Origin: Methylocystis sp. MJC1
GTDB lineage: Bacteria > Pseudomonadota > Alphaproteobacteria > Rhizobiales > Beijerinckiaceae
NCBI RefSeq assembly: GCF_026427715.1
Contig: NZ_CP107558.1
Span: forward strand, 3,627,001 to 3,691,000
Reading direction: 5' to 3'
Length of the DNA: 64,000 nucleotides
Positions 1 through 64,000 of the stretch are shown here, one piece after another (the stretch's first letter is position 1; every line of letters starts with the position of its first letter). The position numbers and the translations under genes were made by a program. Below the pieces are notes generated by a model. The model ran no database searches. It was not told the origin of the DNA and saw nothing but the letters and a program-made list of their open reading frames with translations.

Positions 1-2021
1 CGGCCGGCGCGGTCTATGTCTATTACGAGGCCGCGACCGTCATCGTGACGCTGATCCTTTTCGGCCGTTTTCTCGAAGCGCGCGCCAAGGGCCGCACCTC
101 GGAAGCCATTCGCGCCCTTGCAAAACTGCAGCCTAAGACGGCGCGCGTCGAACGCGACGGCGAGACAACGGACGTCGATATAGACGACGTGCGCGTCGGC
201 GATATTGTGCTGGTGCGGCCGGGCGAGCGTATCCCGACCGACGGCGTGGTGACGGCGGGCGCTTCCTATGTCGACGAATCCATGGTGACGGGCGAGCCCG
301 CGCCTGTCGCGAAAACGATCGGCGCCACTGTTACGGGCGCGACAGTGAATGGCTCCGGCGCCTTCTCCTTCCGCGCGACGCGAGTCGGCGCGGATACGGT
401 CCTCGCCGGCATCATCCGCATGGTGGAGCAGGCGCAGGGCGCGAAGCTTCCCATTCAGGCGATGGTCGATCGCGTCACCGCCGTCTTCGTGCCGACGATC
501 TTCGCAATCGCGGCGATCACCTTCGTCGTCTGGATGGCGATCGGCCCGGAGCCGCGGCTGACCTATGCGCTGGTCAGCGCCGTCGCCGTGCTCATCATCG
601 CCTGCCCCTGCGCCATGGGCCTCGCAACGCCGGCCGCCATCATGACCGGCACCGGGCGCGCGGCGGAATTGGGCGTGCTGTTTCGAAAGGGCGAGGCGCT
701 GCAAACTCTGCAGGAGGTGACGCTCATCGCCTTCGACAAGACCGGCACGCTCACCTTCGGCAAGCCGCGCCTCACCGATCTGATCCCGGCGCACGGCGAA
801 GAAGATGCCGAGCTGCTGCGGCTTGCAGCGAGCGTCGAGGCGCAATCGGAGCATCCCGTCGGCGCGGCGATCGTCGCCGCCGCGAAGGATCGTGGACTTG
901 CCGTGCCGCCGGCCGCGCAGTTCGAGTCCGTTTCGGGCATGGGCGTCGCCGCCCTTGTCGATAGCCGGAAGGTCGCCATCGGCGCCGCGCGCTATATGGC
1001 CTCGCTGGGCCTCGATACGACCGCCTTCGAGGGAGACGCGGCCGCCCTCTCCGACGAGGGCAAGACGCCTTTCTATCTTGCTGTGGATGGCAAGACACGG
1101 GCGATCCTCTGCGTCGCCGACGATTTGAAGCCCACCACCAAGCCCGCCATCGACGCGCTGCACGCCATCGGCGTCAAGACAGCCATGATCACCGGCGACG
1201 AGGCGCGCACGGCCAACGCCATCGCGCGGCGGCTCGGGATCGACGAAGTGGTTGCCGGCGTCATGCCCGACGGCAAGGTCGCGACGCTCGAACGGCTGCG
1301 CGAGAGGGAAAAAATCGCCTTCGTCGGCGACGGCGTGAACGACGCCCCGGCGCTCGCCGCCGCGGACGCTGGCATCGCTATCGGCACGGGCACGGATATC
1401 GCGATCGAAGCCGCCGACGTCGTGCTGATGTCGGGCGATCTCGCCAAAGTGCCTGCGGCGCTGGCAGTGTCGCGCGCGACGATGCGCAACATCAAGCAGA
1501 ATCTCTTCTGGGCGTTCGGCTACAACGCGCTGCTCGTTCCTGTCGCGGCGGGCGCGCTCTATCCGGTGAATGGCGTGCAGCTCTCGCCCATGCTCGGCGC
1601 CGGCGCCATGGCGCTTTCCAGCGTCTTCGTGCTGACCAACGCGCTACGGCTGCGCCGCTTCAAGCCGCCGGTGATCGCCGAGACGCCTCCCCGTCATCGC
1701 GAGGAGCGTAGCGACGAAGCGACCCAGGAGCCTCATCACGGCTCTGGATTGCTTCGCTCGGCTCGCAATGACGAGGCGGCGGCTGCGCCCGTAAAACAGG
1801 ATAACAAGGAGGAAAGAATGACGACTTTCAATGTGAAAGACATGACCTGCAACATGTGCGTCAAGCATGTCACCAAAGCGGTACAGGCGGTCGAGCCCGG
1901 CGCAGATGTGAAGGTCGATCTCGCCAGCGGCAGGGTCGACGTCTCTCCGACGCCGAAGGACCCGGAGGCGCTGGCGAAAGCCATCACGGACGCCGGCTAT
2001 CCCGCGCAAATCGCGGCTTGA
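1..2021 (+). CDS. copA: Cu+-translocating P1B-type ATPase (5' end outside window), fused in frame to a C-terminal heavy-metal-binding domain
   Basis: This is a P-type ATPase that exports monovalent copper across the inner membrane using ATP. The 5' end lies outside the window, so the N-terminal metal-binding domains and first helices are missing. Visible motifs in order are the actuator TGE motif, the CPC metal-binding motif near 603-611, the phosphorylation motif DKTGTLT near 735-755, the SEHPVG nucleotide-binding motif, GDGVNDAP near 1327-1350, and the FGYN and MALSS helix motifs that mark the Cu+ subclass. After the last helix the frame does not stop. It runs through a palindromic repeat (1692-1773) into a CopZ-like domain with its own ribosome-binding site at 1818. 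The fusion may be real, or the downstream cistron may be made separately. The ATPase call is secure; the fused product is uncertain. Confidence 0.95.
1692..1773. repeat. REP/MITE-like palindromic element inside the copA reading frame
   Basis: The ends CGTCATCGCGAG and CTCGCAATGACG are inverted complements with one mismatch, and the interior is also partly palindromic. It encodes a low-complexity stretch beginning HREERSDEA and ending LLRSARND. I recognise this peptide signature as a typical translation of a dispersed palindromic repeat found in many bacterial genomes. The element is in frame and joins copA to the downstream metal-binding domain. Confidence 0.75.
1818..2021 (+). CDS. copZ: CopZ-like heavy-metal-associated domain protein (67 aa), possible internal cistron
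   Basis: A single HMA-fold domain with the copper-binding motif MTCNMC near its N-terminus, the length of a free CopZ-type copper chaperone. The ATG at 1818 is preceded at good spacing by a strong Shine-Dalgarno sequence (AAGGAGG). This suggests it is, or was, an independent gene delivering Cu+ to the ATPase or an apo-regulator. It shares the reading frame of the upstream ATPase with no stop between them, so the domain can be made both as the C-terminus of a CopA fusion and as a free chaperone. The domain is clear; which form is made is inference. Confidence 0.65.
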
Positions 2022-2109
2022 CGGAGAGCGTGGCCGGACGGCGTCAGGGGCCGCCCGGCTCTCGCCCAGCGTCTAAAATCTTTACATGCCGCCCGCCATT
2101 GCGTTCGAT

Positions 2110-2123
2110 ATTTCGAACGAAAT
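2110..2123. promoter_or_regulatory. Perfect palindrome upstream of the XRE regulator, candidate operator
   Basis: ATTTCG-AA-CGAAAT is a perfect inverted repeat about 50 bp upstream of the XRE-cupin gene start. Its symmetry and position fit an autoregulatory helix-turn-helix binding site. The role is inference. Confidence 0.4.
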
Positions 2124-2171
2124 CGGATATTATGCCGTCCGACTCAGAAACAGGGAGCCGGCCGGGGCGGC

Positions 2172-2798
2172 GTGAACGCAATGGGCGTCGAAGGGAAAGA
2201 AAAACACAAGATTCTCGAAGCGGGCGCGCTGGCGCTCTCGGGTCAGCTCGGCGCCACCGTTCAGCGGCTACGCAAGGCCTATAATCTATCGCTCTCCGAA
2301 TTATCGCTGCAATCGGGCGTCGCCAAGTCGATCATCAGCCAGATCGAGCGAAACGAGACGAACCCGACGCTCGCCACCATCTGGCGCCTCGCCCAGGCTC
2401 TCGACGTCTCGATCGAGCGCGTGCTCCAAACGACTGAAGACGAACCTTTCCTCGAAAAGACCAGCAAAGCCGACACGCCGATCCTCGTTTCCGACGACGG
2501 CAAGTGCCGGTTGGCGATCATCGGCTGGATCAAGACGGTCGAGTGGCTGCAAGCCTACGAGCTTTCCGCTGACCCAGGCGGCGCACTCGAATCGGACGCC
2601 CATCAGCGCGGCTCGGTCGAGAGTCTCTCGGTGCGCGAGGGCGAGCTGGAGGTAGAGGTCGCCGGCGTCAAGGAGACCGTGAAGGCTGGCGAGACGCTGC
2701 GCTATCGCTGCGACCGGCCGCATGTCATCCGCAACATCGGCAAGGCGCAGGCGCAGGCGACCATGGTGTGTATTTTGAAAGCCGCGGTGATGGAGTAG
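2172..2798 (+). CDS. XRE-family transcriptional regulator with C-terminal cupin domain
   Basis: A 208-residue regulator. Residues about 25-85 form a Cro/CI helix-turn-helix, including LSLSELSLQSGVAKS and SQIERNETNPTLATIWRLAQ. Residues about 130-205 form a cupin_2 beta-barrel ending in the typical RCDRPHVIRNIG segment. This architecture is common in regulators whose cupin senses a small molecule. The reading frame opens with GTG at 2172, with an ATG three codons later at 2181. No strong Shine-Dalgarno sequence decides between them. It lies 150 bp downstream of the copper genes on the same strand, so a link to metal stress is possible but unproven. The effector is unknown. Confidence 0.85.
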   Translation: MNAMGVEGKEKHKILEAGALALSGQLGATVQRLRKAYNLSLSELSLQSGVAKSIISQIERNETNPTLATIWRLAQALDVSIERVLQTTEDEPFLEKTSKADTPILVSDDGKCRLAIIGWIKTVEWLQAYELSADPGGALESDAHQRGSVESLSVREGELEVEVAGVKETVKAGETLRYRCDRPHVIRNIGKAQAQATMVCILKAAVME

Positions 2799-2828
2799 AG
2801 CGCGAAAAAACCAAAGCGCGACAACCCA

Positions 2829-3884
2829 TCACCCCTCTCTCTGTCCGTTCAAAATCGCGACGATCCGCCGGCTCGCAGGGTCGACGACGGCGATGCGCTG
2901 GCCAGCGACAATGAACCGGTAGCCGCGCAGTCCGGCCTCGTGCGCGATCAGTCTGCGCGGGAAAATCGCCAGATGGACGGCGCGAGGAACAAGGGCCCCA
3001 GGGGCGACAGGAAAAGACGCGTTCTTGACGCGCGCCGATCTCCAATCGCCGACGGTCGAAAAAATCTCCCGCTCCCGCTCGGGAGAAAGTCCTAGGGACG
3101 GTTGGGCGTCGTTTGACGCCTCTTGGTTGTTCCTGTCTCCTGCGAGCTGACTCGCTCCTGCTTGGGACGCGGTCCCCTGCTCCGTTTTCGCAACGCCTGT
3201 CGCTGGCCTTTCCCCCTGCATTTCCCTGAAACTTGCGAGTGGCGGGGCCGACTCCTCCACTCTCTGGCGATCGAGCTCCGCCATCTGAAGCGACGACGCG
3301 GCGGGGGAATTCCGAGTGAGTTTAGGCGACACGAAGCTCACTAAGAACGCCGCCACGGCAAGGGCGCAGAGCTGGGCGGCGACAACGCCGAATTGCAGGA
3401 CTGGCCCCTGACGGTCCCTAGCTATCGGCTCGGGCGCGGAAAGTTCTTCAACGAGCGCCTGACGCTCCTCCGCCGCGCGCTTCGCTGTTTTCTCGACCTC
3501 CGCCGCCGCTGCGGCAAAAGCAATCAGCGAGTCTCTCGACGCTTGCTTTCCTGCGTCCACAATGCGGCCATCGAAGGTCAGATTATCATTTATCGAGCGC
3601 AAGCAGATTCGCCGGCGCATGAGATCCCGGATCACGTCGGATATTTCCGTGTAGCTTTCGCCGAGGCTGCCTATTGCGCTGACGACAAGCGTATCACCCG
3701 CTTTGAGCTTGTCGTGGACAGGCAGGCGCCCGCGATCCGCGTCGTCCGCGCCCCGCTCCGTAAACGCCTCGTCGATTGCGAGGCCCACGGCTTCAGCGCG
3801 GCGCCATTGCGTCGCAAGCGCTTGCCGAGATCGGGATGAAGGCGCCTCATAAAGGTAGGTGGTCACATCCGGGCCCATGCGCAT
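2829..3884 (-). CDS. Membrane protein fusing a degenerate serine-recombinase-like N-terminal domain to a DUF1236-like C-terminal domain
   Basis: About 350 residues. The first ~120 residues follow the fold order of a resolvase catalytic domain, with matches at KAGDTLVVSAIGSLGES (resolvase: GDVILVKKLDRLGRD) and at LRSINDNLTFDG. The catalytic arginines of the KLDRLGR motif are replaced by Ser and Glu, so recombinase chemistry is unlikely. No DNA-binding helix-turn-helix follows. Instead there is a coiled-coil-prone Ala/Glu stretch, one transmembrane helix (about residues 165-188), a polar linker and a C-terminal region matching DUF1236 (GYRFIVAGQRIAVVDP). The frame extends to a GTG at 3899; ATGs lie at 3884 and 3878 and no ribosome-binding site is obvious. 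The domain assignments are by pattern; the function is unknown. Confidence 0.7.
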   Translation of the reverse strand: MRMGPDVTTYLYEAPSSRSRQALATQWRRAEAVGLAIDEAFTERGADDADRGRLPVHDKLKAGDTLVVSAIGSLGESYTEISDVIRDLMRRRICLRSINDNLTFDGRIVDAGKQASRDSLIAFAAAAAEVEKTAKRAAEERQALVEELSAPEPIARDRQGPVLQFGVVAAQLCALAVAAFLVSFVSPKLTRNSPAASSLQMAELDRQRVEESAPPLASFREMQGERPATGVAKTEQGTASQAGASQLAGDRNNQEASNDAQPSLGLSPEREREIFSTVGDWRSARVKNASFPVAPGALVPRAVHLAIFPRRLIAHEAGLRGYRFIVAGQRIAVVDPASRRIVAILNGQREG

Positions 3885-4044
3885 CCGAAAGCAAGACACA
3901 TATTGTGCTGCTCTGAGCGTTTGGCAGGTCCGGTGTATTGCTTATTGAGACGAGCCCGAGCTGAACCGGCGGCAAGAGGGCCCGCGAAAGGCGCCTTTGC
4001 TCAAGACGCCTCGCAGGCCGCCTGCGGCCCTTGCGGGATCTGGG

Positions 4045-4524
4045 TTAGGACGAAAGCCCGCCCATATGCTTCTGGCTGTAGAGCTGCACGCCGAGCTGCT
4101 TGATCAGCTCCTGCTGCGTTTCGAGGAAGTCGATATGCTCTTCCTCGCTCTTGATGATGCTCTCGAAGAGCTCCATCGACACGCGGTCATCCACGGAGTC
4201 GCAATAAACAGCAGCCTCGATATAGAGCTTCCGGGCGTCCGTTTCGGTGGCGAGATCGGCGGCGATGATCTCCTCGACGGTCTGCCCGATGCGCAGCGGA
4301 TCGAGCACCTGCATGTTGGGGAAGCCTTCGAGGAAGAGGATGCGCTTGGTGAACCAATCGGCGTGAAGCATCTCCTCGATCGATTCCTTACGCCATTTCT
4401 CGGCCAGCTCCTTGAAGCCCCAATTGTCGAAAATGCGATAATGTAGCCAGTACTGGTTGACTGCCGTCAGCTCGGCGCGAAGCCCGCGATTGAGATATTC
4501 GATAACCTTCGCGTCGCCGCGCAT
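4045..4524 (-). CDS. bfr: Bacterioferritin
   Basis: A 159-residue heme-containing ferritin that oxidises Fe2+ and stores ferric mineral as a 24-subunit cytoplasmic shell. Ferroxidase ligands are visible: Glu18, and Glu51 and His54 in the motif ESIEEMLHAD. The heme-ligating Met52 in the same motif is kept. Length matches the family. The ATG at 4524 with an upstream GGAAAGGG ribosome-binding site was chosen over a TTG two codons earlier. It lies 27 bp downstream of bfd on the same strand, so the two are probably co-transcribed. Confidence 0.96.
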   Translation of the reverse strand: MRGDAKVIEYLNRGLRAELTAVNQYWLHYRIFDNWGFKELAEKWRKESIEEMLHADWFTKRILFLEGFPNMQVLDPLRIGQTVEEIIAADLATETDARKLYIEAAVYCDSVDDRVSMELFESIIKSEEEHIDFLETQQELIKQLGVQLYSQKHMGGLSS

Positions 4525-4551
4525 GAGCAATCCCTTTCCATAGCTTAAAAC

Positions 4552-4788
4552 TCACGCCGCCAAACCATCGGCGCGACAGCTGTCACAATCGCCTGTTCCG
4601 CCGCATTCGTCCAGTCTTGCCGCAGCATGCTGATCGACGATCGCGACGATGCTGCGAACACAGCGTCCGCATTTGGCCTCGCAGCCCATGTTGCGGAACA
4701 CCGCCCCCACAGAGGGGCGATCGGCGCGCGCGCTCAACGATTCACGCACATCACGGTCAGAGAGGACGTTGCAGGAGCAGACGATCAT
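4552..4788 (-). CDS. bfd: Bacterioferritin-associated ferredoxin
   Basis: A 78-residue [2Fe-2S] protein that docks on bacterioferritin and delivers electrons through the heme to release stored iron as Fe2+. The Bfd/BFD-like cysteine pattern is present: CSC at residues 4-6, and Cys40 and Cys43 in GCEAKCGRC. It is the first gene of the bfd-bfr unit, and a 23-bp palindrome sits just upstream. The C-terminus carries three additional cysteines (ECGGTGDCDSC) beyond the usual core. Confidence 0.93.
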   Translation of the reverse strand: MIVCSCNVLSDRDVRESLSARADRPSVGAVFRNMGCEAKCGRCVRSIVAIVDQHAAARLDECGGTGDCDSCRADGLAA

Positions 4789-4797
4789 GGCTTCGCC

Positions 4798-4820
4798 TAG
4801 TTTGGAAAGATTGCAAACTA
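4798..4820. promoter_or_regulatory. Inverted repeat 10 bp upstream of bfd, candidate iron-regulator operator
   Basis: TAGTTTG and CAAACTA form a perfect 7-bp inverted repeat around a 9-bp spacer, 10-32 bp upstream of the bfd start. Iron-storage genes in alphaproteobacteria are usually controlled by Fur/Mur, Irr or RirA. The repeat does not clearly match a consensus I can name, so the regulator is left open. Confidence 0.45.
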
Positions 4821-4972
4821 CCTTTTACTTCAGTAGCTTACAAAGCTCTCCCAGTTTTGCAACCCGTCACTGTCAGTTTCCCGACATCGCGTTGGCGGAC
4901 ACCTTAGAAGTCGCAATCGACGTGCCGCCGACTCGAAATTTGGAACTCTTCCACGCTGGGCAAAGGGGTCGC

Positions 4973-5001
4973 AAAAAAAGCCGCGACGAAAGCGTCGCGG
5001 C
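4973..5001 (-). terminator. Rho-independent terminator of the 5038-5361 gene
   Basis: Reading the minus strand, GCCGCGACG - CTTT - CGTCGCGGC forms a perfect 9-bp GC-rich stem followed directly by seven T residues, 36 bp after the stop of the upstream gene. This is a textbook intrinsic terminator. Confidence 0.9.
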
Positions 5002-5037
5002 CTGTCTGTGCGTTTCTTTCAGAAAAGCCTGACCTGC

Positions 5038-5361
5038 TTAGTAGCCCGGCCCCCAAGGACGCGGATGCGGGCCGTAGATCGGGGGACGCGGACGCGGCCC
5101 ATAGCCATACACGGGAGGGCGCGGGCGCGGCCCATAGCCATAGACCACCGGAGGACGCGGACGCGGGCGCCAGCCATAACCATAGCCCGGTCCGCCGGGG
5201 CGGCAGCCGTAAGGCCCACACCAAGCCTTTTCGACCTTTGGCCCGCCGCCGACGGCGACGCCAGGGTCCAGGCCCGGCATGGCCTGAGCCGACGAAAGGC
5301 CGAAGGCCAGCCCGCCGGCGATGGCCAGTCCAGCGAGCGTTTTGACGGTAACCAATTTCAT
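5038..5361 (-). CDS. Small secreted Gly/Tyr/Arg/Pro-repeat protein (GCG_CRPN-like)
   Basis: A 107-residue protein with a signal peptide (charged start, hydrophobic core, SAQA cleavage). It continues with a short conserved segment with paired cysteines (WCGPYGC) and a tandem low-complexity tail. The tail holds three near-identical 11-residue units of the form YGYGPRPRPPV, matching a 33-bp DNA repeat around 5066-5176. The layout resembles the GCG_CRPN prefix-to-repeats proteins of Hyphomicrobiales. The ATG at 5361 was chosen because GGAG lies at correct spacing; an upstream in-frame ATG at 5382 lacks this. The function is unknown; a periplasmic or surface location is inferred. Confidence 0.75.
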   Translation of the reverse strand: MKLVTVKTLAGLAIAGGLAFGLSSAQAMPGLDPGVAVGGGPKVEKAWCGPYGCRPGGPGYGYGWRPRPRPPVVYGYGPRPRPPVYGYGPRPRPPIYGPHPRPWGPGY

Positions 5362-5478
5362 GAGGCATTCTCCTGGAGCCAAATGGGCGCCCTGCTCAGC
5401 TAAGGTGGAAGAGAGTGGCGCAGCCGTCTTGAACTAAGCATTAAGCCCCCGCTCAGCAAGGATTCAGAAAGGCGCTCC

Positions 5479-6960
<1,482 letters not shown>

Positions 6961-6976
6961 TGACAGGGGCGGCGCT

Positions 6977-7237
6977 TCAGTCGAAATCCACCGTCAGCCC
7001 GTGCTTGGCGAGCTCCTTCTCGACCGCGTCGAGAATCCTCTGCAAATCGTCGATCGGAATTTCCTTGTCCTGATCGGGGGCATCCCAAGTATCGATCTCA
7101 TCGAGACGCACGACGAAGTCCGTCTCCTCGCCGGACTCGGCGTCGGGCGCCTCCGCGTGGATCGTCAGCGTGCGCCCATCCTGATGGACGCGAATCGCGC
7201 CCTCCGTCATCTCGACCTTGATCTTCGCCCGCGCCAT
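6977..7237 (-). CDS. Small acidic protein resembling the Imm74 family
   Basis: An 86-residue acidic protein. A beta-rich first half (IRVHQDGRTLTIHAE) is followed by FVVRLDEIDTWDAP and an amphipathic helix (IDDLQRILDAVEKELAKHG), which is the order seen in Imm74-type immunity proteins. No toxin gene is nearby, so an antitoxin role is not supported by context. Many members of this family are stand-alone genes. The stop lies beside glpK (convergent) and mutY follows downstream on the same strand after 14 bp on its far side. Confidence 0.6.
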   Translation of the reverse strand: MARAKIKVEMTEGAIRVHQDGRTLTIHAEAPDAESGEETDFVVRLDEIDTWDAPDQDKEIPIDDLQRILDAVEKELAKHGLTVDFD

Positions 7238-7251
7238 CGGCCGCGCCCCTG

Positions 7252-8337
7252 CTAATCATCGAGAAGCCCAGCCGCGACGGCGGCCTTGCGCATGAGCGTG
7301 GGCAAGCCTTCCTTACCTAGATTGCGCCGCGCCGCCCAGCGGCAATCGGAGTCCAACCGAAGCGGCGCCTTGGTTTGCGCCACGAAAACAGTAGCCCTCA
7401 GCGCGAAATGTGTGAAGACATGGGCGACTGGCTCGGCAAGCGCGCGCCAATCGGCCGGGCATGGCGCGAAATCGAGCCACTCCTGCGGGCCGACGTCCCG
7501 GGTTAAGGGCGTCGAAGGAAAGGCGCTCATGCCGCCAAAAAGGCCTTTGGGCGGGCGGCGCATCAGCAGCGTCTCCTCCCCCCGCCTCAGAACGAAAATG
7601 GCCCCGCGCCGCCTCGGCTTTTCTGCCTTCTTCTCCTTGACGGGGTAATCCTCCTGCGCGCCCGCGCGACGGGCGGCGCAATTTCCCGCCCATGGGCAGA
7701 GGCCGCACAAAGGCCCGCGCGGCGTGCAGACCGTGGCGCCGAGATCCATCAGCGCCTGGGCAAAATCGCCCGCGCGGGCAGTAGGGAGAAGCCCCTCGGT
7801 CTTTTGCCTGATGAGGGGTTTTGCCTGGCGGGCGGGAGTCTCGATTGCATAAAGCCGCGTGATCACCCGCTCGACATTGCCGTCGATGGCGGCGCAAGGG
7901 GCGTCGAAGGCGATGGCGGCGACGGCCGCCGCTGTATAGGGACCAACCCCCGGCAGATCCAGAAGCTCCGCTTCGCTCGCCGGAAACCGCCCGCCATATT
8001 CGCACGCGACCGTCCCAGCGCAGGCGTGGAGATTGCGGGCGCGGGCGTAATAGCCGAGCCCTGCCCAGGCCGCGAGCACATCCTCCAGCGGCGCCTCGGC
8101 CAGGGCGTCCACGGTCGGCCAGCGCGCCAGAAATTTTTGAAAATAGCCTTTCACGGTCGTTACCGTGGTCTGCTGCAACATAATTTCCGACAGCCAGACG
8201 GCGTAAGGGTCCGCCCGCCTTCCCGGCGGCGCGCGCCACGGCAGATCGCGGCGATGGGCGTCATACCAGGCGAGGAGCGTTTCGGCCGGCGCCGCGCCCT
8301 CAGGCCGCTTTCGCCGTTTGGCTGGAGGCTTTATCAT
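7252..8337 (-). CDS. mutY: A/G-specific adenine DNA glycosylase MutY
   Basis: A 361-residue glycosylase that removes adenine mispaired with 8-oxoguanine. The catalytic Glu motif SEIMLQQT, the helix-hairpin-helix LPGVGPYTAAAV with the catalytic Asp in AAIDGNVERV, and the [4Fe-4S] cluster ligands in CTPRGPLCGLCPWAGNC are all present. A C-terminal Nudix-like recognition domain follows (about residues 240-355). The frame stays open upstream to 8754, but ATG 8337 gives the normal family N-terminus, and extension would overlap the divergent DUF721 gene. Confidence 0.95.
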   Translation of the reverse strand: MIKPPAKRRKRPEGAAPAETLLAWYDAHRRDLPWRAPPGRRADPYAVWLSEIMLQQTTVTTVKGYFQKFLARWPTVDALAEAPLEDVLAAWAGLGYYARARNLHACAGTVACEYGGRFPASEAELLDLPGVGPYTAAAVAAIAFDAPCAAIDGNVERVITRLYAIETPARQAKPLIRQKTEGLLPTARAGDFAQALMDLGATVCTPRGPLCGLCPWAGNCAARRAGAQEDYPVKEKKAEKPRRRGAIFVLRRGEETLLMRRPPKGLFGGMSAFPSTPLTRDVGPQEWLDFAPCPADWRALAEPVAHVFTHFALRATVFVAQTKAPLRLDSDCRWAARRNLGKEGLPTLMRKAAVAAGLLDD

Positions 8338-8388
8338 CAAAGAGAGCCATTGGCGCCGCCGCCGCGCCGAAGCAAGGGAGAAGGCCGC

Positions 8389-8907
8389 ATGAGCGTCGCG
8401 CCGCGCAGGAAAGGCGTCTTCGCCCGCCCGCTCGCCGAATATGTGCTCAAGCAGGTCGACCCGCTCGTGGCCAAAAAGGGCTTCGGCGAGGCGTCGCTCC
8501 TCATGCAATGGCGCGAGATCGTCGGCGCCCGCATCGCCGACATATGCGCGCCCGAGCGCCTGCAATGGCCGGCTCGCGGCCGCAAGCCCTCCCCTGACAA
8601 GGCGCAAGAGCCGGCGACGCTCATTCTGCGCGTCGAGCCGGGGTTCGGCCTCGAGATCCAGCATATGGCGCCGGCCATCGTCGACAGGGTCAACGCCCAT
8701 CTCGGCTGGCGTTGCGTCTCGAAAGTGACGCTGCGGCAGCAGGCGCTGGCGCAACGGGCGGAAAAAAACCGCCCCAGGATCGCGCCCGTGGACCCTGCCG
8801 CTCGGGCGCGAGCAGTCGAGGCCTCAGAAGGGGTGGCCGAAGAATCGCTTCGGGCGGCGCTGGTGAAGCTCGGAGAAAGGGCGCTCGCGCCGCGCCGCAT
8901 CGGCTAA
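8389..8907 (+). CDS. DUF721 (DciA-like) family protein
   Basis: A 172-residue protein with the DUF721 core: LAEYVLKQVDPLVAKKGFGEASLLMQ appears in its N-terminal half (quoted in part as ADYV-type and WREIVGARIA segments), followed by LILRVEPGFGLEIQHM. DciA proteins load the replicative helicase in bacteria lacking DnaC/DnaI; whether this shorter alphaproteobacterial version does so is inference. The ATG at 8389 follows GGGAGAAGG at good spacing. It is divergent from mutY with only about 50 bp between, so the two genes share a promoter region. Confidence 0.75.
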   Translation: MSVAPRRKGVFARPLAEYVLKQVDPLVAKKGFGEASLLMQWREIVGARIADICAPERLQWPARGRKPSPDKAQEPATLILRVEPGFGLEIQHMAPAIVDRVNAHLGWRCVSKVTLRQQALAQRAEKNRPRIAPVDPAARARAVEASEGVAEESLRAALVKLGERALAPRRIG

Positions 8908-8994
8908 CCGCCTGGCCTTACGGTCAATTACGCGATCTGGCTGCAGGAGCGCTTGCAATCCCCGCCGTGAGCGAATAGGTTCGCGCCGCTTCGG

Positions 8995-9071
8995 GCCGCC
9001 ATAGCTCAGTTGGTTAGAGCACCAGATTGTGGATCTGGGGGTCCCCCGTTCGAGCCGGGGTGGCGGTACCA
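8995..9071 (+). tRNA. tRNA-His (anticodon GTG)
   Basis: A full cloverleaf can be folded: acceptor GCCGCCA/TGGCGGT (G1-U72 wobble), D-arm GCTC/GAGC, anticodon arm CCAGA-TTGTGGA-TCTGG with anticodon GTG, variable loop GGGTC, T-arm CCCCG-TTCGAGC-CGGGG, discriminator A73 and an encoded CCA. A73, rather than the usual C73, is the known alphaproteobacterial pattern in which tRNA-His lacks the G-1 identity base. The 3' half is the attachment site of the integrative element that follows. Confidence 0.97.
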
Positions 9072-9072
9072 T
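9023..9072 (+). repeat. attL: Left attachment site (50-bp direct repeat, 3' part of tRNA-His)
   Basis: These 50 bases, from the anticodon arm through the CCA end plus one base, are repeated exactly at 21422-21471. The intact tRNA gene is on this side, as expected when a tyrosine integrase recombines into the 3' end of a tRNA and restores it. Confidence 0.93.
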
Positions 9073-9131
9073 CACAAAAACAAGAAATTATGCGTAGATT
9101 AATGGTCCGCTGAACGGTAAAGCTTGGGTCT

Positions 9132-9150
9132 CGGTAAGCGGACGGTAAGC
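9132..9150 (+). promoter_or_regulatory. Left-end CGGTAAGC repeats, candidate integrase arm-type sites
   Basis: Two copies of CGGTAAGC start at 9132 and 9143, 11 bp apart (about one helical turn), 60 bp inside the left end. The same pair with the same 11-bp spacing occurs at the right end (21287 and 21298). Matched repeats inside both ends are typical of arm-type integrase binding sites. Confidence 0.6.
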
Positions 9151-9247
9151 AGAAATCGGAAATTCGGCGGAAGCGTCGGCAATTAATTAAACCCCCGTGA
9201 TGCGCTCGCACGGCCGCTCGGCACCACTCAACGGCGCGGCTCCGGCT

Positions 9248-9478
9248 TCACCACAACACTCGCGGCGGCTGGCCTGCCTTCGCCCTCAGCGCCTCGTAAA
9301 GCTCCGCTGGCCCGAGCAGCACGTCCTTCAGATCCTCACGAACCCGAACCGACTCGAGCGCCTGGTTGCTCATGGTATTGTGCGCCGCAAGAGCGTCCAT
9401 GATCGCGCTCATGATTTCCGAGGAGAGCGTCGGCGAGTTATCCGAGGTCCTGGCGCCGTGGGCTCGCGGGACAGCGCG
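9248..9478 (-). pseudogene. C-terminal remnant of a type I restriction enzyme R subunit (HsdR-like)
   Basis: On the minus strand, a stretch reading SSEIMSAIMDALAAHNTMSN and then LKDVLLGPAELYEALRAKAG looks like the helical C-terminus of HsdR proteins. There is no start codon in place: the segment is cut at its 5' side by the IS5-type element (target duplication 9480-9483), and no convincing HsdR sequence continues beyond the IS. No HsdM or HsdS is nearby, so the system is dead here. The assignment rests on a short C-terminal pattern only. Confidence 0.5.
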
Positions 9479-9479
9479 A

Positions 9480-9794
9480 TTAGCAGGCCGTTGAAAAACC
9501 GCCCCGCGTCGCTTTGAGAGCAGCCTCGTCGTCGCTGTCGTAGTCGAATTCGACCTTAATGGAGCCGTCTTCGAGCAACTCGGCGTTTCCTCCGCCGGAA
9601 ACTTCATCCATCTCGTCGAAGCCGATCCACGTGAAGGCGATCGATGTGGGACCGTATTCAATATCGAGGGTCGCCTGCATGGCGCCGATGACGATTGCCG
9701 CGGGGCCGCACAGGTCGAGATAGTCCCGATCCCAAATGTCGGCCTCGACGATCCGCCAGCGACCGACGATCTTGCAGTTGGCGGGCGCGCTCAC
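9480..9794 (-). CDS. IS passenger gene: small acidic conserved hypothetical protein
   Basis: A 104-residue protein beginning after GTG at 9794 with IVGRWRIVEADIWDRDYLDL and ending in an acidic segment (FDYDSDDEAALKATRGG). Proteins of this kind occur widely as stand-alone hypotheticals. Its start overlaps the transposase stop by 4 bp (GTGA), so translation is probably coupled. The frame runs out through the IS terminal inverted repeat, and its TAA stop is made by the CTAA target-site duplication, not by the IS. The function is unknown. Confidence 0.65.
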   Translation of the reverse strand: MSAPANCKIVGRWRIVEADIWDRDYLDLCGPAAIVIGAMQATLDIEYGPTSIAFTWIGFDEMDEVSGGGNAELLEDGSIKVEFDYDSDDEAALKATRGGFSTAC

Positions 9795-10959
9795 GCCGGC
9801 GCCGCCATCAGCTTCGGCAGTCTCACCAGGTTGTAAGCGACCGCGGCGAAGGTGAAGGCCCAGCCGACCCGCTCGCAGCCCCTGAACTTGGTCTGCTCTT
9901 GCCCGGCGACGGTCTTGATCCAGCCGAAGCCTTCCTCGATCTTCTTGCGGATGCGCTGGCTGACGGCGTAGCCCGCGTGCCGCGTCGTGCGCGCATCGAT
10001 CGCCGAGGCGCGTCCGCTGGTATTTTGCGCGACATGCGGCGTCACCTTCATTGCGCGCAGCTCATTGACAAAATCCTCAGCATCATAGGCCTTGTCGGCG
10101 CCAAGCGTGATCGTCTGCGACCGATCCGCGTGCGGCTCGATCATGTGCAGCGCCGCCATGCGCTCGGCGTGGCCGTCTGCCGGCGTCAGGCAGGCGTCGA
10201 CGAAGAGCGCGTGACGATTTTCCATCAGAGCATGGCCGATGAAGCAGAGCTTGGCTTCCTTGCCGCGCCCTTTGCGATAGAGGCGCGCTTCTGGATCTGT
10301 CGTCGAGGCATGCGTTTCATTCGAACGCTTCTCGCCGTGGAAATCCGCTTCTTTGTTGCGCCCGCCGCCTTCGCTGGGCGGTTCGTCCACCCCATTCTTG
10401 GGCTTGAAGCTCTTCATCGACGCCCAGGCTTGGATCAACGTGCCGTCGACCGAAAAGTGGTCCGTGCTCAAGAGCCTCTTCACGCGCGGCTGCTCGAGCG
10501 TCGCATTCAAGAACTTCACTGCGATGTCGCCCGCGAGCAGCCGGTCGCGGTTCTTCGAGAAAACTGAATGATCCCAAACAGGATCGTCAACGCCAAGACC
10601 CACGAACCAGCGGAACAGCAGGTCGAACTCCAGCCGCTCCATCAACTGGCGTTCCGAGCGGATCGAATAAAAGGCTTGAAGCAGCATCGCTCGCAGCAGC
10701 TTCTCGGGCGGGATCGACGGCCGACCCATCGGGGAATAGAGCGCGGAGAACTCTTTCTCGAGCGAAGACAGGGCTTCGTTCACAAGTTCCCTGATTGCCC
10801 GCAGGGGATGGCTCTTTCCCACTCGCGCCTCAAGATCGACATAGCTGAAAAGCGCCCCGGATCGTGCGTCCCCGCCCCGCATGACTCTTCGTCTCCCGTG
10901 CTGCCAAGGGAGTGAATCATGCCAAGATTCCGAGCGCCAGAGACTTTTTCAACAGCCTG
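9484..10959 (-). mobile_element. IS5-family insertion sequence with passenger gene (1,476 bp)
   Basis: Terminal inverted repeats CAGGCCGTTGAAAAA (9484-9498) and, reversed, CAGGCTGTTGAAAAA (10945-10959) match at 14 of 15 positions. The element is flanked by TTAG at 9480-9483 and 10960-10963, a 4-bp target duplication (CTAA on the other strand) fitting the YTAR preference of the IS5 group. It holds an intact transposase and one passenger gene, and interrupts an HsdR remnant in the island. Perfect duplications and an intact frame point to recent insertion. Confidence 0.93.
9791..10882 (-). CDS. IS5-family DDE transposase
   Basis: A 363-residue transposase with an N-terminal DUF772 domain (GRPSIPPEKLLRAMLLQ) and a DDE catalytic core. 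The Asp residues are in the motifs DHFSVDGTLIQAW and LGADKAYDAEDFV, and the Glu lies in RKKIEEGFGWIKT with the usual R/K spacing. It is full length without frameshift, so the element may be active. The start MRGGD matches related transposases. Confidence 0.95.
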   Translation of the reverse strand: MRGGDARSGALFSYVDLEARVGKSHPLRAIRELVNEALSSLEKEFSALYSPMGRPSIPPEKLLRAMLLQAFYSIRSERQLMERLEFDLLFRWFVGLGVDDPVWDHSVFSKNRDRLLAGDIAVKFLNATLEQPRVKRLLSTDHFSVDGTLIQAWASMKSFKPKNGVDEPPSEGGGRNKEADFHGEKRSNETHASTTDPEARLYRKGRGKEAKLCFIGHALMENRHALFVDACLTPADGHAERMAALHMIEPHADRSQTITLGADKAYDAEDFVNELRAMKVTPHVAQNTSGRASAIDARTTRHAGYAVSQRIRKKIEEGFGWIKTVAGQEQTKFRGCERVGWAFTFAAVAYNLVRLPKLMAAPA

Positions 10960-10963
10960 TTAG

Positions 10964-11324
10964 ACTGTCCATCATCTCGGGCTTGTCCTCGGCGGCCGTC
11001 CCGCCGCGAGCTTTGCTCGCGGATTAATGCTACCCGTTAGCAACGACACCTTGCCGGCGTCCCTAAAAAGGGGTAATCGCCCATCCAACGCAACGACGAT
11101 TTCGCTCGATATTCGCCCTATGCGAATCCATTCAGATCGAATATATGAAACAAAATCAATGAGTTCTGCGATTAAAGCCGCCTCCGAACTGAAACACAAA
11201 TTCCCGCAGCGAGATCGTGGCGTTTTATGCAGCTTCTGCTTGGAAGTAAAAAACCGATACCCGCAAGGCTATCTATAGGTTTACATCTGCAACGAGCGCA
11301 GCTTCGATAGGAGAACAGGCCAAA
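10964..11324. other. Non-coding stretch between the IS element and the methyltransferase
   Basis: No convincing gene. It contains a perfect 8-bp hairpin, CCGCGAGC-TTT-GCTCGCGG (11004-11022), and becomes AT-rich from about 11080 on, where the cargo begins. The promoter of the following methyltransferase should lie here, but no clear -35/-10 pair was identified. Confidence 0.5.
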
Positions 11325-12104
11325 ATGAGTGACGCTGTTTTTGAATATATGGGCTACAAAATCCCAATTCATCTCGTCAACTTAACGGGCGCAGGACCTG
11401 AGACGTTCGATACGATTGCCCGACACCATTTCCAGACACTGAATGACGTCGTCGGCATCGCTCCAGATCACACTGTTCTAGAAATCGGTTGCGGTATAGG
11501 AAGAGATGCCATGCAACTGACAAACATTATAACCGAGGGCACCTACATCGGAGTTGATATCATAAAGCCTTCTATTGACTGGTGCACGAACAACATCAGC
11601 AGAGCTTATAGCAATTTCAGGTTTTTCCATTTAGACATTCAAGACCACTTGCATAATCCAAATGGAACCCTCTCTACGCGCGACTGTAAAGTCCCCGCGA
11701 AAGACAACTCTGTTGATAGAATTATATTATGGTCTGTTTTTACGCACATGCTTGCTGACGATATTGCGCATTACATGCGTGAATTCAAGAGAGTTCTTAA
11801 ATCTGACGGGTTAGTCTATGCTACATGCTTTGTCGTAAATGATGACATCATCGACGCTGCACGGCGCACGAATCTGACGATCTATGGCTTGACGTTTGAG
11901 CATCTCTACGAACAGGGGTGTTTCGTTCAGGACTTGGAAAGGCCTGCCGCAGCCGTTGCCTTTACTGAAGAAGCTATCTACAAAATCTCTCGAGCTGGCG
12001 GCCTCGAACTCGCGCAACCGATCATATTCGGCGCTTGGTCTGGCCATCACCGGTCTCCATACGGACAAGATGCTATGGTCCTCCAGAAGCGCGCTATTCG
12101 TTAA
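11325..12104 (+). CDS. Class I SAM-dependent methyltransferase (island cargo)
   Basis: A 259-residue methyltransferase. Motif I is VLEIGCGIGRDAMQL (about residues 49-63), followed by an acidic residue at YIGVDI and a post-motif SVDRIILWSVFTHML with the ML-region of Methyltransf_11/25 types. The substrate is not evident; its neighbours (an RgpF/glycosyltransferase and another methyltransferase) suggest cell-surface glycan modification. AGGAG at suitable spacing supports the ATG. Base composition is visibly AT-richer than the backbone, indicating horizontal acquisition. Confidence 0.85.
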   Translation: MSDAVFEYMGYKIPIHLVNLTGAGPETFDTIARHHFQTLNDVVGIAPDHTVLEIGCGIGRDAMQLTNIITEGTYIGVDIIKPSIDWCTNNISRAYSNFRFFHLDIQDHLHNPNGTLSTRDCKVPAKDNSVDRIILWSVFTHMLADDIAHYMREFKRVLKSDGLVYATCFVVNDDIIDAARRTNLTIYGLTFEHLYEQGCFVQDLERPAAAVAFTEEAIYKISRAGGLELAQPIIFGAWSGHHRSPYGQDAMVLQKRAIR

Positions 12105-12217
12105 AGAGCATCCTGATCGCCTTGGTCAAGGCGGACCGATTAGAAAGTGTTCCAGAGTGAGCGGAAGACGATAGCAAAACTCCGCAGAACGAGCAGAGGT
12201 TGGTTTCATAACAAGGA

Positions 12218-14749
12218 TTGATGATGATGTTGACGAATATTTTTAACATTATTGGTGGTCCAAAAAAGGAGCAGCTGGCTAATTTCGACCCCTCGTTCTA
12301 CTCGATCTATTATCCAGACTTGGCAAGCCTCAAATCGGAAAGAACGCTGAGAAGGCATTACGTTATTTTTGGCGTCAATGAAGGACGCTTGAAAAATCAA
12401 GAAGAAGCGATGAATTTTTACGAGGCGAAGTTTGGCGTCGCCTTGCCGGAAGATTTCGATCTTGCGGCCTATCGTTCCTTCAATAAAGATCTTGCCAGCC
12501 AATTTACTCAGGACTGGCAATTCAAGTTGCACTACATTCAATATGGACGAAGAGAGCGCCGCAAATTCAAGCTGGATGGCGCGACACGATATGTTCATTC
12601 CTACGAACTTCTTGCACCGGACGGCTCAGTGCCGGCGCGCCGGCCGACCGATGAAACGGATTTCGCTTTGGAGATCCCTTTCCGCTTCGAGGCGCAGGTC
12701 TCGCAATCGCGCCCCATCGCCGCTTTTGTTCATTGTTTTTATCCAGATGTCTTGCCTCTGATTTTACAAAGACTGGAAAACATTCCGGGCGGCGTGGATC
12801 TTTATTTGTCAACCAACGTCGAGGAAAAAAAAGCAGAAGTCGAGGAACTGACGGCCTCCTGGCGCAAGGGCCGAGTGGAAATCCGGATTTTCCCAAATCG
12901 CGGACGCGACATCGCGCCGAAATTCGTCGGCTTCAAGGATGTCTATTCGCGTCACGACCTGTTCGTGCATCTACATACGAAGAAGTCGCCCCACGCTGGA
13001 GACATTCTGAGCGGATGGCGCGATTATCTTCTCGATAATCTTCTCGGATCGCCGGAAATCGTTCGTTCAAACCTCAGCCTTTTCGACGATCCTAAAATAG
13101 GTGTTGTCTTCCCTCAGCATTTTTTCAATGTGCGATCTATGCTGAATTGGGGCTTTGACTACGACATGGCGCGTGCGCTTGTCGCGCCTATGGGCGTCAG
13201 CTTGAACAAGAATCTCACGCTCGAATTCCCCTCCGGATCGATGTTCTGGGGCAGGACCGACGCCCTGAACCCCTTGCTCGAGTCAAAACTCCAGTTCTCG
13301 GACTTTCCGGAGGAGACCGGTCAAATCGATGGCACGATCGCGCATGCGATCGAACGCTCGTTGCTTATGATCGTGGAGTCGAGAGGCTATGAGTGGTTGA
13401 AGGTTGTGCAGCGCGATCTTTATCCGCTCGCCCAAACCATATTGTCGGTCGCCGGGCCCGACGACATTGCAAAGCACCGCTCACGTGTTTTTCAGCCATG
13501 CCTGTCCCGCGCCGACGCCATATCATGCACCGAGCGTCTCGGCATGCCTGAAACAAAACCGCTTCTATCCTACCCGTCCCGAAACGAGCGGCCGCGCATA
13601 AATATTCTCGTCCCGTCGGTGAATCCGGCGGAAATTTATGGTGGCATTTCCACCGCCTTGAAGCTGTTCGACCTGATTTCCGCCGCGTTAGGAGAGTCCT
13701 TCGACCGCCGCATCATCGTGACAGACAGCCGCATTTCGCCCGAAGCCTATGAAATCCACAGCGCCTATAGCCCGGTGCCCTTTTTCCAGTCGCTGGACGC
13801 CGAGCCGATGCAGATCGTCGACGGAACCGATCGCGCCGTTGGGCGGCTCAATCTACGCGCTGGCGATATTTTCCTCGCCACGGCCTGGTGGACCGCCCGC
13901 CACGCCGTTGAGTTTGGACGCGACCAAAAGCGTTATTTTCGGAAGAAGCCAGCTTTTATTTATTTCATTCAGGACGACGAGCCGTATTTTTATGGCTGGA
14001 GCTCCAAATGGGCACTCGCGGAATCGACCTATCATCTTCCCGGTGAGACTATCGCCGTCATCAATTCGGAAGAGCTCTATTCGGATATGACGAAGAGATA
14101 CAGGTTCAAATCGGTGTTTTGCTATCCGTATAAGATGAACGCCAATATTTCGAATGCGCTGAAGAACCACCCGAGAGAGCGCATAATCCTCGTTTATGCG
14201 CGGCCTCATGCCACCCGCAACGCTTTCGAGCTGATCTGCGAATCCCTGCAGGAGTGGCAACAGCGCGAACCGATGCGCGCGCGGCATTGGCGTATCATTT
14301 GCCTTGGCCAGCAATTTGATGAGGAAATGACCTATCCCGTTCAGAATGTCTCCGTAGTCGGAAAGGTGAGCCTTGAGGAATATGCGGATTATCTGAGCCG
14401 CGCCTCGGTCGGCGTTTCCCTGATGCTGTCGCCGCATCCCAGCTATCCGCCGCTGGAGATGGCGGAGGCGGGCGTGACGACGATCACCAACCGCTATGGC
14501 GGAAAGGATCTTCGGCAGCGCTTCCCGGAAATTATTTCTCTCGACTATCTCGAGCCGATGTCGCTAGCGGACGCGATCGAAACTGCCGTGGGGCAGGCGG
14601 AGCGAAACATCGGCAGGATCGTGCCGCGCCGGACTCCCAAACAGCCTTTCTGGCGAAAGCCGCCGCCGCTCGACGTCGGTCGGATCGCCAGCGCCGTGCG
14701 CGCTGAATTGGGGGATGGCCGCGGACGGAAGACACTGCTTTTCTGGTGA
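12218..14749 (+). CDS. Multidomain glycan-synthesis protein: RgpF-like domain plus WsaF-type glycosyltransferase
   Basis: An 843-residue protein. The N-terminus carries two short FDPxFY/YPDL-type segments (FDPSFYSIYYPDL and FDLAAYRSFNKDL). Residues about 165-400 match the rhamnan synthesis F (RgpF) domain, with VDLYLSTN, FPNRGRDIAPK and FVHLHTKKSPH. Residues about 455-800 resemble a GT4 rhamnosyltransferase of the WsaF type (INILVPSVNPAEIYGGISTA, then FIYFIQDDEPYFY and a nucleotide-sugar region ending HPSYPPLEMAEAG). It probably builds or decorates a rhamnose-containing surface polysaccharide in the cytoplasm. ATGs at 12218, 12221 and 12224 compete for the start and the ribosome-binding site is weak. 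It is the longest cargo gene of the island. Confidence 0.85.
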   Translation: MMMMLTNIFNIIGGPKKEQLANFDPSFYSIYYPDLASLKSERTLRRHYVIFGVNEGRLKNQEEAMNFYEAKFGVALPEDFDLAAYRSFNKDLASQFTQDWQFKLHYIQYGRRERRKFKLDGATRYVHSYELLAPDGSVPARRPTDETDFALEIPFRFEAQVSQSRPIAAFVHCFYPDVLPLILQRLENIPGGVDLYLSTNVEEKKAEVEELTASWRKGRVEIRIFPNRGRDIAPKFVGFKDVYSRHDLFVHLHTKKSPHAGDILSGWRDYLLDNLLGSPEIVRSNLSLFDDPKIGVVFPQHFFNVRSMLNWGFDYDMARALVAPMGVSLNKNLTLEFPSGSMFWGRTDALNPLLESKLQFSDFPEETGQIDGTIAHAIERSLLMIVESRGYEWLKVVQRDLYPLAQTILSVAGPDDIAKHRSRVFQPCLSRADAISCTERLGMPETKPLLSYPSRNERPRINILVPSVNPAEIYGGISTALKLFDLISAALGESFDRRIIVTDSRISPEAYEIHSAYSPVPFFQSLDAEPMQIVDGTDRAVGRLNLRAGDIFLATAWWTARHAVEFGRDQKRYFRKKPAFIYFIQDDEPYFYGWSSKWALAESTYHLPGETIAVINSEELYSDMTKRYRFKSVFCYPYKMNANISNALKNHPRERIILVYARPHATRNAFELICESLQEWQQREPMRARHWRIICLGQQFDEEMTYPVQNVSVVGKVSLEEYADYLSRASVGVSLMLSPHPSYPPLEMAEAGVTTITNRYGGKDLRQRFPEIISLDYLEPMSLADAIETAVGQAERNIGRIVPRRTPKQPFWRKPPPLDVGRIASAVRAELGDGRGRKTLLFW

Positions 14750-15022
14750 TGTCAATCTAATGGCTTGGCGAGGTGCTTGAGCGAGGCGGAGCACTGCGGA
14801 TCGTGTTGTTGATTGTTGACAGCGCAGGGGATGTGGCAGTTGGACTGCGCAACCTGAATTGATTTGAAGTTGTGCGCCCTTGCCTGTGCGGCCGCATCAC
14901 ATGTTCAATCGAAGAGCAGACGGGCACGTTGGCTGAACAGCAATGCTTAATGGTTTCTGCCTCGTCCGAGAGCCTACTAAGGTAAGGTTGTCGACGTTGG
15001 CCTTGTTTAGGGAATGTCGGTT

Positions 15023-16207
15023 ATGAGCGAAACGAACACCAGAGCGCTTGAGAGTTTTACCGGTGCAGATCTTGAACCTTATATTCACGAGGTAGGATTG
15101 GCAAAGATAGATCTCTTGGATGTAACCTCAAATCATTTGCAAGCAGATATTAATCGCTCAAATGAATTGCTGCGCTTTATCGATAGGGAGCATTATGGGA
15201 TTGAAATAGCCCCTTGGATCAATCCAATTACACCGAAATCACATGGGTTTAACTGCCTAACACTTGATGTTTTTGATAAAAACACTCTCGTTTCAAAGGC
15301 TATGGCAGATCCAAATATACCTGATGGATGCTTAAACTTGATTGAGGATGTTGATTTTATAGGAAGCGCATGCGACATTGATTCAATAGTTTCGAGCAAG
15401 TGCGTTTTAGGATCATTTGATTATATTATTTCATCTCATAATTTTGAACACTTACCAAATCCAATATTGTTTTTGCAGGGCTGCTCAAAGGTTCTGAAAC
15501 CAAACGGCATACTTTCTATGGCCCTTCCTGATAAAAGAGCGTCTTTTGACTACTTTCGTCCCCACTCCATTACGGCCGATTGGGTGGCGGCATATTATGA
15601 AAAGCGAGATCGGCCGAGCGCTCAGCAGCTTTTTGCACAAACCTCATTGCATAGCAGATTCCAGCAAGCTGACAGGGAAGCTTTGTGCTTTTCGCTAGGC
15701 GCTGATCCTGAACTTGTCGTGCCGTTTGAGACATTGAAAGAGGCCTTTCATACCTGGGATAACTTTCAAAAGTCGCCGGATGAGATATATAGAGATGTTC
15801 ATTGCTCAGTATTTACTCCATCATCGTTCGAATTAATTTTGAGAGATTGTGAATTTCTTGGTCTAGTAGATTTCGACATACGTTCGATCTCGCAAAATAA
15901 CGGAAATGAGTTCTATGTTCACCTTGAAAACGTAGCCGGCACGATTAGAAAGCGGCAGACAGAGAGGGAATTTTATGATCGTCGTAAGATTTTGCTCCAG
16001 AAAATCGGTTCTGAAATAGCAATAGATACTACTTTATCGACTGCTTACTCACGTTTGGTCAGGTCACTTAGCAATCTAAACGATCAACAAGCCGTCCGGC
16101 TGGAAGCTTTGGAGGAACAGATTGTGCGCTTGCGCAAGAAAACTTCTAAATTCAATCCGTTTCGATGGTTGGCCCGATACGGCATCCAAGGGGTCGTCCG
16201 GGATTAA
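15023..16207 (+). CDS. Methyltransferase-domain protein (island cargo)
   Basis: A 394-residue protein. The segment FDYIISSHNFEHLPNPILFL followed by CSKVLKPNGILSMALPDKR is the motif IV to VI region of SAM-dependent methyltransferases (Methyltransf_11/23). The glycine-rich motif I is not canonical; HYGIEIAPWINP takes its place, so SAM binding may differ. The C-terminus (VRLEALEEQIVRLRKK) is predicted to form a short coiled coil. The ATG at 15023 is favoured over an in-frame one at 15014. The gene is strongly AT-rich compared with the surroundings. A role in modifying the glycan made by the upstream gene is inference. Confidence 0.75.
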   Translation: MSETNTRALESFTGADLEPYIHEVGLAKIDLLDVTSNHLQADINRSNELLRFIDREHYGIEIAPWINPITPKSHGFNCLTLDVFDKNTLVSKAMADPNIPDGCLNLIEDVDFIGSACDIDSIVSSKCVLGSFDYIISSHNFEHLPNPILFLQGCSKVLKPNGILSMALPDKRASFDYFRPHSITADWVAAYYEKRDRPSAQQLFAQTSLHSRFQQADREALCFSLGADPELVVPFETLKEAFHTWDNFQKSPDEIYRDVHCSVFTPSSFELILRDCEFLGLVDFDIRSISQNNGNEFYVHLENVAGTIRKRQTEREFYDRRKILLQKIGSEIAIDTTLSTAYSRLVRSLSNLNDQQAVRLEALEEQIVRLRKKTSKFNPFRWLARYGIQGVVRD

Positions 16208-16223
16208 GTAAATCGGCGGCGGA

Positions 16224-16574
16224 GTGATGCAGCGGGCGCGGGGATTCCAGCGTAAGGCGCGTTTTGCCGACGAAAATAGCGATGACTTGGTCGCTTGGCG
16301 CATCAAAACCTGGCTCGATCGCGCCTTTGCGCTGGCGCGAGATATCAGCACGCTGGCGCCCTCCACAATAAAGACGCGCCAGCGAAAACTCGAACGCGAC
16401 CTCGATGCGATCCTCGCCGAGCCGGCGGCCTGCTCACTGGCTGCCGAGTTGCAAGCGCAATTTGCGCGAGCCAGGGAGCAACTGCTGACCTTCTGCGATT
16501 TCCCCAGCATGGTCGAGGCGACCAATAACGCCTGCGAGCGCGATTTGCGGCCGGCGGTGATCCAGCGCAAAGTA
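16224..16574 (+). pseudogene. IS66-family transposase remnant (C-terminal part)
   Basis: The translation contains LARDISTLAPSTIKTRQRKL and FPSMVEATNNACERDLRPA, which are characteristic of the C-terminal region of IS66 transposases. Both ends are cut: no start or N-terminal domains lie upstream, and after AVIQRKV (about 16574) the similarity stops. It is a degraded insertion next to the cargo genes. Its right edge abuts the DUF5681-like gene, which may have been trimmed by it. Confidence 0.85.
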
Positions 16575-16611
16575 AGCGCGGGCGGCGCTCACCCCGCCGG
16601 CGCGGCCGGCG

Positions 16612-16971
16612 TCATTCAAGCGCCGACGGACCGTTCGTCCCGTGATCGCTGGCTCGCGACGCCTGGAAGCGTAGTTGCCCGACCAATTCGGCGTAGGCGC
16701 ACACGATGTCGCCGCATCCAACGAGCAGCGCCATCGCTAGTTTTAAATCGCCTGGGGAAAGCTGTTCTCGCCGATCGAAATAACGAACGATGGCCCCGTT
16801 TACAGCTGTGGAAGCCCGACCGAGATTCTCAGTATCGCTACGCAATAAGGCACCAGCTATCAGTGCCCTCTTGTTCTGCGCACCCTTTGGACGGCCTCGC
16901 GGATTTCCGCTGACCCCGGGTGGGAATGGCCGCCCTCGCACTCGCTGTTTTTCCGCTGTATTTTTAGTCAT
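16612..16971 (-). CDS. DUF5681-like protein
   Basis: A 119-residue protein with the N-terminal signature RPFPPGVSGNPRGRPKGAQN, which is the DUF5681 hallmark found in many phage- and plasmid-associated genes of unknown role. The rest is helical. The C-terminus may be altered by the adjacent IS66 remnant, since the last residues run into its edge. It lies in the island's leftward-reading module. Confidence 0.7.
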   Translation of the reverse strand: MTKNTAEKQRVRGRPFPPGVSGNPRGRPKGAQNKRALIAGALLRSDTENLGRASTAVNGAIVRYFDRREQLSPGDLKLAMALLVGCGDIVCAYAELVGQLRFQASRASDHGTNGPSALE

Positions 16972-17366
16972 CTTGGGTCCTCAATGCGCTGCAGCCTCAG
17001 GGAAGATGCTCTCGCAGCAAACGCTTTCTGGACTCCGGCTGCGCGACTTTGGCGGTCTGCAGCGGTGCGAGAACCTTTTTAGCGCCTGCCTTTGGGCTTG
17101 GCAGGATTGGTTGTGGTCGTTGTGACCTGCCCCTGAGCTTTCATCCAGCGGCGAGTTGAGTCCTGGCGGTTGTTGAAGCGCTTGGGAACGGTGGTCCAGG
17201 ACCAGAGTTAGTTTCCGACGGCGTTTGAACCTATCATGCTGTCGAACTGACTGCCCGCAAACGCTGGCGAATACATCAAGAATGAGGTTGGCCATGGCTG
17301 AGTTTGGAGCGCGGGCGGTCGTCCTATCGGACGACAGCGGTGGATCGGCTGTCGTCCGATTGACAA
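16972..17366. other. Gap holding a perfect 13-bp inverted repeat (17326-17360)
   Basis: No convincing gene. ATCGGACGACAGC at 17326-17338 and its exact complement at 17348-17360 flank a 9-bp loop, 7 bp after the stop of the preceding minus-strand gene. There is no T-run, so it may be a Rho-aided transcription end or a protein-binding site. It lies between the RepA-like region and the DUF5681 gene. Confidence 0.55.
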
Positions 17367-17693
17367 TTACCAAGCTGTAGCGGTTCTCCTGAAGCTAACA
17401 GAAGCGCTGTGTTGGTCAAAGGCGAGAGTTGTCCCGCCTGTCCCACTTGTCCCAAGCGTCCCAGTTGTCCCGCCCCTCTCATACTGTCCCAGGGGAACAG
17501 CGTGCCCCATTGGCCCGATTCGCCTAGGTTGCGTTGTCCCATTCAACTGCTTGGCTGGGACAGCGGAGTCCTTAGAAGAATGAGGGTTTAAGCCGATTTG
17601 TCCCGCTGGGACAGCACTAGGCTTGTCCCGCTGAGACAGCGTAGTCTTAGCAATTGCATGGAGATGCTTTAGCGCAAGCTCGCGGAGGCTCAT
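17367..17693 (-). CDS. Small Thr-Gly-rich hypothetical protein of the island module
   Basis: A 108-residue protein starting MSLRELALKHLHAIA, then a low-complexity stretch with GTTGTLGTSGTGGTT. Its start overlaps the stop of the ATPase gene by 4 bp, so it belongs to the same operon. The Thr/Gly stretch is encoded by a 9-bp DNA repeat (17429-17473). Similar small Thr-Gly proteins after RepA-like ATPases are familiar in Hyphomicrobiales islands, but no function is known. Confidence 0.6.
   Translation of the reverse strand: MSLRELALKHLHAIAKTTLSQRDKPSAVPAGQIGLNPHSSKDSAVPAKQLNGTTQPRRIGPMGHAVPLGQYERGGTTGTLGTSGTGGTTLAFDQHSASVSFRRTATAW
17429..17473. repeat. Five 9-bp tandem units (NNGTCCCNN), iteron-like
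   Basis: Units TTGTCCCGC, CTGTCCCAC, TTGTCCCAA, GCGTCCCAG and TTGTCCCGC are in direct tandem, and further TGTCCC copies occur at about 17485, 17535, 17600 and 17625. On the coding strand they encode Thr-Gly repeats. They lie just downstream of a RepA-like ATPase, so an iteron-type binding function is conceivable; simple protein low complexity is the alternative. Confidence 0.6.
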
Positions 17694-18757
17694 TCGCGGT
17701 CTCCCTTCAGCTTGCGTCCCACCGCCGACCTCGACATCCCGAGCCGGTCGGCGATTTCACGAACGGTCGCGCCGCGCTCCTTCATGGCGCGGATCGTATC
17801 CAGGCAATCGTCCACGGCGATCTCGCCGACGATCCACTGCCCATCGACCAGACGCGCTTCAAAAGGCGCCGCGTCGTCACCCCAGAACCCTCGCGCCTTC
17901 GAATAATGGACCTCAAAGCGTGCTCCCTCGCTGGAGTCGTAATCAATTGGCCGCTTGAGACAGATAACACTGTCGAGAACATCTTCCTTTCGCGAAGTCC
18001 CGCGTTGCCCACCACCCTTTCCCGCGTGATGGATCAGCAGCACGGACTTTCCGGCCGCGCGCTGACGAAGACACCATGCTTGGATTGGTCCCCAGCTGTC
18101 GGCTTCGTTCTCGCGAAGAGTGCGACAGACGGTCGAGAGGTTATCGACGAAAATCGCATCGGCGTCGGCGATAGCGTCGTCGTAGAACCGCTGCGCGGTG
18201 GGGTCAGCAAGGTCGGGAAGACCGTCGGGCTGGAGGTCGGACGCTACGAGCCGGAAATAGTCTTCCGGCGCGTCAAAATTGGCGGCGGTTACGATTGCGG
18301 CGTAACGGTCCTTCAACACGCCAGCGGGCATTTCTCCGTCGATGTAGACGACGCGTGACGGACGAGAAGCGCGCCAGCGGAGGAATTCCCCGCCGCCAGC
18401 CATGGCGTGAGCGATGTTGAGGCCAATCCAAGTCTTGCCGATGCCCCGCTCGGAAAAAATCATCGCCAGGCCTTTCGAAGGGAGCCAAGGCGACAAAAGA
18501 AATTCGCGCGCAGGGAAATCGCGCTTTAGCAGCTCGGCGCCGGTGAGCGTGACAAGGCCTCGCTGATATGCGGGCGCGAAGGGGGCTTGCGGGCTTTCCG
18601 GCGCCGCGACGCGAATAATCGTTGAAGACTCAACGAGCGCGCCGCCCATTCCGTTTGGAAGCGGAGTGGGACGGCACCCGTCCCGTTCACGATGATATTC
18701 CGCTTTTGCTTCAGCGACAAATGACGAGCGGGAGGAACAGGGCGGCTCTCTCATCAA
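17690..18757 (-). CDS. RepA-like AAA (RecA-fold) ATPase
   Basis: A 355-residue protein of the AAA_25/RSF1010-RepA type. Walker A is SERGIGKTW (about residues 101-109), RVVYIDGEM follows and Walker B is AIFVDNLSTV, then the LLIHHAGKGGGQRGTS sensor loop. The C-terminus carries a helix-turn-helix (GATVREIADRLGMSRSAVGR). RepA-type hexameric helicases drive plasmid replication; in integrative elements they may support replication after excision. Both ends overlap neighbours by 4 bp, indicating one translationally coupled unit. Confidence 0.85.
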   Translation of the reverse strand: MMREPPCSSRSSFVAEAKAEYHRERDGCRPTPLPNGMGGALVESSTIIRVAAPESPQAPFAPAYQRGLVTLTGAELLKRDFPAREFLLSPWLPSKGLAMIFSERGIGKTWIGLNIAHAMAGGGEFLRWRASRPSRVVYIDGEMPAGVLKDRYAAIVTAANFDAPEDYFRLVASDLQPDGLPDLADPTAQRFYDDAIADADAIFVDNLSTVCRTLRENEADSWGPIQAWCLRQRAAGKSVLLIHHAGKGGGQRGTSRKEDVLDSVICLKRPIDYDSSEGARFEVHYSKARGFWGDDAAPFEARLVDGQWIVGEIAVDDCLDTIRAMKERGATVREIADRLGMSRSAVGRKLKGDRE

Positions 18758-19065
18758 GCACCCCGGCCAATTTTCATCAGCTCACTGAACGAGCGGACGA
18801 GTTCGCGCCCGACAAGTCTGATTTGCTCGAGATGGATCGACGCAAGCGTGTCGCTCCCCCGCCAAGTCGCTTCGGCGAAGGAGACTGTGAGGCTTCCCAG
18901 CAGGTCCGCCTGCTCAATGACGAAGGCCCGGACGAGCGGTTCGCGGACATAATCCTTGATCGGGCCGCCGCTCATGGTATTGTTGGGCGTGAGATTTTTT
19001 GCATGAGCTTTTAACCCCGGCGTTCCCGCGCCGGGGTTTGCTTTTTCGGGAGGCGCGACCATCAT
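18754..19065 (-). CDS. Hypothetical protein of the island module
   Basis: A 103-residue protein with a helical second half (FVIEQADLLGSLTVSFAEA, then IRLVGRELVRSFSELMKIG). I do not recognise a family. Its stop overlaps the ATPase start and its start overlaps the AlpA-like gene stop, both by 4 bp, so it is a real member of the operon. A 10-bp perfect hairpin (19013-19038) lies inside its 5' coding part; an alternative ATG at 18975 lies beyond it. Confidence 0.6.
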   Translation of the reverse strand: MMVAPPEKANPGAGTPGLKAHAKNLTPNNTMSGGPIKDYVREPLVRAFVIEQADLLGSLTVSFAEATWRGSDTLASIHLEQIRLVGRELVRSFSELMKIGRGA

Positions 19066-19295
19066 GCCGCCTCCCTGCTCTCGGAGGTCGAGCGGATGGG
19101 AGCGCCGATCTTAGCGAGCGCCCATTCATCAAGTTTAGCCGGCTCATAGAGGGTGACGACGCCGGCCTTGCGAAACTCAGGACCGCCGCCGAGACAGGCG
19201 AGTTTCGCTAGCGTCTTCTCGCTACCAAATCCGTATTTTTGCTTGAGATATTCGCCGGCGGACTTGCGGCGGAGAAACTGCGGAGCATTGCTCAT
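19062..19295 (-). CDS. AlpA/excisionase-like small DNA-binding protein
   Basis: A 77-residue protein with the layout FLRRKSAGEYLKQKYGFGSE, then LAKLACLGGGPEFRKAG and LYEPAKLDEWALAKI. This is the winged-helix pattern of MerR-like/AlpA proteins that act as excisionases or promoter activators for integrases. Position, two genes from the integrase, fits a directionality factor for excision. The role is inferred from family and context. Confidence 0.7.
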   Translation of the reverse strand: MSNAPQFLRRKSAGEYLKQKYGFGSEKTLAKLACLGGGPEFRKAGVVTLYEPAKLDEWALAKIGAPIRSTSESREAA

Positions 19296-19384
19296 TCGTC
19301 ATTCCTTTCTTGCGCGGTAGCGCGGGGAATGATGAAAGCATTTACTAGCATTTTCAGATAGATAAAAACGGGTGAACGCGTTCA

Positions 19385-19981
19385 TCACTTATTGCACTTC
19401 ACCAACTCTCCATTTTTTTCCCACTTGCTTAAGGCCGGAATCAGTTGTGTCTTCGGACACTTAATCTTACGGCCCAATCTAGCCTCGATTTTTTGGACCC
19501 TGTGGTACCATCTAGCCTCGATTTTTTCGGCCAATTCGACCTGAGTGATCTTGGGTTCTTTGCTCCGGATTTCTTTCGCCAGTTCCAGAGCGATTGGCTT
19601 CCAGGTAACTTCGGCTGTATCGCGTCGGCTTCGTGCGCTGACTTTTCCCCCTGGGCGACCATGCGCCATGCTGATGGCCTTCGGAATCCTGCGGAGATCA
19701 ATGCGACTGGCGGCATCCGCACTCGCAAACATGAGGTCCAGGGCGGTGTTTAGGATCTCTATGCCGCGCTGCCGTTCGTCGTCCTTCGCTAATTCTGTCA
19801 TTTGCTTGACCGCCACTTGCAAACGGGCCTTGCTCTCATCGAGAGCCGCCCTTTCTCCGTCGTCCGAAGCGTTGGCAATTTCGAAGTCAAGTTCTTTCAA
19901 TATCCCGTTTTGAAAGCGCTTAAGTGCCATAGCTGCGCGCCCGACAGGAGATAAGTCGGCCAGCGATGGAGATTGCGACAT
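19385..19981 (-). CDS. Hypothetical protein next to the integrase
   Basis: A 198-residue protein, mainly helical with a charged N-terminal half (LQVAVKQMTELAKDDERQRG). The C-terminal segment EIRSKEPKITQVELAEKIEA looks like a small helix-turn-helix. It starts 10 bp after the integrase stop on the same strand. I recognise no named family; a DNA-binding role in the island is a guess. Confidence 0.6.
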   Translation of the reverse strand: MSQSPSLADLSPVGRAAMALKRFQNGILKELDFEIANASDDGERAALDESKARLQVAVKQMTELAKDDERQRGIEILNTALDLMFASADAASRIDLRRIPKAISMAHGRPGGKVSARSRRDTAEVTWKPIALELAKEIRSKEPKITQVELAEKIEARWYHRVQKIEARLGRKIKCPKTQLIPALSKWEKNGELVKCNK

Positions 19982-19991
19982 ACTCAGCGCC

Positions 19992-21275
19992 TCAACGTTT
20001 TTTGAATTTTACTATGGCCACTCTTTTCCCGTCATTCCCGCCATGCATTGCCGCGGCGATCGTCGCGCCGATGGTGTTGACCGCCCGACGCAGCGGGTCC
20101 AAATCCAAATGGGCGTAGCGCGCGGTGGTCGCGGGCTGTGTATGCCCTAATAATTTACCAATGATCGGCAATCCCAACGAGGCACCGGCGCCGAATGACG
20201 CGAAGCTGTGGCGGAGGTCGTGCAGCCGGACGCCTTCGAGGCCAGCCGCTCGGCAAACGGCGGCCCAGGGCTTCTTGAGGTCGGCCCGCGGCGCGCCCTC
20301 CTTCGCCCCAGCGATGATGTGCGGATTGCCTTCGATACGCGGTAGGCTCGCCAGGATGAGTTGCGCAGCCGCGGAAAGATAGACGGGCTTTCGCCCGGTC
20401 TTGGAATCCGGCAGGAAGATAATGCCGCGCTCGAAGTCGATGTGCGCCCATTGGGCGTCGAGAATTTCACGTAGTCTCGCGCCCGTCAGGATCAACAGCC
20501 GGATCGCAGCGACTGCGAAGGGGTCGAGCTTCACGCGCCGATTTTCGACGTTGGCCGCATGCTTCGCCTTCGGCTTCGTTTCATCGATCTCGTAGGTAAG
20601 GCCGATCGTCTCGCCTTCCGCGAGCGCTATGCCGAGGCGCGAAAGCTCTTCGGTCGTGAGAAAGCGTTCGCGGCCTTGCTCGGGGTAGCGCTCAATCCCT
20701 TTTGCCGGATTGTCGGCCGACGTAACCTCGTCGCGTCTGGAAGCCCAGTTCCAGATAGCCGAAGCTAGTGCGAGGCAATGATTGGCCGCGCGAGGCGTGT
20801 CCACCATTCTGGCGTGGAGCATTGACAAATCCGCCCGCCGCACGTCCAGGATGCGTTTCGAGCCGACGGCCGGCAAGAGGTGGAGATCGAGCAACCGGCG
20901 GTACTCGGCGGCCGTCCTCGATTTGCGCTTGGGTGTGATGTGGAGATTTAGGAAGTCATCCGCCACCGCACGGAATGTTCGCACTTCCCGCGTGGCCTTA
21001 CGCTCGGCGATCGGGTCCGCTCCCGTTTCGACGGAACCCAGGACCATCTTGGCTTGCGAGCGCGCTTCATCCGGCGTCAGCCGGCCGTGGTCGCCAATCG
21101 CAATCCGTCGCGAGCGCCCGTCCTTACGGAACTGAGCCACATAGACCTTCTTGCCTGTCGGGAAGGCGGCGACGCCGAACCCTGCGAGCGCGTCGTCCCA
21201 CAAGAAGATGCGATCCTTCCCGGACGGACAGACGAGAGCATCAACTGAGCGTTTGGAAATTCGGCCCTGCGCCAT
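19992..21275 (-). CDS. int: Tyrosine site-specific integrase
   Basis: A 427-residue phage/ICE-type integrase with an N-terminal DUF4102 arm-binding domain (ISKRSVDALVCPSGKDRIFLW in two parts, then FGVAAFPTGKKVY), a core-binding domain and a catalytic domain. The catalytic residues are in LTGARLREIL (Arg), LHDLRHSFASFG (His-x-x-Arg) and LLGHTQPATTARYAHLD (His and Tyr). The ATG at 21275 gives the family N-terminus; the frame extends upstream through the CGGTAAGC repeats, which argues against a longer product. It is adjacent to the right att site and should catalyse insertion into tRNA-His. Confidence 0.95.
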   Translation of the reverse strand: MAQGRISKRSVDALVCPSGKDRIFLWDDALAGFGVAAFPTGKKVYVAQFRKDGRSRRIAIGDHGRLTPDEARSQAKMVLGSVETGADPIAERKATREVRTFRAVADDFLNLHITPKRKSRTAAEYRRLLDLHLLPAVGSKRILDVRRADLSMLHARMVDTPRAANHCLALASAIWNWASRRDEVTSADNPAKGIERYPEQGRERFLTTEELSRLGIALAEGETIGLTYEIDETKPKAKHAANVENRRVKLDPFAVAAIRLLILTGARLREILDAQWAHIDFERGIIFLPDSKTGRKPVYLSAAAQLILASLPRIEGNPHIIAGAKEGAPRADLKKPWAAVCRAAGLEGVRLHDLRHSFASFGAGASLGLPIIGKLLGHTQPATTARYAHLDLDPLRRAVNTIGATIAAAMHGGNDGKRVAIVKFKKR

Positions 21276-21286
21276 GGAACGGATTC

Positions 21287-21333
21287 CGGTAAGCAATCGG
21301 TAAGCAGAAGAAAGGTAGCTCCAGCGCTTACCG
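21287..21333 (+). promoter_or_regulatory. Right-end CGGTAAGC repeats, candidate integrase arm sites and int promoter
   Basis: CGGTAAGC occurs at 21287 and 21298 (11 bp apart) and inverted at 21326. They lie just upstream of the integrase start and about 90-130 bp from the right att repeat. The match in sequence and spacing with the left-end pair supports integrase binding and possible autoregulation. Confidence 0.6.
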
Positions 21334-21421
21334 GAAATCAAGGGTAAACACCATTGCTATTTAAAACAGTGTGATGGCGATGAATTGAAATTTGCGGAAA
21401 GCGCCGGAAGACCTCGACCGT

Positions 21422-21471
21422 CAGATTGTGGATCTGGGGGTCCCCCGTTCGAGCCGGGGTGGCGGTACCAT
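21422..21471 (+). repeat. attR: Right attachment site (50-bp direct repeat of tRNA-His 3' part)
   Basis: An exact copy of 9023-9072, lacking the 5' half of the tRNA, so it is not a functional tRNA gene. It marks the right border of the integrative element next to the integrase. Confidence 0.93.
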
Positions 21472-21505
21472 TAGAATCAATCGCTAAGGCGAGCGCGGCT
21501 CCCCA

Positions 21506-21775
21506 TCAGTCGATGATCCTCGCCAGGTCGGCAAGGCTGATCTCAATAAGCCCCTCCGCAGATACTCGCCCATGCGAGTGCCGTTCGCTCGCTATTTCCT
21601 CGAACGCCTGCTCGTCACCGTCAAATCGCGCTCGCGTGCTTAGCAGGGCTTTGTCCACGAGCGCGTCGTCAGCAACGAAAACGCGTACGCTCTGCTCCGT
21701 GCCAACGATGCGCATCGAGAACGAATAGCCGCCGTCCTCACGATGAACGCTCGCGTCAACTCGCTCAAGGGACAT
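21506..21775 (-). CDS. Small acidic protein, DUF1488-like
   Basis: An 89-residue acidic protein: a beta-strand region (YSFSMRIVGTEQSVRVFVAD), a middle ARFDGDEQAFEEIASERHS and an end IEISLADLARIID. The order resembles DUF1488 proteins, which are small conserved proteins of unknown function in proteobacteria. It is the first gene outside the island on this side and would sit directly behind tRNA-His in an uninterrupted chromosome. Confidence 0.5.
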   Translation of the reverse strand: MSLERVDASVHREDGGYSFSMRIVGTEQSVRVFVADDALVDKALLSTRARFDGDEQAFEEIASERHSHGRVSAEGLIEISLADLARIID

Positions 21776-22131
21776 TCTGCCCTCCTGCTTTTCGCCGAGA
21801 TATACGCCGGATCGGATCTGCGCCGGACGCGCCGATTCTTGTTGGAAAGGCGCGACGCGGCGCTAGGCGAAGCTGCGCTGTATTTCCTGAAATTCGGACA
21901 ATTCCGCGAGAAAGTCCGAGTTTGCGCGCCCCAAGTGGCGTTGTAGGCGGGGCTCGACCTGGACGAAGGGGCAGCGCTTTCCCCATGCATAGTATTGGAA
22001 CAAAACCCCGATTTTACAGGTCTTGCCGCGGCGGCGGCGCCAATTAATTTGACCGCAACGAAGTGTGACCCCATTTCGCCTCCTGCGTTCTGTTTTAAGC
22101 GCCGCGGAAGCGTTCTCGTAGGAGCCACAAA
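21776..22131. other. Intergenic stretch, no confident gene
   Basis: A minus-strand frame from about 22138 to 21863 is open and ends in a plausible acidic segment (DFLAELSEFQEIQRSFA), but it has no recognisable family, and its start overlaps the next gene. It could be a decayed gene. The promoter and AGGAG ribosome-binding site of the following oxidoreductase are at the right edge. Confidence 0.4.
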
Positions 22132-23463
22132 ATGGCAAGCACGTATGATCTCATCGTCATTGGCACAGGCGTCGCTGCGACGGGGATTGCACAGCAGTGC
22201 CGTAGCGTGGGTTGGCGCGTGGCCATCGTTGACCGACGCCCGTTCGGCGGGACATGCATGCTGCGAGGCTGCGACCCGAAAAAACTTCTCTGGGGCGTCG
22301 CCGAAGTCGTCGACGAAGCTCGACGCTTTCAGGGTGATGGTTTCGAAGCTCAAAACATTTCGCTGCGCTGGTCCGACCTTGCCCGGTTCAAACGGTCTTT
22401 CTTCGAGAATGCGCCGAGTGCTGTCGAACAGCGTCTGAAAGGCGCCGGGATAGAGACTTTTCACGGCAGCGCGCGCTTCGTGGATCACAACAGCGTCGCC
22501 ATCGATGGTGAAACGCTCATCGGCCGGCACATCGTTATCGCTTCCGGGTCGCGGCCCGCGCCGTTGCCAATTTCCGGCGCCGAAAATCTGCTGACCAGCG
22601 ACGACTTCCTGGACCTCGAAGAGCTACCCGAACGGCTGATCTTTGTCGGCGGAGGGTATATCTCCTTCGAATTCGCCCACATCGCAGCGCGCGCCGGGGC
22701 GAAGACGACCATCCTGCACGCAGACGACAAGCCCTTAGCGCACTTTGATCGAGCGCTCGTTGAACGGCTTCTCGACAAATCACGCCGCCTCGGCATCGAT
22801 GTGCGCCTGAATTGCCGTGTTGAACGCATCGAGAAAACTGGTGAGGGGATCGAAGTCTCCACAAAAGACGCAAGCTTTGAAGCGGACGTCGCGGTGCATG
22901 GCGCCGGCCGCGTTCCAGATATCGACGATCTCGATTTAGAAGCCGGCGGAATTGAGCGGGACGGACCGCGGTTGCGGCTCAATCAATGGCTGCAAAGCGT
23001 ATCCAATCCGGCTGTTTATGCCGCCGGAGACGCCGCAAACGCCGGCCCGATGCTGACGCCGGTTTCGGAGCTCGACGCCGAAGTGGTCGCCGCTAATCTC
23101 CTGGACGGCGCACGGCGCAGTCCCCAATATGCAGGCGTTCCGAGCGTCGTGTTCACCATTCCGCCGCTGGCTTCGGTCGGTCAGAATGAGGCGAGCGGCG
23201 ACGCGCCGATCAAGGTGACGGAAGGCGACATCAGCTCCTGGTATTCTGCTCGACGGGTGAAAGAGGACACGGCCGCATACAAGCTCTTGACCGACCCCAA
23301 CACCCGCCGTCTGCTCGGCGCACATATAATCGGACCGAATGCGGAGGAAGAAATAAACATCTTCGCGCTCGCCATGCGCCTCGGCCTGCGCTTGGATCAG
23401 CTGCGCGAATTCGTGCCTGCCTATCCGTCCGAAGCGGCGGATATCCCTTACATGCTCGGGTGA
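22132..23463 (+). CDS. FAD-dependent pyridine nucleotide-disulfide oxidoreductase (non-canonical C-terminus)
   Basis: A 443-residue class I flavoprotein disulfide reductase resembling glutathione and mercuric reductases. The FAD-binding motif is VIGTGVAATG, the redox disulfide is in GGTCMLRGCDPKK (Cys42, Cys47), the NAD(P)H motif is FVGGGYISFEFAHIAARAG and the second FAD motif is VYAAGDAA. The C-terminal dimerisation domain is present, but the active-site His-Pro...Glu motif is replaced by AYPSEAADIP, so the usual general acid/base His is missing. The substrate is therefore open: not a standard glutathione, lipoamide or mercuric reductase. AGGAG precedes the ATG at good spacing. Confidence 0.85.
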   Translation: MASTYDLIVIGTGVAATGIAQQCRSVGWRVAIVDRRPFGGTCMLRGCDPKKLLWGVAEVVDEARRFQGDGFEAQNISLRWSDLARFKRSFFENAPSAVEQRLKGAGIETFHGSARFVDHNSVAIDGETLIGRHIVIASGSRPAPLPISGAENLLTSDDFLDLEELPERLIFVGGGYISFEFAHIAARAGAKTTILHADDKPLAHFDRALVERLLDKSRRLGIDVRLNCRVERIEKTGEGIEVSTKDASFEADVAVHGAGRVPDIDDLDLEAGGIERDGPRLRLNQWLQSVSNPAVYAAGDAANAGPMLTPVSELDAEVVAANLLDGARRSPQYAGVPSVVFTIPPLASVGQNEASGDAPIKVTEGDISSWYSARRVKEDTAAYKLLTDPNTRRLLGAHIIGPNAEEEINIFALAMRLGLRLDQLREFVPAYPSEAADIPYMLG

Positions 23464-23631
23464 GCAATCCTTCGCTCGCCATCTACTTGAGCTGGGGCGG
23501 CCGCCCCCGTCCTGCCAGACGCGTACACTCAGAGGGATAACCGGAACGAGGGCGCTGCTTCTCTACCGCCCTCACGCTAGAACGTCCCCGAAGCAGGCTG
23601 GGGTCTGGTCGCCAGGATGACCTCGAGCGCA

Positions 23632-23814
23632 TTAGTCTTTGTGCGCGTTCTTAGCCAAGGCTTCGTCAATGAGCGTCCTGATCTCGGGGCGGAGAACCTT
23701 ACCGCCTTTTTCGAACAGGCCCGGCAACATGCCTGCCTTAACCAAGGAGGCGCGGATACGGCGCTTTTCTCGGGCGAGACGAGTCGCTTCGGCTTCATAT
23801 GGGCGCTTAGGCAT
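23632..23814 (-). CDS. Small basic hypothetical protein
   Basis: A possible 60-residue basic helical protein (MPKRPYEAEATRLAREKRR and so on). Codon choice resembles the neighbours, and it sits in an otherwise empty stretch of 577 bp (23464-24040). There is no clear ribosome-binding site and no known family. The rest of that stretch holds nothing I can name. Confidence 0.35.
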   Translation of the reverse strand: MPKRPYEAEATRLAREKRRIRASLVKAGMLPGLFEKGGKVLRPEIRTLIDEALAKNAHKD

Positions 23815-24040
23815 CGCCACTAGTTAGGACTTTTTCGCCGCGGGTCCACCCCCTCTCTCTCAGACCATAATTGACGGCCGCGACGCCCAGACGGCCGATT
23901 TTTCCGGCGCATGCGAGTCTATGTCAAAGCGCTACTCCCAGAAGCCTTCAAGATCGGCGATCGCGCGCTTGGTTGCGTTGCGCGACCGTCGCGCTGAACT
24001 CGCGCTTCCACTGTTTGAATACGAGCCGTACGCCTGGACG

Positions 24041-26548
24041 CTATCTTGCGCTCATATCGAAATGTCGATTGACGCCCGCGTGGATGACATTCCCGCCGAA
24101 CTTCGTCTGGCTGAGGATGCCGTAACCATAGAACCCGCTGGGGTGGAATACCGGCGCCATGGCTGTCGCCGTCCCGAGGTCGTAATGGAGATATTCCGCC
24201 TTCGCGCTCCAATTCGGCGAGAGCGCCCATTCGAGTCCGCCCCCAGCCGTCCATCCAACGCGTGTTTCCTGATTCAGCGGGTTGCCTTGTGTTATTGTAA
24301 AGCCGCCGACTCGGTAGGTAAAAAGCGCCGCATTGGAGGTGACGCCGCCATAAGCGAGCCCGCCTGTTCCATAGAGCAGCACGGAAGGCGTTGCGAGATA
24401 GCCGAGGCGACAGCGTGCGGTTCCAAGGAAATTCAAGGTCGCCGAGCGCACGCCGTAATTGACGAAAGTGTTGCCGATCGACCAGGCTTTTGTCGCCTGC
24501 TGCATCCTATCGGTGTTTCCGCTGACGCCATGCAAATCCGTTTCGATACCGGCCACGACGTTTGTTTTGAACTTCCAGTTCCACCCGATCTGCCCGCCGC
24601 CGACGAATCCTGAGAGATTGAAATTGGCGGGCAGCATATTCGATGTCGCCGCGACGGGCAGGCTCGGCTGCGCTTTGCTGATCGGCCCAACAGACACCAT
24701 TGATCTGGGGCTCGACCAGGCCCCGCCGCCATTGAGCCCGACATAAAAATCGCGCCAAGTCGGCAGCGTGGCCGGGGTCGGGCTCGATGATTGAGTGGGG
24801 AAAATCGCAACGAAATCCCGAGCGGGATTTCCGACGATCGGCTGACCGTCGCCGAAGGCGTTCGCCGACGCTTCGAGATAGAAGAAGTCGGTCGGCTGCG
24901 CGGTCAGGCCGTTTGTCGTGGTGGTTTGCCCTGGAAAGGATTGCGGGAAATATGTCTGCGCAAGGACAGGCGGCCCGAAGCTCGACGGATAAGAACCGGG
25001 CCAGAAGCGGGAATAGCTCGCGGTGATATTAATATATTGCGACAGCTTGTAACGCACGCGCACGTCCACTTCGGAGCCCAGGTAACCTCCTCTGTTGCCG
25101 AGCGGCGCATAGAGATTGGCGCGGTCCCACGCGGCGGCCGTGCTCGCAAGCCAGAAACCGCCGAAAGCCGTGTCTATCTGAAGATTCTTTGTCGGCGTGA
25201 ACTCCAAACGGATTTTCGGCGCTTTGATGTTGTTCCAGGCAAAATAGTCGTTCCGTGAGAAAGGCTGATTGAAGCCGTAGAGAACATCAAGCGTCTGATT
25301 GGTGTTGTCGTATGGACTCTTGTCGCCGGAGCCATAGGCGTAATTGACGCTTATCCGTGGCTTCCAGGGATGGTCGACATAGGTGTAGCCCGCCTCGAAG
25401 GCATAGGCGATGGCGTCAAGGCGTACGCTCGTCAGCAAGGACGGCCCACCGAAGGGGTGATACTCGCCGATCTGGCCGAACTGCTTGGTGACGTCGAAAT
25501 CATAGTCGAAGTTGCCGAGAACGCCGTAAACGCGCAGTCCCGGCGAATATGTCTCGCGGCTAACTCTGCTCGCCACCGAAGTGCTGGAAGGGTCTCCATA
25601 TTGTTTACGCCCGATGAAATAGGGCTGGATCGTCGCATATTCCGACCATCGACGCACGCTCAGGACGCTGCCGTAGACCCAGTTCTGCCAATCGGGACGG
25701 TCGAATTCGTAGGGTAAGCGAACCACCGGCCGCATGACGAAATTGTCGAGGTCCCAATCATTGTCGCGTCTGCCGAGTTTAATGCGAAGCCCATCGAATG
25801 TGTTTGTGGTGTTACGAAATTCGTTCTCGGCGATCAAACGGCGATCGACGACCTCGAGATGGAAGCGGCCGGCGCGCACCGTCAGCGGACGGTCATTTCC
25901 GCGATCGTCCTTGCCGAGAGCGTCCTTGAAATAAAGTTCGCCATAGCCCGAGATGAGGTCCGCCTCGTTGATCTCCTGTCCCTGCAGCTCATAGATGCTG
26001 TTGAAGGCGCGCGAGTCCTGAAATTCCACGACGAAGCGGAAGGGATCGAGGATTTCCTTGACGCCGATATAGGCGCGCGTGCGCAGCAGCCACAGAGAGT
26101 TCGGGAAATATCTGCGTTTAGACGACGCTGGATTTGTCGACGTGTCGGTCCAGGGCCGATAATCATTTTTGCGATATTCAAATCTCGTGCGCGAATCGAG
26201 ACCGACGTCCAGCCAGTCGATGCCTTCGAATTCCTTATATGTCCTGCCGAGATTGCGCACATAGGGCGGGATGTCGGGCTGCGGCTCCAATCGATAACCG
26301 CGTGTGGGCACATAATAGCTTTTTTTCGCCTCGACCGGCGCAGCGCCGGCTTTCGACGCGGGCGAGGCCGTCTTTACCACGGCTTGAGGAGCGCTCTTCG
26401 TCGCGCCCTTCGCAGGCTCGTTGCTTTGGGATTTTGACGGCGCGGCTTCATTTCCCGCAGGCGCCCCCGACGCTCCCCAGGAGGCGGACGCCAATACGAC
26501 ACCCAATGCAACCGACTTCATCCACAGGCAGGAATTACGCGACGCCAT
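24041..26548 (-). CDS. Double-barrel outer-membrane protein: alginate-export-like barrel fused to Omp25/31-like barrel
   Basis: An 835-residue secreted protein. After a signal peptide and an Ala/Lys/Pro-rich linker (to about residue 75), residues about 95-590 resemble the alginate export (AlgE-type) barrel, with LDSRTRFEYRKNDYRPW and the LRTRAYIGVKEILDPF pattern. Residues about 615-835 are a complete OmpA-like/Omp25-type eight-strand barrel, with WRDFYVGLNGGGAWSSPRS, GFVGGGQIGWNW and EYLHYDLG. Two independent barrels in one chain are unusual. The second half is a paralogue of the next gene. An in-frame ATG at 26521 is an alternative start. Export of a polysaccharide or uptake through the outer membrane is inference. 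Confidence 0.8.
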   Translation of the reverse strand: MASRNSCLWMKSVALGVVLASASWGASGAPAGNEAAPSKSQSNEPAKGATKSAPQAVVKTASPASKAGAAPVEAKKSYYVPTRGYRLEPQPDIPPYVRNLGRTYKEFEGIDWLDVGLDSRTRFEYRKNDYRPWTDTSTNPASSKRRYFPNSLWLLRTRAYIGVKEILDPFRFVVEFQDSRAFNSIYELQGQEINEADLISGYGELYFKDALGKDDRGNDRPLTVRAGRFHLEVVDRRLIAENEFRNTTNTFDGLRIKLGRRDNDWDLDNFVMRPVVRLPYEFDRPDWQNWVYGSVLSVRRWSEYATIQPYFIGRKQYGDPSSTSVASRVSRETYSPGLRVYGVLGNFDYDFDVTKQFGQIGEYHPFGGPSLLTSVRLDAIAYAFEAGYTYVDHPWKPRISVNYAYGSGDKSPYDNTNQTLDVLYGFNQPFSRNDYFAWNNIKAPKIRLEFTPTKNLQIDTAFGGFWLASTAAAWDRANLYAPLGNRGGYLGSEVDVRVRYKLSQYINITASYSRFWPGSYPSSFGPPVLAQTYFPQSFPGQTTTTNGLTAQPTDFFYLEASANAFGDGQPIVGNPARDFVAIFPTQSSSPTPATLPTWRDFYVGLNGGGAWSSPRSMVSVGPISKAQPSLPVAATSNMLPANFNLSGFVGGGQIGWNWKFKTNVVAGIETDLHGVSGNTDRMQQATKAWSIGNTFVNYGVRSATLNFLGTARCRLGYLATPSVLLYGTGGLAYGGVTSNAALFTYRVGGFTITQGNPLNQETRVGWTAGGGLEWALSPNWSAKAEYLHYDLGTATAMAPVFHPSGFYGYGILSQTKFGGNVIHAGVNRHFDMSAR

Positions 26549-26588
26549 GACGACAGGCCTTTTTCAGATTCGAGGTAACGAGCGGCAA

Positions 26589-27488
26589 TCAAAGTTTCGA
26601 AAGCAATGGCGGATTCCAATTGAAATGGTAATTGACGCCAGCTCGAACGATATTCCCGCTGTAATGCGCTTGCGTCTTCGCAGAAAGGTAAGAGAATTGA
26701 TACACGGTCGTATAGTAATATGGATCCAGTGGATAAAGTGGATCAAAGCCACCACTTGTTGCGACAAAGGAAGATCCGGCAGAGCCAAGATCGTAGTAGA
26801 GATATTCGGCTTTTACGGACCAATTCGGCCAGACCATCCATTCTCCCCCGGCGCCGGCGGTCCAGCCGAAACGCGTCGTGCTGGAGGCGCCTGTTCCGAC
26901 GCCGCCGATGGCCCCTTCGCCGGGTTGGAAAATCGACATACTCGAAGACGCGCCGCCATAAGCCGCGCCGCCGGTCGCATAAAGGAGGAAGGCGGGGGTC
27001 AAGAGGTAGCCCAAGCGGGCGCGAACGGTTCCGAGATAATCGAGCCGTGACGTTGGATGGAGTTGCGTGGTTGCGTTCGAGATAAACGCGCTGCCCGTGG
27101 CGCCAAGAACGCCCTGGAAATCCGCTTCGACGCCAGCGAGTATCTGTGGCGTGAGCAGAGCGTCGTAGCCAAGCTGGCCGCCGCCGATAAATCCCCCGCT
27201 TCTCGCGCCTATAATGGTTCCGGTAGCGTCAAAGGCAAAGCGATCGGCCCTCGGCGCCGGGCCTTGCGGAGTGACCAGAGGAGATGGCGCGGGCCAGGGG
27301 AAAGAAGAAATCCGGATATCGGGACTATTGGCCCAGGTATAACCGCCGTTGAGACCAACATGAAATCCAGCCCAGGCCGGCGGAGCAGGAGGCGGAAGAA
27401 TTTGCGGGCTCTTGCGAATGAGATCGGCGGCGAGCGCCGGTCCTTGGTTCAAAGCAAGGGCGCAAAGCAAAGCGGTAACTTTTTTCAT
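26589..27488 (-). CDS. Omp25/31-like outer-membrane beta-barrel protein
   Basis: A 299-residue protein with a signal peptide (MKKVTALLCALALNQGPALA) and a porin-like barrel: WAGFHVGLNGGYTWANS, GGFIGGGQLGYD, GTVRARLGYLLTPAFLLYAT and the closing VRAGVNYHFNW with terminal aromatic. This is the common alphaproteobacterial Omp25/Omp31 immunogenic-porin family. GGGG-rich sequence upstream acts as ribosome-binding site. It is 40 bp from the double-barrel gene and related to its C-terminal half, so one may have arisen by duplication. Confidence 0.85.
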   Translation of the reverse strand: MKKVTALLCALALNQGPALAADLIRKSPQILPPPAPPAWAGFHVGLNGGYTWANSPDIRISSFPWPAPSPLVTPQGPAPRADRFAFDATGTIIGARSGGFIGGGQLGYDALLTPQILAGVEADFQGVLGATGSAFISNATTQLHPTSRLDYLGTVRARLGYLLTPAFLLYATGGAAYGGASSSMSIFQPGEGAIGGVGTGASSTTRFGWTAGAGGEWMVWPNWSVKAEYLYYDLGSAGSSFVATSGGFDPLYPLDPYYYTTVYQFSYLSAKTQAHYSGNIVRAGVNYHFNWNPPLLSKL

Positions 27489-27621
27489 ATGTTGTTCCCC
27501 CCACTGAGAACTCTGGACTGGAAAAGTAAGAGGCCCTCGAGCGACCGTGGTCGCCTAACCCACTGCGCAATCGCGCAGGAAAGATCGAAAGCCTCTGCGT
27601 GATGAGGCGGAGGCCGCCAGG

Positions 27622-28428
27622 CTACTGAGCGCTCGGCAATTTGTAACAGTGGTGCTGCAGGGCCGTCGCTTTTGCGCTGACGAGAAAATTCACGAAGGCT
27701 GTCAGCGCGGTTTCCTGATCGACGGTGCGCGTGCGGGCAATTTTTACGCCGGCGAGAACGATGTCGGTCGTATAATCTTGGCCGAGCACATATTCGTGAT
27801 GGAAGCTGCCGGGCTCATATTGATCGACGTTCGTCACAGCGGTGCAGATTTGGGATTTTCCCGTGAAACCGTAAGCCGTTCCCAGATATGCGACCTGCGC
27901 ATAAGAGCCGCCGGCGTCCGCTGTTTTGATCGTGAGACTCTGGCCTTGTGCATAAAGATATTCGGGTCCCAAGGCTTGAACCGCGGCTACGCCATAAGGA
28001 TCCGCGGTGGCGGGGTCCGGCAAGGAAAAGGCCTGCAACTGAAGAGGGATGCCCTGGCTGATATCGACGGTGGTCGAATAAAGGACGAGCGTATCCTTCG
28101 CGAAGGGAAAGGGATCCCCCGAAACGAGAGTGGGATAATAATATTTCAGATTGGCTGGAACCGAATAGGATTGGGCCAATAAGAGATCATAAGGTCCCGT
28201 CGCGCCGCCGGCGACAATCGCGTCCTTAGAAAGACTGTCCGAAGAGCCGACGACAGCAACGTCATATGTTGGATTTGCGTTGACGAAATCCGCAACGAGA
28301 TCGACGATAGCGTTGGCGGCCGTCGGCGTGACAGCCACTGTGATTGTCGTGGCTGCTTTGGCGGTCGCGCAGGAAAACGTGAAAGCTGCGACGCCAATTG
28401 CAAGTTGTTTGAATTGTTCTTTCAGCAT
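27622..28428 (-). CDS. ModA-like periplasmic binding protein, copy 1
   Basis: A 268-residue secreted protein with the type 2 periplasmic-binding fold of molybdate-binding ModA relatives: signal peptide ending AKA, then TITVAVTPTAANAIVDLVAD, SSDSLSKDAIVAGGATGPYD and FAKDTLVLYST. No ABC permease or ATPase is nearby. It is a close paralogue of the 29539-30348 gene, and the two share even near-identical 3' DNA. The ligand is unknown; the classical oxyanion-binding Ser residues cannot be confirmed by eye. Confidence 0.8.
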   Translation of the reverse strand: MLKEQFKQLAIGVAAFTFSCATAKAATTITVAVTPTAANAIVDLVADFVNANPTYDVAVVGSSDSLSKDAIVAGGATGPYDLLLAQSYSVPANLKYYYPTLVSGDPFPFAKDTLVLYSTTVDISQGIPLQLQAFSLPDPATADPYGVAAVQALGPEYLYAQGQSLTIKTADAGGSYAQVAYLGTAYGFTGKSQICTAVTNVDQYEPGSFHHEYVLGQDYTTDIVLAGVKIARTRTVDQETALTAFVNFLVSAKATALQHHCYKLPSAQ

Positions 28429-28589
28429 CTACTTATCCTCAGATTTGCACGACCGGGCTTGCGAGTCGGCGCAGGCGAGCGCCGAGCAACGGAGGCGATT
28501 AGCCTCTCGGACCAAGGGGCGAACGATTGAAAGCGGCTGCGGAAAACGGTCGCCGCTGGAAACCCTCCGGCGGCGACCAATGCGCCCGA

Positions 28590-29432
28590 CTACAACGTCA
28601 GTGAGTAGCAATAGTCTTTGATGACATTTTTTCCGGATGTGCTGTTTATAAAGTTTATGAAATTGGTCAGCACCGTATCCTGCGCAGAAGTGCGAGCCGA
28701 ATTGACGAGTTTTATGCCGTATTGAGCGATTTCCGTGTGTGGGTACGTCGTGTCATTGTACGGATAGGTATGATGGTATCCTGCCACCCGAGTGAATGAC
28801 TTCACGCCGCTCACAAGCTTGCAGATGGCCGATTGGTGCACGAAGCCATAGGAGTAGACACCGTTGCTGACATCCGAGTAAGTCAGGCTGATATTGGATT
28901 TCGTGAACACATGCGCCGTGCCCGACGGAGGATAAGGGCTCCCCGGCGTCCATGTGATGGACCACGGGCTCGCGCTGAGCACCTGAGCGGCGGCGGTTCC
29001 ATAAGGCGCCTTGTTCGGATCAGCGAGCACAATATCCACCGGGATCGGGCTCGGCAGGCCCGCGCTGATATCCACTGTCGGCGACCAAAGCTCGAGCTCC
29101 CCGACAGCGTAGAGGAACGGGCTGCCGATCACGAGTGAGGGATAGCTCGTCGCGAGAGTCTGCGGGCGCGACTGGTCTGCTGACAAGAATAGATCGTAGG
29201 CGGTAGTATGATTGATGATTTCAGTCTGCAGGTAGGCAGAGGATTCTGACTTAAACGTTACGTCTACGCCGCTGCCATATACCGCCTTAAACGCGGAGAT
29301 AAGCACGCCTAATGTCGCCGTAAAGTTGGCGGCAACGGCCACATTGATCGTTGTCGCGAATGCGGACGGACTCGCCAGAGTCGCAAAAGCGAAAGCGGAT
29401 AGCGCCGCTGCCTTGAGCTTCATTGAGGACAT
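28590..29432 (-). CDS. ModA-like periplasmic binding protein, divergent copy
   Basis: A 280-residue secreted protein closest of the three to true ModA: INVAVAANFTATLGVLISAF, a YDLFLSADQSRPQTL segment and FLYAVGELELWSP. It lies between two near-identical paralogues, from which it differs strongly, so the trio arose by at least two duplications. The ATG at 29432 has GAAGGG upstream and is preferred over one at 29459. No transporter genes accompany it. Confidence 0.8.
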   Translation of the reverse strand: MSSMKLKAAALSAFAFATLASPSAFATTINVAVAANFTATLGVLISAFKAVYGSGVDVTFKSESSAYLQTEIINHTTAYDLFLSADQSRPQTLATSYPSLVIGSPFLYAVGELELWSPTVDISAGLPSPIPVDIVLADPNKAPYGTAAAQVLSASPWSITWTPGSPYPPSGTAHVFTKSNISLTYSDVSNGVYSYGFVHQSAICKLVSGVKSFTRVAGYHHTYPYNDTTYPHTEIAQYGIKLVNSARTSAQDTVLTNFINFINSTSGKNVIKDYCYSLTL

Positions 29433-29538
29433 AACCGTTTCCCTTCTCAGCAATTTCAAAATGAGGAGTTTTGATTTGTGGGAATAGGTCTCGCTACAAG
29501 ACGATCATTCCCATGTCTTCCAGCGCCCTGGGCGCTTC

Positions 29539-30348
29539 CTACGGGACGGCGCTCGGCAATTTGTAGCAATGGTGCTGCAGTGCCGTCGCCTTCGCGCTGG
29601 TGAGGAAATTCACGAAGGCCGTCAGTGCGGTTTCCTGAGCAGCGGTGCGCGAGCGGGCAAGTTTTACGCCGGCGAGGACGATGTCGGTCACGTAGTTTTG
29701 CCCAAGCACATATTCGCGATGAAAGCTTCCCGCTTCATATTGTTCGACGCCCGTAACAGCGGTGCAGATTTGCGATTTTCCGGTGAAGCCGTAAGCCGTT
29801 CCCAGATATGCGACTTGCGCATAAGAGCCGCTGGCGTCAGCTGTTTTTACCGGCAGACTCTTGGCCAGCGCATAAAGATATTCGGCTCGCATAGCTTGAA
29901 CCGCCGCCACGCCATAAGGATCCAGAGTGGCGGGGTCCGGCACGGAGAAAGCCTGCAGTTGGAGAGGGATGCCGCCGCTGATATCTACGGTCGTCGAATA
30001 AAGGACGAGCGTATCCTTCGCGAAGGGAAATAGATCCCCAGAAACGAGGCCGGGGTAAAAATATTTCAAGTCCGCAGGAACAAGATAGGACTGAGCCAAC
30101 AACAGATCATATGGACCCGTAGCGCCGCCGGCGACGATAGCGTCCTTCGAAAGACTGTCCGAGGAGCCGACGACTGCGACGTCATATGTCGGATTTGCAT
30201 TCACGAAATCCGCGACAAGGTCAACGATCGCAGCTGCGGCCGTCGGCGTCACCGCCACTGTAATCGTCGTGGCTGCTTTGGCGTTCACGCAGGATAACGT
30301 GAAAGCCACGAGGCCGATAGCAAGGTGTTTGAGTTTTTCTTTCCGCAT
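29539..30348 (-). CDS. ModA-like periplasmic binding protein, copy 2
   Basis: A 269-residue secreted protein almost collinear with copy 1 (both share SSDSLSKDAIVAGGATGPYD and end in LQHHCYKLPSA). The start at 30348 matches that of copy 1 and has GAGGGAT at correct spacing; upstream in-frame ATG and TTG codons are less suitable. It is the promoter-proximal gene of the leftward envelope cluster, and it is divergent from the two-partner secretion locus. Confidence 0.8.
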   Translation of the reverse strand: MRKEKLKHLAIGLVAFTLSCVNAKAATTITVAVTPTAAAAIVDLVADFVNANPTYDVAVVGSSDSLSKDAIVAGGATGPYDLLLAQSYLVPADLKYFYPGLVSGDLFPFAKDTLVLYSTTVDISGGIPLQLQAFSVPDPATLDPYGVAAVQAMRAEYLYALAKSLPVKTADASGSYAQVAYLGTAYGFTGKSQICTAVTGVEQYEAGSFHREYVLGQNYVTDIVLAGVKLARSRTAAQETALTAFVNFLTSAKATALQHHCYKLPSAVP

Positions 30349-30849
30349 CAACATATCCCTCAAATTTCCAGGACTAACTTACTCGACGTCAGCATCGAGC
30401 TACGATTGACGGACGCGGTCGTCCGTCACAACAAGCGACCACCTCGGACAACGTGGGCGCTTGTTGATGGCTGAAACCGTAAAGTGTTGAGGGCAAAGGA
30501 ATGGCGCCCCCGGGGAGTTGGCAGCCGTATAAGCGGCATCCTAGCTCCCAGCAGGACAAGCCTATCCCATTGGTTTTGCTACTCTGTACTCATCTCACAG
30601 CCCCCTTAACCGCGCGCTCTCGTCTCGCATCAATAATGCGCACGCCGCCGTCGCGCCCTGCCCACATTTGTACATCAACATTATATAACGCACGGCAATG
30701 ATCAAGATCGAAAATTGTGCGATAACTGCGTACGGCGCGATCTTGGCCGCAAAAATTATAGGCTTTGCAGAAAACATTACTGTCGCTATATATTCTAGTT
30801 ATAGCGATTGTCAGCCGCTAAGCTGTTGTTTTGTCATTTGGAGTTTCAG
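30349..30849. promoter_or_regulatory. Divergent control region with three palindromes
   Basis: About 500 bp without a gene separates the ModA-like cluster from the TPS operon. It holds GACGGACG-CGGT-CGTCCGTC (30408-30427), a 9-bp stem CAACAAGCG/CGCTTGTTG around 20 bp (30429-30466), and TCGCTATA-N9-TATAGCGA (30783-30807), which lies 43 bp upstream of the TPS gene start. The stretch becomes AT-rich near 30680-30810, as promoters do. The last palindrome is the best operator candidate. Confidence 0.55.
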
Positions 30850-33800
30850 ATGACGCGTTCCGTTGCCGCTCCATCCGCGGCCATTCAGACGACCCGGGCT
30901 CCTTCGATTGGAGGAGCGCCTCTATCAGTGCGGCGTCGGAGACGATTGCTTTTGTCGACGGCCGCGGCATGCGCGCTGGCGACGGCTCCCTACGCCGCTC
31001 TTGCCAATCCTCTCGACGGGCAAGTCGTATCAGGGCAGGTCGGTATTGCCTCTGCCGGCAATCTGATGACCATCAATCAGTACACGCTCGCCGCCATCGT
31101 CAATTGGCGCAGCTTCTCGATCGCGCCCGGCGAGATCGTCAATTTCAATCAGCCCACGCCCTATTCGACAATTCTCAATCGTGTGGTGGGCAACGAGAAA
31201 AGCGTCATCGAAGGCGCAATGTACGCCAACGGCCAGGTCTTCCTCGTCAATTCCGCGGGAATTCTTTTCTCGAAGGGCGCACAGGTCAATGTCGGCGGAC
31301 TCGTCGCCTCGACGCTCGACATTTCCAACGCCGATTTCAACGCAGGCAAATATGTCTTCTCCGGTAGCTCGACAGGGTCGGTCGTCAATCAGGGGACGAT
31401 CACGGCCAACCCCGGCGGTTATGTCGCGCTGCTTGGAAACAACGTCTCGAACGAGGGTGTGATCGAGGCGACGTTAGGAACAGTGGCGCTCGCTGCAGGC
31501 GATAACATCACCCTCAATTTTGGCGGCAATTCGCTTGTGGACGTCACAGTCAACAAAGGGACGTTGAACGCGCTTGTCGAAAACAAGGGCGCCATCAAAG
31601 CCGATGGCGGGCGGGTCGTGCTCACCGCGCGCGCCGCGGACGCCCTGCTCTCCGCGCAGGTCAACAACACCGGAGTGATTCAGGCCCGCACGATGGCGGG
31701 CCTCATGGGCGGTCCGTCGCGAACCGGCGTCATCAAGCTTGCCGCAATCGGCGGAAAGGTTCGCGTCGGCGGTCGCCTGGACGCCTCGGCGCCACAGGGC
31801 GGCAATGGCGGAAAGATCGTCACCAAGGGCAGCAAAGTAACGATTGCGCCAGACGCCGACGTCACGACGAGCGCGCCATCGGGCCGGCCCGGGGATTGGA
31901 TCATCAAATCGTATGGGTTCGCGATCGGACAGAATGGCGACATCGGCGGCGCGCAGTTGGCGAGCCTGTTGGGGGTCAACAATGTTACGATCCGTTCGGT
32001 CGGCGCGGAAAGTGAGGGAGACATCAGCGTCTCTGACGCCGTCGCATGGTCTGCCTCGACAAATCTGACGCTCGATGCGGCGCGAAACATCGACATCGCC
32101 TCGTCGCTCACGGCCACGGGAGATTCCGCAAATCTCGCGCTGCAATTTGGCGGAGATTATGTTTTCAAAAACGCCGCCAGCGCCATTTCGCTCACCGGGC
32201 CGAACGCCGGGCTGACAATCAACGGGCAATCATACCAGTTGATCAATACAATAGCCGAGCTGGCGGTCTTGGCGGATAATCCGGACGCCATTGCGTCAGG
32301 GTTCTACGCGCTCAACAGCGACATCGACGCGGGAAGCAGAGTTTTCGGCGGGCCTGTGATTTACACGCTGAGCGGCACGCTTGCCGGGATGGGCCATTCG
32401 ATTCGCAATCTGACAATCGCCGATGATAGCCGCGAAAAAGACCTTGCTTTCATCGGGACAGCCACTGACACGGCCGTGATTCGCGATCTGACGCTCCTCA
32501 ATACGAATATCCTAGTTGGTCAAGCATTCCCAGAAGCCGTCGGCGCTGCGGCCGCTCTCGTCGTTACGAACCAGGGCCTGATCAGCAATTCCTACGCCTA
32601 CGGCGGCTATGTTTCGGGTTATCTCAACGTCGGCGGACTGGTTGCCGGGAACTACGGTTCGATCATCAATTCTGGCACGGATATTTCCGTCTCGGGGAGG
32701 GCTACTGTCGGCGGTTTGGCCGCCAACAATGGCATGTTTGCCAGCATCAGTAATTCGTTCGCGAACGGACCTCTCTTCGCTGGCTCACCTTCGACCACTT
32801 TCGGGGGGTGGGCGAATGCAGGAACTGCGGGCGGCCTCGTTGGCTTCAACGCTGGCGCCATCTCGGATTCGCGCGCCAATGTCGCGATGACAACTTATAA
32901 CGCCCAGCACATCGGCGGGCTCGTCGGACACAACGTCAACATCGGTTTTGGGTTGCCGGGCGGCGAAATCAAAAACTCGTCGGCAACCGGCTGGATAAAC
33001 GCAACCTGGCAATACCCGCTCGGCCTTGACAACCCTACCTCTATCGGGGGGCTGGTCGGGTACAACTGGGGCGGCGTTATTAGCGACGACTTCGCAAAAG
33101 TCGATATTACTCTGAATAGTATTGCGGGGTATTTCTACCCTATCAGCGCCGTAGGCGGACTCGTCGGCATAAATGATTTCGCCTTGGACGAGACCGGCGG
33201 CGTCATCACCAGATCGGTTTCGCTGTCCAATATCTACAACGACGGACGGGTCATAGACATCGGCGGGCTCGTTGGAGTTGCATACGCCGGCTCTATTACC
33301 GACAATTACGCTGCGGGGCAGGTCACGTCCGGCGTAGATGTCGTGCCCTACGGAGCCGGCGGTTTGATCGGCAACGCGGGGGGAGTCGCGACTTTCAGCG
33401 GCAATAGTTGGGATATCGCCGCCACCGGGCAGACCTCTGGCTTCGGAGGACTCCCCGTGTTCCACCCGCCTTCCGGCGTCACCGGGCTCGGCGATCCCAA
33501 TTCCGCGCCGCCCTGGGCGATTGCAACGCCGGGCTCTCCGACCATCTCGACGCAGGTTGCGCTCGGCGCCGAGCAGCTCGGAACCGTCATCTCGACGACG
33601 AATACGCAACAGCAGGCGGCCTCGCCCCCATCCCCCGGGATGGCCGCCGCCGGGGTTGCCGCAGTCACGTCAATGGCGTCTCCGGCATTGGACAGCCATA
33701 TCGACATCAAGGAATCGCCGCGCGAGGCGCCGTCGCAATCGACGTCCCGCGCCCCCGCGAGGGTCTCTTCGCTCGGCAATGGCGCGAGAGCCGCCTCTCG

Positions 33801-33993
33801 TGGATCCGCCGCCCTGGAAGACGCCCGGACGCATCGACAGGCAGGTCCGCAATCGGGCGCGAAACCGGCCTCATCGAAGCCCAAGAACGCCGATTACGGC
33901 GCGGCCATCCAGAGCATCGAAGTCGACGGCAAGCGGTTCAATCTTCAGGACCGCGCCCCCGGCGCCCCGAACAAACCCGCGCACCAGCGTTAA
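30850..33993 (+). CDS. Two-partner secretion exoprotein (TpsA, filamentous haemagglutinin-like) with GLUG repeats
   Basis: A 1,047-residue exoprotein. A long basic N-terminus and signal peptide (SVRRRRRLLLSTAAACALAT) precede a TPS domain (about residues 50-300) with VNFNQPTPYSTILNRVVG and GQVFLVNSAGILFSKGAQV. Residues about 590-850 carry six to seven GLUG motifs (GGLVGYNWGG type), and the last ~120 residues are Ser/Pro/Ala-rich and disordered. It should be secreted through the partner barrel encoded next and fold as a beta-helix at the surface, as an adhesin or binding protein. The ATG at 30850 has GGAG 7 bp upstream; an upstream ATG at 30808 lies partly in the palindromic operator region. 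Confidence 0.88.
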   Translation: MTRSVAAPSAAIQTTRAPSIGGAPLSVRRRRRLLLSTAAACALATAPYAALANPLDGQVVSGQVGIASAGNLMTINQYTLAAIVNWRSFSIAPGEIVNFNQPTPYSTILNRVVGNEKSVIEGAMYANGQVFLVNSAGILFSKGAQVNVGGLVASTLDISNADFNAGKYVFSGSSTGSVVNQGTITANPGGYVALLGNNVSNEGVIEATLGTVALAAGDNITLNFGGNSLVDVTVNKGTLNALVENKGAIKADGGRVVLTARAADALLSAQVNNTGVIQARTMAGLMGGPSRTGVIKLAAIGGKVRVGGRLDASAPQGGNGGKIVTKGSKVTIAPDADVTTSAPSGRPGDWIIKSYGFAIGQNGDIGGAQLASLLGVNNVTIRSVGAESEGDISVSDAVAWSASTNLTLDAARNIDIASSLTATGDSANLALQFGGDYVFKNAASAISLTGPNAGLTINGQSYQLINTIAELAVLADNPDAIASGFYALNSDIDAGSRVFGGPVIYTLSGTLAGMGHSIRNLTIADDSREKDLAFIGTATDTAVIRDLTLLNTNILVGQAFPEAVGAAAALVVTNQGLISNSYAYGGYVSGYLNVGGLVAGNYGSIINSGTDISVSGRATVGGLAANNGMFASISNSFANGPLFAGSPSTTFGGWANAGTAGGLVGFNAGAISDSRANVAMTTYNAQHIGGLVGHNVNIGFGLPGGEIKNSSATGWINATWQYPLGLDNPTSIGGLVGYNWGGVISDDFAKVDITLNSIAGYFYPISAVGGLVGINDFALDETGGVITRSVSLSNIYNDGRVIDIGGLVGVAYAGSITDNYAAGQVTSGVDVVPYGAGGLIGNAGGVATFSGNSWDIAATGQTSGFGGLPVFHPPSGVTGLGDPNSAPPWAIATPGSPTISTQVALGAEQLGTVISTTNTQQQAASPPSPGMAAAGVAAVTSMASPALDSHIDIKESPREAPSQSTSRAPARVSSLGNGARAASRGSAALEDARTHRQAGPQSGAKPASSKPKNADYGAAIQSIEVDGKRFNLQDRAPGAPNKPAHQR

Positions 33994-34016
33994 TTTCCAT
34001 CAGGCGTATCGAGAAA

Positions 34017-35762
34017 ATGAGAAGAGTTCTTCAGCTTGCAAGCGCCTTTGGCGCACTCCAGCCCGCCTTTGGCTCCCTCTCGGCCGCACATGCGCAGGAG
34101 GCCGGCCCCTTCATCCCCTATACGCTCGGCGACGCCGTGCGCTCGGCCGAATCCGCGCGGCGCGAGGCCCCGCCGCCCCGTCGGCCGGACGTTGAAACGC
34201 CCGAGACCGCCGAGCCGCGTTTCACCATGCGGGACGGCGCAACGATTTTTATTCGGCGCATTACGCTCGACGGCCCCGATCTGGTGGGCGCGGAGAACAT
34301 TCGTGATGCGCTGGAGCGCTACGAAAATCGGAAATTGACGCTTGGCCAGATTTACGAAGCCGCGGACAAAATCACCAATCTCTACCGCGCCAAGGGTTAC
34401 ATCGTCGCAAAGACCTATGTGCCGGAGCAGGACGCGCGCAATGGCCAACTGAAACTGAAAGTGATCCCCGGCCGCTACGGCGCGGTCAAGGTCGATAATA
34501 ATTCTCTGGTGCGAACCGACTATCTGCAAAATGTGATCGACCGCGCGCTTGCGGGCTCGCCTTTCATCCGTAAGGATGAGCTTGAACGGGCGATGCTGCT
34601 AAACGCCGACCTCCCCGGCGCCGGCGCGCCACGGATTTCGATTGCGCCGGGACAAATGCCGGAAACATCCGACTTCGTCTTCAGTCCGCCGGAAGACCGA
34701 AGGATCGAAGGCTACCTTCTGGGCGATAATTACGGTTCTCCCTACACAGGACGAATCCGGACCAGCGGCGCGGTAACGCTGAATTCGCCAACCGGCTATG
34801 GCGACAGATTGTCGGCTTTCGGCATCGTATCGGAACACGGAGGACTGGTGAACGGGCGGTTGGCCTATGCGCCGCCGCCCGCCTATGGCGGCCTTCGCGG
34901 CGAGGTCAGCGTGTTCGAGACAGTCTATAAGCTCGGCGGCGTTTACAACAACGCGCACGCCTGGGGCGAGGCGAATGGCGTCGCGGCGAATCTCGTTTAT
35001 CCGCTCAAGCGCCAACGCGACGAGAGTATCTATCTCTTTTCCAACTTCACGCACAAATATCTCAACGACAAGGTGCTAGGCGTCTCGACCGCCTATCGGT
35101 ATATCGAGGTCGGGACGATCGGCGTCAATCATGACATGTTCGGCTCCTTTCTCGACTTGCCCTATGTGACCAATACGTCTCTTTCGGGCTCTTTCGGATT
35201 TGTGCGTTTTCCCAACACCGAGGAGCGTCGCGCCAACCAGGCCGGCATCGGCACGGCGGGAAGCTATGGACGAATAAATCTAAGCATCAACGGCACGCTG
35301 GCGATAACGCCGCTTGTTTCAGCGTCTCTTGCGTTTCGGGCACAAAAAGCCATCGGCCGCAATCTCGACTCGAGCGAGAGGCTCAGCTTGACCGGCTATT
35401 TCGGCGTCAGATCCTTCGACGAAGGCATGGCCGGAGACAGCGGCTTTGTGACCACACCCGAGGTCAGATACGCATTGCCGACGATCGAGGGTTACCAACA
35501 TTCGGTCGGAGCATTCTCCGATATCGGGGCCGTATGGCTAGAGCACCCTTCCTACACAATCACTCAGAAGGCCTTCTCGCCTTTGAGCGACGTCGGGGCG
35601 GGCTATTATGGCTCATATGATTTGCCGAGTTTTGACGACGTGTCGCCCCTGCGTTCTGTCTTTCTGAAGGCGCAGGTCGCGCATTCGCTTGGCTGGAGCC
35701 AGATAGCCCCCGCCTACAACAAATACACAAAAGGATTGTTTCAAGTTGGCGTGACCTTCTGA
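34017..35762 (+). CDS. Two-partner secretion outer-membrane transporter (TpsB, ShlB/FhaC/HecB family)
   Basis: A 581-residue Omp85-superfamily protein that exports the upstream TpsA protein. After a signal peptide there are POTRA domains ([54 protein letters not shown]) and a 16-strand barrel. The loop motif VRGY/F appears as [16 protein letters not shown], with Ser in place of Gly. The chain ends in an aromatic residue (GVTF), as usual. It follows the TpsA stop by 23 bp. Confidence 0.9.
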
Positions 35763-35805
35763 AACACCTCAGCCAACACATTTTCAACCGCATGACTGGA
35801 TCAAA

Positions 35806-36234
35806 ATGGACATCGAAACGATCTCGAAACTCGTAGATTTCGGCGTCTTGGGTTTGCTCGCCACGCTGAGCGTGACAATCGTCGCCATCGCGCTGGAACG
35901 GGCCTTCTATTATCGAGCAGTCCGCCTCGAGACTTTCCGCAACGTAAAGGCGCTGGAGCTGGCGCTGACGCGGCGGCTGCACATCGTTGGGCTCGTCGCC
36001 GCGAATGCGCCCTATGTCGGACTTCTGGGGACAGTTCTCGGGATCATGGCGACCTTCTACAGCATGGGGCTCGACGGGTCGGCCGACGCCAATAAAATCA
36101 TGGCGAGTCTCGGGCTTGCGCTGAAGGCGACTGCGGCTGGGCTCGTCGTCGCACTCATCGCCGTCACGCTCTATAATTGGCTTCTGCGTCGCGTCAAAGT
36201 TCTAACCATCGAGTGGGAAATCGCCAATGGATGA
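35806..36234 (+). CDS. exbB: ExbB/TolQ-family proton channel subunit (short)
   Basis: A 142-residue membrane protein with the conserved MotA/TolQ/ExbB core ([19 protein letters not shown], then [20 protein letters not shown]). It is shorter than typical ExbB (about 240 residues), lacking the long N-terminal part. With ExbD it would form the proton-driven motor that energises TonB at the inner membrane. It lies 43 bp after tpsB and overlaps exbD by 8 bp. Confidence 0.9.
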
Positions 36235-36610
36235 CAAGCCATTCGAGTCGATCAATGTAGTGCCGTTGGTCGACATCATGCTCGTGCTTTTGACGATCGT
36301 CCTGACCACCGCGTCCTTCATATCAGCCGGCCGAATTCCTGTCTCTTTGCCTCAGGCATCAAAGCCCGACTACGAAAAGCACAAGGAAGCCATTATCGAG
36401 ATCGCTGCCGGCGGCGAAATATATTTCGAAGGAGAAGCTGTCTCGATCACGGCTCTTGAAACGCGTCTCGTCGAGAGGCCGAGTCAGACGCCCGTTCTTG
36501 TGCGCGCCGACCGCGGATCAAAATTCCAGAGCTTCGTCGATGTCGCCGATGTTCTCAAACGGCTGAAAATAACCAAGGTCGGGATCCAGACCGAGAGAGC
36601 CTCCAAATAA
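36227..36610 (+). CDS. exbD: ExbD/TolR-family biopolymer transport protein
   Basis: A 127-residue protein with one N-terminal membrane helix carrying the proton-relay Asp16 in [17 protein letters not shown], followed by a periplasmic domain ([20 protein letters not shown]). It is normal in length. It overlaps the ExbB gene, so the two subunits are translationally coupled, and the TonB-like gene follows after 41 bp. Confidence 0.93.
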
Positions 36611-36651
36611 TACGACAATCTATCTGTTCCTTATTGTCACAAGCTCAGAAA

Positions 36652-37353
36652 ATGACAAACAATCCGCAGTTCAACCTCTACCATGGAATCGCAGGATCGC
36701 TTGCGCTTCATTCTTTGGCTTTGTTCATACTCTGGGGCGCCGTTCAATCGTCGACCTCCGACATCGACGACACATTGGTCGTCGAATTCCAGGGCGTCGA
36801 CTCCGACGTCCAGGCTGAAGAGAAAAATAAGCAGCAGAATTCCGGCGCAGGCGGCGCAGTCGACGCGCAGAACGCCAAGCAGGAAGAGCAGCGCCAGCAA
36901 TCAGAGAAGACCGCCACGGACGATGATGCCTTTCCGGAGAGGATAAAGAAGGAGGGAAACGAAGGAGCCAAAGCCGCTGCTTCCGCTCAGCAAACCGGGC
37001 GCGACGTCGACGGGCGCGAAAACGAGCAAAGGGCGCAAGTCATCCAACGCCGCACCGACGAGCAGGGGAATGCGCTGAAAGCCTATATCCACAGCCTGTC
37101 GAAAAAGATTCAGGCGAAACTCATCTATCCCAAGGAAGCCCGGCATTCCGGCCTGCAAGGCGTGACGACTGTTTCATTCAGGATTTTGGAGGATGGGGCC
37201 ATGCATCCAGCTTCGTTGAAAATCGTCGCCAGCAGTGGACAGACGGAGCTCGATATGAGCGCGCTCGACACTGTTCGCGCTTGCGCCCCATTTGTCGCGC
37301 CCCCGAGGGATATGACCGTCACTATGGCGGTCACTTACGGACGCAAGCGTTGA
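36652..37353 (+). CDS. tonB: TonB-family energy transducer
   Basis: A 233-residue protein: N-terminal membrane anchor (YHGIAGSLALHSLALFILWG), a long charged Gln/Glu/Lys-rich periplasmic spacer, and a C-terminal TonB domain (KIQAKLIYPKEARHSGLQG, then LDMSALDTVRACAPF). It should transmit the ExbB-ExbD motor force to an outer-membrane partner. No TonB-dependent receptor is in the window, while TpsB is the nearest outer-membrane gene. ATG 36652 is preferred over an upstream TTG. Confidence 0.9.
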   Translation: MTNNPQFNLYHGIAGSLALHSLALFILWGAVQSSTSDIDDTLVVEFQGVDSDVQAEEKNKQQNSGAGGAVDAQNAKQEEQRQQSEKTATDDDAFPERIKKEGNEGAKAAASAQQTGRDVDGRENEQRAQVIQRRTDEQGNALKAYIHSLSKKIQAKLIYPKEARHSGLQGVTTVSFRILEDGAMHPASLKIVASSGQTELDMSALDTVRACAPFVAPPRDMTVTMAVTYGRKR

Positions 37354-37521
37354 TATGATCTCCCCAAAATCCGAGGTGGAAAAGAACGCTGAAAGGAATT
37401 GCGAACCTCTGCCGTGAGCGTCTTTTTTACGAGAAATTAATAAGTTGATTTCTGTCTGATCTCTTGGAAGCAGCGTATTTTCGAGGCCCGAGCTTCCGGG
37501 CCAGGGATCAGAAAGGGAACT

Positions 37522-38052
37522 ATGGCGCATCGCCGCGAGCCGGATAAGCGCGCAAGGGGTTGCGTCCCTTGGATCGCCTTATTTACTCTTCTGGCGGGCT
37601 TCTTCTGGCCTGGCGCCCTCGGCGCCGCCTTCATGGGGCTTGCATATGTCGGCGCGCTCCATCTCGCCGTGCTTGCTTATGAAGAGATCACCGGGGCGAA
37701 GTTCCACGACAACATGAGCCCGGAGGAATTCGAACACTACTGCGCCTGCGTTCTTCGCGAGTGGAAATGGGATGCTCGCGTCACGCAATTTAGCGGCGAT
37801 CAAGGCGTGGACATCGTGGCCGACAAGCGCGGCATGCGCATCGTTGTCCAATGCAAGAAATACGCAAAGCCCGTCGGCAACCGAGCAGTGCAAGAGATTG
37901 TCGCCGGCATCGCTCACCAAAACGCTCAAAGAGGCGTTGTCGTCACGACCAATGGTTACACGCCCTCAGCGCTGAAGCTGGCAGCTTCGAATCAGGTGCT
38001 GCTGCTCCACCATACGGATCTCCCGAGGATTGACAGGCTTCTGGCCGGATAG
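37522..38052 (+). CDS. Membrane-anchored Mrr-like restriction endonuclease-fold protein
   Basis: A 176-residue protein with two hydrophobic segments near the N-terminus (VPWIALFTLLAGFFWPGALG and AAFMGLAYVGALHLAVLAY), then an Mrr_cat PD-(D/E)XK nuclease domain (about residues 68-170). The catalytic signature D...QxK is visible as SGDQGVDIVAD and VVQCKKYAKPVGN. Membrane-anchored Mrr-like proteins occur widely without a partner methylase and may cut foreign or modified DNA; the exact target is unknown. No modification gene is near. Confidence 0.85.
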   Translation: MAHRREPDKRARGCVPWIALFTLLAGFFWPGALGAAFMGLAYVGALHLAVLAYEEITGAKFHDNMSPEEFEHYCACVLREWKWDARVTQFSGDQGVDIVADKRGMRIVVQCKKYAKPVGNRAVQEIVAGIAHQNAQRGVVVTTNGYTPSALKLAASNQVLLLHHTDLPRIDRLLAG

Positions 38053-38171
38053 AAATAAGCTATGGAAACCCAGGCAATCACACAGCTGGCGATAAATTAA
38101 TAAACGCGCCACTCGACGGACGCCTTTTACGAACTAACTGGCGGGTCTCATACCGAGTGTAGGAGGCCTAA

Positions 38172-38612
38172 ATGTTTGGCTCGCGATCACAGAACCTTAT
38201 GGCGGCCCTTTGCGCCACCGCTGTTGTTTCTGCCGCGCCAACGCCGTCGTTTGCCGGCGTCATGAGCGTCACCAGCAAAGCCGCGATCAGCTTCTCGCAG
38301 CCCGTGGAACAGGTCGACTGGCGGCCATATCAGCATCGGCATCATCACTGGCATATGGGCTGGCACTATGGCTGGCCGCGCTACCGCTACGGCCTCTATG
38401 CCGGGTGGAATCCGGCGAATGCGCCTAGAGCTTATGGATCCGCATATCGCGCCGCCGCAGTTTATGGCGCCGGATACCCCGCAGGAGTCTATGGATCCGC
38501 CGCGTACCCCGGCTGCGCGTCGCCGGGATATTATGGCTATGGCGGCAACGGCCTGTTTGGCCTCGGCGCTCCCGGCGGCGGCTTGTTCGGCTTGGGCCTG
38601 GGCCCGCTTTGA
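38172..38612 (+). CDS. Secreted His/Tyr/Gly-rich hypothetical protein
   Basis: A 146-residue protein with a signal peptide ending SFAG, a His/Trp-rich segment (YQHRHHHWHMGWHYGWP) and a Tyr/Gly/Ala-rich tail with repeated YGSA-type units. GGAGG just upstream supports the ATG. Such proteins are common in Hyphomicrobiales with unknown role; the His cluster could bind metal, which is speculation. Confidence 0.65.
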   Translation: MFGSRSQNLMAALCATAVVSAAPTPSFAGVMSVTSKAAISFSQPVEQVDWRPYQHRHHHWHMGWHYGWPRYRYGLYAGWNPANAPRAYGSAYRAAAVYGAGYPAGVYGSAAYPGCASPGYYGYGGNGLFGLGAPGGGLFGLGLGPL

Positions 38613-38655
38613 GCGACGCCTGACGCAAGAGCAAGAGCGCTCTTAGTCAGAAGGA

Positions 38656-38687
38656 AACGCCCCGCCGTCAAATCGAGTCGGGGCGTT
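38656..38687. terminator. Hairpin terminator between convergent genes
   Basis: AACGCCCCG and CGGGGCGTT form a perfect 9-bp stem around a 14-base loop. A stem starting with AA and ending in TT can serve transcripts from both sides. It overlaps the last codons of the minus-strand gene and lies 44 bp beyond the plus-strand stop. Confidence 0.6.
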
Positions 38688-39396
38688 CGGCGCGACGCCC
38701 GAATGCCCGGCGTGAAAAGAGAAGCTCGGGAAGCTTCTCGCCGAACTCCTGCGCGAAGCGCCGGAAGGCAAGATAGGGCAGCAGCGCCAGAAACATCAGC
38801 ACGGCGGTCGCGGCGGCCTGTGTCACCGCCCCTCCGCCAATTTCTTTTACGCCGCGACCATGAAAATAGCCGACGACAAGTGCCTCTACGACGGACAAGA
38901 GGAAGAGCGCGATCGCGAAAAGCAGCGCTTTTTTCGCCGTCGGAATGAGGAGCGTCTCACCGTTTTCTTGGCGCTCGCCGCGCTTGGCCGTGTTCGGCGC
39001 CGCGATGAACTTGCCGAGGATCAACGCCTTTGCCGCGGCGAGGCCGAAGGGCGCGAACTCCACGCCCACGCCGCGCAAAATAGCCGCCTTGTAAACTAAG
39101 ATGGCGCAGAACCAGACCAGCAGATAGCCGGATACGGCCAGATAGGAGATCAGCTCGTGGCTGGCTCGCCACGCGGCGCTCACGCGGCCGGCGAGAGTCT
39201 TGCCTCGACCCTGCGCGGCTCCCGGCGTGCTGACGGCGAATTGCGGGAGGCTGCGGGCGTCGGTCCATTCGGACATGCCGGGCGCCCACACGAGAAGCTG
39301 TTGCCGTTTGGCCTTGCCAAGGCGTTCCGCAATTTCCCCTGCGCCGACAGGCCCGAAAGTTTCGCCGCCCTCCGCGTAAAACCATATGTCCGCCAT
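38668..39396 (-). CDS. GYF_2-domain membrane protein
   Basis: A 242-residue protein. Residues 1-55 form a GYF_2 domain (IWFYAEGGETFGPVGAGEIA, then VWAPGMSEWTDARSLPQF), usually a peptide-interaction module in bacteria. About four transmembrane segments follow (including LISYLAVSGYLLVWFCAILV). No catalytic motif is visible. It stands alone between convergent genes; the function is unknown. Confidence 0.75.
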   Translation of the reverse strand: MADIWFYAEGGETFGPVGAGEIAERLGKAKRQQLLVWAPGMSEWTDARSLPQFAVSTPGAAQGRGKTLAGRVSAAWRASHELISYLAVSGYLLVWFCAILVYKAAILRGVGVEFAPFGLAAAKALILGKFIAAPNTAKRGERQENGETLLIPTAKKALLFAIALFLLSVVEALVVGYFHGRGVKEIGGGAVTQAAATAVLMFLALLPYLAFRRFAQEFGEKLPELLFSRRAFGRRAERPDSI

Positions 39397-39460
39397 TGCG
39401 CCGCCTCGCCGTCGTTTTATCGCTTTCGGTGATGACGGCCAAGATTAAAGATAAATGCGG

Positions 39461-40153
39461 CTAATCTTTTGGCGTAACGTTGGCGGGCGGCGCAAAATCC
39501 AAAATTCCGCTCGTGTAGGTTTCGTGGACCTCGGAGAAGGGCTTCTGATCCTGCCCGTATAGGATCGCTGTGTGCTCGAAAATATCGTGAGGCAGCGGCA
39601 GTGCGCCCTCCCCTGATGGGGCGCTCTGCGGCGTCAATTCCCAGCCATCGGGCAAAGGCGACCAGCGCATTTTCATGTCGATCGTGCGGCGGAAAGGTTG
39701 CAATGGCGCCACGGCCTTCCCGAAGGGCGTCTGCGTCGTCTCGAGCGTTTTGTTCATGTCCTCGGACAGCCGGCCGGGAACATACCAATTGTCCGCCTCC
39801 GACAACACATGGGAGCCGCAGCTCAGTTGGACGCGTCGGTATTTGATCGGCTCCGATGCTTCAGCGCTGAGACGGCGCCGCGTATCTTCGCTCGGCGGCT
39901 TATCCGCGCCGGAGACCCGCTTTGCGATGATTTTGGACTCAGCCGCCATTTTGTGATCCGCGCACCATTTCTCCAATGTCGTCGTGGCGCTGCGGCTCGC
40001 GAGCAAAGAGGCGTTCAGCGTTTGAATGAGGGCGAGAATCTCGACCCGCGACAGAAATCCTTCCGGCCAAGGCTGCTGAGCCAGCGCGCCAGGAACAACG
40101 AGGAGCGTCGCCGCCGCCATCGCACTCACTCTTGGAAAAATGCCCGCTGCCAT
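39461..40153 (-). CDS. Secreted protein resembling the chorismate-lyase (UbiC) fold
   Basis: A 230-residue protein with a signal peptide (MAAATLLVVPGALAQ from an inner Met). The central segment YRRVQLSCGSHVLSEADNWY and VPGRLSEDMNKTLETTQTPF followed by FEHTAILYGQ and PFSEVHETYTSG resembles chorismate lyase-like proteins. True UbiC is cytoplasmic and makes 4-hydroxybenzoate, so a periplasmic location would be unusual; it may have another ligand. The active-site Arg and Glu cannot be confirmed by eye. Confidence 0.55.
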   Translation of the reverse strand: MAAGIFPRVSAMAAATLLVVPGALAQQPWPEGFLSRVEILALIQTLNASLLASRSATTTLEKWCADHKMAAESKIIAKRVSGADKPPSEDTRRRLSAEASEPIKYRRVQLSCGSHVLSEADNWYVPGRLSEDMNKTLETTQTPFGKAVAPLQPFRRTIDMKMRWSPLPDGWELTPQSAPSGEGALPLPHDIFEHTAILYGQDQKPFSEVHETYTSGILDFAPPANVTPKD

Positions 40154-40241
40154 CCGTCCCCCCTCCGCGCCTGTCGTCGGCCCGGATTTTAAACGGATTT
40201 GGTAAAAGCGGTCCTGTTTCTGCGACGAAGCGCGCGTCTTT

Positions 40242-40373
40242 CTACAGGGTCATCCAAGAATGATAGGAGGCGACATGCTGCATGGCGCCTAGCGTCACGG
40301 CCACAGTCATGACCTCCACTAGCAAAGCAATTGCAACCGCGCTGAAAACGGTGGTTGCAATGATTGCTCGCAT
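40242..40373 (-). CDS. Single-span small membrane protein (43 aa)
   Basis: A short gene found by reading the minus strand: MRAIIATTVFSAVAIALLVE leads a single hydrophobic helix, then MTVAVTLGAMQHVASYHSWM. GGAGACGGGAC lies immediately upstream at proper spacing, and the frame ends with TAG. A similar-sized membrane protein lies at 41109-41291. No family is known. The strong ribosome-binding site is the main support. Confidence 0.5.
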   Translation of the reverse strand: MRAIIATTVFSAVAIALLVEVMTVAVTLGAMQHVASYHSWMTL

Positions 40374-40493
40374 GTCCCGTCTCCTTCCCCTGGCGAAATG
40401 TGAGGAGAATGCCCGGCACAAGATGACTCTGCAAAAATTACATACGCCACAAAGGTCGGCAAGCGCCCAGGAGCAGAAATAGCCTGCGGGCGC

Positions 40494-41009
40494 TCATGCC
40501 GCGCCATGCGAGGCGGCGTCCACCCCCAGCAAGGAGGAAATTTCCGCCAGAGTGGATTTCTCCTTTTCGCTCATCCTGATGCCCCCGAAGCCAAGGAAAG
40601 TGTCTTCGAGACCCGCTTCCGCCACCAGGCGCGCGATTTTGACCAGCCATTCCTTGAAGGGCTTTGCGTGCTCGCCGGCCTTTGCGTCGAGTATCGCCCC
40701 CGTCTCTTTCAAGGAGTCGAGCGCGCGATGCTTTATCTCATCGAGAGCTGCGCCCTGCGCAACCGTACGCACCCCTTCGCGCGCGTCGGCGCGGCCGGTC
40801 GGGGTCAGAAGCTCATCCGCAACCGCCTTTATCAGCTCGTCGCCCGGCTGCTCTCTCGCCTGGGCAAGAGAGCGCGCAGCGGCGAAGGCCTCCTGAAGCA
40901 AACCGACAAAGCCGCTGGGGTCCGCCGCGCTGACTGCGTAGCCCGCGAGCAAGGGCGCCTGGACCAGCTTTTTCCATTCGACAGGCGCGAAATCCGATTT
41001 GCTGGTCAT
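40494..41009 (-). CDS. Hypothetical helical protein
   Basis: A 171-residue protein starting MTSKSDFAPVEWKKLVQAPL. It is mostly helical (VGLLQEAFAAARSLAQAREQ) and contains an even hydrophobic pattern without transmembrane spans. ATG 41009 with GGAGCAAGG upstream is preferred over 41063. I do not recognise the family. It has no operon partner except perhaps the small genes on both sides. Confidence 0.7.
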   Translation of the reverse strand: MTSKSDFAPVEWKKLVQAPLLAGYAVSAADPSGFVGLLQEAFAAARSLAQAREQPGDELIKAVADELLTPTGRADAREGVRTVAQGAALDEIKHRALDSLKETGAILDAKAGEHAKPFKEWLVKIARLVAEAGLEDTFLGFGGIRMSEKEKSTLAEISSLLGVDAASHGAA

Positions 41010-41108
41010 GGCCTTGCTCCGCTGTTCGCTTCTCCCAGATAGAACGCCCGCTTCGTGCGGCAATCGCGCCTTTCTAAGTGAAAGGGCCGGCGGGTGAGCG
41101 GCAGGCTG

Positions 41109-41291
41109 CTATGGGCCCGCCACGGTCAAGCTGGCGCTACGCGGGGGCAGTATCGTCCCATGCGGCTTGGGCTTCTCTGAATAGGCCCGACGCATTACCG
41201 GAACTTCCATGAGCATCAGCGTCGCTCCGGCCGCAAGCGACGCGAAGAGTATCGACAGGATGATGGCGTTGGAAATTTGAGGGCGGATCAT
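41109..41291 (-). CDS. Small membrane protein (60 aa)
   Basis: A 60-residue protein with one N-terminal hydrophobic helix (ISNAIILSILFASLAAGATL) and a basic/Pro-rich tail. It lies on the same strand as the preceding hypothetical gene. Family unknown. Confidence 0.45.
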   Translation of the reverse strand: MIRPQISNAIILSILFASLAAGATLMLMEVPVMRRAYSEKPKPHGTILPPRSASLTVAGP

Positions 41292-41895
41292 TCTTTACGT
41301 TTGAGCGATGGGCGCTCGACTTGCAATCCACCACTTTGACGCACCCTTTGAGAAGGCGTCGCCCATGCTCTCACATCGCGCTGCTGGTTGTTTTGCTGAT
41401 GCTTTATAGCGCTCTGGACCCGTCGATTGCATCCATGAGTAGAATCGGAATGCGCAAGCTTCATAAGGGTGGCGCCATCAAATGCGTCGTCGAGTGGTTC
41501 TTTTCCTTCGTCGGCTTTACCCAGAAAATGCCTCAACCTTCTGGCACAAAATAAGCACGCAATGACAAAGCGTCGCGAAGCGACGCAAGGGAGAATGCCC
41601 ATGGTCCGCAAGGTTGGGGCCGACGACCCCGTCATGGTCGTCTCTGGAAACGCGCGCGCCCGCAAGGCCGCGCCGCTGCTACGAAGCTCGCAAACTGTTG
41701 CGGTCTCTGCATTTGCATCGGACAGACGCGCTAGCTGGAGCAACCCGAGCCGCTCCAATCGTCTGATCGATCTCGAGCGACGCGCGCGATTTGCACGCAT
41801 TGAAAGCGCATAAGACGCGCATGCCGGCGCCGAAAAACGAAGCAAGCTGCGTCTGAATGCGTCAGAGAGATAACGAAGCGATCACCGAGAACAGG
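41292..41895. other. Low-information stretch with one doubtful small frame (41595-41813, +)
   Basis: Most frames look non-coding. The best candidate is a 72-residue basic frame, ATG 41595, after GGGAGA (MPMVRKVGADDPVMVVSGNA), with no known family and atypical Arg/Ser richness. I would not call it without transcript evidence. Confidence 0.3.
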
Positions 41896-42684
41896 TCACA
41901 CATCGAGATCGCGATAGACCGCGATCTCACGCTCGCGCGCGATGCGCGCGTCTTCCCCGGCGCGCACGCCCCGCCAAACGTCGAACATCATGACGAGGGT
42001 CGTGAAGAGCCCGGTCGTCTTGCCGAGAATGAAGCCGAACGGGAAGATGACACGCTCCGGAGCCAGGATGAATTGCGCGCCGAGAAAGATCGACGCGGCG
42101 TCCAGGAAATAGGCCGGCCGGTAGAGCGATTTCTCTTTCCAGGCGCTGCGCGCGTAATGGCGCGAATGCTTCTTCACTGCCCTGTTATATTCCGGATTTG
42201 AAAACAGACCCCAGAAACGCCGCTTAGGCGGCAGCGCATTCGGCCCGGCGATGAGCGCTTTCAGAAGCGCCTTGATCTCAAAATGCGCAACAGCCACAAG
42301 CAGGACATTTGCCACGACGAGCACGAGCTTGAGCTGCGGAGCAGAAATATAGAGCTGCGCCCCGATGTCGACGAAGAAGAGCTGCGTCGCCGCGTTCAGC
42401 ACAAAGGCGGAGCGATGGAAAGCCGCGCGGTTGATGCTCTGGATCTTCTCGTCGAAGAAGGCGAGGCCCGGCTTGCTCCTGACAAGAATGTGGAGGGTCA
42501 GCCGCTCTTCCTCGTCGAGCGCCCAGCGCTTACCGAGCTCATCGATCGTCTCCCCCGGCGAGCCGCCCTTGGGGATCTTGAAGGTGACCTTCGCGACAAA
42601 GGCCGACAGGCGGGACAGAAAGCCCCGCGCCGCCGCGTAATGCGACGTCACCGCACCAAGAAGCTTTTCCGGTTCGGACGCCAT
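41896..42684 (-). CDS. Hypothetical membrane protein
   Basis: A 262-residue protein with a basic N-terminus, then several hydrophobic spans (LVLVVANVLLVAVAHF, FILGKTTGLFTTLVMMF). A middle segment (PKRRFWGLFSNPEYNRAVKK) is conserved-looking but unknown to me. ATG 42684 is favoured by GGAAAGGG upstream. It precedes dps on the same strand by 105 bp in the opposite reading order. Confidence 0.65.
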   Translation of the reverse strand: MASEPEKLLGAVTSHYAAARGFLSRLSAFVAKVTFKIPKGGSPGETIDELGKRWALDEEERLTLHILVRSKPGLAFFDEKIQSINRAAFHRSAFVLNAATQLFFVDIGAQLYISAPQLKLVLVVANVLLVAVAHFEIKALLKALIAGPNALPPKRRFWGLFSNPEYNRAVKKHSRHYARSAWKEKSLYRPAYFLDAASIFLGAQFILAPERVIFPFGFILGKTTGLFTTLVMMFDVWRGVRAGEDARIAREREIAVYRDLDV

Positions 42685-42788
42685 CTTGCCCTTTCCAGCG
42701 CCGCCACAGCGCAGCCGGGACCGGATGCGCAAATCGCCGGAAACTTATGCGGCTTCGCAGGGCTTCCGCAAGAGAGGATCGCCCGGGC

Positions 42789-43325
42789 TCAGTGCCCGCC
42801 CGAGTCGGCCGCCCGCGCCGCCTCGAAAAGGAACCAGGTCCGCTTTTCCGTCTCGTCGAGATATTGCTCGATCAGGCTCGCTGTGGCGACGTCGTCCCAG
42901 TCGTCGCAGACGCCATGCGCTTCGCGCATAGATTTTGCGATGGAGATGTTATCGTTCATGAGCTCGACCAGCATCTCGTAGGGAGAGACGAAATCCTTCT
43001 GATTCTCGCGCAAGGACGCAAGCTGGAGAATCTGCGTGAGGGATTTTAACGTCGGCTGGCCAAGCTTGCGCACGCGCTCCGCCAAAGGATCGATCGACTC
43101 CAATATCTGTTCGCTCTGCTCATCCAGCATTTCGTGGAAATCGCGAAAGTTGGGCCCACTGACATGCCAGTGGAAGTTCTTGGTCTTCACGTAAAGCACA
43201 TAGGCGTCGGCCACGAGCCGGTTGATGCTGTCCGCGAGCGTGGCCGTCGCCTCCGGCGAAAGGTCGCTCGGCGTATTGAGAGCCGCACGCTCCGTATCCC
43301 GGCTCTCGGCAATATTCATGGTCAT
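42789..43325 (-). CDS. dps: DNA-protection/ferritin-like protein Dps
   Basis: A 178-residue Dps: a dodecameric mini-ferritin that oxidises Fe2+ with H2O2 and shields DNA under stress. The inter-subunit ferroxidase motif FHWHVSGPNFRDFHEMLDE is intact. A longer-than-usual N-terminus (about 25 residues) could be the DNA-contact tail. ATG 43325 has AAGGAGA at correct spacing. An EcfG-type promoter lies just upstream, linking it to the general stress response encoded by its neighbours. Confidence 0.95.
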   Translation of the reverse strand: MTMNIAESRDTERAALNTPSDLSPEATATLADSINRLVADAYVLYVKTKNFHWHVSGPNFRDFHEMLDEQSEQILESIDPLAERVRKLGQPTLKSLTQILQLASLRENQKDFVSPYEMLVELMNDNISIAKSMREAHGVCDDWDDVATASLIEQYLDETEKRTWFLFEAARAADSGGH

Positions 43326-43362
43326 TGCGGTCTCCTTCGAGCGCCTCCAGCGTCACGCGACG

Positions 43363-43388
43363 AACGCGCGCTCGGCCTTCATTGTTCC
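43363..43388 (-). promoter_or_regulatory. EcfG-type promoter of dps
   Basis: On the minus strand GGAAC (43384-43388), 17 bp, CGTT (43363-43366). This matches the alphaproteobacterial general-stress sigma consensus GGAAC-N16/17-CGTT and lies about 40 bp before the dps start. Confidence 0.8.
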
Positions 43389-43412
43389 GGCAGTCGAAAC
43401 GTTCTGCGGTCG

Positions 43413-44201
43413 TCAGGCGACGCGGGACGCCTTGCGCTCGAAGAACAGCGCCTGGCTGATCGTCGCCTTCACCGTATCAACCTTGTAAGGCTTGCTGATC
43501 AGGAAAGCCGGCTCAGGCCGCTCGCCCGTCAATAATCGCTCGGGGAAGGCAGTGATGAAAATCACCGGGCAGTCGAAGTTCTGCAGCAATTCATTCACCG
43601 CATTCAGCCCGGAACTGCCGTCGGCCAATTGAATATCCGCCAGGATCAGGCCGGGGCGGTGACCCTTCGCGAGTTCGAGCGCTTCCTTATGGGTGCGCGC
43701 GATGCCGATGACTTGATGTCCCAGATCGCGGGCGATGAATTCGATGTCCTGCGCGATGAGCGCCTCATCCTCTATGATGAGCACGTCGGTGGCGACGCGC
43801 TCGGCAATTTCGCGCCCGGCCTGCGCAATTAGCGCTTCGACTTCTTCTGGCGTGACCGACAGGATGTCGGCGACGTCCTCGGTGGAGAATCCCTCGACAG
43901 TCTTGAGCAGAAAGGCCTGGCGCGAGCGAGGCGTCAAAAGGCTGACATTGCGCTGTGCAGCGGAAATCTCGTCGTCTGGACGGTCCTCGACATTCAGAGC
44001 GATCGACGACCAGCTCCTCATGAAGAGATGATAAAGCCCGACCTTGGCCGACATCTTGGAAGGGAAAGCGTCGATATCCGCGACGAGCGCTTCCAACGTC
44101 GCAACAACATAAGCGTCGCCGCTTTTTTGCGACCCGCACAACGCGCGAGCGAAGCGACGCAGATAGGGAAGATGCGGAGCAATCTCGCGGGAGATGTTCA
44201 T
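43413..44201 (-). CDS. phyR: General stress response regulator PhyR
   Basis: A 262-residue anti-anti-sigma factor of alphaproteobacteria. Residues 1-130 are a sigma-like (EcfG-mimic) domain (SLLTPRSRQAFLLKTVEGFS) and residues about 137-250 a receiver domain with phospho-acceptor Asp189 in LILADIQLADGSSG. When phosphorylated it sequesters NepR and frees EcfG. It is divergent from nepR-ecfG, the standard gene order. Confidence 0.97.
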   Translation of the reverse strand: MNISREIAPHLPYLRRFARALCGSQKSGDAYVVATLEALVADIDAFPSKMSAKVGLYHLFMRSWSSIALNVEDRPDDEISAAQRNVSLLTPRSRQAFLLKTVEGFSTEDVADILSVTPEEVEALIAQAGREIAERVATDVLIIEDEALIAQDIEFIARDLGHQVIGIARTHKEALELAKGHRPGLILADIQLADGSSGLNAVNELLQNFDCPVIFITAFPERLLTGERPEPAFLISKPYKVDTVKATISQALFFERKASRVA

Positions 44202-44280
44202 GACGACACCTTGCGGTCTTGTGAGAGGCTGTCAGTTGAGCATTATGTCGCGTCGAATTAGAAATCCACAACTTCCATCC

Positions 44281-44305
44281 GGAACGAATGCGCCGTCCCG
44301 GGGTT
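44281..44305 (+). promoter_or_regulatory. EcfG-type promoter of nepR-ecfG
   Basis: GGAAC at 44281-44285, 16 bp, GGTT at 44302-44305 upstream of nepR. It is close to GGAAC-N16-CGTT and gives the autoregulatory loop expected for EcfG. Confidence 0.75.
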
Positions 44306-44380
44306 GGCTAACTAGGCGCCTGGAGCGAGGGCGCTCTGTCGAGGCTCCCTCCGATTGAACCAGCGCTTTCGGGACTATAG

Positions 44381-44620
44381 ATGACGCAGGGCAACGAAAA
44401 AGAGGAGAGAAAGACCTTGGCGCCACGCGATACCGGGGACCTGGGCATGGACGCAGACCAGGTCGACGGCGTGGAAACGGCCTTTCTTGAGCCACATATC
44501 CAGGAGCAATTGGGGCGTGTGCTGCGCTCATTCTGCGACGACCTGATCCACCAGCCGATCCCAGACAAGTTTGTCGTGCTGCTCGCCCAGCTCGAAGCCA
44601 AACAGCGCGAGAAGAAATGA
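44381..44620 (+). CDS. nepR: Anti-sigma factor NepR
   Basis: A 79-residue anti-sigma factor holding EcfG inactive until PhyR is phosphorylated. The conserved segment IQEQLGRVLRSFCDDLIHQP followed by IPDKFVVLLAQLE forms its two helices. It overlaps ecfG by 4 bp (ATGA), so stoichiometric expression is likely. Confidence 0.95.
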   Translation: MTQGNEKEERKTLAPRDTGDLGMDADQVDGVETAFLEPHIQEQLGRVLRSFCDDLIHQPIPDKFVVLLAQLEAKQREKK

Positions 44621-45171
44621 CCGACGCGACCTTTGGAGAGCAGATGGTGGCGCAGATCCCATATTTACGGGCCTTCGCCATCTCGCTCTCGGGCTCATAT
44701 AGCGTTGCGGACGACCTCGTCCAGGATACGCTTGTGAAAGCCTGGTCGCACGCCGACAGTTTCGAGCCGGGCACGAATTTCCGGGCATGGCTCGTAACGA
44801 TTTTGCGCAACACCTATTTCTCGCAATACCGCAAGCGCTCGCGCGAGGTGCAGGACAGCGACAATGTTTTGGCGGAGCAGATTCCCGTCAAAGGGGGCCA
44901 GGAGTCCAACGTCACGATGCAGGATGTGCAGAAGGCGCTGGACAAGCTTGCGCCGGAGCATCGCGAAATCCTGCTCATGATCGGAATAACCGAATTATCT
45001 TACGAAGAAGCCGCCCAGGTCTGCAACATCGCCGTCGGAACAGTGAAGAGCAGGCTCAATCGCGCCCGCGCCAAGCTCGCGGAACATCTCGGGCTCAACG
45101 GCGCCCATGAGATCGATTGCGATCCGATGATAACGGGGATCGCCGCCCGAAAGAATACGAAGGCGATCTGA
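44617..45171 (+). CDS. ecfG: ECF sigma factor EcfG (general stress response)
   Basis: A 184-residue ECF15-type sigma factor. Region 2 contains DDLVQDTLVKAWSHADSF, and region 4 contains LSYEEAAQVCNIAVGTVKSR. It directs RNA polymerase to GGAAC/CGTT promoters such as those at dps and its own operon. It is co-transcribed with nepR. Confidence 0.96.
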   Translation: MTDATFGEQMVAQIPYLRAFAISLSGSYSVADDLVQDTLVKAWSHADSFEPGTNFRAWLVTILRNTYFSQYRKRSREVQDSDNVLAEQIPVKGGQESNVTMQDVQKALDKLAPEHREILLMIGITELSYEEAAQVCNIAVGTVKSRLNRARAKLAEHLGLNGAHEIDCDPMITGIAARKNTKAI

Positions 45172-45209
45172 AACGGGTTCAGAAAATTCGCGCGCAGAAG
45201 CGGAACGAG

Positions 45210-45235
45210 GGAACTCGGCGAAGACCTCGCCAGTT
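45210..45235 (+). promoter_or_regulatory. Possible EcfG-type promoter upstream of the histidine kinase
   Basis: GGAAC (45210-45214), 17 bp, AGTT (45232-45235), about 85 bp before the kinase start. It is a weaker match in the -10 element (A for C) than those at dps and nepR. Confidence 0.45.
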
Positions 45236-45320
45236 TCAGCATCGTCCCGGCAACGTTCGTGCAGCCTTCAGGCGGCGTCGGCGCAAACGCCCGTGGCCCA
45301 ATGCAGTTGGCGCGGAGTGA

Positions 45321-46718
45321 TTGGTGGTCGAAAAAGACCTCGTGCGAATCCTGGGATTCGCCCTTCCAAGCAATATTTCCCTTGTCACGAAAAGCCATAA
45401 CACGCTGGCGGCTGAGTCCCGCCCGCTTGCGCAAGCGGAGCTTTCCTCAACGTTGGGGCAAGCCGCCATCGTTACGCTGGTGATCGCTTTCGTCGCCGCG
45501 CTCGTCATGCTTTATCGTCTCGACTCGGCCCGGAGGCGGAATACTGCGGCGACGCACCGGCTTGCGGAATTGGCGCATCGCTTGAAGGCGGGCGAGGCGC
45601 CGGCCTGGACCGCAACTGGGGTTACCGACATCGACGATATCGCGCGCGCGCTCGACGAATTCGAACAGAGACTTCGTCGCAAACGCGCGCTGCTCACCCG
45701 GCTCAATGAAGAGCTGATCAGAGGTTACGACGCGGCCAACGAGCCGAGCGGCTTCAACAACAGGCTTCGAGCCATAATCGACGCGCTTCCGGTTGGCGTT
45801 CTGATCGCGGAAGCACCGAGCGGCCGCATCCTCGAAGGCAATTCGGCGCTCGAAGCAATCCGGCGGGGGCCCGTGATCTATTCCGAAGGAGTGGATAAAT
45901 ATCATCACTGGGCTGCGGTGCACGAGAGCGGCGAGCCCGTGCAGGAGATGGAATATCCCCTCGCCCGCGCCCTTGCCGGGGAAGACCGGCCGACGCTCGA
46001 ATGCCGGCATCAGCGCGCGGACGGCACATGGGGATGGATCAACATCGTTGGCGCGCCGATCCGCGACGCCCATGGCAAAATTCTAGCGGCCATCGTCGCG
46101 ATCACCGACATCGACGAGATCAAAAACGCCGAGGAGCATCGGCGCATTATGAACCTCGAGCTGCACCATCGGGTGAACAACTCTTTGGCGATGATCCAGG
46201 GCGTGGCCAATATCACCGCGCGCACAGCGACCGACTTTGCCAGCTTTCGCAACAGCTTTTCTGACCGCATTCAATGTCTCAGCCGTCTGTCGACCCTGCT
46301 GGTGAAGAAATCCTGGGCGGAAACGCCGATGAAGGAGCTGGCGACGACAGCGCTCGCCTATGACTCGCTCGCCACGCGCGATCGGATATCCATGTCAGGG
46401 GAAGAGGTCGAACTGCGCTCGGAAGTCGCCCTGGCCCTGGGCATGGCTCTGCACGAGCTTCTCTCCAATGCCGAGCAGCACGGCGCTCTGTCGACCGAAG
46501 AAGGGTGCGTAATGATCGACTGGCGGATCGGCGATGACGAAGGCCGATGGCTGCGGGTCAATTGGAAGGAGCGCGGCGGGCCGCAGGTTGCAGACCCGCA
46601 ACATTCAGGCGTCGGTCTCTATCTGATGAAGACCGTCCTTACGAGACAGTTCGGCGGCGACATCAACATTGCCTTCGAGCCCGATGGGTTGCGCGCAACC
46701 ATCACGGCGGAGGTTTAG
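45321..46718 (+). CDS. HWE-family sensor histidine kinase (PhyK-like)
   Basis: A 465-residue kinase: one membrane helix near residue 50-70, a charged linker, a PAS domain (about residues 150-270) and a HWE/HisKA_2 kinase core with the phospho-acceptor His near residue 283 in LELHHRVNNSLAMIQ, the ALHELLSNAEQHGAL N-box and VNWKERGGP as the W-x-E motif. HWE kinases next to phyR typically phosphorylate PhyR. The frame opens with TTG 45321 or GTG 45324 after GGAG. The N-terminus is shorter than expected for a periplasmic sensor, so the true start may differ. Confidence 0.9.
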   Translation: MVVEKDLVRILGFALPSNISLVTKSHNTLAAESRPLAQAELSSTLGQAAIVTLVIAFVAALVMLYRLDSARRRNTAATHRLAELAHRLKAGEAPAWTATGVTDIDDIARALDEFEQRLRRKRALLTRLNEELIRGYDAANEPSGFNNRLRAIIDALPVGVLIAEAPSGRILEGNSALEAIRRGPVIYSEGVDKYHHWAAVHESGEPVQEMEYPLARALAGEDRPTLECRHQRADGTWGWINIVGAPIRDAHGKILAAIVAITDIDEIKNAEEHRRIMNLELHHRVNNSLAMIQGVANITARTATDFASFRNSFSDRIQCLSRLSTLLVKKSWAETPMKELATTALAYDSLATRDRISMSGEEVELRSEVALALGMALHELLSNAEQHGALSTEEGCVMIDWRIGDDEGRWLRVNWKERGGPQVADPQHSGVGLYLMKTVLTRQFGGDINIAFEPDGLRATITAEV

Positions 46719-46846
46719 AGAACGCCCCTCCGCTTTGCTGGATCATTGCAAAGCTGACGCACTCTTTTTTGAGCGCCTCACCACTGGGCGAGACGTTCAA
46801 AGCCTCCAATTCCCCGGTTCTGTGAAACGCGCAGGGGAGTTCGAGA

Positions 46847-47047
46847 ATGCCCGGGCCCAAAAGCTGGCGTAACGCGCTATTCGGAATCCTCGTCGTCTGG
46901 CTCGCCACCTTCGCGTGGGCCAATCGTTTCGTCCCCACGAGCTCGCCTTATTTTCATAAAAACCGCTATACCGGCGCGCAATGCCACAGAGGCGTCGAGT
47001 GCTGGATGCCGCATTCGGCCGGGACCTGGGCGGCGAAAGCCGAATGA
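46847..47047 (+). CDS. Small secreted or membrane-anchored hypothetical protein
   Basis: A 66-residue protein with a hydrophobic N-terminal segment (NALFGILVVWLATFAWA) and a short tail holding two cysteines (CHRGVECW). AGGGGAG lies upstream. No family is recognised; it could be a periplasmic peptide. Confidence 0.5.
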   Translation: MPGPKSWRNALFGILVVWLATFAWANRFVPTSSPYFHKNRYTGAQCHRGVECWMPHSAGTWAAKAE

Positions 47048-47057
47048 CGGAGCCTGT

Positions 47058-47528
47058 TCACTTCGACGGGGCCGCAAATTTGGAGACGAACGCCTCGATG
47101 ATCGGGCGCTGACCCTTCGTGATTTTCCCCAGCGCTTCCCGAGGCTCGAACCAGCCGGCTCTGTCGATCTCGGGAATGTCGATCATCCGCCCGGATTTCG
47201 GCGGCCATTCGATCAGGCATTCATTGCTTTTGACGCGTGAGGGCTCGACGTCGCCCTCGAGCGCGAAGGCGGCCACCTGCTTGCCGCTGGGCTGCTTGAA
47301 AACCCCGAGAGGCGTCAGCGCGCCCGTCAGCGCCACGCCCGTTTCTTCTGCGAACTCGCGCCTGGCGGCGCCTTCCAGCTCTTCCCCGTCATCGATCTCT
47401 CCTTTCGGGATCGACCAGGCACCGTCGTCCTTTCTGGCCCAAAAAGGCCCGCCGGGGTGGACCAGAAAGACTTCGATCCCATTAGCGATACGCCGGTAAA
47501 GGAGTACGCCCGCGCTGCGTTTCGGCAT
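47058..47528 (-). CDS. Nudix hydrolase
   Basis: A 156-residue pyrophosphohydrolase. The Nudix box matches GX5EX7REUXEEXGU (starts KGEIDDGEELEGAARREFA and continues EETGV, residues about 42-66). The substrate (NDP-X) is not defined; the length and WSIPKGE start resemble ADP-sugar/dinucleotide types. ATG 47528 was chosen because it gives the normal N-terminus, MPKRSAGVLLYR. Confidence 0.9.
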   Translation of the reverse strand: MPKRSAGVLLYRRIANGIEVFLVHPGGPFWARKDDGAWSIPKGEIDDGEELEGAARREFAEETGVALTGALTPLGVFKQPSGKQVAAFALEGDVEPSRVKSNECLIEWPPKSGRMIDIPEIDRAGWFEPREALGKITKGQRPIIEAFVSKFAAPSK

Positions 47529-47643
47529 GGCTCGCTCTCCCACACGCCCGATTTTCGGAAATGACGCGTCAGATTTCGGCCGCATTCGTCAACAAACAGT
47601 CTCCCCGCCGAGAATGCCAAACGAACGGAGTGACGAAAGCGCC

Positions 47644-48216
47644 ATGAGGAACCGGTTAAGCTTGCCCTTGAAAGCGCTCTTCGCCCTCGCCGTGACGGCG
47701 CCTGGGACGGCCCTTGGAAGTCCCTTGGATCGCGGGCCGATCGCAGATTTTTTGACCCTTTTCCGTCAGCAATCGATTCCCAAGCAGGTCGTGCTCTGGC
47801 GTCACCCGGAATATAAAGCGGGAACCGTCGTCATCTCGACCACGGAACGGCGTCTTTACTATGTGCTCGGCGGCGGTCAGGCGATCGAATATGGCGTCGG
47901 CGTCGGTCGCGAGGGCTTCACCTGGTCGGGCGTGAAGACTGTCTCACGCAAGCGCGAGTGGCCCGACTGGCGCCCGCCCACGCCGATGCTGAAACGCCGG
48001 CCTGATTTGCCGCGCTATATGGCGGGCGGCATGGAGAATCCGCTCGGAGCCCGGGCGCTCTATCTCGGCTCCAGCGACTATCGCATCCATGGTTCGAACG
48101 AGCCGGATACGATCGGCGCGGCCGTGTCCTCCGGCTGCATCCGCATGACCAACAACGACGTGATCGACCTCTATTCACGCGTGAAGGTCGGCACGAAGGT
48201 CGTGGTTCTCCGATAG
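47644..48216 (+). CDS. L,D-transpeptidase (YkuD domain)
   Basis: A 190-residue protein with a signal peptide (to about residue 25). The catalytic domain holds His149 in YRIHGSNEPDTIG and Cys165 in SSGCIRMTN, both intact. It would form 3-3 peptidoglycan cross-links or attach lipoproteins in the periplasm. It is divergent from the Nudix gene (about 115 bp apart) and converges on the HtrA-like gene, whose stop is 2 bp away. Confidence 0.92.
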   Translation: MRNRLSLPLKALFALAVTAPGTALGSPLDRGPIADFLTLFRQQSIPKQVVLWRHPEYKAGTVVISTTERRLYYVLGGGQAIEYGVGVGREGFTWSGVKTVSRKREWPDWRPPTPMLKRRPDLPRYMAGGMENPLGARALYLGSSDYRIHGSNEPDTIGAAVSSGCIRMTNNDVIDLYSRVKVGTKVVVLR

Positions 48217-48217
48217 A

Positions 48218-49258
48218 TCAGCGCGTGGCGGCCTTCTGGCTCGCTTCGACCCTAAGCCGAGCCTGCATCGCCTCGCCCGCGCGATGAAAGCGGACGTCGA
48301 TCTCGCTTCCGGCCGGGGTCGCGCCGAGGAATGCGCGCAATTGCGCAGGAGCCGCGATCGAGCGCCCATCGACCGCGGTTATAACATCGCCTTTGCGAAG
48401 TCCGGCGAGCGCCGCCGAAGAGGCCGGCTCCACCGTGACGATCTCGGCGCCTGCGCCATTCCCCGAAGGCGAACGGATCGAAACCCCGATATGGCCGCGA
48501 CGCACCTCCCCGCTTTCGACAATCTGCGCCATGATGCGGCGCGCCATGTCGATGGGGATGGCGAAACCGATGCCATGGCTCGCGCCTGATTTGGACAGAA
48601 TGGCGGTGTTGAGGCCCACGAGGCGGCCATCGAGCGTCACCAGTGCGCCGCCGGAATTGCCCGGATTGATCGAGGCGTCAGTCTGAATGAAATCCTCATA
48701 GCCTTCAATTCCGAGCCCCGCGCGGCCGATCGCCGACACGATGCCCGAGGTCACTGTTTGGCCAAGGCCGAATGGGTTGCCGACGGCGAGAACGAAATCG
48801 CCGACCTCCAGCGTTCGGCTATCCCCCATCGGAACGGCGGCAATGTTATCCGCCTTGATTTTCAGCACGGCGATATCCGTGGCCTTGTCGCGGCCCACGA
48901 GCTGGGCGCGGAAACGGCGGCCGTCCTTGGTCGTGACCTCGATGACCGAGGCGCCGCGGACGACATGCTCATTTGTGAGGATCAGCCCACCCTCGGCGTC
49001 GACAATGACGCCCGACCCCGCTGAGGTCGTCTCGCGCTTCAGATGGGTGTTGGGGATCTCGAAGAACTCTTGAAGCACCGGGTCGACGACCGTCGGCACC
49101 TCAACCGATTCGATCCGCTTCGTGGCGATGTTGACGACGCCCGGCGTCACCGCGCGAACGACGGAAGCGACGGAAGCCTTTGGCCCCGGGGGCAAAGCGC
49201 CGGCGACAAGCGGCGTCGGGCAGGCGAGAAGACACAAGAGAGCGAAACGTCGAATCAT
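48218..49258 (-). CDS. HtrA/DegP-like periplasmic serine protease
   Basis: A 346-residue protease with signal peptide, a trypsin-like domain with His98 (TNEHVV), Asp128 (ATDIAVLKI) and Ser202 (NPGNSGGAL), and one C-terminal PDZ domain (about residues 255-335). It degrades or chaperones misfolded envelope proteins. A single PDZ and this length place it with DegS/HhoB-like members rather than two-PDZ DegP. Confidence 0.94.
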   Translation of the reverse strand: MIRRFALLCLLACPTPLVAGALPPGPKASVASVVRAVTPGVVNIATKRIESVEVPTVVDPVLQEFFEIPNTHLKRETTSAGSGVIVDAEGGLILTNEHVVRGASVIEVTTKDGRRFRAQLVGRDKATDIAVLKIKADNIAAVPMGDSRTLEVGDFVLAVGNPFGLGQTVTSGIVSAIGRAGLGIEGYEDFIQTDASINPGNSGGALVTLDGRLVGLNTAILSKSGASHGIGFAIPIDMARRIMAQIVESGEVRRGHIGVSIRSPSGNGAGAEIVTVEPASSAALAGLRKGDVITAVDGRSIAAPAQLRAFLGATPAGSEIDVRFHRAGEAMQARLRVEASQKAATR

Positions 49259-49525
49259 GGCGGGTCAAACTCTTGAACGCGCTCGGCAAAAAGATGGCGT
49301 GGGCCGGGTAATCGCGGCGGCGCCGTCGCTTATAGTTAATCCTTTGCTCAGCGCCCGATCGGGGACTTAAGAAGCGCCAGCCCCTCCTTCAAGGAGAAAA
49401 ATCAGCACTCGCGCAGACACGCTGCTAACAAGTTGTTTTTATACATATTTCTGGCTCAATAGTTGCTTCCATTAACGTGTCGCTCCTAGTTTTTTTTGAG
49501 CATTCCGAATGGAAAGGAGACCGAG

Positions 49526-49795
49526 ATGGCGTCCAGGGAGTTCCGCTTGCAGATGCAGGGTTACGGTCTGACGACGGCCAATATTTTTTATGGCCTGCCC
49601 GACCATCCCAGGATCATCCAAAGCTACATCTGGCAGGAATATGATCTGCACCCGCATTTTCCGGAGCTGAGGAAATTCCTGGATTTTTGGACGAAAAGCC
49701 TGGACGGACCGCTCCATGGCGTGACGGTGGCGCATGCGCGACTCATCACGCCGGCTGAGATGCGGCTGGTCAACGGCGAATTTCATGTGCACTGA
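49526..49795 (+). CDS. usg: Usg-family protein
   Basis: An 89-residue protein of the Usg family, which is conserved in alphaproteobacteria and often near tryptophan-biosynthesis genes. The sequence YGLTTANIFYGLPDHPRI and the C-terminal LRLVNGEFHVH-like end match it. The function is unknown. ATG 49526 with AAGGAGA upstream is preferred over 49496. Confidence 0.9.
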   Translation: MASREFRLQMQGYGLTTANIFYGLPDHPRIIQSYIWQEYDLHPHFPELRKFLDFWTKSLDGPLHGVTVAHARLITPAEMRLVNGEFHVH

Positions 49796-50018
49796 CCTCG
49801 CCGCCTCAATCGTCCTTGCCGATGAATTAAGCCTGCCTCTCGCGGCTCTGTCCTGAAACAGGAAAAGGCGGACAGACGAAGGACAAACACAGTCCGAATC
49901 GGCGGCGCCCGAAAAGCGCGGCCGATTCGCTAACAACTGGTTTCTCTCGCACGGCTGGCCAAAAATTGGGCTTTGATGCAAGAATGACGGGCCATTCTTG
50001 GCGCAGGGAAGAAACGAC

Positions 50019-50279
50019 ATGAAAAAGGAAAGCTTCAACGGCGCGACTCTCGCTGTCGCGGCGGTCTCAATCGCGCTCGCGGGCGCCGCGCCGGCCGCGA
50101 AGGCCGAGACGACCGCCGCGAGAGTTCATTGCCTCGGCGCCAATAGCTGCAAGGGTAAAAGCGATTGCCATTCGCCCAAAAACGCCTGCAAGGCCATGAA
50201 CTCCTGCAAGGGCAAAGGCTGGGTCTATATGGAAACGGCTCAGGCCTGCGAAGCGGCCGGCGGCAAGACGCTCGACTGA
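50019..50279 (+). CDS. Bufferin-type peptide precursor (BufA2-like)
   Basis: An 86-residue secreted peptide: signal sequence ending AKAE, then the Cys-rich segment HCLGANSCKGKSDC, followed by NACKAMNSCKGKGW and a last Cys77. The spacing of its six cysteines matches BufA2, whose cysteines are modified by the multinuclear iron oxidase BufB (DUF692) to bind copper. Neither BufB nor BufC is in the window, so modification would need a distant enzyme. AAGAAACGAC precedes the ATG. Confidence 0.85.
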   Translation: MKKESFNGATLAVAAVSIALAGAAPAAKAETTAARVHCLGANSCKGKSDCHSPKNACKAMNSCKGKGWVYMETAQACEAAGGKTLD

Positions 50280-50297
50280 GTCTCTTCGAGAAGAAGT

Positions 50298-50329
50298 CGC
50301 CGGGGCCGGGCAGAACGCCCGGCCCGGCG
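50298..50329. terminator. GC-rich hairpin between the bufferin and RND genes
   Basis: CGCCGGGGCCGGGC (50298-50311) and GCCCGGCCCGGCG (50317-50329) form a stem with one bulged G and a 5-base loop in a 60-bp gap between convergent stops. Only a weak T-run follows, so it is likely a bidirectional transcription end. Confidence 0.6.
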
Positions 50330-50339
50330 CTTGATGCCT

Positions 50340-53300
50340 TTATGGCGCCGTGAGCCCCTCTCGCCCCGGGACAGACGCCTCGCTGCGCAGCCGGACGAAG
50401 GTCTCGATCACGAAATAGAACACCGGCAGGATGAAGAGCGTCAGCAGGGTGGCGACGATCAGGCCGCCCACGATGACGGTCGCTAGACTGCGCTGCACGT
50501 CGCTGCCGATGCCCGTCGCCATCGCCGCGGGCAGCATGCCGACCGTCGCGACGGTCGAGGTCATGAGCACGGGCCGGAAGCGCTCGCCCGCGCCCTCCAG
50601 CACGCCGGTCCTGATGGCGGCGATGAAGTCGCGTCGCATTGCTTGCGGCTCGACTTCGGTCGCAACCCAACGGGCGCGCGCCGCCGCGATGCGAACCGCC
50701 GACGTCCGGTTGAGGTTGGCGACCATGATGATGCCATTCTGCACGGCGACGCCGAACAGCGCCAGAAAGCCGACGCCCGTCGCGACATTCAGGCTGTCGC
50801 TTCGGATATGCAGGGACACAAGGCCGCCAAGCGTCGCAAGCGGCACGACGCCGAGAATGAGCAGCGCATGCCGAAACTTCCCGAAGCCGATGAAGAGGAA
50901 GAGGAGCATCAGAACCAGCACGGCGCCGACGATGGTCGTCAATCGCTTCTGCGCACGCTGCTGGTTTTCGAATTTGCCGCCCCAAACCACCTTGTACAGC
51001 GACTGGTCGTATTTCACATTCTTGGCGATGCGTTCCTGGGCGTCCTCGAGATAGGAGGAAAGATCACGATTCTCGTAGTCGACGCGCACGGTCAAAGAAC
51101 GCTTCGTCTTGTCGTGCGAAATGGCGCTCTCGCCGTTTTGCAGGCTGATCTTCGAGATCTGCGACAACGCGATCTGCGCGCCCGCTGACGTGTTCACAAG
51201 CAGATTGCCGAGCGCCTCGGGGCTGTTGCGCGCCTCCGGCGGAAAGCGAAGCGTGACGTCGTAGCTTCTCTCGTTGACGTAGATTTGCCCGATCGGGCTG
51301 CCACCGACGCCGGTCTGAATGAGAGTGGCAACATCGGCGACGTTGATCCCATAACGCGCCGCGAGGCTTCGATCGATATGGAAGGCGATCTGCGGAATCG
51401 GCGGCTCCTGCACGATCGACGTCTGCGAGGTGCCGGGCGTGTCTTTCAAAGTGGCGACGATCTCACTCGCGATTCGCCGGCTCTCCTTGAGATCCTGGCC
51501 GAACACTTTGACCACCAGCGCGGAGTGCGCGCCGGCGACCAGATCGTTCACATTGTCGATGATCGGCTGGCTGATGCCGACTTCCACTCCCGGCAGCTGC
51601 TTCAAGCGCTCCGCGAGGCGACGCACCAAATCAGCCTTGGTTTCGCCGGCCGGCCATTCGTCATAGGGCCTCAATCCGACAGGCGCTTCAATGTGGCTCA
51701 ACGTCCAGGGATCGGTCCGATCGTCGTTGCGGCCAATCTGGGAGACAACGAAGGATGCTTCGGGGAACTCCATGACGGCGTTGCGAAGGTCGCGGGCCAT
51801 TTCCTCCGCCTTGCCGATGGAAATGCCGCTCGGCAGCTGCACCTGGAGCCAAAGAGAGCCCTCGTCCAGATTGGGCAGGAACTCGCGGCCGATCGTGGCG
51901 CCTGTGACGACGACCCCGAGGAAGGCCGCGGCCGCCGCGCCATAAATGATGCGGGGGCGGTCGACGCATATCGCGAGCAGCTCGCCATATTTGTCCTGCA
52001 GCCACTCCAGCGGCACATTGTGGAAAATCTCGGAGGGCTTGTGAAAAGCGATATAGGCGAGCCCCGGCACGAGCAGAAGCGAACAAAGCAAGGCGCCGAA
52101 AAGCGCATAGGAAATCGTATAGGCGACCGGCGAGAAGAGCTTGGCTTCGACGCGCTCCAGGCCGAGAAGCGGCAGATAGGCCGTGATGATGATGATCGTC
52201 GCGAAGAAAATCGGATTGACGACCTGACGGACGATGAATTGGACGGTATCGGTCTCGAGCGGGCGGGTCGGATTATGCTCGCGCACACGCAATATGGCTT
52301 CCGTCACGACGATCGCGCCATCGACGATGACGCCGAAGTCGATGGAGCCGAGCGACAGAAGATTGGCGGGCAGCTTCGTCAGATTCATGAGAATGAAGGT
52401 CACGCTGAGCGCGATGGGAATCGTCACGGCGACGACGATCGCGCTTCGTGGGCTGCCCAGGAACAGGATCAGCACGATGAAGACCAGCGCGACGCCCTCG
52501 CCGACCGTATGGCCAACCTTGGAGACGGTCGCCTCCACGAGGTCGTTGCGGTCGAGATAAGGCACAATGCGGACGCCCTGCGGCGCCAACTCAGCCTGCA
52601 ACTGCTCCAGCCGCTCGTGCACGGCCTTCAAGACCTGTCCGGCGTTTTCGCCTTTGAGCATCTGGATCGTGCCCTGAATCGCGTCAGAGTTGTGATCCTT
52701 GCCGAGAACGCCTTCGCGTTCCTGGCTGCTCATTTGCGGCGTGCCGAGGTCGCGCGTGAGAATGGGCGTGCCCTTGCTCTGCGTGACGACGATATTGCCG
52801 AGATCTTCGAGATTGCGCACCAGACCGATGCTGCGGATGACGTAGGATTGCTCGCCGCGCGTGATGCGGCTACCGCCCGAGCTCGCGCTATTGCTCGAAA
52901 TCGCGGTCGACACGTCGGAGAGGCCGAGGCCATAGCGCTGTAGCGACAGCGGATCGATCTCGAGCTGGAACTGCCGCGTCAGCCCGCCGAAATTGGCCAC
53001 GCTCGCAACGCCCGGAACCTGATTGAGCGCGGGCAACACCACCCAGCGTTGAATCTCGGAGAGCTCCGCGAGATTCTTTTCATCCGACTCCAGCGAATAG
53101 CGAAGAATTTCGCCGGCCGGCCCGGTCAACGGCCCGAGCGTCGGCTGAATATTCGATGGCAGGGACACCTGGCTGACGCGCTCCAGCACGCGCTGCCTCG
53201 CCCAATAATCCTCGACGCCGTCCTTGAAGACCATGGTGATCAGGGACAGGGCGAAGGTGCTGCTCGATCGTATCGTAACGAGGCCTGGCGTGCTCGCGAG

Positions 53301-53516
53301 CGCGCGTTCGAGCGGCACGGTGATCTGCTGCTCGACCTCTTCGGCTGCGAGGCCTCTCGCCTGGGTGGTGACGATCACCGTCACGTCGCCGACGTCGGGA
53401 TAGGCTTCGAGCTTGAGTTGGGTCCAGGAATAGAGGCCGTAGAAGAAAATCAGGATCGTCGCCAGAATGACGATCAGCCGCTTCTGGAGGCAGAGTTCGA
53501 CGGCGCGTTCAATCAT
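50340..53516 (-). CDS. Heavy-metal efflux RND transporter, CzcA-like
   Basis: A 1,058-residue inner-membrane RND pump that uses proton influx to expel metal across the envelope. The TM4 motif DFGVIVDGAIVVTEA follows the divalent-cation (Czc/Ncc, HME1-type) pattern rather than the CusA pattern. VDGAIVVTEA differs in the last residues (VEN is TEA here). Typical ends PVFYFVIETFV and two large periplasmic domains are present. ATG 53516 gives the normal family start (MIERAVELCLQKRL) and overlaps the adaptor gene by 8 bp. No outer-membrane channel gene accompanies it. Confidence 0.93.
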   Translation of the reverse strand: MIERAVELCLQKRLIVILATILIFFYGLYSWTQLKLEAYPDVGDVTVIVTTQARGLAAEEVEQQITVPLERALASTPGLVTIRSSSTFALSLITMVFKDGVEDYWARQRVLERVSQVSLPSNIQPTLGPLTGPAGEILRYSLESDEKNLAELSEIQRWVVLPALNQVPGVASVANFGGLTRQFQLEIDPLSLQRYGLGLSDVSTAISSNSASSGGSRITRGEQSYVIRSIGLVRNLEDLGNIVVTQSKGTPILTRDLGTPQMSSQEREGVLGKDHNSDAIQGTIQMLKGENAGQVLKAVHERLEQLQAELAPQGVRIVPYLDRNDLVEATVSKVGHTVGEGVALVFIVLILFLGSPRSAIVVAVTIPIALSVTFILMNLTKLPANLLSLGSIDFGVIVDGAIVVTEAILRVREHNPTRPLETDTVQFIVRQVVNPIFFATIIIITAYLPLLGLERVEAKLFSPVAYTISYALFGALLCSLLLVPGLAYIAFHKPSEIFHNVPLEWLQDKYGELLAICVDRPRIIYGAAAAAFLGVVVTGATIGREFLPNLDEGSLWLQVQLPSGISIGKAEEMARDLRNAVMEFPEASFVVSQIGRNDDRTDPWTLSHIEAPVGLRPYDEWPAGETKADLVRRLAERLKQLPGVEVGISQPIIDNVNDLVAGAHSALVVKVFGQDLKESRRIASEIVATLKDTPGTSQTSIVQEPPIPQIAFHIDRSLAARYGINVADVATLIQTGVGGSPIGQIYVNERSYDVTLRFPPEARNSPEALGNLLVNTSAGAQIALSQISKISLQNGESAISHDKTKRSLTVRVDYENRDLSSYLEDAQERIAKNVKYDQSLYKVVWGGKFENQQRAQKRLTTIVGAVLVLMLLFLFIGFGKFRHALLILGVVPLATLGGLVSLHIRSDSLNVATGVGFLALFGVAVQNGIIMVANLNRTSAVRIAAARARWVATEVEPQAMRRDFIAAIRTGVLEGAGERFRPVLMTSTVATVGMLPAAMATGIGSDVQRSLATVIVGGLIVATLLTLFILPVFYFVIETFVRLRSEASVPGREGLTAP

Positions 53517-54690
53517 TGAGCAGAACTCCGCCGCGCACGACGATCCGCTCGCCGGGCTCCAGCCCGCGCACGATGGTCGCCCCCTCGTAATCGGAGTCGA
53601 TGACGACCGTTCTTCTTCGGAAGGTCCAGGGCGCCGTTTCGACGAAGACGCTGGTCGTGTCATTCACGATGAACAGCGCCGAGGAAGGGACAAGAATGCT
53701 TTGCGTCGCGGGCGCGAAGAAGCGAACCGTCGCGAACATGTTCAGCTTGAAGATGCCATAAGGGTTATCGAAGGAGATGCGCACCTTGTTGCGGCGCGTA
53801 TCCGCCTCGAGCAATTGGCTGATCACCTGGACGCGGCCCGAGAAGACTTCTCCGGGATAGGCGAGAAGAGAAACCTCCACCCGCTCGTCCTTTTGGACGA
53901 AGGAAAGATCCTTCTCCTGTACGCTGGCCGTCACCCAGATCTTTTCGAGATTGGAGATGGTCATCATCGAGTCGGTGGCGCTGTCGATGAAATCGCCCGG
54001 CGCAGTGTCGAGCGAGGTGATTGTGCCGTCGATGGGCGTCGTGAGCACAATCTGCCGCTGGCCCGAGACCTTTCCGCTGTCCCCGATGACGTCGAGGCGC
54101 GCCTCGGCGCGCTTGAGCTCGGAGATCGCCTGCCCATAATCGTTTTGCGCCTGCTCCAGCTCCTTGAGCGCGAGGCCGCCGGCCTTATTGAGGCTCACGG
54201 ATCTTTCCATCGCGCTCTTGGTGAGTTTCACCGTCGCGCGCGCTTTCTCGGCGTCGGCCACCGCCTGCGCGAGATCGCCAGAGTCGATCGTCGCGAGGCG
54301 TTGCCCTTTCTTGACGGCGTCGCCCAGCGAGATGTTGAGCTCGCCGACGCGGCCCGACACCGGCGCTAGAATTTTGACCGTACGCGTCGGGTCGGCCTCG
54401 ACGGTTCCGGTCACCAATTTGCTGCGGCTGATGCTTTTCTGCTGAACCGGCGCGACCGCAATGCGTGTGCGATAAGGCGAGCCTTCCGGCACGAAGATCG
54501 TTCCCTGGCGCCTGATGAGCTGCGCGGCGTCGCCGCCGCCAATGGCGCCGGTCTCATGACGCTCGTCTTTCCCCGCGCCATGCCCCGACGTGACCGACCA
54601 TATGACGCTGGCCATGATCACTGCGGCCGCGGCCGCGATCGTCAATCTGGCCCGCGCGGGTAGCTCTTTGAACTTCAGGAGGACGTTCAT
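53509..54690 (-). CDS. RND efflux periplasmic adaptor (CzcB/CusB-like)
   Basis: A 393-residue membrane-fusion protein: N-terminal anchor (ARLTIAAAAAVIMASVIWSV), lipoyl/barrel-sandwich (ILAPVSGRVGELNISLGDAV), an alpha-hairpin (LEQAQNDYGQAISELKRA) and a beta-barrel/proximal domain. It links the RND pump to an outer-membrane channel. It is co-transcribed with the pump. The metal-binding N-terminal methionines of CusB are not evident. Confidence 0.92.
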   Translation of the reverse strand: MNVLLKFKELPARARLTIAAAAAVIMASVIWSVTSGHGAGKDERHETGAIGGGDAAQLIRRQGTIFVPEGSPYRTRIAVAPVQQKSISRSKLVTGTVEADPTRTVKILAPVSGRVGELNISLGDAVKKGQRLATIDSGDLAQAVADAEKARATVKLTKSAMERSVSLNKAGGLALKELEQAQNDYGQAISELKRAEARLDVIGDSGKVSGQRQIVLTTPIDGTITSLDTAPGDFIDSATDSMMTISNLEKIWVTASVQEKDLSFVQKDERVEVSLLAYPGEVFSGRVQVISQLLEADTRRNKVRISFDNPYGIFKLNMFATVRFFAPATQSILVPSSALFIVNDTTSVFVETAPWTFRRRTVVIDSDYEGATIVRGLEPGERIVVRGGVLLND

Positions 54691-55118
54691 TTAGGCGTGT
54701 TTTCCTGCGGACGGTCTTGCGCGAAGAGAATATGGCGGCTGCCGGCGTTACCTGAGCGGTCTGCAATCAATGCGGAATGCGCGACTTAATTGTGACAGCG
54801 GCGGCTCTGTTGTCCGCCCTGTTGCGACACAGGCTCCGCCCTGTCAATCTCGGCGCTTCAATATGATGTATTTAAAGATTTGCTGATCGAAATTCGGCGG
54901 GAGCCCGCCTCTGTGCGGGGCAACGGGGCTTGCGCATCGCCCTGCCCGGATCAGCGAGGCGTTCCCGTTCGCGAAATACGAAGTCCAATTAAACGCCCGC
55001 AAAAGTGCGATCGGGCGTCCAGAGCAAAACCAGCGCTCTTGTGGTTCGGATTCCGGGTCGGGCATTCAACCCGCCCGGAATGACACGCCCCATGCAAGCT
55101 ATTGCTTGCCGATCCTGC
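54691..55118. other. Intergenic gap with a hairpin (55051-55080)
   Basis: No gene. TTCCGGG-T-CGGG and CCCG-CCCGGAA form a stem with a single bulge over a CATTCAA loop 38 bp after the stop of the hydrogenase-like operon, with no strong T-run; it may be its terminator or a REP-type repeat. An AT-rich run near 54855-54885 may include the promoter of the efflux operon. Confidence 0.45.
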
Positions 55119-55634
55119 TCAGCCGGCCTTATCGACCAAGGCGATCAAGCCTTTGAGCAGCGCCACGGGATCCGGCGGACAGCCGCGGATGTGGAGATCG
55201 ACCGGAATGACCTGCGAGACCGCGCCCACGCAGGCGTAGCTGCCGGCAAAGACGCCGCCGTCGAAAGCGCAATCGCCCACCGCCACGACCCATTTCGGAT
55301 CGGGCGTCGCGTTGTAGGTGCGCTCCAGCGCCTCTTTCATATTCTTGGTCACAGGGCCCGTGACGAGGAGCACGTCGGCGTGCCGAGGCGAGGCTACGAA
55401 TCGCAGACCAAAGCGCTCGAGATCATAGAAGGCGTTGCTCAGCGCGTGAATCTCGAGCTCGCAGCCGTTGCAGGAACCCGCGTCGACCTCACGGATTGAG
55501 AGACTGCGACCGAGCTTCTCGCGGGCGGTCTTTTCCAGCGCCTGTCCGAGTTCTGCGAGCGCCGCGTCTTCGGGCGGCGGCGGCGGCTCGGTCAGCGCGC
55601 CGCGCAAGAGCCCTTGAAAGAGAAATTTCTGCAT
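55119..55634 (-). CDS. Ehr/hydrogenase-4-type small subunit (NuoB/HyfI-like)
   Basis: A 171-residue [4Fe-4S] subunit homologous to NuoB and HyfI. The cluster ligands Cys55, Cys58 (SCNGCELEI), Cys122 (GDCAFDGGVF) and Cys152 (RGCPPDP) are all present, so electron transfer at this site is likely kept. It is the last gene of the operon, 13 bp after the large-subunit gene. Confidence 0.9.
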   Translation of the reverse strand: MQKFLFQGLLRGALTEPPPPPEDAALAELGQALEKTAREKLGRSLSIREVDAGSCNGCELEIHALSNAFYDLERFGLRFVASPRHADVLLVTGPVTKNMKEALERTYNATPDPKWVVAVGDCAFDGGVFAGSYACVGAVSQVIPVDLHIRGCPPDPVALLKGLIALVDKAG

Positions 55635-55647
55635 GATTCCCAGCCGC

Positions 55648-57174
55648 TTAGAGGTCGTGCCCCGAATAGGAGCAGTTGAAGGATTTGTTGCAGAGCGGGA
55701 AATCCGCGACGATGTTCCCCTTGATTGCGGCTTCGAGCAGCGGCCATTGGAACCAGGACGGGTCGCGCAGATGCGCCCGTTCGATCCGGCCGTCGGCCGA
55801 AAGGCGCAGCCAAATGAAAATATCGCCGCGGAACCCTTCCACGAGCGCAGCGCCCTCGGTCGCGCCCGGCGCCGCGCCGAGATCGGCGTGGATCGGGCCA
55901 TGAGGAAGGCGATCCAAAATCTGCTCGATGATCTCGATCGACGCTCTCACCTCGTCGAACCGCACCCAGACGCGCGCATCGACGTCGCCGCCGGTCGATT
56001 GGCCGAGCTCGAATGAGAGCGCGTCATAGGGCGCGTAGCCGATGGTCGCGCGGGCGTCGAAGCGACGGCCCGAGGCGCGGCCGATAAAACCCCCGCAGGC
56101 ATATTGGCTAGCGAGCCCGGCGCTCAGCACGCCGGTCGCAACGGTGCGGTCCTGCAGCGAGGTCGTGTCGCCATAGAGCGCCACGAGACGCGGCACCATG
56201 ACGGCGATCCAGTCCAGCAGGGAGCGCAACGTCTTTTCACCCTCCTCCGAAAGGTCCGCGGCGACGCCGCCGGGCGTGATGCGGTCCATCATCAGCCGAT
56301 GGCCGAAACAGGCAGAGGCCGCGCGGAGCAGCCTTTCGCGAACGAGACCGCATTGGGCGAGCATCAGCGCAAAGGCGGCGTCGTTGCAGATGGCGCCGAT
56401 GTCGCCGAAGTGATTGGCGAGGCGCTCGATTTCCGCCATCAAAGCGCGTAGCCACACAGCCCGCGCAGGCGGCTCGACGCCGTAAGCCGCCTCGACGGCG
56501 CGCGCGAAGGCGAAGCTGTAAGCCACGGTGCTGTCGCCGGAGACGCGCGCGGCGAGCTTCGCCGCCTTGTCGAGCGGCGCGCCCGCCATGAGGCTGTCGA
56601 CGCCCTTGTGCACGAAACCGAGCCGCTCCTCGAGCCGCACGACCACCTCGCCATTGCAGGAGAAGCGGAAATGGCCGGGCTCGATGATGCCCGCATGCAC
56701 CGGCCCGACGGGAATCTGGTGAAGCGGCGCGCCTTCGGCCGGGCAGAATTCATAACGGTCGCTCGCCGTTTCGATCGGCGCCGCCGCCCCGTCGGGATGA
56801 CGAAGCCCCCAGCGGCCGTGATCCAGCCAGTGACGCGTATCGGGCGATCCCTCGGGCGTGAGTCCGTAAAGGTCGGCGATGGTGCGTTCCTGCCTCAGCG
56901 CCGGCGGATGCCGCACGCCGACCGAGGGAAAGCGGCCCTGCGGGCAGTCGAGCGAGACGAGCCGAACCTTTGGCGTCGCCCGGTTGACGACGGCCATGAA
57001 CACATGGGCGCCGTCGCTCCAGAGGCTGAGAAGATCGGCCTTGCGGCCGGCGATCTCTTCGATCACCGCGCGCCAGCCCGCGTCATCGACCGTCTCGCGC
57101 GCCCAGGGGCGGCAGGATGCGGCCGGCGCAGGAGCCGTGCTGTTCGGGTCCTTTGGGGTGAAGAGCATTTGCAT
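55648..57174 (-). CDS. Ehr-type large subunit (HyfG/NuoCD-like) lacking nickel ligands
   Basis: A 508-residue protein with a NuoC-like N-terminal part and a NuoD/hydrogenase-large-subunit domain from about residue 155 (IPVGPVHAGIIEPGHFRFS). The N-terminal Ni ligand motif (RxCGxC in NiFe hydrogenases) reads ARVSGDSTVAYSFAFARAVE and has no cysteine. The C-terminal CxxC is not present; instead the tail has a CX5C in PLCNKSFNCSYSGHDL. It therefore cannot hold a normal NiFe site. This is the definition of energy-converting hydrogenase-related (Ehr) complexes. Its reaction is unknown. Confidence 0.85.
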   Translation of the reverse strand: MQMLFTPKDPNSTAPAPAASCRPWARETVDDAGWRAVIEEIAGRKADLLSLWSDGAHVFMAVVNRATPKVRLVSLDCPQGRFPSVGVRHPPALRQERTIADLYGLTPEGSPDTRHWLDHGRWGLRHPDGAAAPIETASDRYEFCPAEGAPLHQIPVGPVHAGIIEPGHFRFSCNGEVVVRLEERLGFVHKGVDSLMAGAPLDKAAKLAARVSGDSTVAYSFAFARAVEAAYGVEPPARAVWLRALMAEIERLANHFGDIGAICNDAAFALMLAQCGLVRERLLRAASACFGHRLMMDRITPGGVAADLSEEGEKTLRSLLDWIAVMVPRLVALYGDTTSLQDRTVATGVLSAGLASQYACGGFIGRASGRRFDARATIGYAPYDALSFELGQSTGGDVDARVWVRFDEVRASIEIIEQILDRLPHGPIHADLGAAPGATEGAALVEGFRGDIFIWLRLSADGRIERAHLRDPSWFQWPLLEAAIKGNIVADFPLCNKSFNCSYSGHDL

Positions 57175-57186
57175 ATCCCTTTGCGC

Positions 57187-58635
57187 TTATCCCAGCAGCC
57201 GCGCCACGTTCTGGAACCAGGTGACGAGATAAGACGGCAGGTAAAGGCCCGCGAGGAGCACGAGCGAAAGATGCGCGATCAGCGGTATGGGAGAGGCCGG
57301 CGCCTCTCCGGCGCTCTGCGACGGTTCGCCGAAAGCCATGCCGATGAGGCGCATCAACAGGGCGCCGAAGGCGACGAGAAGGCCCAGGACCAGCGGAACG
57401 GCCAGCCATGGCTGGCGCGCGAAGGCCGAGCTCACGACCAGAAACTCGCTCATGAAGACGCCGAGCGGCGGCATGCCGCAGATCGCCATCACGCCCACGA
57501 CCAAGCTCCAGCCCAGGACGGGATGGCTCTGGGTCAGGCCCCTGATTTCGGCAATCTTCTGCGTGCCCTTGGCCTGAGCGATGTGGCCGACAGAAAAGAA
57601 GATCGCGGATTTGGTGAGGCTGTGCATCGCCATATGCAGCAGCCCGGCGAAATTGGCTACTGGGCCGCCGATTCCGAAAGCGAAGGCGATGATGCCCATG
57701 TGCTCGATCGACGAATAGGCGAAGAGCCGTTTGATGTCGTCGCGCCGGTAGAGCATGAAGGCCGCGAAGAGCACGGAAGCCAGGCCCAGCGCGATGAGCA
57801 GCGGCCCGGGCGTGATGGCGGCGGCGTTGGCCGTGAGCAGCATTTTGAAGCGCAGCACGGCATAGAGCGCAACATTCAGCAGCAGACCGGAAAGCACCGC
57901 CGATATGGGCGTCGGACCTTCGGCATGCGCGTCGGGAAGCCAGGCGTGCATGGGCGCGAGGCCGACTTTCGTCCCATAGCCGAGCATCAGGAAGACGAAG
58001 GCCACATTGAGCAGACGCGGGCTGAGATGAGTGGCGTGCTGCATGAGCGTGGACCAGAGCATGGCGTCATAGCCCTCGCCCAGGAACGGCTCCGCCGACA
58101 TATAGACGAGGATCGTGCCAAAGAGCGCGAGCGCAATGCCGACGCTGCCGAGGATGAAATATTTCCAGGCGGCTTCGAGAGAGTCGCGCGTGCGATAAAG
58201 GCCGACCATGAGAACGGTGGTGAGCGTCGCGACTTCGACCGAGACCCACATGAGGCCGATGTTGCTGGCGAGAAGCGCCAGATTCATCGCGCACATGAGC
58301 GCCTGATACATCGCGTGGTAAAAGCGCAGATTGCCCGGCGTCAGCTTCCCCATCGCCATTTCATGCTCGATATAGCTCGCGCTGAAACCCGCCGTGGTGA
58401 AGCCGATCAGCGTCGACAGCACGACGAAGACGACGTTGAGATCGTCGACGGAGAGGAAGCTGCCGGCCTCGTGCCCCTTGGCGAGGAGCAAAAGCGCGAA
58501 AACGAAGGTTGCGCCTGACGCGGCCACATTGAGCTGGGCCGCTTTCTTGTATTCGGTCTGAAAGGCCAGGACGCCCGCCGCAACCGCCGGAATGGCGACG
58601 AGCGCGTTCGACACCATGAAAAATTCGGAAATCAT
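57187..58635 (-). CDS. Proton-pumping antiporter-like subunit (HyfF/NuoN-like)
   Basis: A 482-residue membrane protein of the Mrp/NuoLMN family with about 14 helices. The ion-translocation signature with TM Glu (MWVSVEVATLTTVLMVGLYR) and the conserved Lys/His region LGYGTKVGLAPMHAWLPDAH are present. It overlaps the HyfE-like gene by 4 bp and is 12 bp before the large subunit. Confidence 0.92.
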   Translation of the reverse strand: MISEFFMVSNALVAIPAVAAGVLAFQTEYKKAAQLNVAASGATFVFALLLLAKGHEAGSFLSVDDLNVVFVVLSTLIGFTTAGFSASYIEHEMAMGKLTPGNLRFYHAMYQALMCAMNLALLASNIGLMWVSVEVATLTTVLMVGLYRTRDSLEAAWKYFILGSVGIALALFGTILVYMSAEPFLGEGYDAMLWSTLMQHATHLSPRLLNVAFVFLMLGYGTKVGLAPMHAWLPDAHAEGPTPISAVLSGLLLNVALYAVLRFKMLLTANAAAITPGPLLIALGLASVLFAAFMLYRRDDIKRLFAYSSIEHMGIIAFAFGIGGPVANFAGLLHMAMHSLTKSAIFFSVGHIAQAKGTQKIAEIRGLTQSHPVLGWSLVVGVMAICGMPPLGVFMSEFLVVSSAFARQPWLAVPLVLGLLVAFGALLMRLIGMAFGEPSQSAGEAPASPIPLIAHLSLVLLAGLYLPSYLVTWFQNVARLLG

Positions 58636-59297
58636 CGGCGTTCTCCGCGCACGCGATCGAGTTCGTATAGATCCACCGTGTCGAAGCGTTCCCGGATGCG
58701 GAACAGGAAGATGCCGATCACGATAAAGGCGATGAGGATCGAGAAGGCGACGCTGATCTCGACGACGAGCGGCATGCCATTGGCGCCCGCGGCCGCCAGA
58801 ACGAGCCCGTTCTCCAGCGACATGAAGCCGATGATCTGACTGACGGCGTTGCGCCGCGTGACCATCATCAACATGCCCAGAAGGACGATCGTCAGCGCGA
58901 AAGCCAGGTCCTCACGCGCGAAGGGGTCGGCGGTCGTGGTTGCGGGGAGCATGACGACGAGCGAAAGCCCCATCAGGAACATCCCGACGAGCATGGTCGC
59001 GCCGATGCCGCCGACGACTTCCACAGTGCGGTGGACGCGTAGGGCCTTGACGATTTTGTGCAGGCTGAAAGGAATGATGATCGCCTTGAAGACCAGGGCG
59101 ATCGCCGCCGTCACAAAGAGATGCGGCGCCTCCTGCACATGGGCCTGCCAAGCGACTGACAAAGTCAGCACAAGGGCGTGCAGCGCGAAGATGTTGATGA
59201 GCCCGGTGAGGCGATCCTGGTAGAGCAGCATGAAGCTGACAAGCACCAGTCCGCCCGCGAGAAGCTGCGCGATGTCGAGAGACAGATGCCCTTGCAT
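58632..59297 (-). CDS. Hydrogenase-4 HyfE-like membrane subunit
   Basis: A 221-residue protein with about 6-7 helices. The HyfE/NuoK-like segment (IGFMSLENGLVLAAAGANGM) has the conserved membrane Glu. It is a typical member of group 4 hydrogenase-like membrane arms. It overlaps HyfC-like gene by one base and HyfF-like gene by 4 bp. Confidence 0.9.
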   Translation of the reverse strand: MQGHLSLDIAQLLAGGLVLVSFMLLYQDRLTGLINIFALHALVLTLSVAWQAHVQEAPHLFVTAAIALVFKAIIIPFSLHKIVKALRVHRTVEVVGGIGATMLVGMFLMGLSLVVMLPATTTADPFAREDLAFALTIVLLGMLMMVTRRNAVSQIIGFMSLENGLVLAAAGANGMPLVVEISVAFSILIAFIVIGIFLFRIRERFDTVDLYELDRVRGERR

Positions 59298-60250
59298 TAC
59301 AGGCTCCGGGTGACAAAGACGAGGAGAGTGCCGAGAAGACCGAGCATCAGCGCCGCCCCAAGGAAGTCCGACACGCGGAAGACGCGCATCTTTGCGGTCG
59401 ACACTTCGAAGAGCGCCAGTAGAAAGCCCGCGACGAAGATCTTCAGGACGTAGAAGGCGACGCCGTAGCCCATATCGGCAAGACTGCCATCCGGGTGCGC
59501 GATGCCGAAGGGGAAGAAGATGCAGCTGATGAGCGATACGTAGAGGAGAAGCTTGAGCGCGGAGGCCATTTCGATGATGGCGAGATGGCGCCCCGAATAT
59601 TCGAGGATCATCGCCTCATGCACCATGGTGAGCTCGAGATGGGTGGCGGGATTATCGACTGGAATGCGCCCATTCTCCGCGATCGCGACGATGATGAGGC
59701 CGATCAGCGCGAAGAGCACGGAGACACGCAGCGCGAAATCCGACGCCATATAGGCGGCAACCTCGGAGAGCTGGGTCGAGCCGGCGATGAGCGAGACAAT
59801 GAAGGCGATCATGATCGTCGCCGGCTCGGCGAGCGAACCGAACATCGTTTCGCGGCTCGAGCCGATGCCCCCGAAGCTCGTCCCCACATCCATGCCGGCG
59901 AGTGCCAGGAAGAAGCGGGCGGCGCCGAGCAAGGCGGTGAGCGCGATGAGATCGGCGATCCAACTGAACATCAGCCCGGTCGCGAAAGTCGGAACGAGCG
60001 ACGCCGCCACCCATGTCGTCGCGAAGATGAGATAGGGGGCTGCGCGGTAGAGCCAGGAGGCGTCATGGGCGAGCACGACGTCCTTTCTCAGCAGGCGAAT
60101 GAGATCATACCAGGGCTGCAAAAGCGGTGGCCCGCGCCGCCGCAGCAGTCGGGCTTTCACCTTGCGCGTGAATCCGATCAACACCGGCGCGAGCGCCAGC
60201 ACCAGGGCCATTTGCGCCGCTTGCGAGAAGAGGTCGAAGAGAAAGGTCAT
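59297..60250 (-). CDS. NuoH/HyfC-like membrane subunit
   Basis: A 317-residue membrane protein linking the peripheral arm to the pump subunits. The sequence IAENGRIPVDNPATHLELTM followed by EAMILEYSGRHLAI is the NuoH/HyfC signature at the quinone-site/E-channel. ATG 60250 overlaps the upstream HyfB-like gene by 4 bp; an open extension to 61042 is spurious. Confidence 0.92.
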   Translation of the reverse strand: MTFLFDLFSQAAQMALVLALAPVLIGFTRKVKARLLRRRGPPLLQPWYDLIRLLRKDVVLAHDASWLYRAAPYLIFATTWVAASLVPTFATGLMFSWIADLIALTALLGAARFFLALAGMDVGTSFGGIGSSRETMFGSLAEPATIMIAFIVSLIAGSTQLSEVAAYMASDFALRVSVLFALIGLIIVAIAENGRIPVDNPATHLELTMVHEAMILEYSGRHLAIIEMASALKLLLYVSLISCIFFPFGIAHPDGSLADMGYGVAFYVLKIFVAGFLLALFEVSTAKMRVFRVSDFLGAALMLGLLGTLLVFVTRSL

Positions 60251-62244
60251 AGCGCCACGAGGATGAGGAGAAAGACGAGGGCGGCGAAGACGAGGGCGAC
60301 ATATTCCTGGATCGACAGGAAGTTCACCACATTGAGCCGCCCCGAGCAGAACAGCACGGCCTTCGTCAGCGGTTCGTAGATGTAGTCGATGAAGCGGTCG
60401 CCGATCTCCACGGAGAAATGCGCGGCGCGCGTCTCTCCCGGAAGCGGCATGTCGAGCTTCTCGCGCACCGAGAAGGCGACGACGCCGAGCGCGCGACGGA
60501 CGGGCTGGGCAAAGCTGCTCGCCGTATATTGGCTCGCGGGGGTCGGATCGACATAGCCGCAATCCCACGGCGGCGCCCGGCGCAACGGACGCGGCCAGAT
60601 GGTTTTGATCGTCTGCGCCATCGCAAAGGCCGATAGGCCGATGAAAGCGAAGACGATCAGGCCGTTGTAGGAGCTGCGGCTCTCGGCGATGGGCGCGATT
60701 GTGAACCAGCCGATCTGGCTCTGCGCCGGCATACGGCCGCCGACAAATTCGGCCGCCGCGGGCGAGATCGTGTCGATCATGAAGCTCGGCGTAATCCCCG
60801 CCAGAAGGCAGAGAGAGATCAGCGCAAACATGGCGCGCAGCGACCATTGATCGGTCTCCTGCGCCTGCTCCGCGGCCGGCGAACGCGGGCGGCCAAGGAA
60901 GACGACGCCAAAGGCCCGCACATAGGCGCCGGCGCCCAGCGCCGCGCTCAGCGCCAGCGTCACGCCGACGGCCGGCGTGATCAGCTTCAAGATCCACTGC
61001 GGCAGCGAGGGGCTCAGAAGGATGGCCTGGAACACCAGCCACTCGGAGACGAAGCCGTTGAGCGGCGGCAGCGCGGCGATCGCCATGCAGCCCCCGAGAA
61101 AGACGAAGGCGGTTTTGGGCATCGAGCGGATCAGGCCGCCGAGCTTTTCGATGTTCTTCTCGCCCGTCGCGCCGAGGACGGCGCCAGCGCCGAAGAAGAG
61201 CGTGCTCTTGAACAAAGCGTGGTTGAAGACATGGAACAGCGCCGCGGTGAAGGCCAGCGCCGCGGGCAGCGCCTGGCCGTTGGCCTTGAAAGCCAGCGCC
61301 AGTCCGAGCGCGACGAAGATGATGCCGATGTTTTCAATGGTGCTGTAGGCGAGAAGCTTCTTAAGATCGCTCTGAACCGTCGCGAACAGCACGCCGATCA
61401 GGGCGCTCGCCGCGCCGAACACCAGCGGGTGAATGCTCCACCAGAAAGCGGGCGGGCCCAGAAGATCGAAAGCCATACGAATGAAGCCGTAAATGGCCAC
61501 CTTCGTCATGACGCCGCTCATCAGCGCCGAGACATGGCTCGGCGCGGCGGGATGAGCGAGCGGCAGCCAGATATGCAGCGGAACGAGTCCCGCCTTGGAG
61601 CCGGCCCCGAGGATGACGAGGGCGAGGACGAGGCCGGATTTCCAGGCGTCCTTAGGAACGCCACGGATCGTGTCGAAGTCATAGGCGCCGGTCGCGCCGC
61701 CAAGAACGCCGAAGGCCATGAGCAGGCACAGCGTGCCGAAGCTCGCCATGAGCAGATAAATGTAGGCGGCGGCGCGGTTTTCGGCGTGATCGTGGTGGGA
61801 AATGACCAGCGCCCAGGACGAGAGCGACATGAACTCCCAGGCGACGAGGAAGGTGAAGGCGTCGTCGGCCATCACAACGCCGTTCATGCCGGCGATAAAG
61901 GCCGGGAAGAACGGCAGCACGCGCATCGGGCTCTTCTCATGCGCCCCATAACCGATCGCATAGGCGCTCGCCGCCGCGCCGCCGAGATTGACGACCGCAA
62001 GGAAGAACGCGCTCAGCGCATCTATGCGAAAGCGCATGCCGATCCAGGGCAAGCCCAGGGGCAGCGTCGTCTGCAAGGCATGCGCGCCCCTCGGGACGAT
62101 GACCGCGAGAAAAATCACCGCGCATAATCCGCCTGTGAGCCCGTAAACGAGCCGCGTCACGTCCGCGCGGTCCTTGAAGCGGATCGAGGCCACGCCGACG
62201 CCGACCAAGGCGCCCACGCAGAGAAGGGCAAGATAAAGCGGCAT
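60247..62244 (-). CDS. Antiporter-like subunit (HyfB/NuoL-like)
   Basis: A 665-residue first subunit of the operon with about 16 helices. The region MSLSSWALVISHHDHAENRA and the Lys/His segment LGAGSKAGLVPLHIWLPLAH are typical of HyfB/NuoL. With the HyfF-like subunit it gives two pump modules. No ferredoxin-like HyfH/NuoI subunit or maturation factors (Hyp) are within the window. Confidence 0.92.
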   Translation of the reverse strand: MPLYLALLCVGALVGVGVASIRFKDRADVTRLVYGLTGGLCAVIFLAVIVPRGAHALQTTLPLGLPWIGMRFRIDALSAFFLAVVNLGGAAASAYAIGYGAHEKSPMRVLPFFPAFIAGMNGVVMADDAFTFLVAWEFMSLSSWALVISHHDHAENRAAAYIYLLMASFGTLCLLMAFGVLGGATGAYDFDTIRGVPKDAWKSGLVLALVILGAGSKAGLVPLHIWLPLAHPAAPSHVSALMSGVMTKVAIYGFIRMAFDLLGPPAFWWSIHPLVFGAASALIGVLFATVQSDLKKLLAYSTIENIGIIFVALGLALAFKANGQALPAALAFTAALFHVFNHALFKSTLFFGAGAVLGATGEKNIEKLGGLIRSMPKTAFVFLGGCMAIAALPPLNGFVSEWLVFQAILLSPSLPQWILKLITPAVGVTLALSAALGAGAYVRAFGVVFLGRPRSPAAEQAQETDQWSLRAMFALISLCLLAGITPSFMIDTISPAAAEFVGGRMPAQSQIGWFTIAPIAESRSSYNGLIVFAFIGLSAFAMAQTIKTIWPRPLRRAPPWDCGYVDPTPASQYTASSFAQPVRRALGVVAFSVREKLDMPLPGETRAAHFSVEIGDRFIDYIYEPLTKAVLFCSGRLNVVNFLSIQEYVALVFAALVFLLILVAL

Positions 62245-62277
62245 TTATGTTCCTTGAATGATTCGGCCGGGAGCCTT

Positions 62278-62318
62278 CCCTGAATAGACGGCCGCGGGCG
62301 GCGGCTGTCTATCCAGGG
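62278..62318 (-). promoter_or_regulatory. Hairpin upstream of the Ehr-like operon
   Basis: CCCTGAATAGAC (62278-62289) and GTCTATCCAGGG (62307-62318) pair at 11 of 12 positions around a GC-rich 17-base loop. It is between the SulP stop (minus strand, 62374) and the first subunit. It may be the terminator of the SulP gene or a leader structure of the operon. Confidence 0.5.
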
Positions 62319-62373
62319 AGCGTCTCACCCCGGCGACATTTCCGCCGGAATGGGGCGCGGCGCTTTGTCGCCC

Positions 62374-64000
62374 TTATGCCGGGCGCTTGCGCGGCGCCAG
62401 GGGATGGTCCGAGGTCGGGACGAGCTGGTCGAGCCCGCGGATTTCCGCATGGCCGCCCTTGTTATGGTAGTCCTCGCAGAAATGATGGAGATTTTCCATC
62501 ACCGTGTGGTCGACGGTCGCCGTTTCGGAGAGATCGAAGAAAACCTTCTTGCCCGGCGGGATAGAGGTAAGGTCGTTCTTGAGCGCAAGATAATTGCCGA
62601 AGAAGGCCGCGCCCTTCACCTGCACATGGTAGACGCCGGGCGACGTCTCCTCGATCGAGCGGTCGAGCTTGATCACATCAGCCCAAGGGATGCTGCGCCA
62701 GAAATGGAAGGCCAGCTCCGCCAGCACGCCGATGGCGACGCCAATGAGAAGGTCGGTCGCGAGCACGCCGACGATGGTGATGACGAAGACGCCCAGCTGG
62801 TCCCAGCCGATCGCCAGAGTTTTCTTGAACTCGCGCGGCGACGCCAGCCGATAGCCCGTGAAGACCAGGAGCGCCGCCAGCGAGGCGAGCGGGATCTCGT
62901 GGATCAGCTTCGGGAAAAGGGCGACGAAGACGAGCAGGAAGAGCCCGTGGAAGAAATTGGCCCAGCCCGTTTTCGCGCCATTGTTGACGTTGGCTGAGCT
63001 ACGGACGATTTCCGCGATCATCGGCAAGCCGCCAATCAGACCGCAGATAGCGTTGCCGACGCCCACCGCCGCGATATCGCGGTTGAGATCGGACGTGCGC
63101 TTGTAGGGGTCGAGCTTGTCGACCGCGGCGGCGCTCAGCAGGCTTTCGAGACTGCCGACGAGGGCGATGGTGACGACCTGCTGCCAGAAGACGAGATGGC
63201 CGACGAGCGCGAAATCGGGCGCGGCGAAGCCCGCCAGGAAATTCTCCGGCAAGGTGACGAGGAACTTCGGGCCGATCGTGAATTCATGATGCGGCAGGAA
63301 GACCATGTCCGGCAGGAAGAGGTATTTGTGCTCATCCTCGATGTCGAAATATTTGCCGAGGGCCATGCCGAGCAAGACGACGAGCAAAGGCGCCGGGATC
63401 ATCTTGAGCTTGGGATTTCCAACGAAGGTCCACAGCGCCAGAATGCCCAGACCCAGAAAGCCGATGACCGCGACCTCTGGATTCATATCCCTCAAGCTTG
63501 CCGGGATGGCGCCGATGGTCTGGAACAGCGTCTGCGCATCGGGCTTCACGCCGAGCATGACGTGAATCTGCTTGGCCATGATGATGATGCCGATCGCCGC
63601 CAGCATGCCGTGCACGGCCGAAGACGGGAAGAAGGCGCTCATCTTGCCGGCCTTCATCACGCCCATGAGAATCTGCAGCAGGGAGGCGAAGAAGATCGCA
63701 GCGAGCGTATAGCGATAGCCCGCCATGGCGTTGCCGTCGCCGAGCTCCCCCACTGAATCGAGGATCACGACGATCAGGCCGGCCGCCGGCCCCATGATGG
63801 TGACGTAGGAGCCGTTGACGCGGGAAACCAGAAGCCCGCCCACGATGGCGCTGATGATGCCCGCCTGAGGCGGAAAGCCAGAGGCCATGGCGATGCCGAG
63901 GCACAAGGGCAAGGCGATCAGGAACACAAGGAAGCCCGATATGATGTCGGAGCGCCAGCTTTCGAAAAGCCCGGCGAACCCTGACTTGGGCGGCGAGGTG
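62374..64000 (-). CDS. SulP-family inorganic anion transporter (5' end outside window)
   Basis: The N-terminus runs past the window end (the last readable codons include LFESWRSDIISGFLVFLIAL). About 540 residues are visible: the SLC26/SulP transmembrane core (LPLCLGIAMASGFPPQAGII and GPAAGLIVVILDSVG) and a C-terminal STAS domain (FDLSETATVDHTVMENLHHF). SulP proteins carry sulfate, or bicarbonate in BicA-like members. It is the same strand and directly upstream of the Ehr-like operon with a 130-bp gap holding a hairpin. The substrate is not decided here. Confidence 0.93.
   Translation of the reverse strand, partial: TSPPKSGFAGLFESWRSDIISGFLVFLIALPLCLGIAMASGFPPQAGIISAIVGGLLVSRVNGSYVTIMGPAAGLIVVILDSVGELGDGNAMAGYRYTLAAIFFASLLQILMGVMKAGKMSAFFPSSAVHGMLAAIGIIIMAKQIHVMLGVKPDAQTLFQTIGAIPASLRDMNPEVAVIGFLGLGILALWTFVGNPKLKMIPAPLLVVLLGMALGKYFDIEDEHKYLFLPDMVFLPHHEFTIGPKFLVTLPENFLAGFAAPDFALVGHLVFWQQVVTIALVGSLESLLSAAAVDKLDPYKRTSDLNRDIAAVGVGNAICGLIGGLPMIAEIVRSSANVNNGAKTGWANFFHGLFLLVFVALFPKLIHEIPLASLAALLVFTGYRLASPREFKKTLAIGWDQLGVFVITIVGVLATDLLIGVAIGVLAELAFHFWRSIPWADVIKLDRSIEETSPGVYHVQVKGAAFFGNYLALKNDLTSIPPGKKVFFDLSETATVDHTVMENLHHFCEDYHNKGGHAEIRGLDQLVPTSDHPLAPRKRPA

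Follow-up and report, generated by a model that had tools for sequence, protein, structure and literature searches.

Methylocystis sp. MJC1 carries, on the minus strand at the end of the 64,000-nucleotide stretch analysed here (the window), a gene for a SulP anion transporter followed by hyfB-C-E-F-large-small, six genes for what is, by sequence, an Ehr-type complex without nickel, of a kind already known. The best reading of the locus, with a probability of about 0.38, is that redox chemistry drives an ion pump that is expressed together with a bicarbonate-type SulP as a seven-gene unit; we infer its redox activity, ion, acceptor, co-transcription and energetic coupling, as well as bicarbonate as the substrate. 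Complexes of the Ehr type occur widely, and the accessible text of the literature calls their role unknown or offers conjectures only (electron transfer, formate, H2 and acid tolerance). A nickel-free Ehr beside a SulP offers a testable idea for the role of such orphan machines, and the carbon-uptake kinship of the SulP partner suggests a specific substrate for such tests in a methane-consuming genus.

Locus layout and membrane arm

All seven genes lie on the minus strand where the original prediction placed them, with SulP upstream. The sulP gene (62374..64000) runs past the window edge to a start codon at position 64026, 26 bases beyond it, and the full reading frame (L113:9374-11026) encodes 550 aa. 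The membrane arm includes two antiporter-like subunits, a hyfB-like protein of 665 aa (60247..62244; NCBIfam hydrogenase 4 subunit B, 812 bits vs cut-off 667) and a hyfF-like protein of 482 aa (57187..58635; hydrogenase 4 subunit F, 818 bits vs cut-off 533). Between them are encoded a hyfC/NuoH-like membrane anchor of 317 aa (59297..60250; PF00146) and a hyfE-like (NuoK-like) membrane subunit of 221 aa (58632..59297), which scores 84 bits against the NCBIfam hydrogenase 4 membrane subunit, below the cut-off of 136. The large subunit (508 aa, 55648..57174; PF00346 and PF00329) is NuoC plus NuoD/HycE-like and is without nickel ligands, and the small subunit (55119..55634; PF01058) is NuoB-like with one [4Fe-4S] site. 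The six genes had been described as overlapping, which is so for three of the five junctions (B/C, C/E and E/F); at the remaining two, the genes are separated by 12 and 13 bases. A 41-base inverted repeat (62278..62318), read from the sequence, occupies the sulP-hyfB gap and is absent from the list of terminator-like sites; in the nearest relatives the gap measures ~35 bases. The gene cluster has no gene for an electron-input subunit.

The B-C-E-F-large-small order recurs across the complete Ehr loci compared, and thus the arrangement is not due to chance. Exceptions are a few loci with a second hyfB-like gene and two (L164 and L165) in which the small-subunit gene is located elsewhere and inverted. 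The four cluster cysteines of the small subunit are kept, as predicted: C56, C59 and C123 in 165/165 aligned sequences and C153 in 164/165 (numbered from the codon at 55637). Both predicted pumps also retain their Glu and Lys residues, including E137 (152/152), K217 (151/152), K248 (150/152) and K346 (151/152) of the HyfB-like subunit and E134 (165/165), K223 (164/165) and K342 (164/165) of the HyfF-like subunit. The HyfC/NuoH-like anchor has E192, E206, E212 and E217 in all 156 aligned sequences. As these cysteine, antiporter and NuoH-like residues are almost invariant, selection appears to retain electron entry and pumping.

The large subunit and its former nickel pocket

The best solved relative of the large subunit by sequence is HycE of formate hydrogenlyase (FHL; 7z0s_E), which it also matches in fold (TM 0.81, rmsd 6.4). 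Consistent with the original prediction, the N-terminal CxxC is missing: on alignment to HycE, residues 210-215 (56530..56547, minus strand) read RVSGDS where hydrogenases have RxCGxC. The four nickel Cys positions correspond to S212, S215, S502 and G505 (Ser, Ser, Ser and Gly), the last two aligning with the C-terminal Cys pair of HycE; the protein is, thus, not a group 4 [NiFe] hydrogenase. It also differs from the complex I subunit, as the loop has a Gly in place of the complex I quinone-site Tyr. With its nickel positions replaced and its cluster cysteines and pump residues intact, the complex matches the earlier description of an Ehr-type, nickel-free machine still equipped to pump.

In place of the second nickel motif are residues 491-508, DFPLCNKSFNCSYSGHDL (55651..55704, minus strand). 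Among 139 representatives, D491, S498, N500, G505 and D507 are each found in all, followed by K497 (138/139), Y503 (137/139) and S502 (133/139). The N-terminal loop is similarly conserved (S212 and G213 in 137/139, D214 in 139/139 and S215 in 128/139), giving a large-subunit signature of RxSGD and DFPLxNKSFNxSYxGxDL. The CX5C tail noted earlier is present in the Methylocystis protein; however, both of its cysteines vary (C495 in 109/139 and C501 in 125/139 representatives) and, aligned to HycE, neither matches a nickel-ligand position, and thus it was rejected as a defining ligand pair. Judged from these alignments, the old nickel pocket is rebuilt rather than decayed, with D214, S498, N500 and D507 invariant around the substituted nickel positions S212, S215, S502 and G505. 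Such a signature distinguishes a working enzyme family from plain nickel loss and supplies residues to mutate.

The complex has the features of known Ehr systems: no CxxC nickel motifs, a four-Cys hydrogenase-type small subunit, and antiporter-like and NuoH-like membrane subunits. Redox-coupled ion translocation by Ehr systems is a conjecture in the accessible text of the sources. Such nickel-free complexes occur in 32/385 sampled Alphaproteobacteria. Ehr complexes, including the hyfBCEFGI of Acidithiobacillus ferrooxidans and Nitrospira, are reported in the accessible parts of the sources to have a hydrogenase-like large subunit free of nickel motifs, along with antiporter-like subunits; in A. 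ferrooxidans and Nitrospira, the six gene names are identical to those of the Methylocystis complex. What sets the latter apart is the sulP gene and the divergent OmpR/EnvZ-like pair that come before it. E. coli formate hydrogenlyase/hydrogenase-4 shares HyfB, E and F relatives and, in HycE, the nearest large subunit; by contrast, Methylocystis has Ser, Ser, Ser and Gly for the four nickel Cys, and its cluster contains no gene for a ferredoxin-like protein, formate dehydrogenase (FDH) or HyfD. The NuoB/C/D/H/K/L/M-like architecture is common to complex I, whereas the Methylocystis cluster lacks the NADH and NuoI modules as well as the quinone Tyr.

SulP, its relatives and the carbon-related context

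The transporter belongs to the SulP family (PF00916, cut-off 23.2), with 190 bits for the in-window part and 201 over its full length. Without its first 33 residues, it scores below the cut-offs for both BicA (NF050096; 111 vs 880 bits) and DauA (NF008660; 163 vs 614 bits). In the SulP tree, the Ehr-linked proteins appear to adjoin DabA-linked SulPs (support 92/96 for the join and 81/55 for the DabA-linked group itself) and are far from DauA. Evenly spaced sampling of one class (apparently Gammaproteobacteria; 119 genomes) recovered 14 relatives, of which three are with DabA, four adjoin or are fused to a beta-carbonic anhydrase (beta-CA), and seven have neither in view. A SulP-carbonic anhydrase pair of this related branch occurs elsewhere in the Methylocystis genome, its SulP being 38% identical to the Ehr-linked one; at the Ehr locus, by contrast, a pump complex and not a CA comes after sulP. 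A can-sulP pair is also described in A. ferrooxidans, where the can2 transcript drops with rising CO2 (PMC6458275, accessible text).

Conservation of the SulP-Ehr synteny in relatives, proposed earlier as a check, holds for most loci read in the genus and rarely beyond it. SulP is immediately upstream of the Ehr genes in 19 of the 21 genus loci read (one locus is cut by a contig end), and the adjacency persists despite large-subunit identities down to about 68%. The SulP-linked loci form one tree group (support 100, quick build), and one clade of genus Ehr copies is without SulP upstream (L043-L045, L129 and L133, the last with a truncated operon). Outside the genus set, SulP is near 3 of 137 loci, with none in the fetched flank of the other 134; two of the three (L075 and L097) were scanned and are DauA-type, and the remaining one shares 88% identity with these. 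The SulP subfamily of the Methylocystis locus recurs (56% identity) before a hyfB-type gene on a Sulfurimonas-like contig (G591:C135), where the locus (L248) stops inside hyfB and the large subunit would lie beyond the contig end. A gamma-methanotroph origin of this contig, considered for its SulP (77% to Methyloprofundus), was dropped; its HyfB is nearest Sulfurimonas, and thus the source is more likely Campylobacterota. The contig is probably a stray in its bin (GC 35% vs 43%), and its SulP was not found in other genomes of the bin's family (74 genomes, E <= 1e-100). A partial literature search, covering articles outside subscription, found no report of SulP beside Ehr/hyf.

A profile from 25 beta-CA sequences, the one CA class covered near Ehr, gave no match across 173 Ehr loci, a number of which have incomplete flanks. 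In A. caldus, a hyf cluster adjoins a beta-CA gene and a core hyf copy lies with carbon-fixation genes (accessible text of PMC3826726, the one source used here for the adjacency). Low pH is reported to raise hyfBCEF in acid-tolerant comammox (PMC13109103, accessible text), which points to pH and not carbon. RuBisCO, separated from RuBisCO-like proteins by hand on bit scores, is found in 37/62 Ehr genomes vs 58/336 others (p 3e-11, kinship ignored) and, minus family f203, in about 14/32 vs 25/303 (p 9e-7, the 303 still including some f203 genomes). Since the association is weak within the order of the window (6/10 vs 15/36, p 0.25, not significant) and kinship is ignored, it was dropped as main evidence. 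The suggested link to bicarbonate uptake is supported indirectly for SulP, through the genus synteny, the second SulP-hyfB adjacency, the relatives near DabA or CA and the SulP-CA pair of the same genome, but is not supported for Ehr complexes at large, given the 134 loci without SulP, the lack of beta-CA and the RuBisCO result within the order.

Proposed mechanism and alternatives

In the preferred reading, a donor, perhaps ferredoxin, would reduce the one [4Fe-4S] cluster that the small subunit holds, and the electrons would go on to an acceptor in the polar pocket (S212, D214, S215, K497, N500, S502 and D507) that takes nickel's place in hydrogenases. The NuoH/HyfB/HyfF arm would move H+ or Na+ outward, and SulP, made from the same seven-gene unit, would import an anion, most likely bicarbonate, on the resulting gradient. 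The methanotroph serine cycle needs bicarbonate through PEP carboxylase, and the imported bicarbonate may feed this cycle in Methylocystis-type methanotrophs. Cyanobacterial NDH-1MS is a complex-I-derived inorganic-carbon uptake machine. It is conceivable, if rather unlikely, that SulP and the nickel-free Ehr form a third such machine beside NDH-1MS and DAB, in which redox chemistry or proton flow within the rebuilt pocket would let the Ehr arm directly power or complete bicarbonate accumulation in methanotrophs.

A tentative alternative of real weight is that the complex is a general-use redox-driven ion pump (e.g., a reductase linked to quinone or ferredoxin, or a pump for pH homeostasis). 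SulP would then be a mere neighbour in one genus, not energetically coupled to the complex though perhaps under a common promoter and the same two-component system. The 134 non-genus loci with the six genes and no SulP suggest as much, as does the single tree group of SulP-linked loci. The six-gene complex occurs on chromosomes and plasmids, often behind a small XRE-type regulator and with flanks that differ between loci; in Ca. Nitrospira nitrosa a hyf-type complex adjoins CO dehydrogenase (PMC5596200, accessible text). A Pfam scan of 110 flank proteins (hand-picked from 463, ORFs <100 aa excluded, some possibly spurious) found no widely recurring electron-donor gene; among the 25 of 131 families listed, HTH_3 is most frequent (4/110) and pyridine-nucleotide oxidoreductase reaches 3/110. 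The general pump is harder to reconcile with an adjacency kept in 19/21 genus loci across such divergent large subunits, and with the second SulP-hyfB adjacency, which involves the same SulP subfamily and lies on a distant contig.

It is unlikely that the anion moved by SulP is instead sulfate, formate or a dicarboxylate, with the unit acting in the corresponding metabolism, e.g., by taking electrons from formate oxidation. This reading would fit the DauA-type (dicarboxylate) SulPs of L075 and L097 and the formate-linked roles suggested, in the accessible text, for FDH-Ehr (PMC6349859), for A. ferrooxidans (PMC7735108) and for the core copy of A. caldus, which has a formate dehydrogenase a few genes off (PMC3826726); however, the Methylocystis SulP appears to group with DabA-linked SulPs and is far from DauA, and formate dehydrogenase is absent from the 25 of 131 families listed for the 110 flank proteins. 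Very unlikely is a complex that is no longer a redox enzyme and instead serves inorganic-carbon uptake via the altered pocket, by CO2 hydration or proton movement, like DAB with DabA. DAB shares an antiporter-type subunit, re-used there (PMC13144422, accessible text), relatives of the SulP subfamily adjoin DabA, and one genus genome (G002) has DabA and no Ehr. DabA (PF10070) has no match in the Methylocystis sp. MJC1 genome, which sets the system apart from DAB. Against this reading, the [4Fe-4S] cysteines are nearly invariant, and DabA and Ehr coexist in five genus genomes.

Ehr operon and large-subunit pocket

The energy-converting hydrogenase-related (Ehr) operon (window 55119-64000, minus strand) comprises SulP, the HyfB-, HyfC/NuoH-, HyfE- and HyfF-like membrane subunits, a large subunit (NuoC+NuoD/HycE-like) and a small subunit (NuoB-like), in an order and orientation that confirm the original observation of a SulP upstream of the Ehr genes on the same strand. 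The sulP start codon is 26 bases outside the window, an OmpR/EnvZ-type response regulator and histidine kinase are divergent from sulP, and NuoI-like, ferredoxin, FDH and NADH modules are absent from the seven genes. The sulP-hyfB gap is ~130 bases compared to ~35 in the nearest relatives and includes a 41-base inverted repeat (window 62278-62318). An RND-type efflux pump (ACR_tran) and a membrane-fusion protein (HlyD) adjoin the operon (window 50340-54690). A small, secreted-looking Cys-rich protein without a Pfam match (window 49998-50279) may be a bufferin-like metal binder.

Assignment of the complex to the Ehr type is well supported. The four nickel-binding cysteines of E. coli formate hydrogenlyase HycE align with S212, S215, S502 and G505 of the large subunit (printed alignment); this Ser, Ser, Ser, Gly set bears out the predicted lack of nickel ligands. 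Among 139 representatives (<90% identity) of 174 large-subunit sequences, D214, D491, S498, N500, G505 and D507 are invariant, with R210 and K497 conserved in 138, S212, G213 and Y503 in 137, S502 in 133 and S215 in 128. The former nickel pocket is thus rebuilt and retained. The anticipated CX5C tail is present, but its cysteines vary (C495, 109/139; C501, 125/139) and, thus, the pair is not the essence of the pocket. The large-subunit structure model (mean pLDDT 76.7, pTM 0.82) has a HycE-like fold, with HycE as best structural match (TM 0.81 when normalised to query length, at an rmsd of 6.4), but pLDDT is <50 at residues 1-17, 138-190, 339-345 and 486-508; thus, the active site is modelled only in part.

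The four cluster cysteines predicted for the small subunit are near-invariant (C56, C59 and C123 in 165/165 sequences; C153 in 164/165). Likewise, both antiporter-like subunits remain equipped for pumping, as had been proposed: 150-152 of 152 sequences retain HyfB E137, K217, K248 and K346, and 164-165 of 165 retain HyfF E134, K223 and K342. HyfC E192, E206, E212 and E217 are found in 156/156. Based on these residues, the complex likely pumps ions.

In excerpts of the literature, Ehr is the established name of nickel-free hyf-like complexes of unknown or conjectured function (PMC6349859, PMC10284858, PMC10432482, PMC4378227, PMC12542776), including that of A. ferrooxidans (PMC7735108). Excerpts also describe, for Ca. 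Nitrospira nitrosa, an Ehr complex adjoining CO dehydrogenase (PMC5596200), and elsewhere a hyf-like complex up at low pH in acid-tolerant comammox (PMC13109103) and one adjoining a carbonic anhydrase (CA) gene in A. caldus, interpreted there as an H2-making enzyme (PMC3826726). No report of a SulP-Ehr unit was found in the literature searched, as available in part.

Distribution and SulP linkage

Close Ehr large subunits (E <= 1e-60) are present in 32 of the 385 class genomes sampled and in 62 of 398 genomes sampled across the phylum; family f203 is over-represented in the latter sample. Within the genus they occur in 22/25 genomes (one as two fragments only); two of the three genomes without Ehr are 77-81% complete. 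Plasmid-borne copies are noted in Rhizobium, Azospirillum, Cupriavidus and others (81 matches, the weaker ones including genes annotated hycE or hyfG). Six loci (L047, L076, L196, L200, L201, L203) have two successive hyfB-like genes, and in L164 and L165 the small-subunit gene is upstream of hyfB on the opposite strand.

The predicted SulP-Ehr synteny holds in the genus but not among other Ehr loci. In the genus sample (the window's locus and 20 of 24 other strong loci), SulP is directly upstream in 19/21, one ending at a contig edge; it is missing at L129 and at L133, where the operon is truncated. Of the named genus loci, partly from the same genomes, L033-L042 and L054 have SulP, L043-L045 do not, and the L064 flank is too short to show it. 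The divergent response regulator accompanies 15 of the 19 SulP-linked loci and the kinase 14; the regulator is missing in L115, L116 and L134, and L126 is cut. Of the 137 Ehr loci outside the genus set (65 named and 72 unnamed, part of them truncated and with some genomes shared between the two lists), three have a SulP nearby (L075, L097, L098). These three form one clade of the large-subunit tree; two of their SulPs were scanned and are DauA-type. By rough estimate from the 3 SulP genes of the window's genome, chance would give <0.1 same-strand SulP neighbours per 100-130 loci. A quickly built tree of 161 large-subunit sequences unites the 22 SulP-linked rows with L064 in a single group (support 100), which adjoins a group of five genus copies without SulP.

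An ORF cluster in 58/173 Ehr loci, mostly directly upstream of hyfB and including the SulP-less Methylocystis copies L043-L045, resembles small helix-turn-helix regulators annotated at the same place in two plasmids. It is as if sulP and the two-component pair had replaced a small XRE-type regulator. Regulators of this XRE type lie directly ahead of hyfB at Ehr loci that include L244 (6548-6841) and L245 (6590-6835). A second Methylocystis Ehr copy (L044:7900-10627) has a broken SulP piece downstream on the opposite strand, adjoining a response regulator that resembles that of the window's operon.

Transport type of the Ehr-linked SulP

The Ehr-linked SulP passes neither BicA nor DauA cut-offs, and its nearest named relative is from Methylocystis iwaonis (93% identical). 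A second SulP of the window's genome (38% identical) is paired with an adjacent beta-CA (L250:5400-7734). On contig G591:C135, a SulP 56% identical to the window's, nearest to those of gamma-methanotrophs, is followed by a HyfB-type gene nearest to Sulfurimonas. An even draw of 119 genomes from another class (inferred to be Gammaproteobacteria) yields 14 SulP relatives in 13 genomes; seven of them are found with the inorganic-carbon uptake partner DabA (G803, G829, and G847, where it is 2.9 kb off on the opposite strand), adjacent to CA (G522, G819) or fused to CA (G819, G889). For the other seven (L256, L258-L263; 750-770 aa, long C-terminus), neither DabA nor beta-CA is in view; their C-terminal part has no other Pfam family in the four scanned, and one piece of it has no PDB match. 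In a tree of 35 SulPs, the methanotroph/Ehr-linked group (86/91) joins the DabA-linked group (92/96), with a CA-linked clade outside both and DauA still more distant. Excerpts report predicted bicarbonate import by can-sulP of A. ferrooxidans, with can2 transcript down as CO2 rises (PMC6458275), and a beta-CA-SulP operon in Methylococcus capsulatus (PMC11423575).

The bicarbonate type is somewhat favoured for the Ehr-linked SulP, and its energetic coupling to Ehr is an attractive inference. The full reading, a nickel-free redox-driven Ehr pump co-expressed and coupled with a bicarbonate-importing SulP, is held tentatively, at a probability of about 0.38.

DabA is found in six of 22 genus genomes searched (G002, G005, G016, G018, G020, G022), of which G002 lacks Ehr. 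A Methylomagnum plasmid SulP of the window's subfamily has neither Ehr nor CA alongside; genes annotated as amoA, amoB and amoC lie a short way upstream of it (L246:6827-13632).
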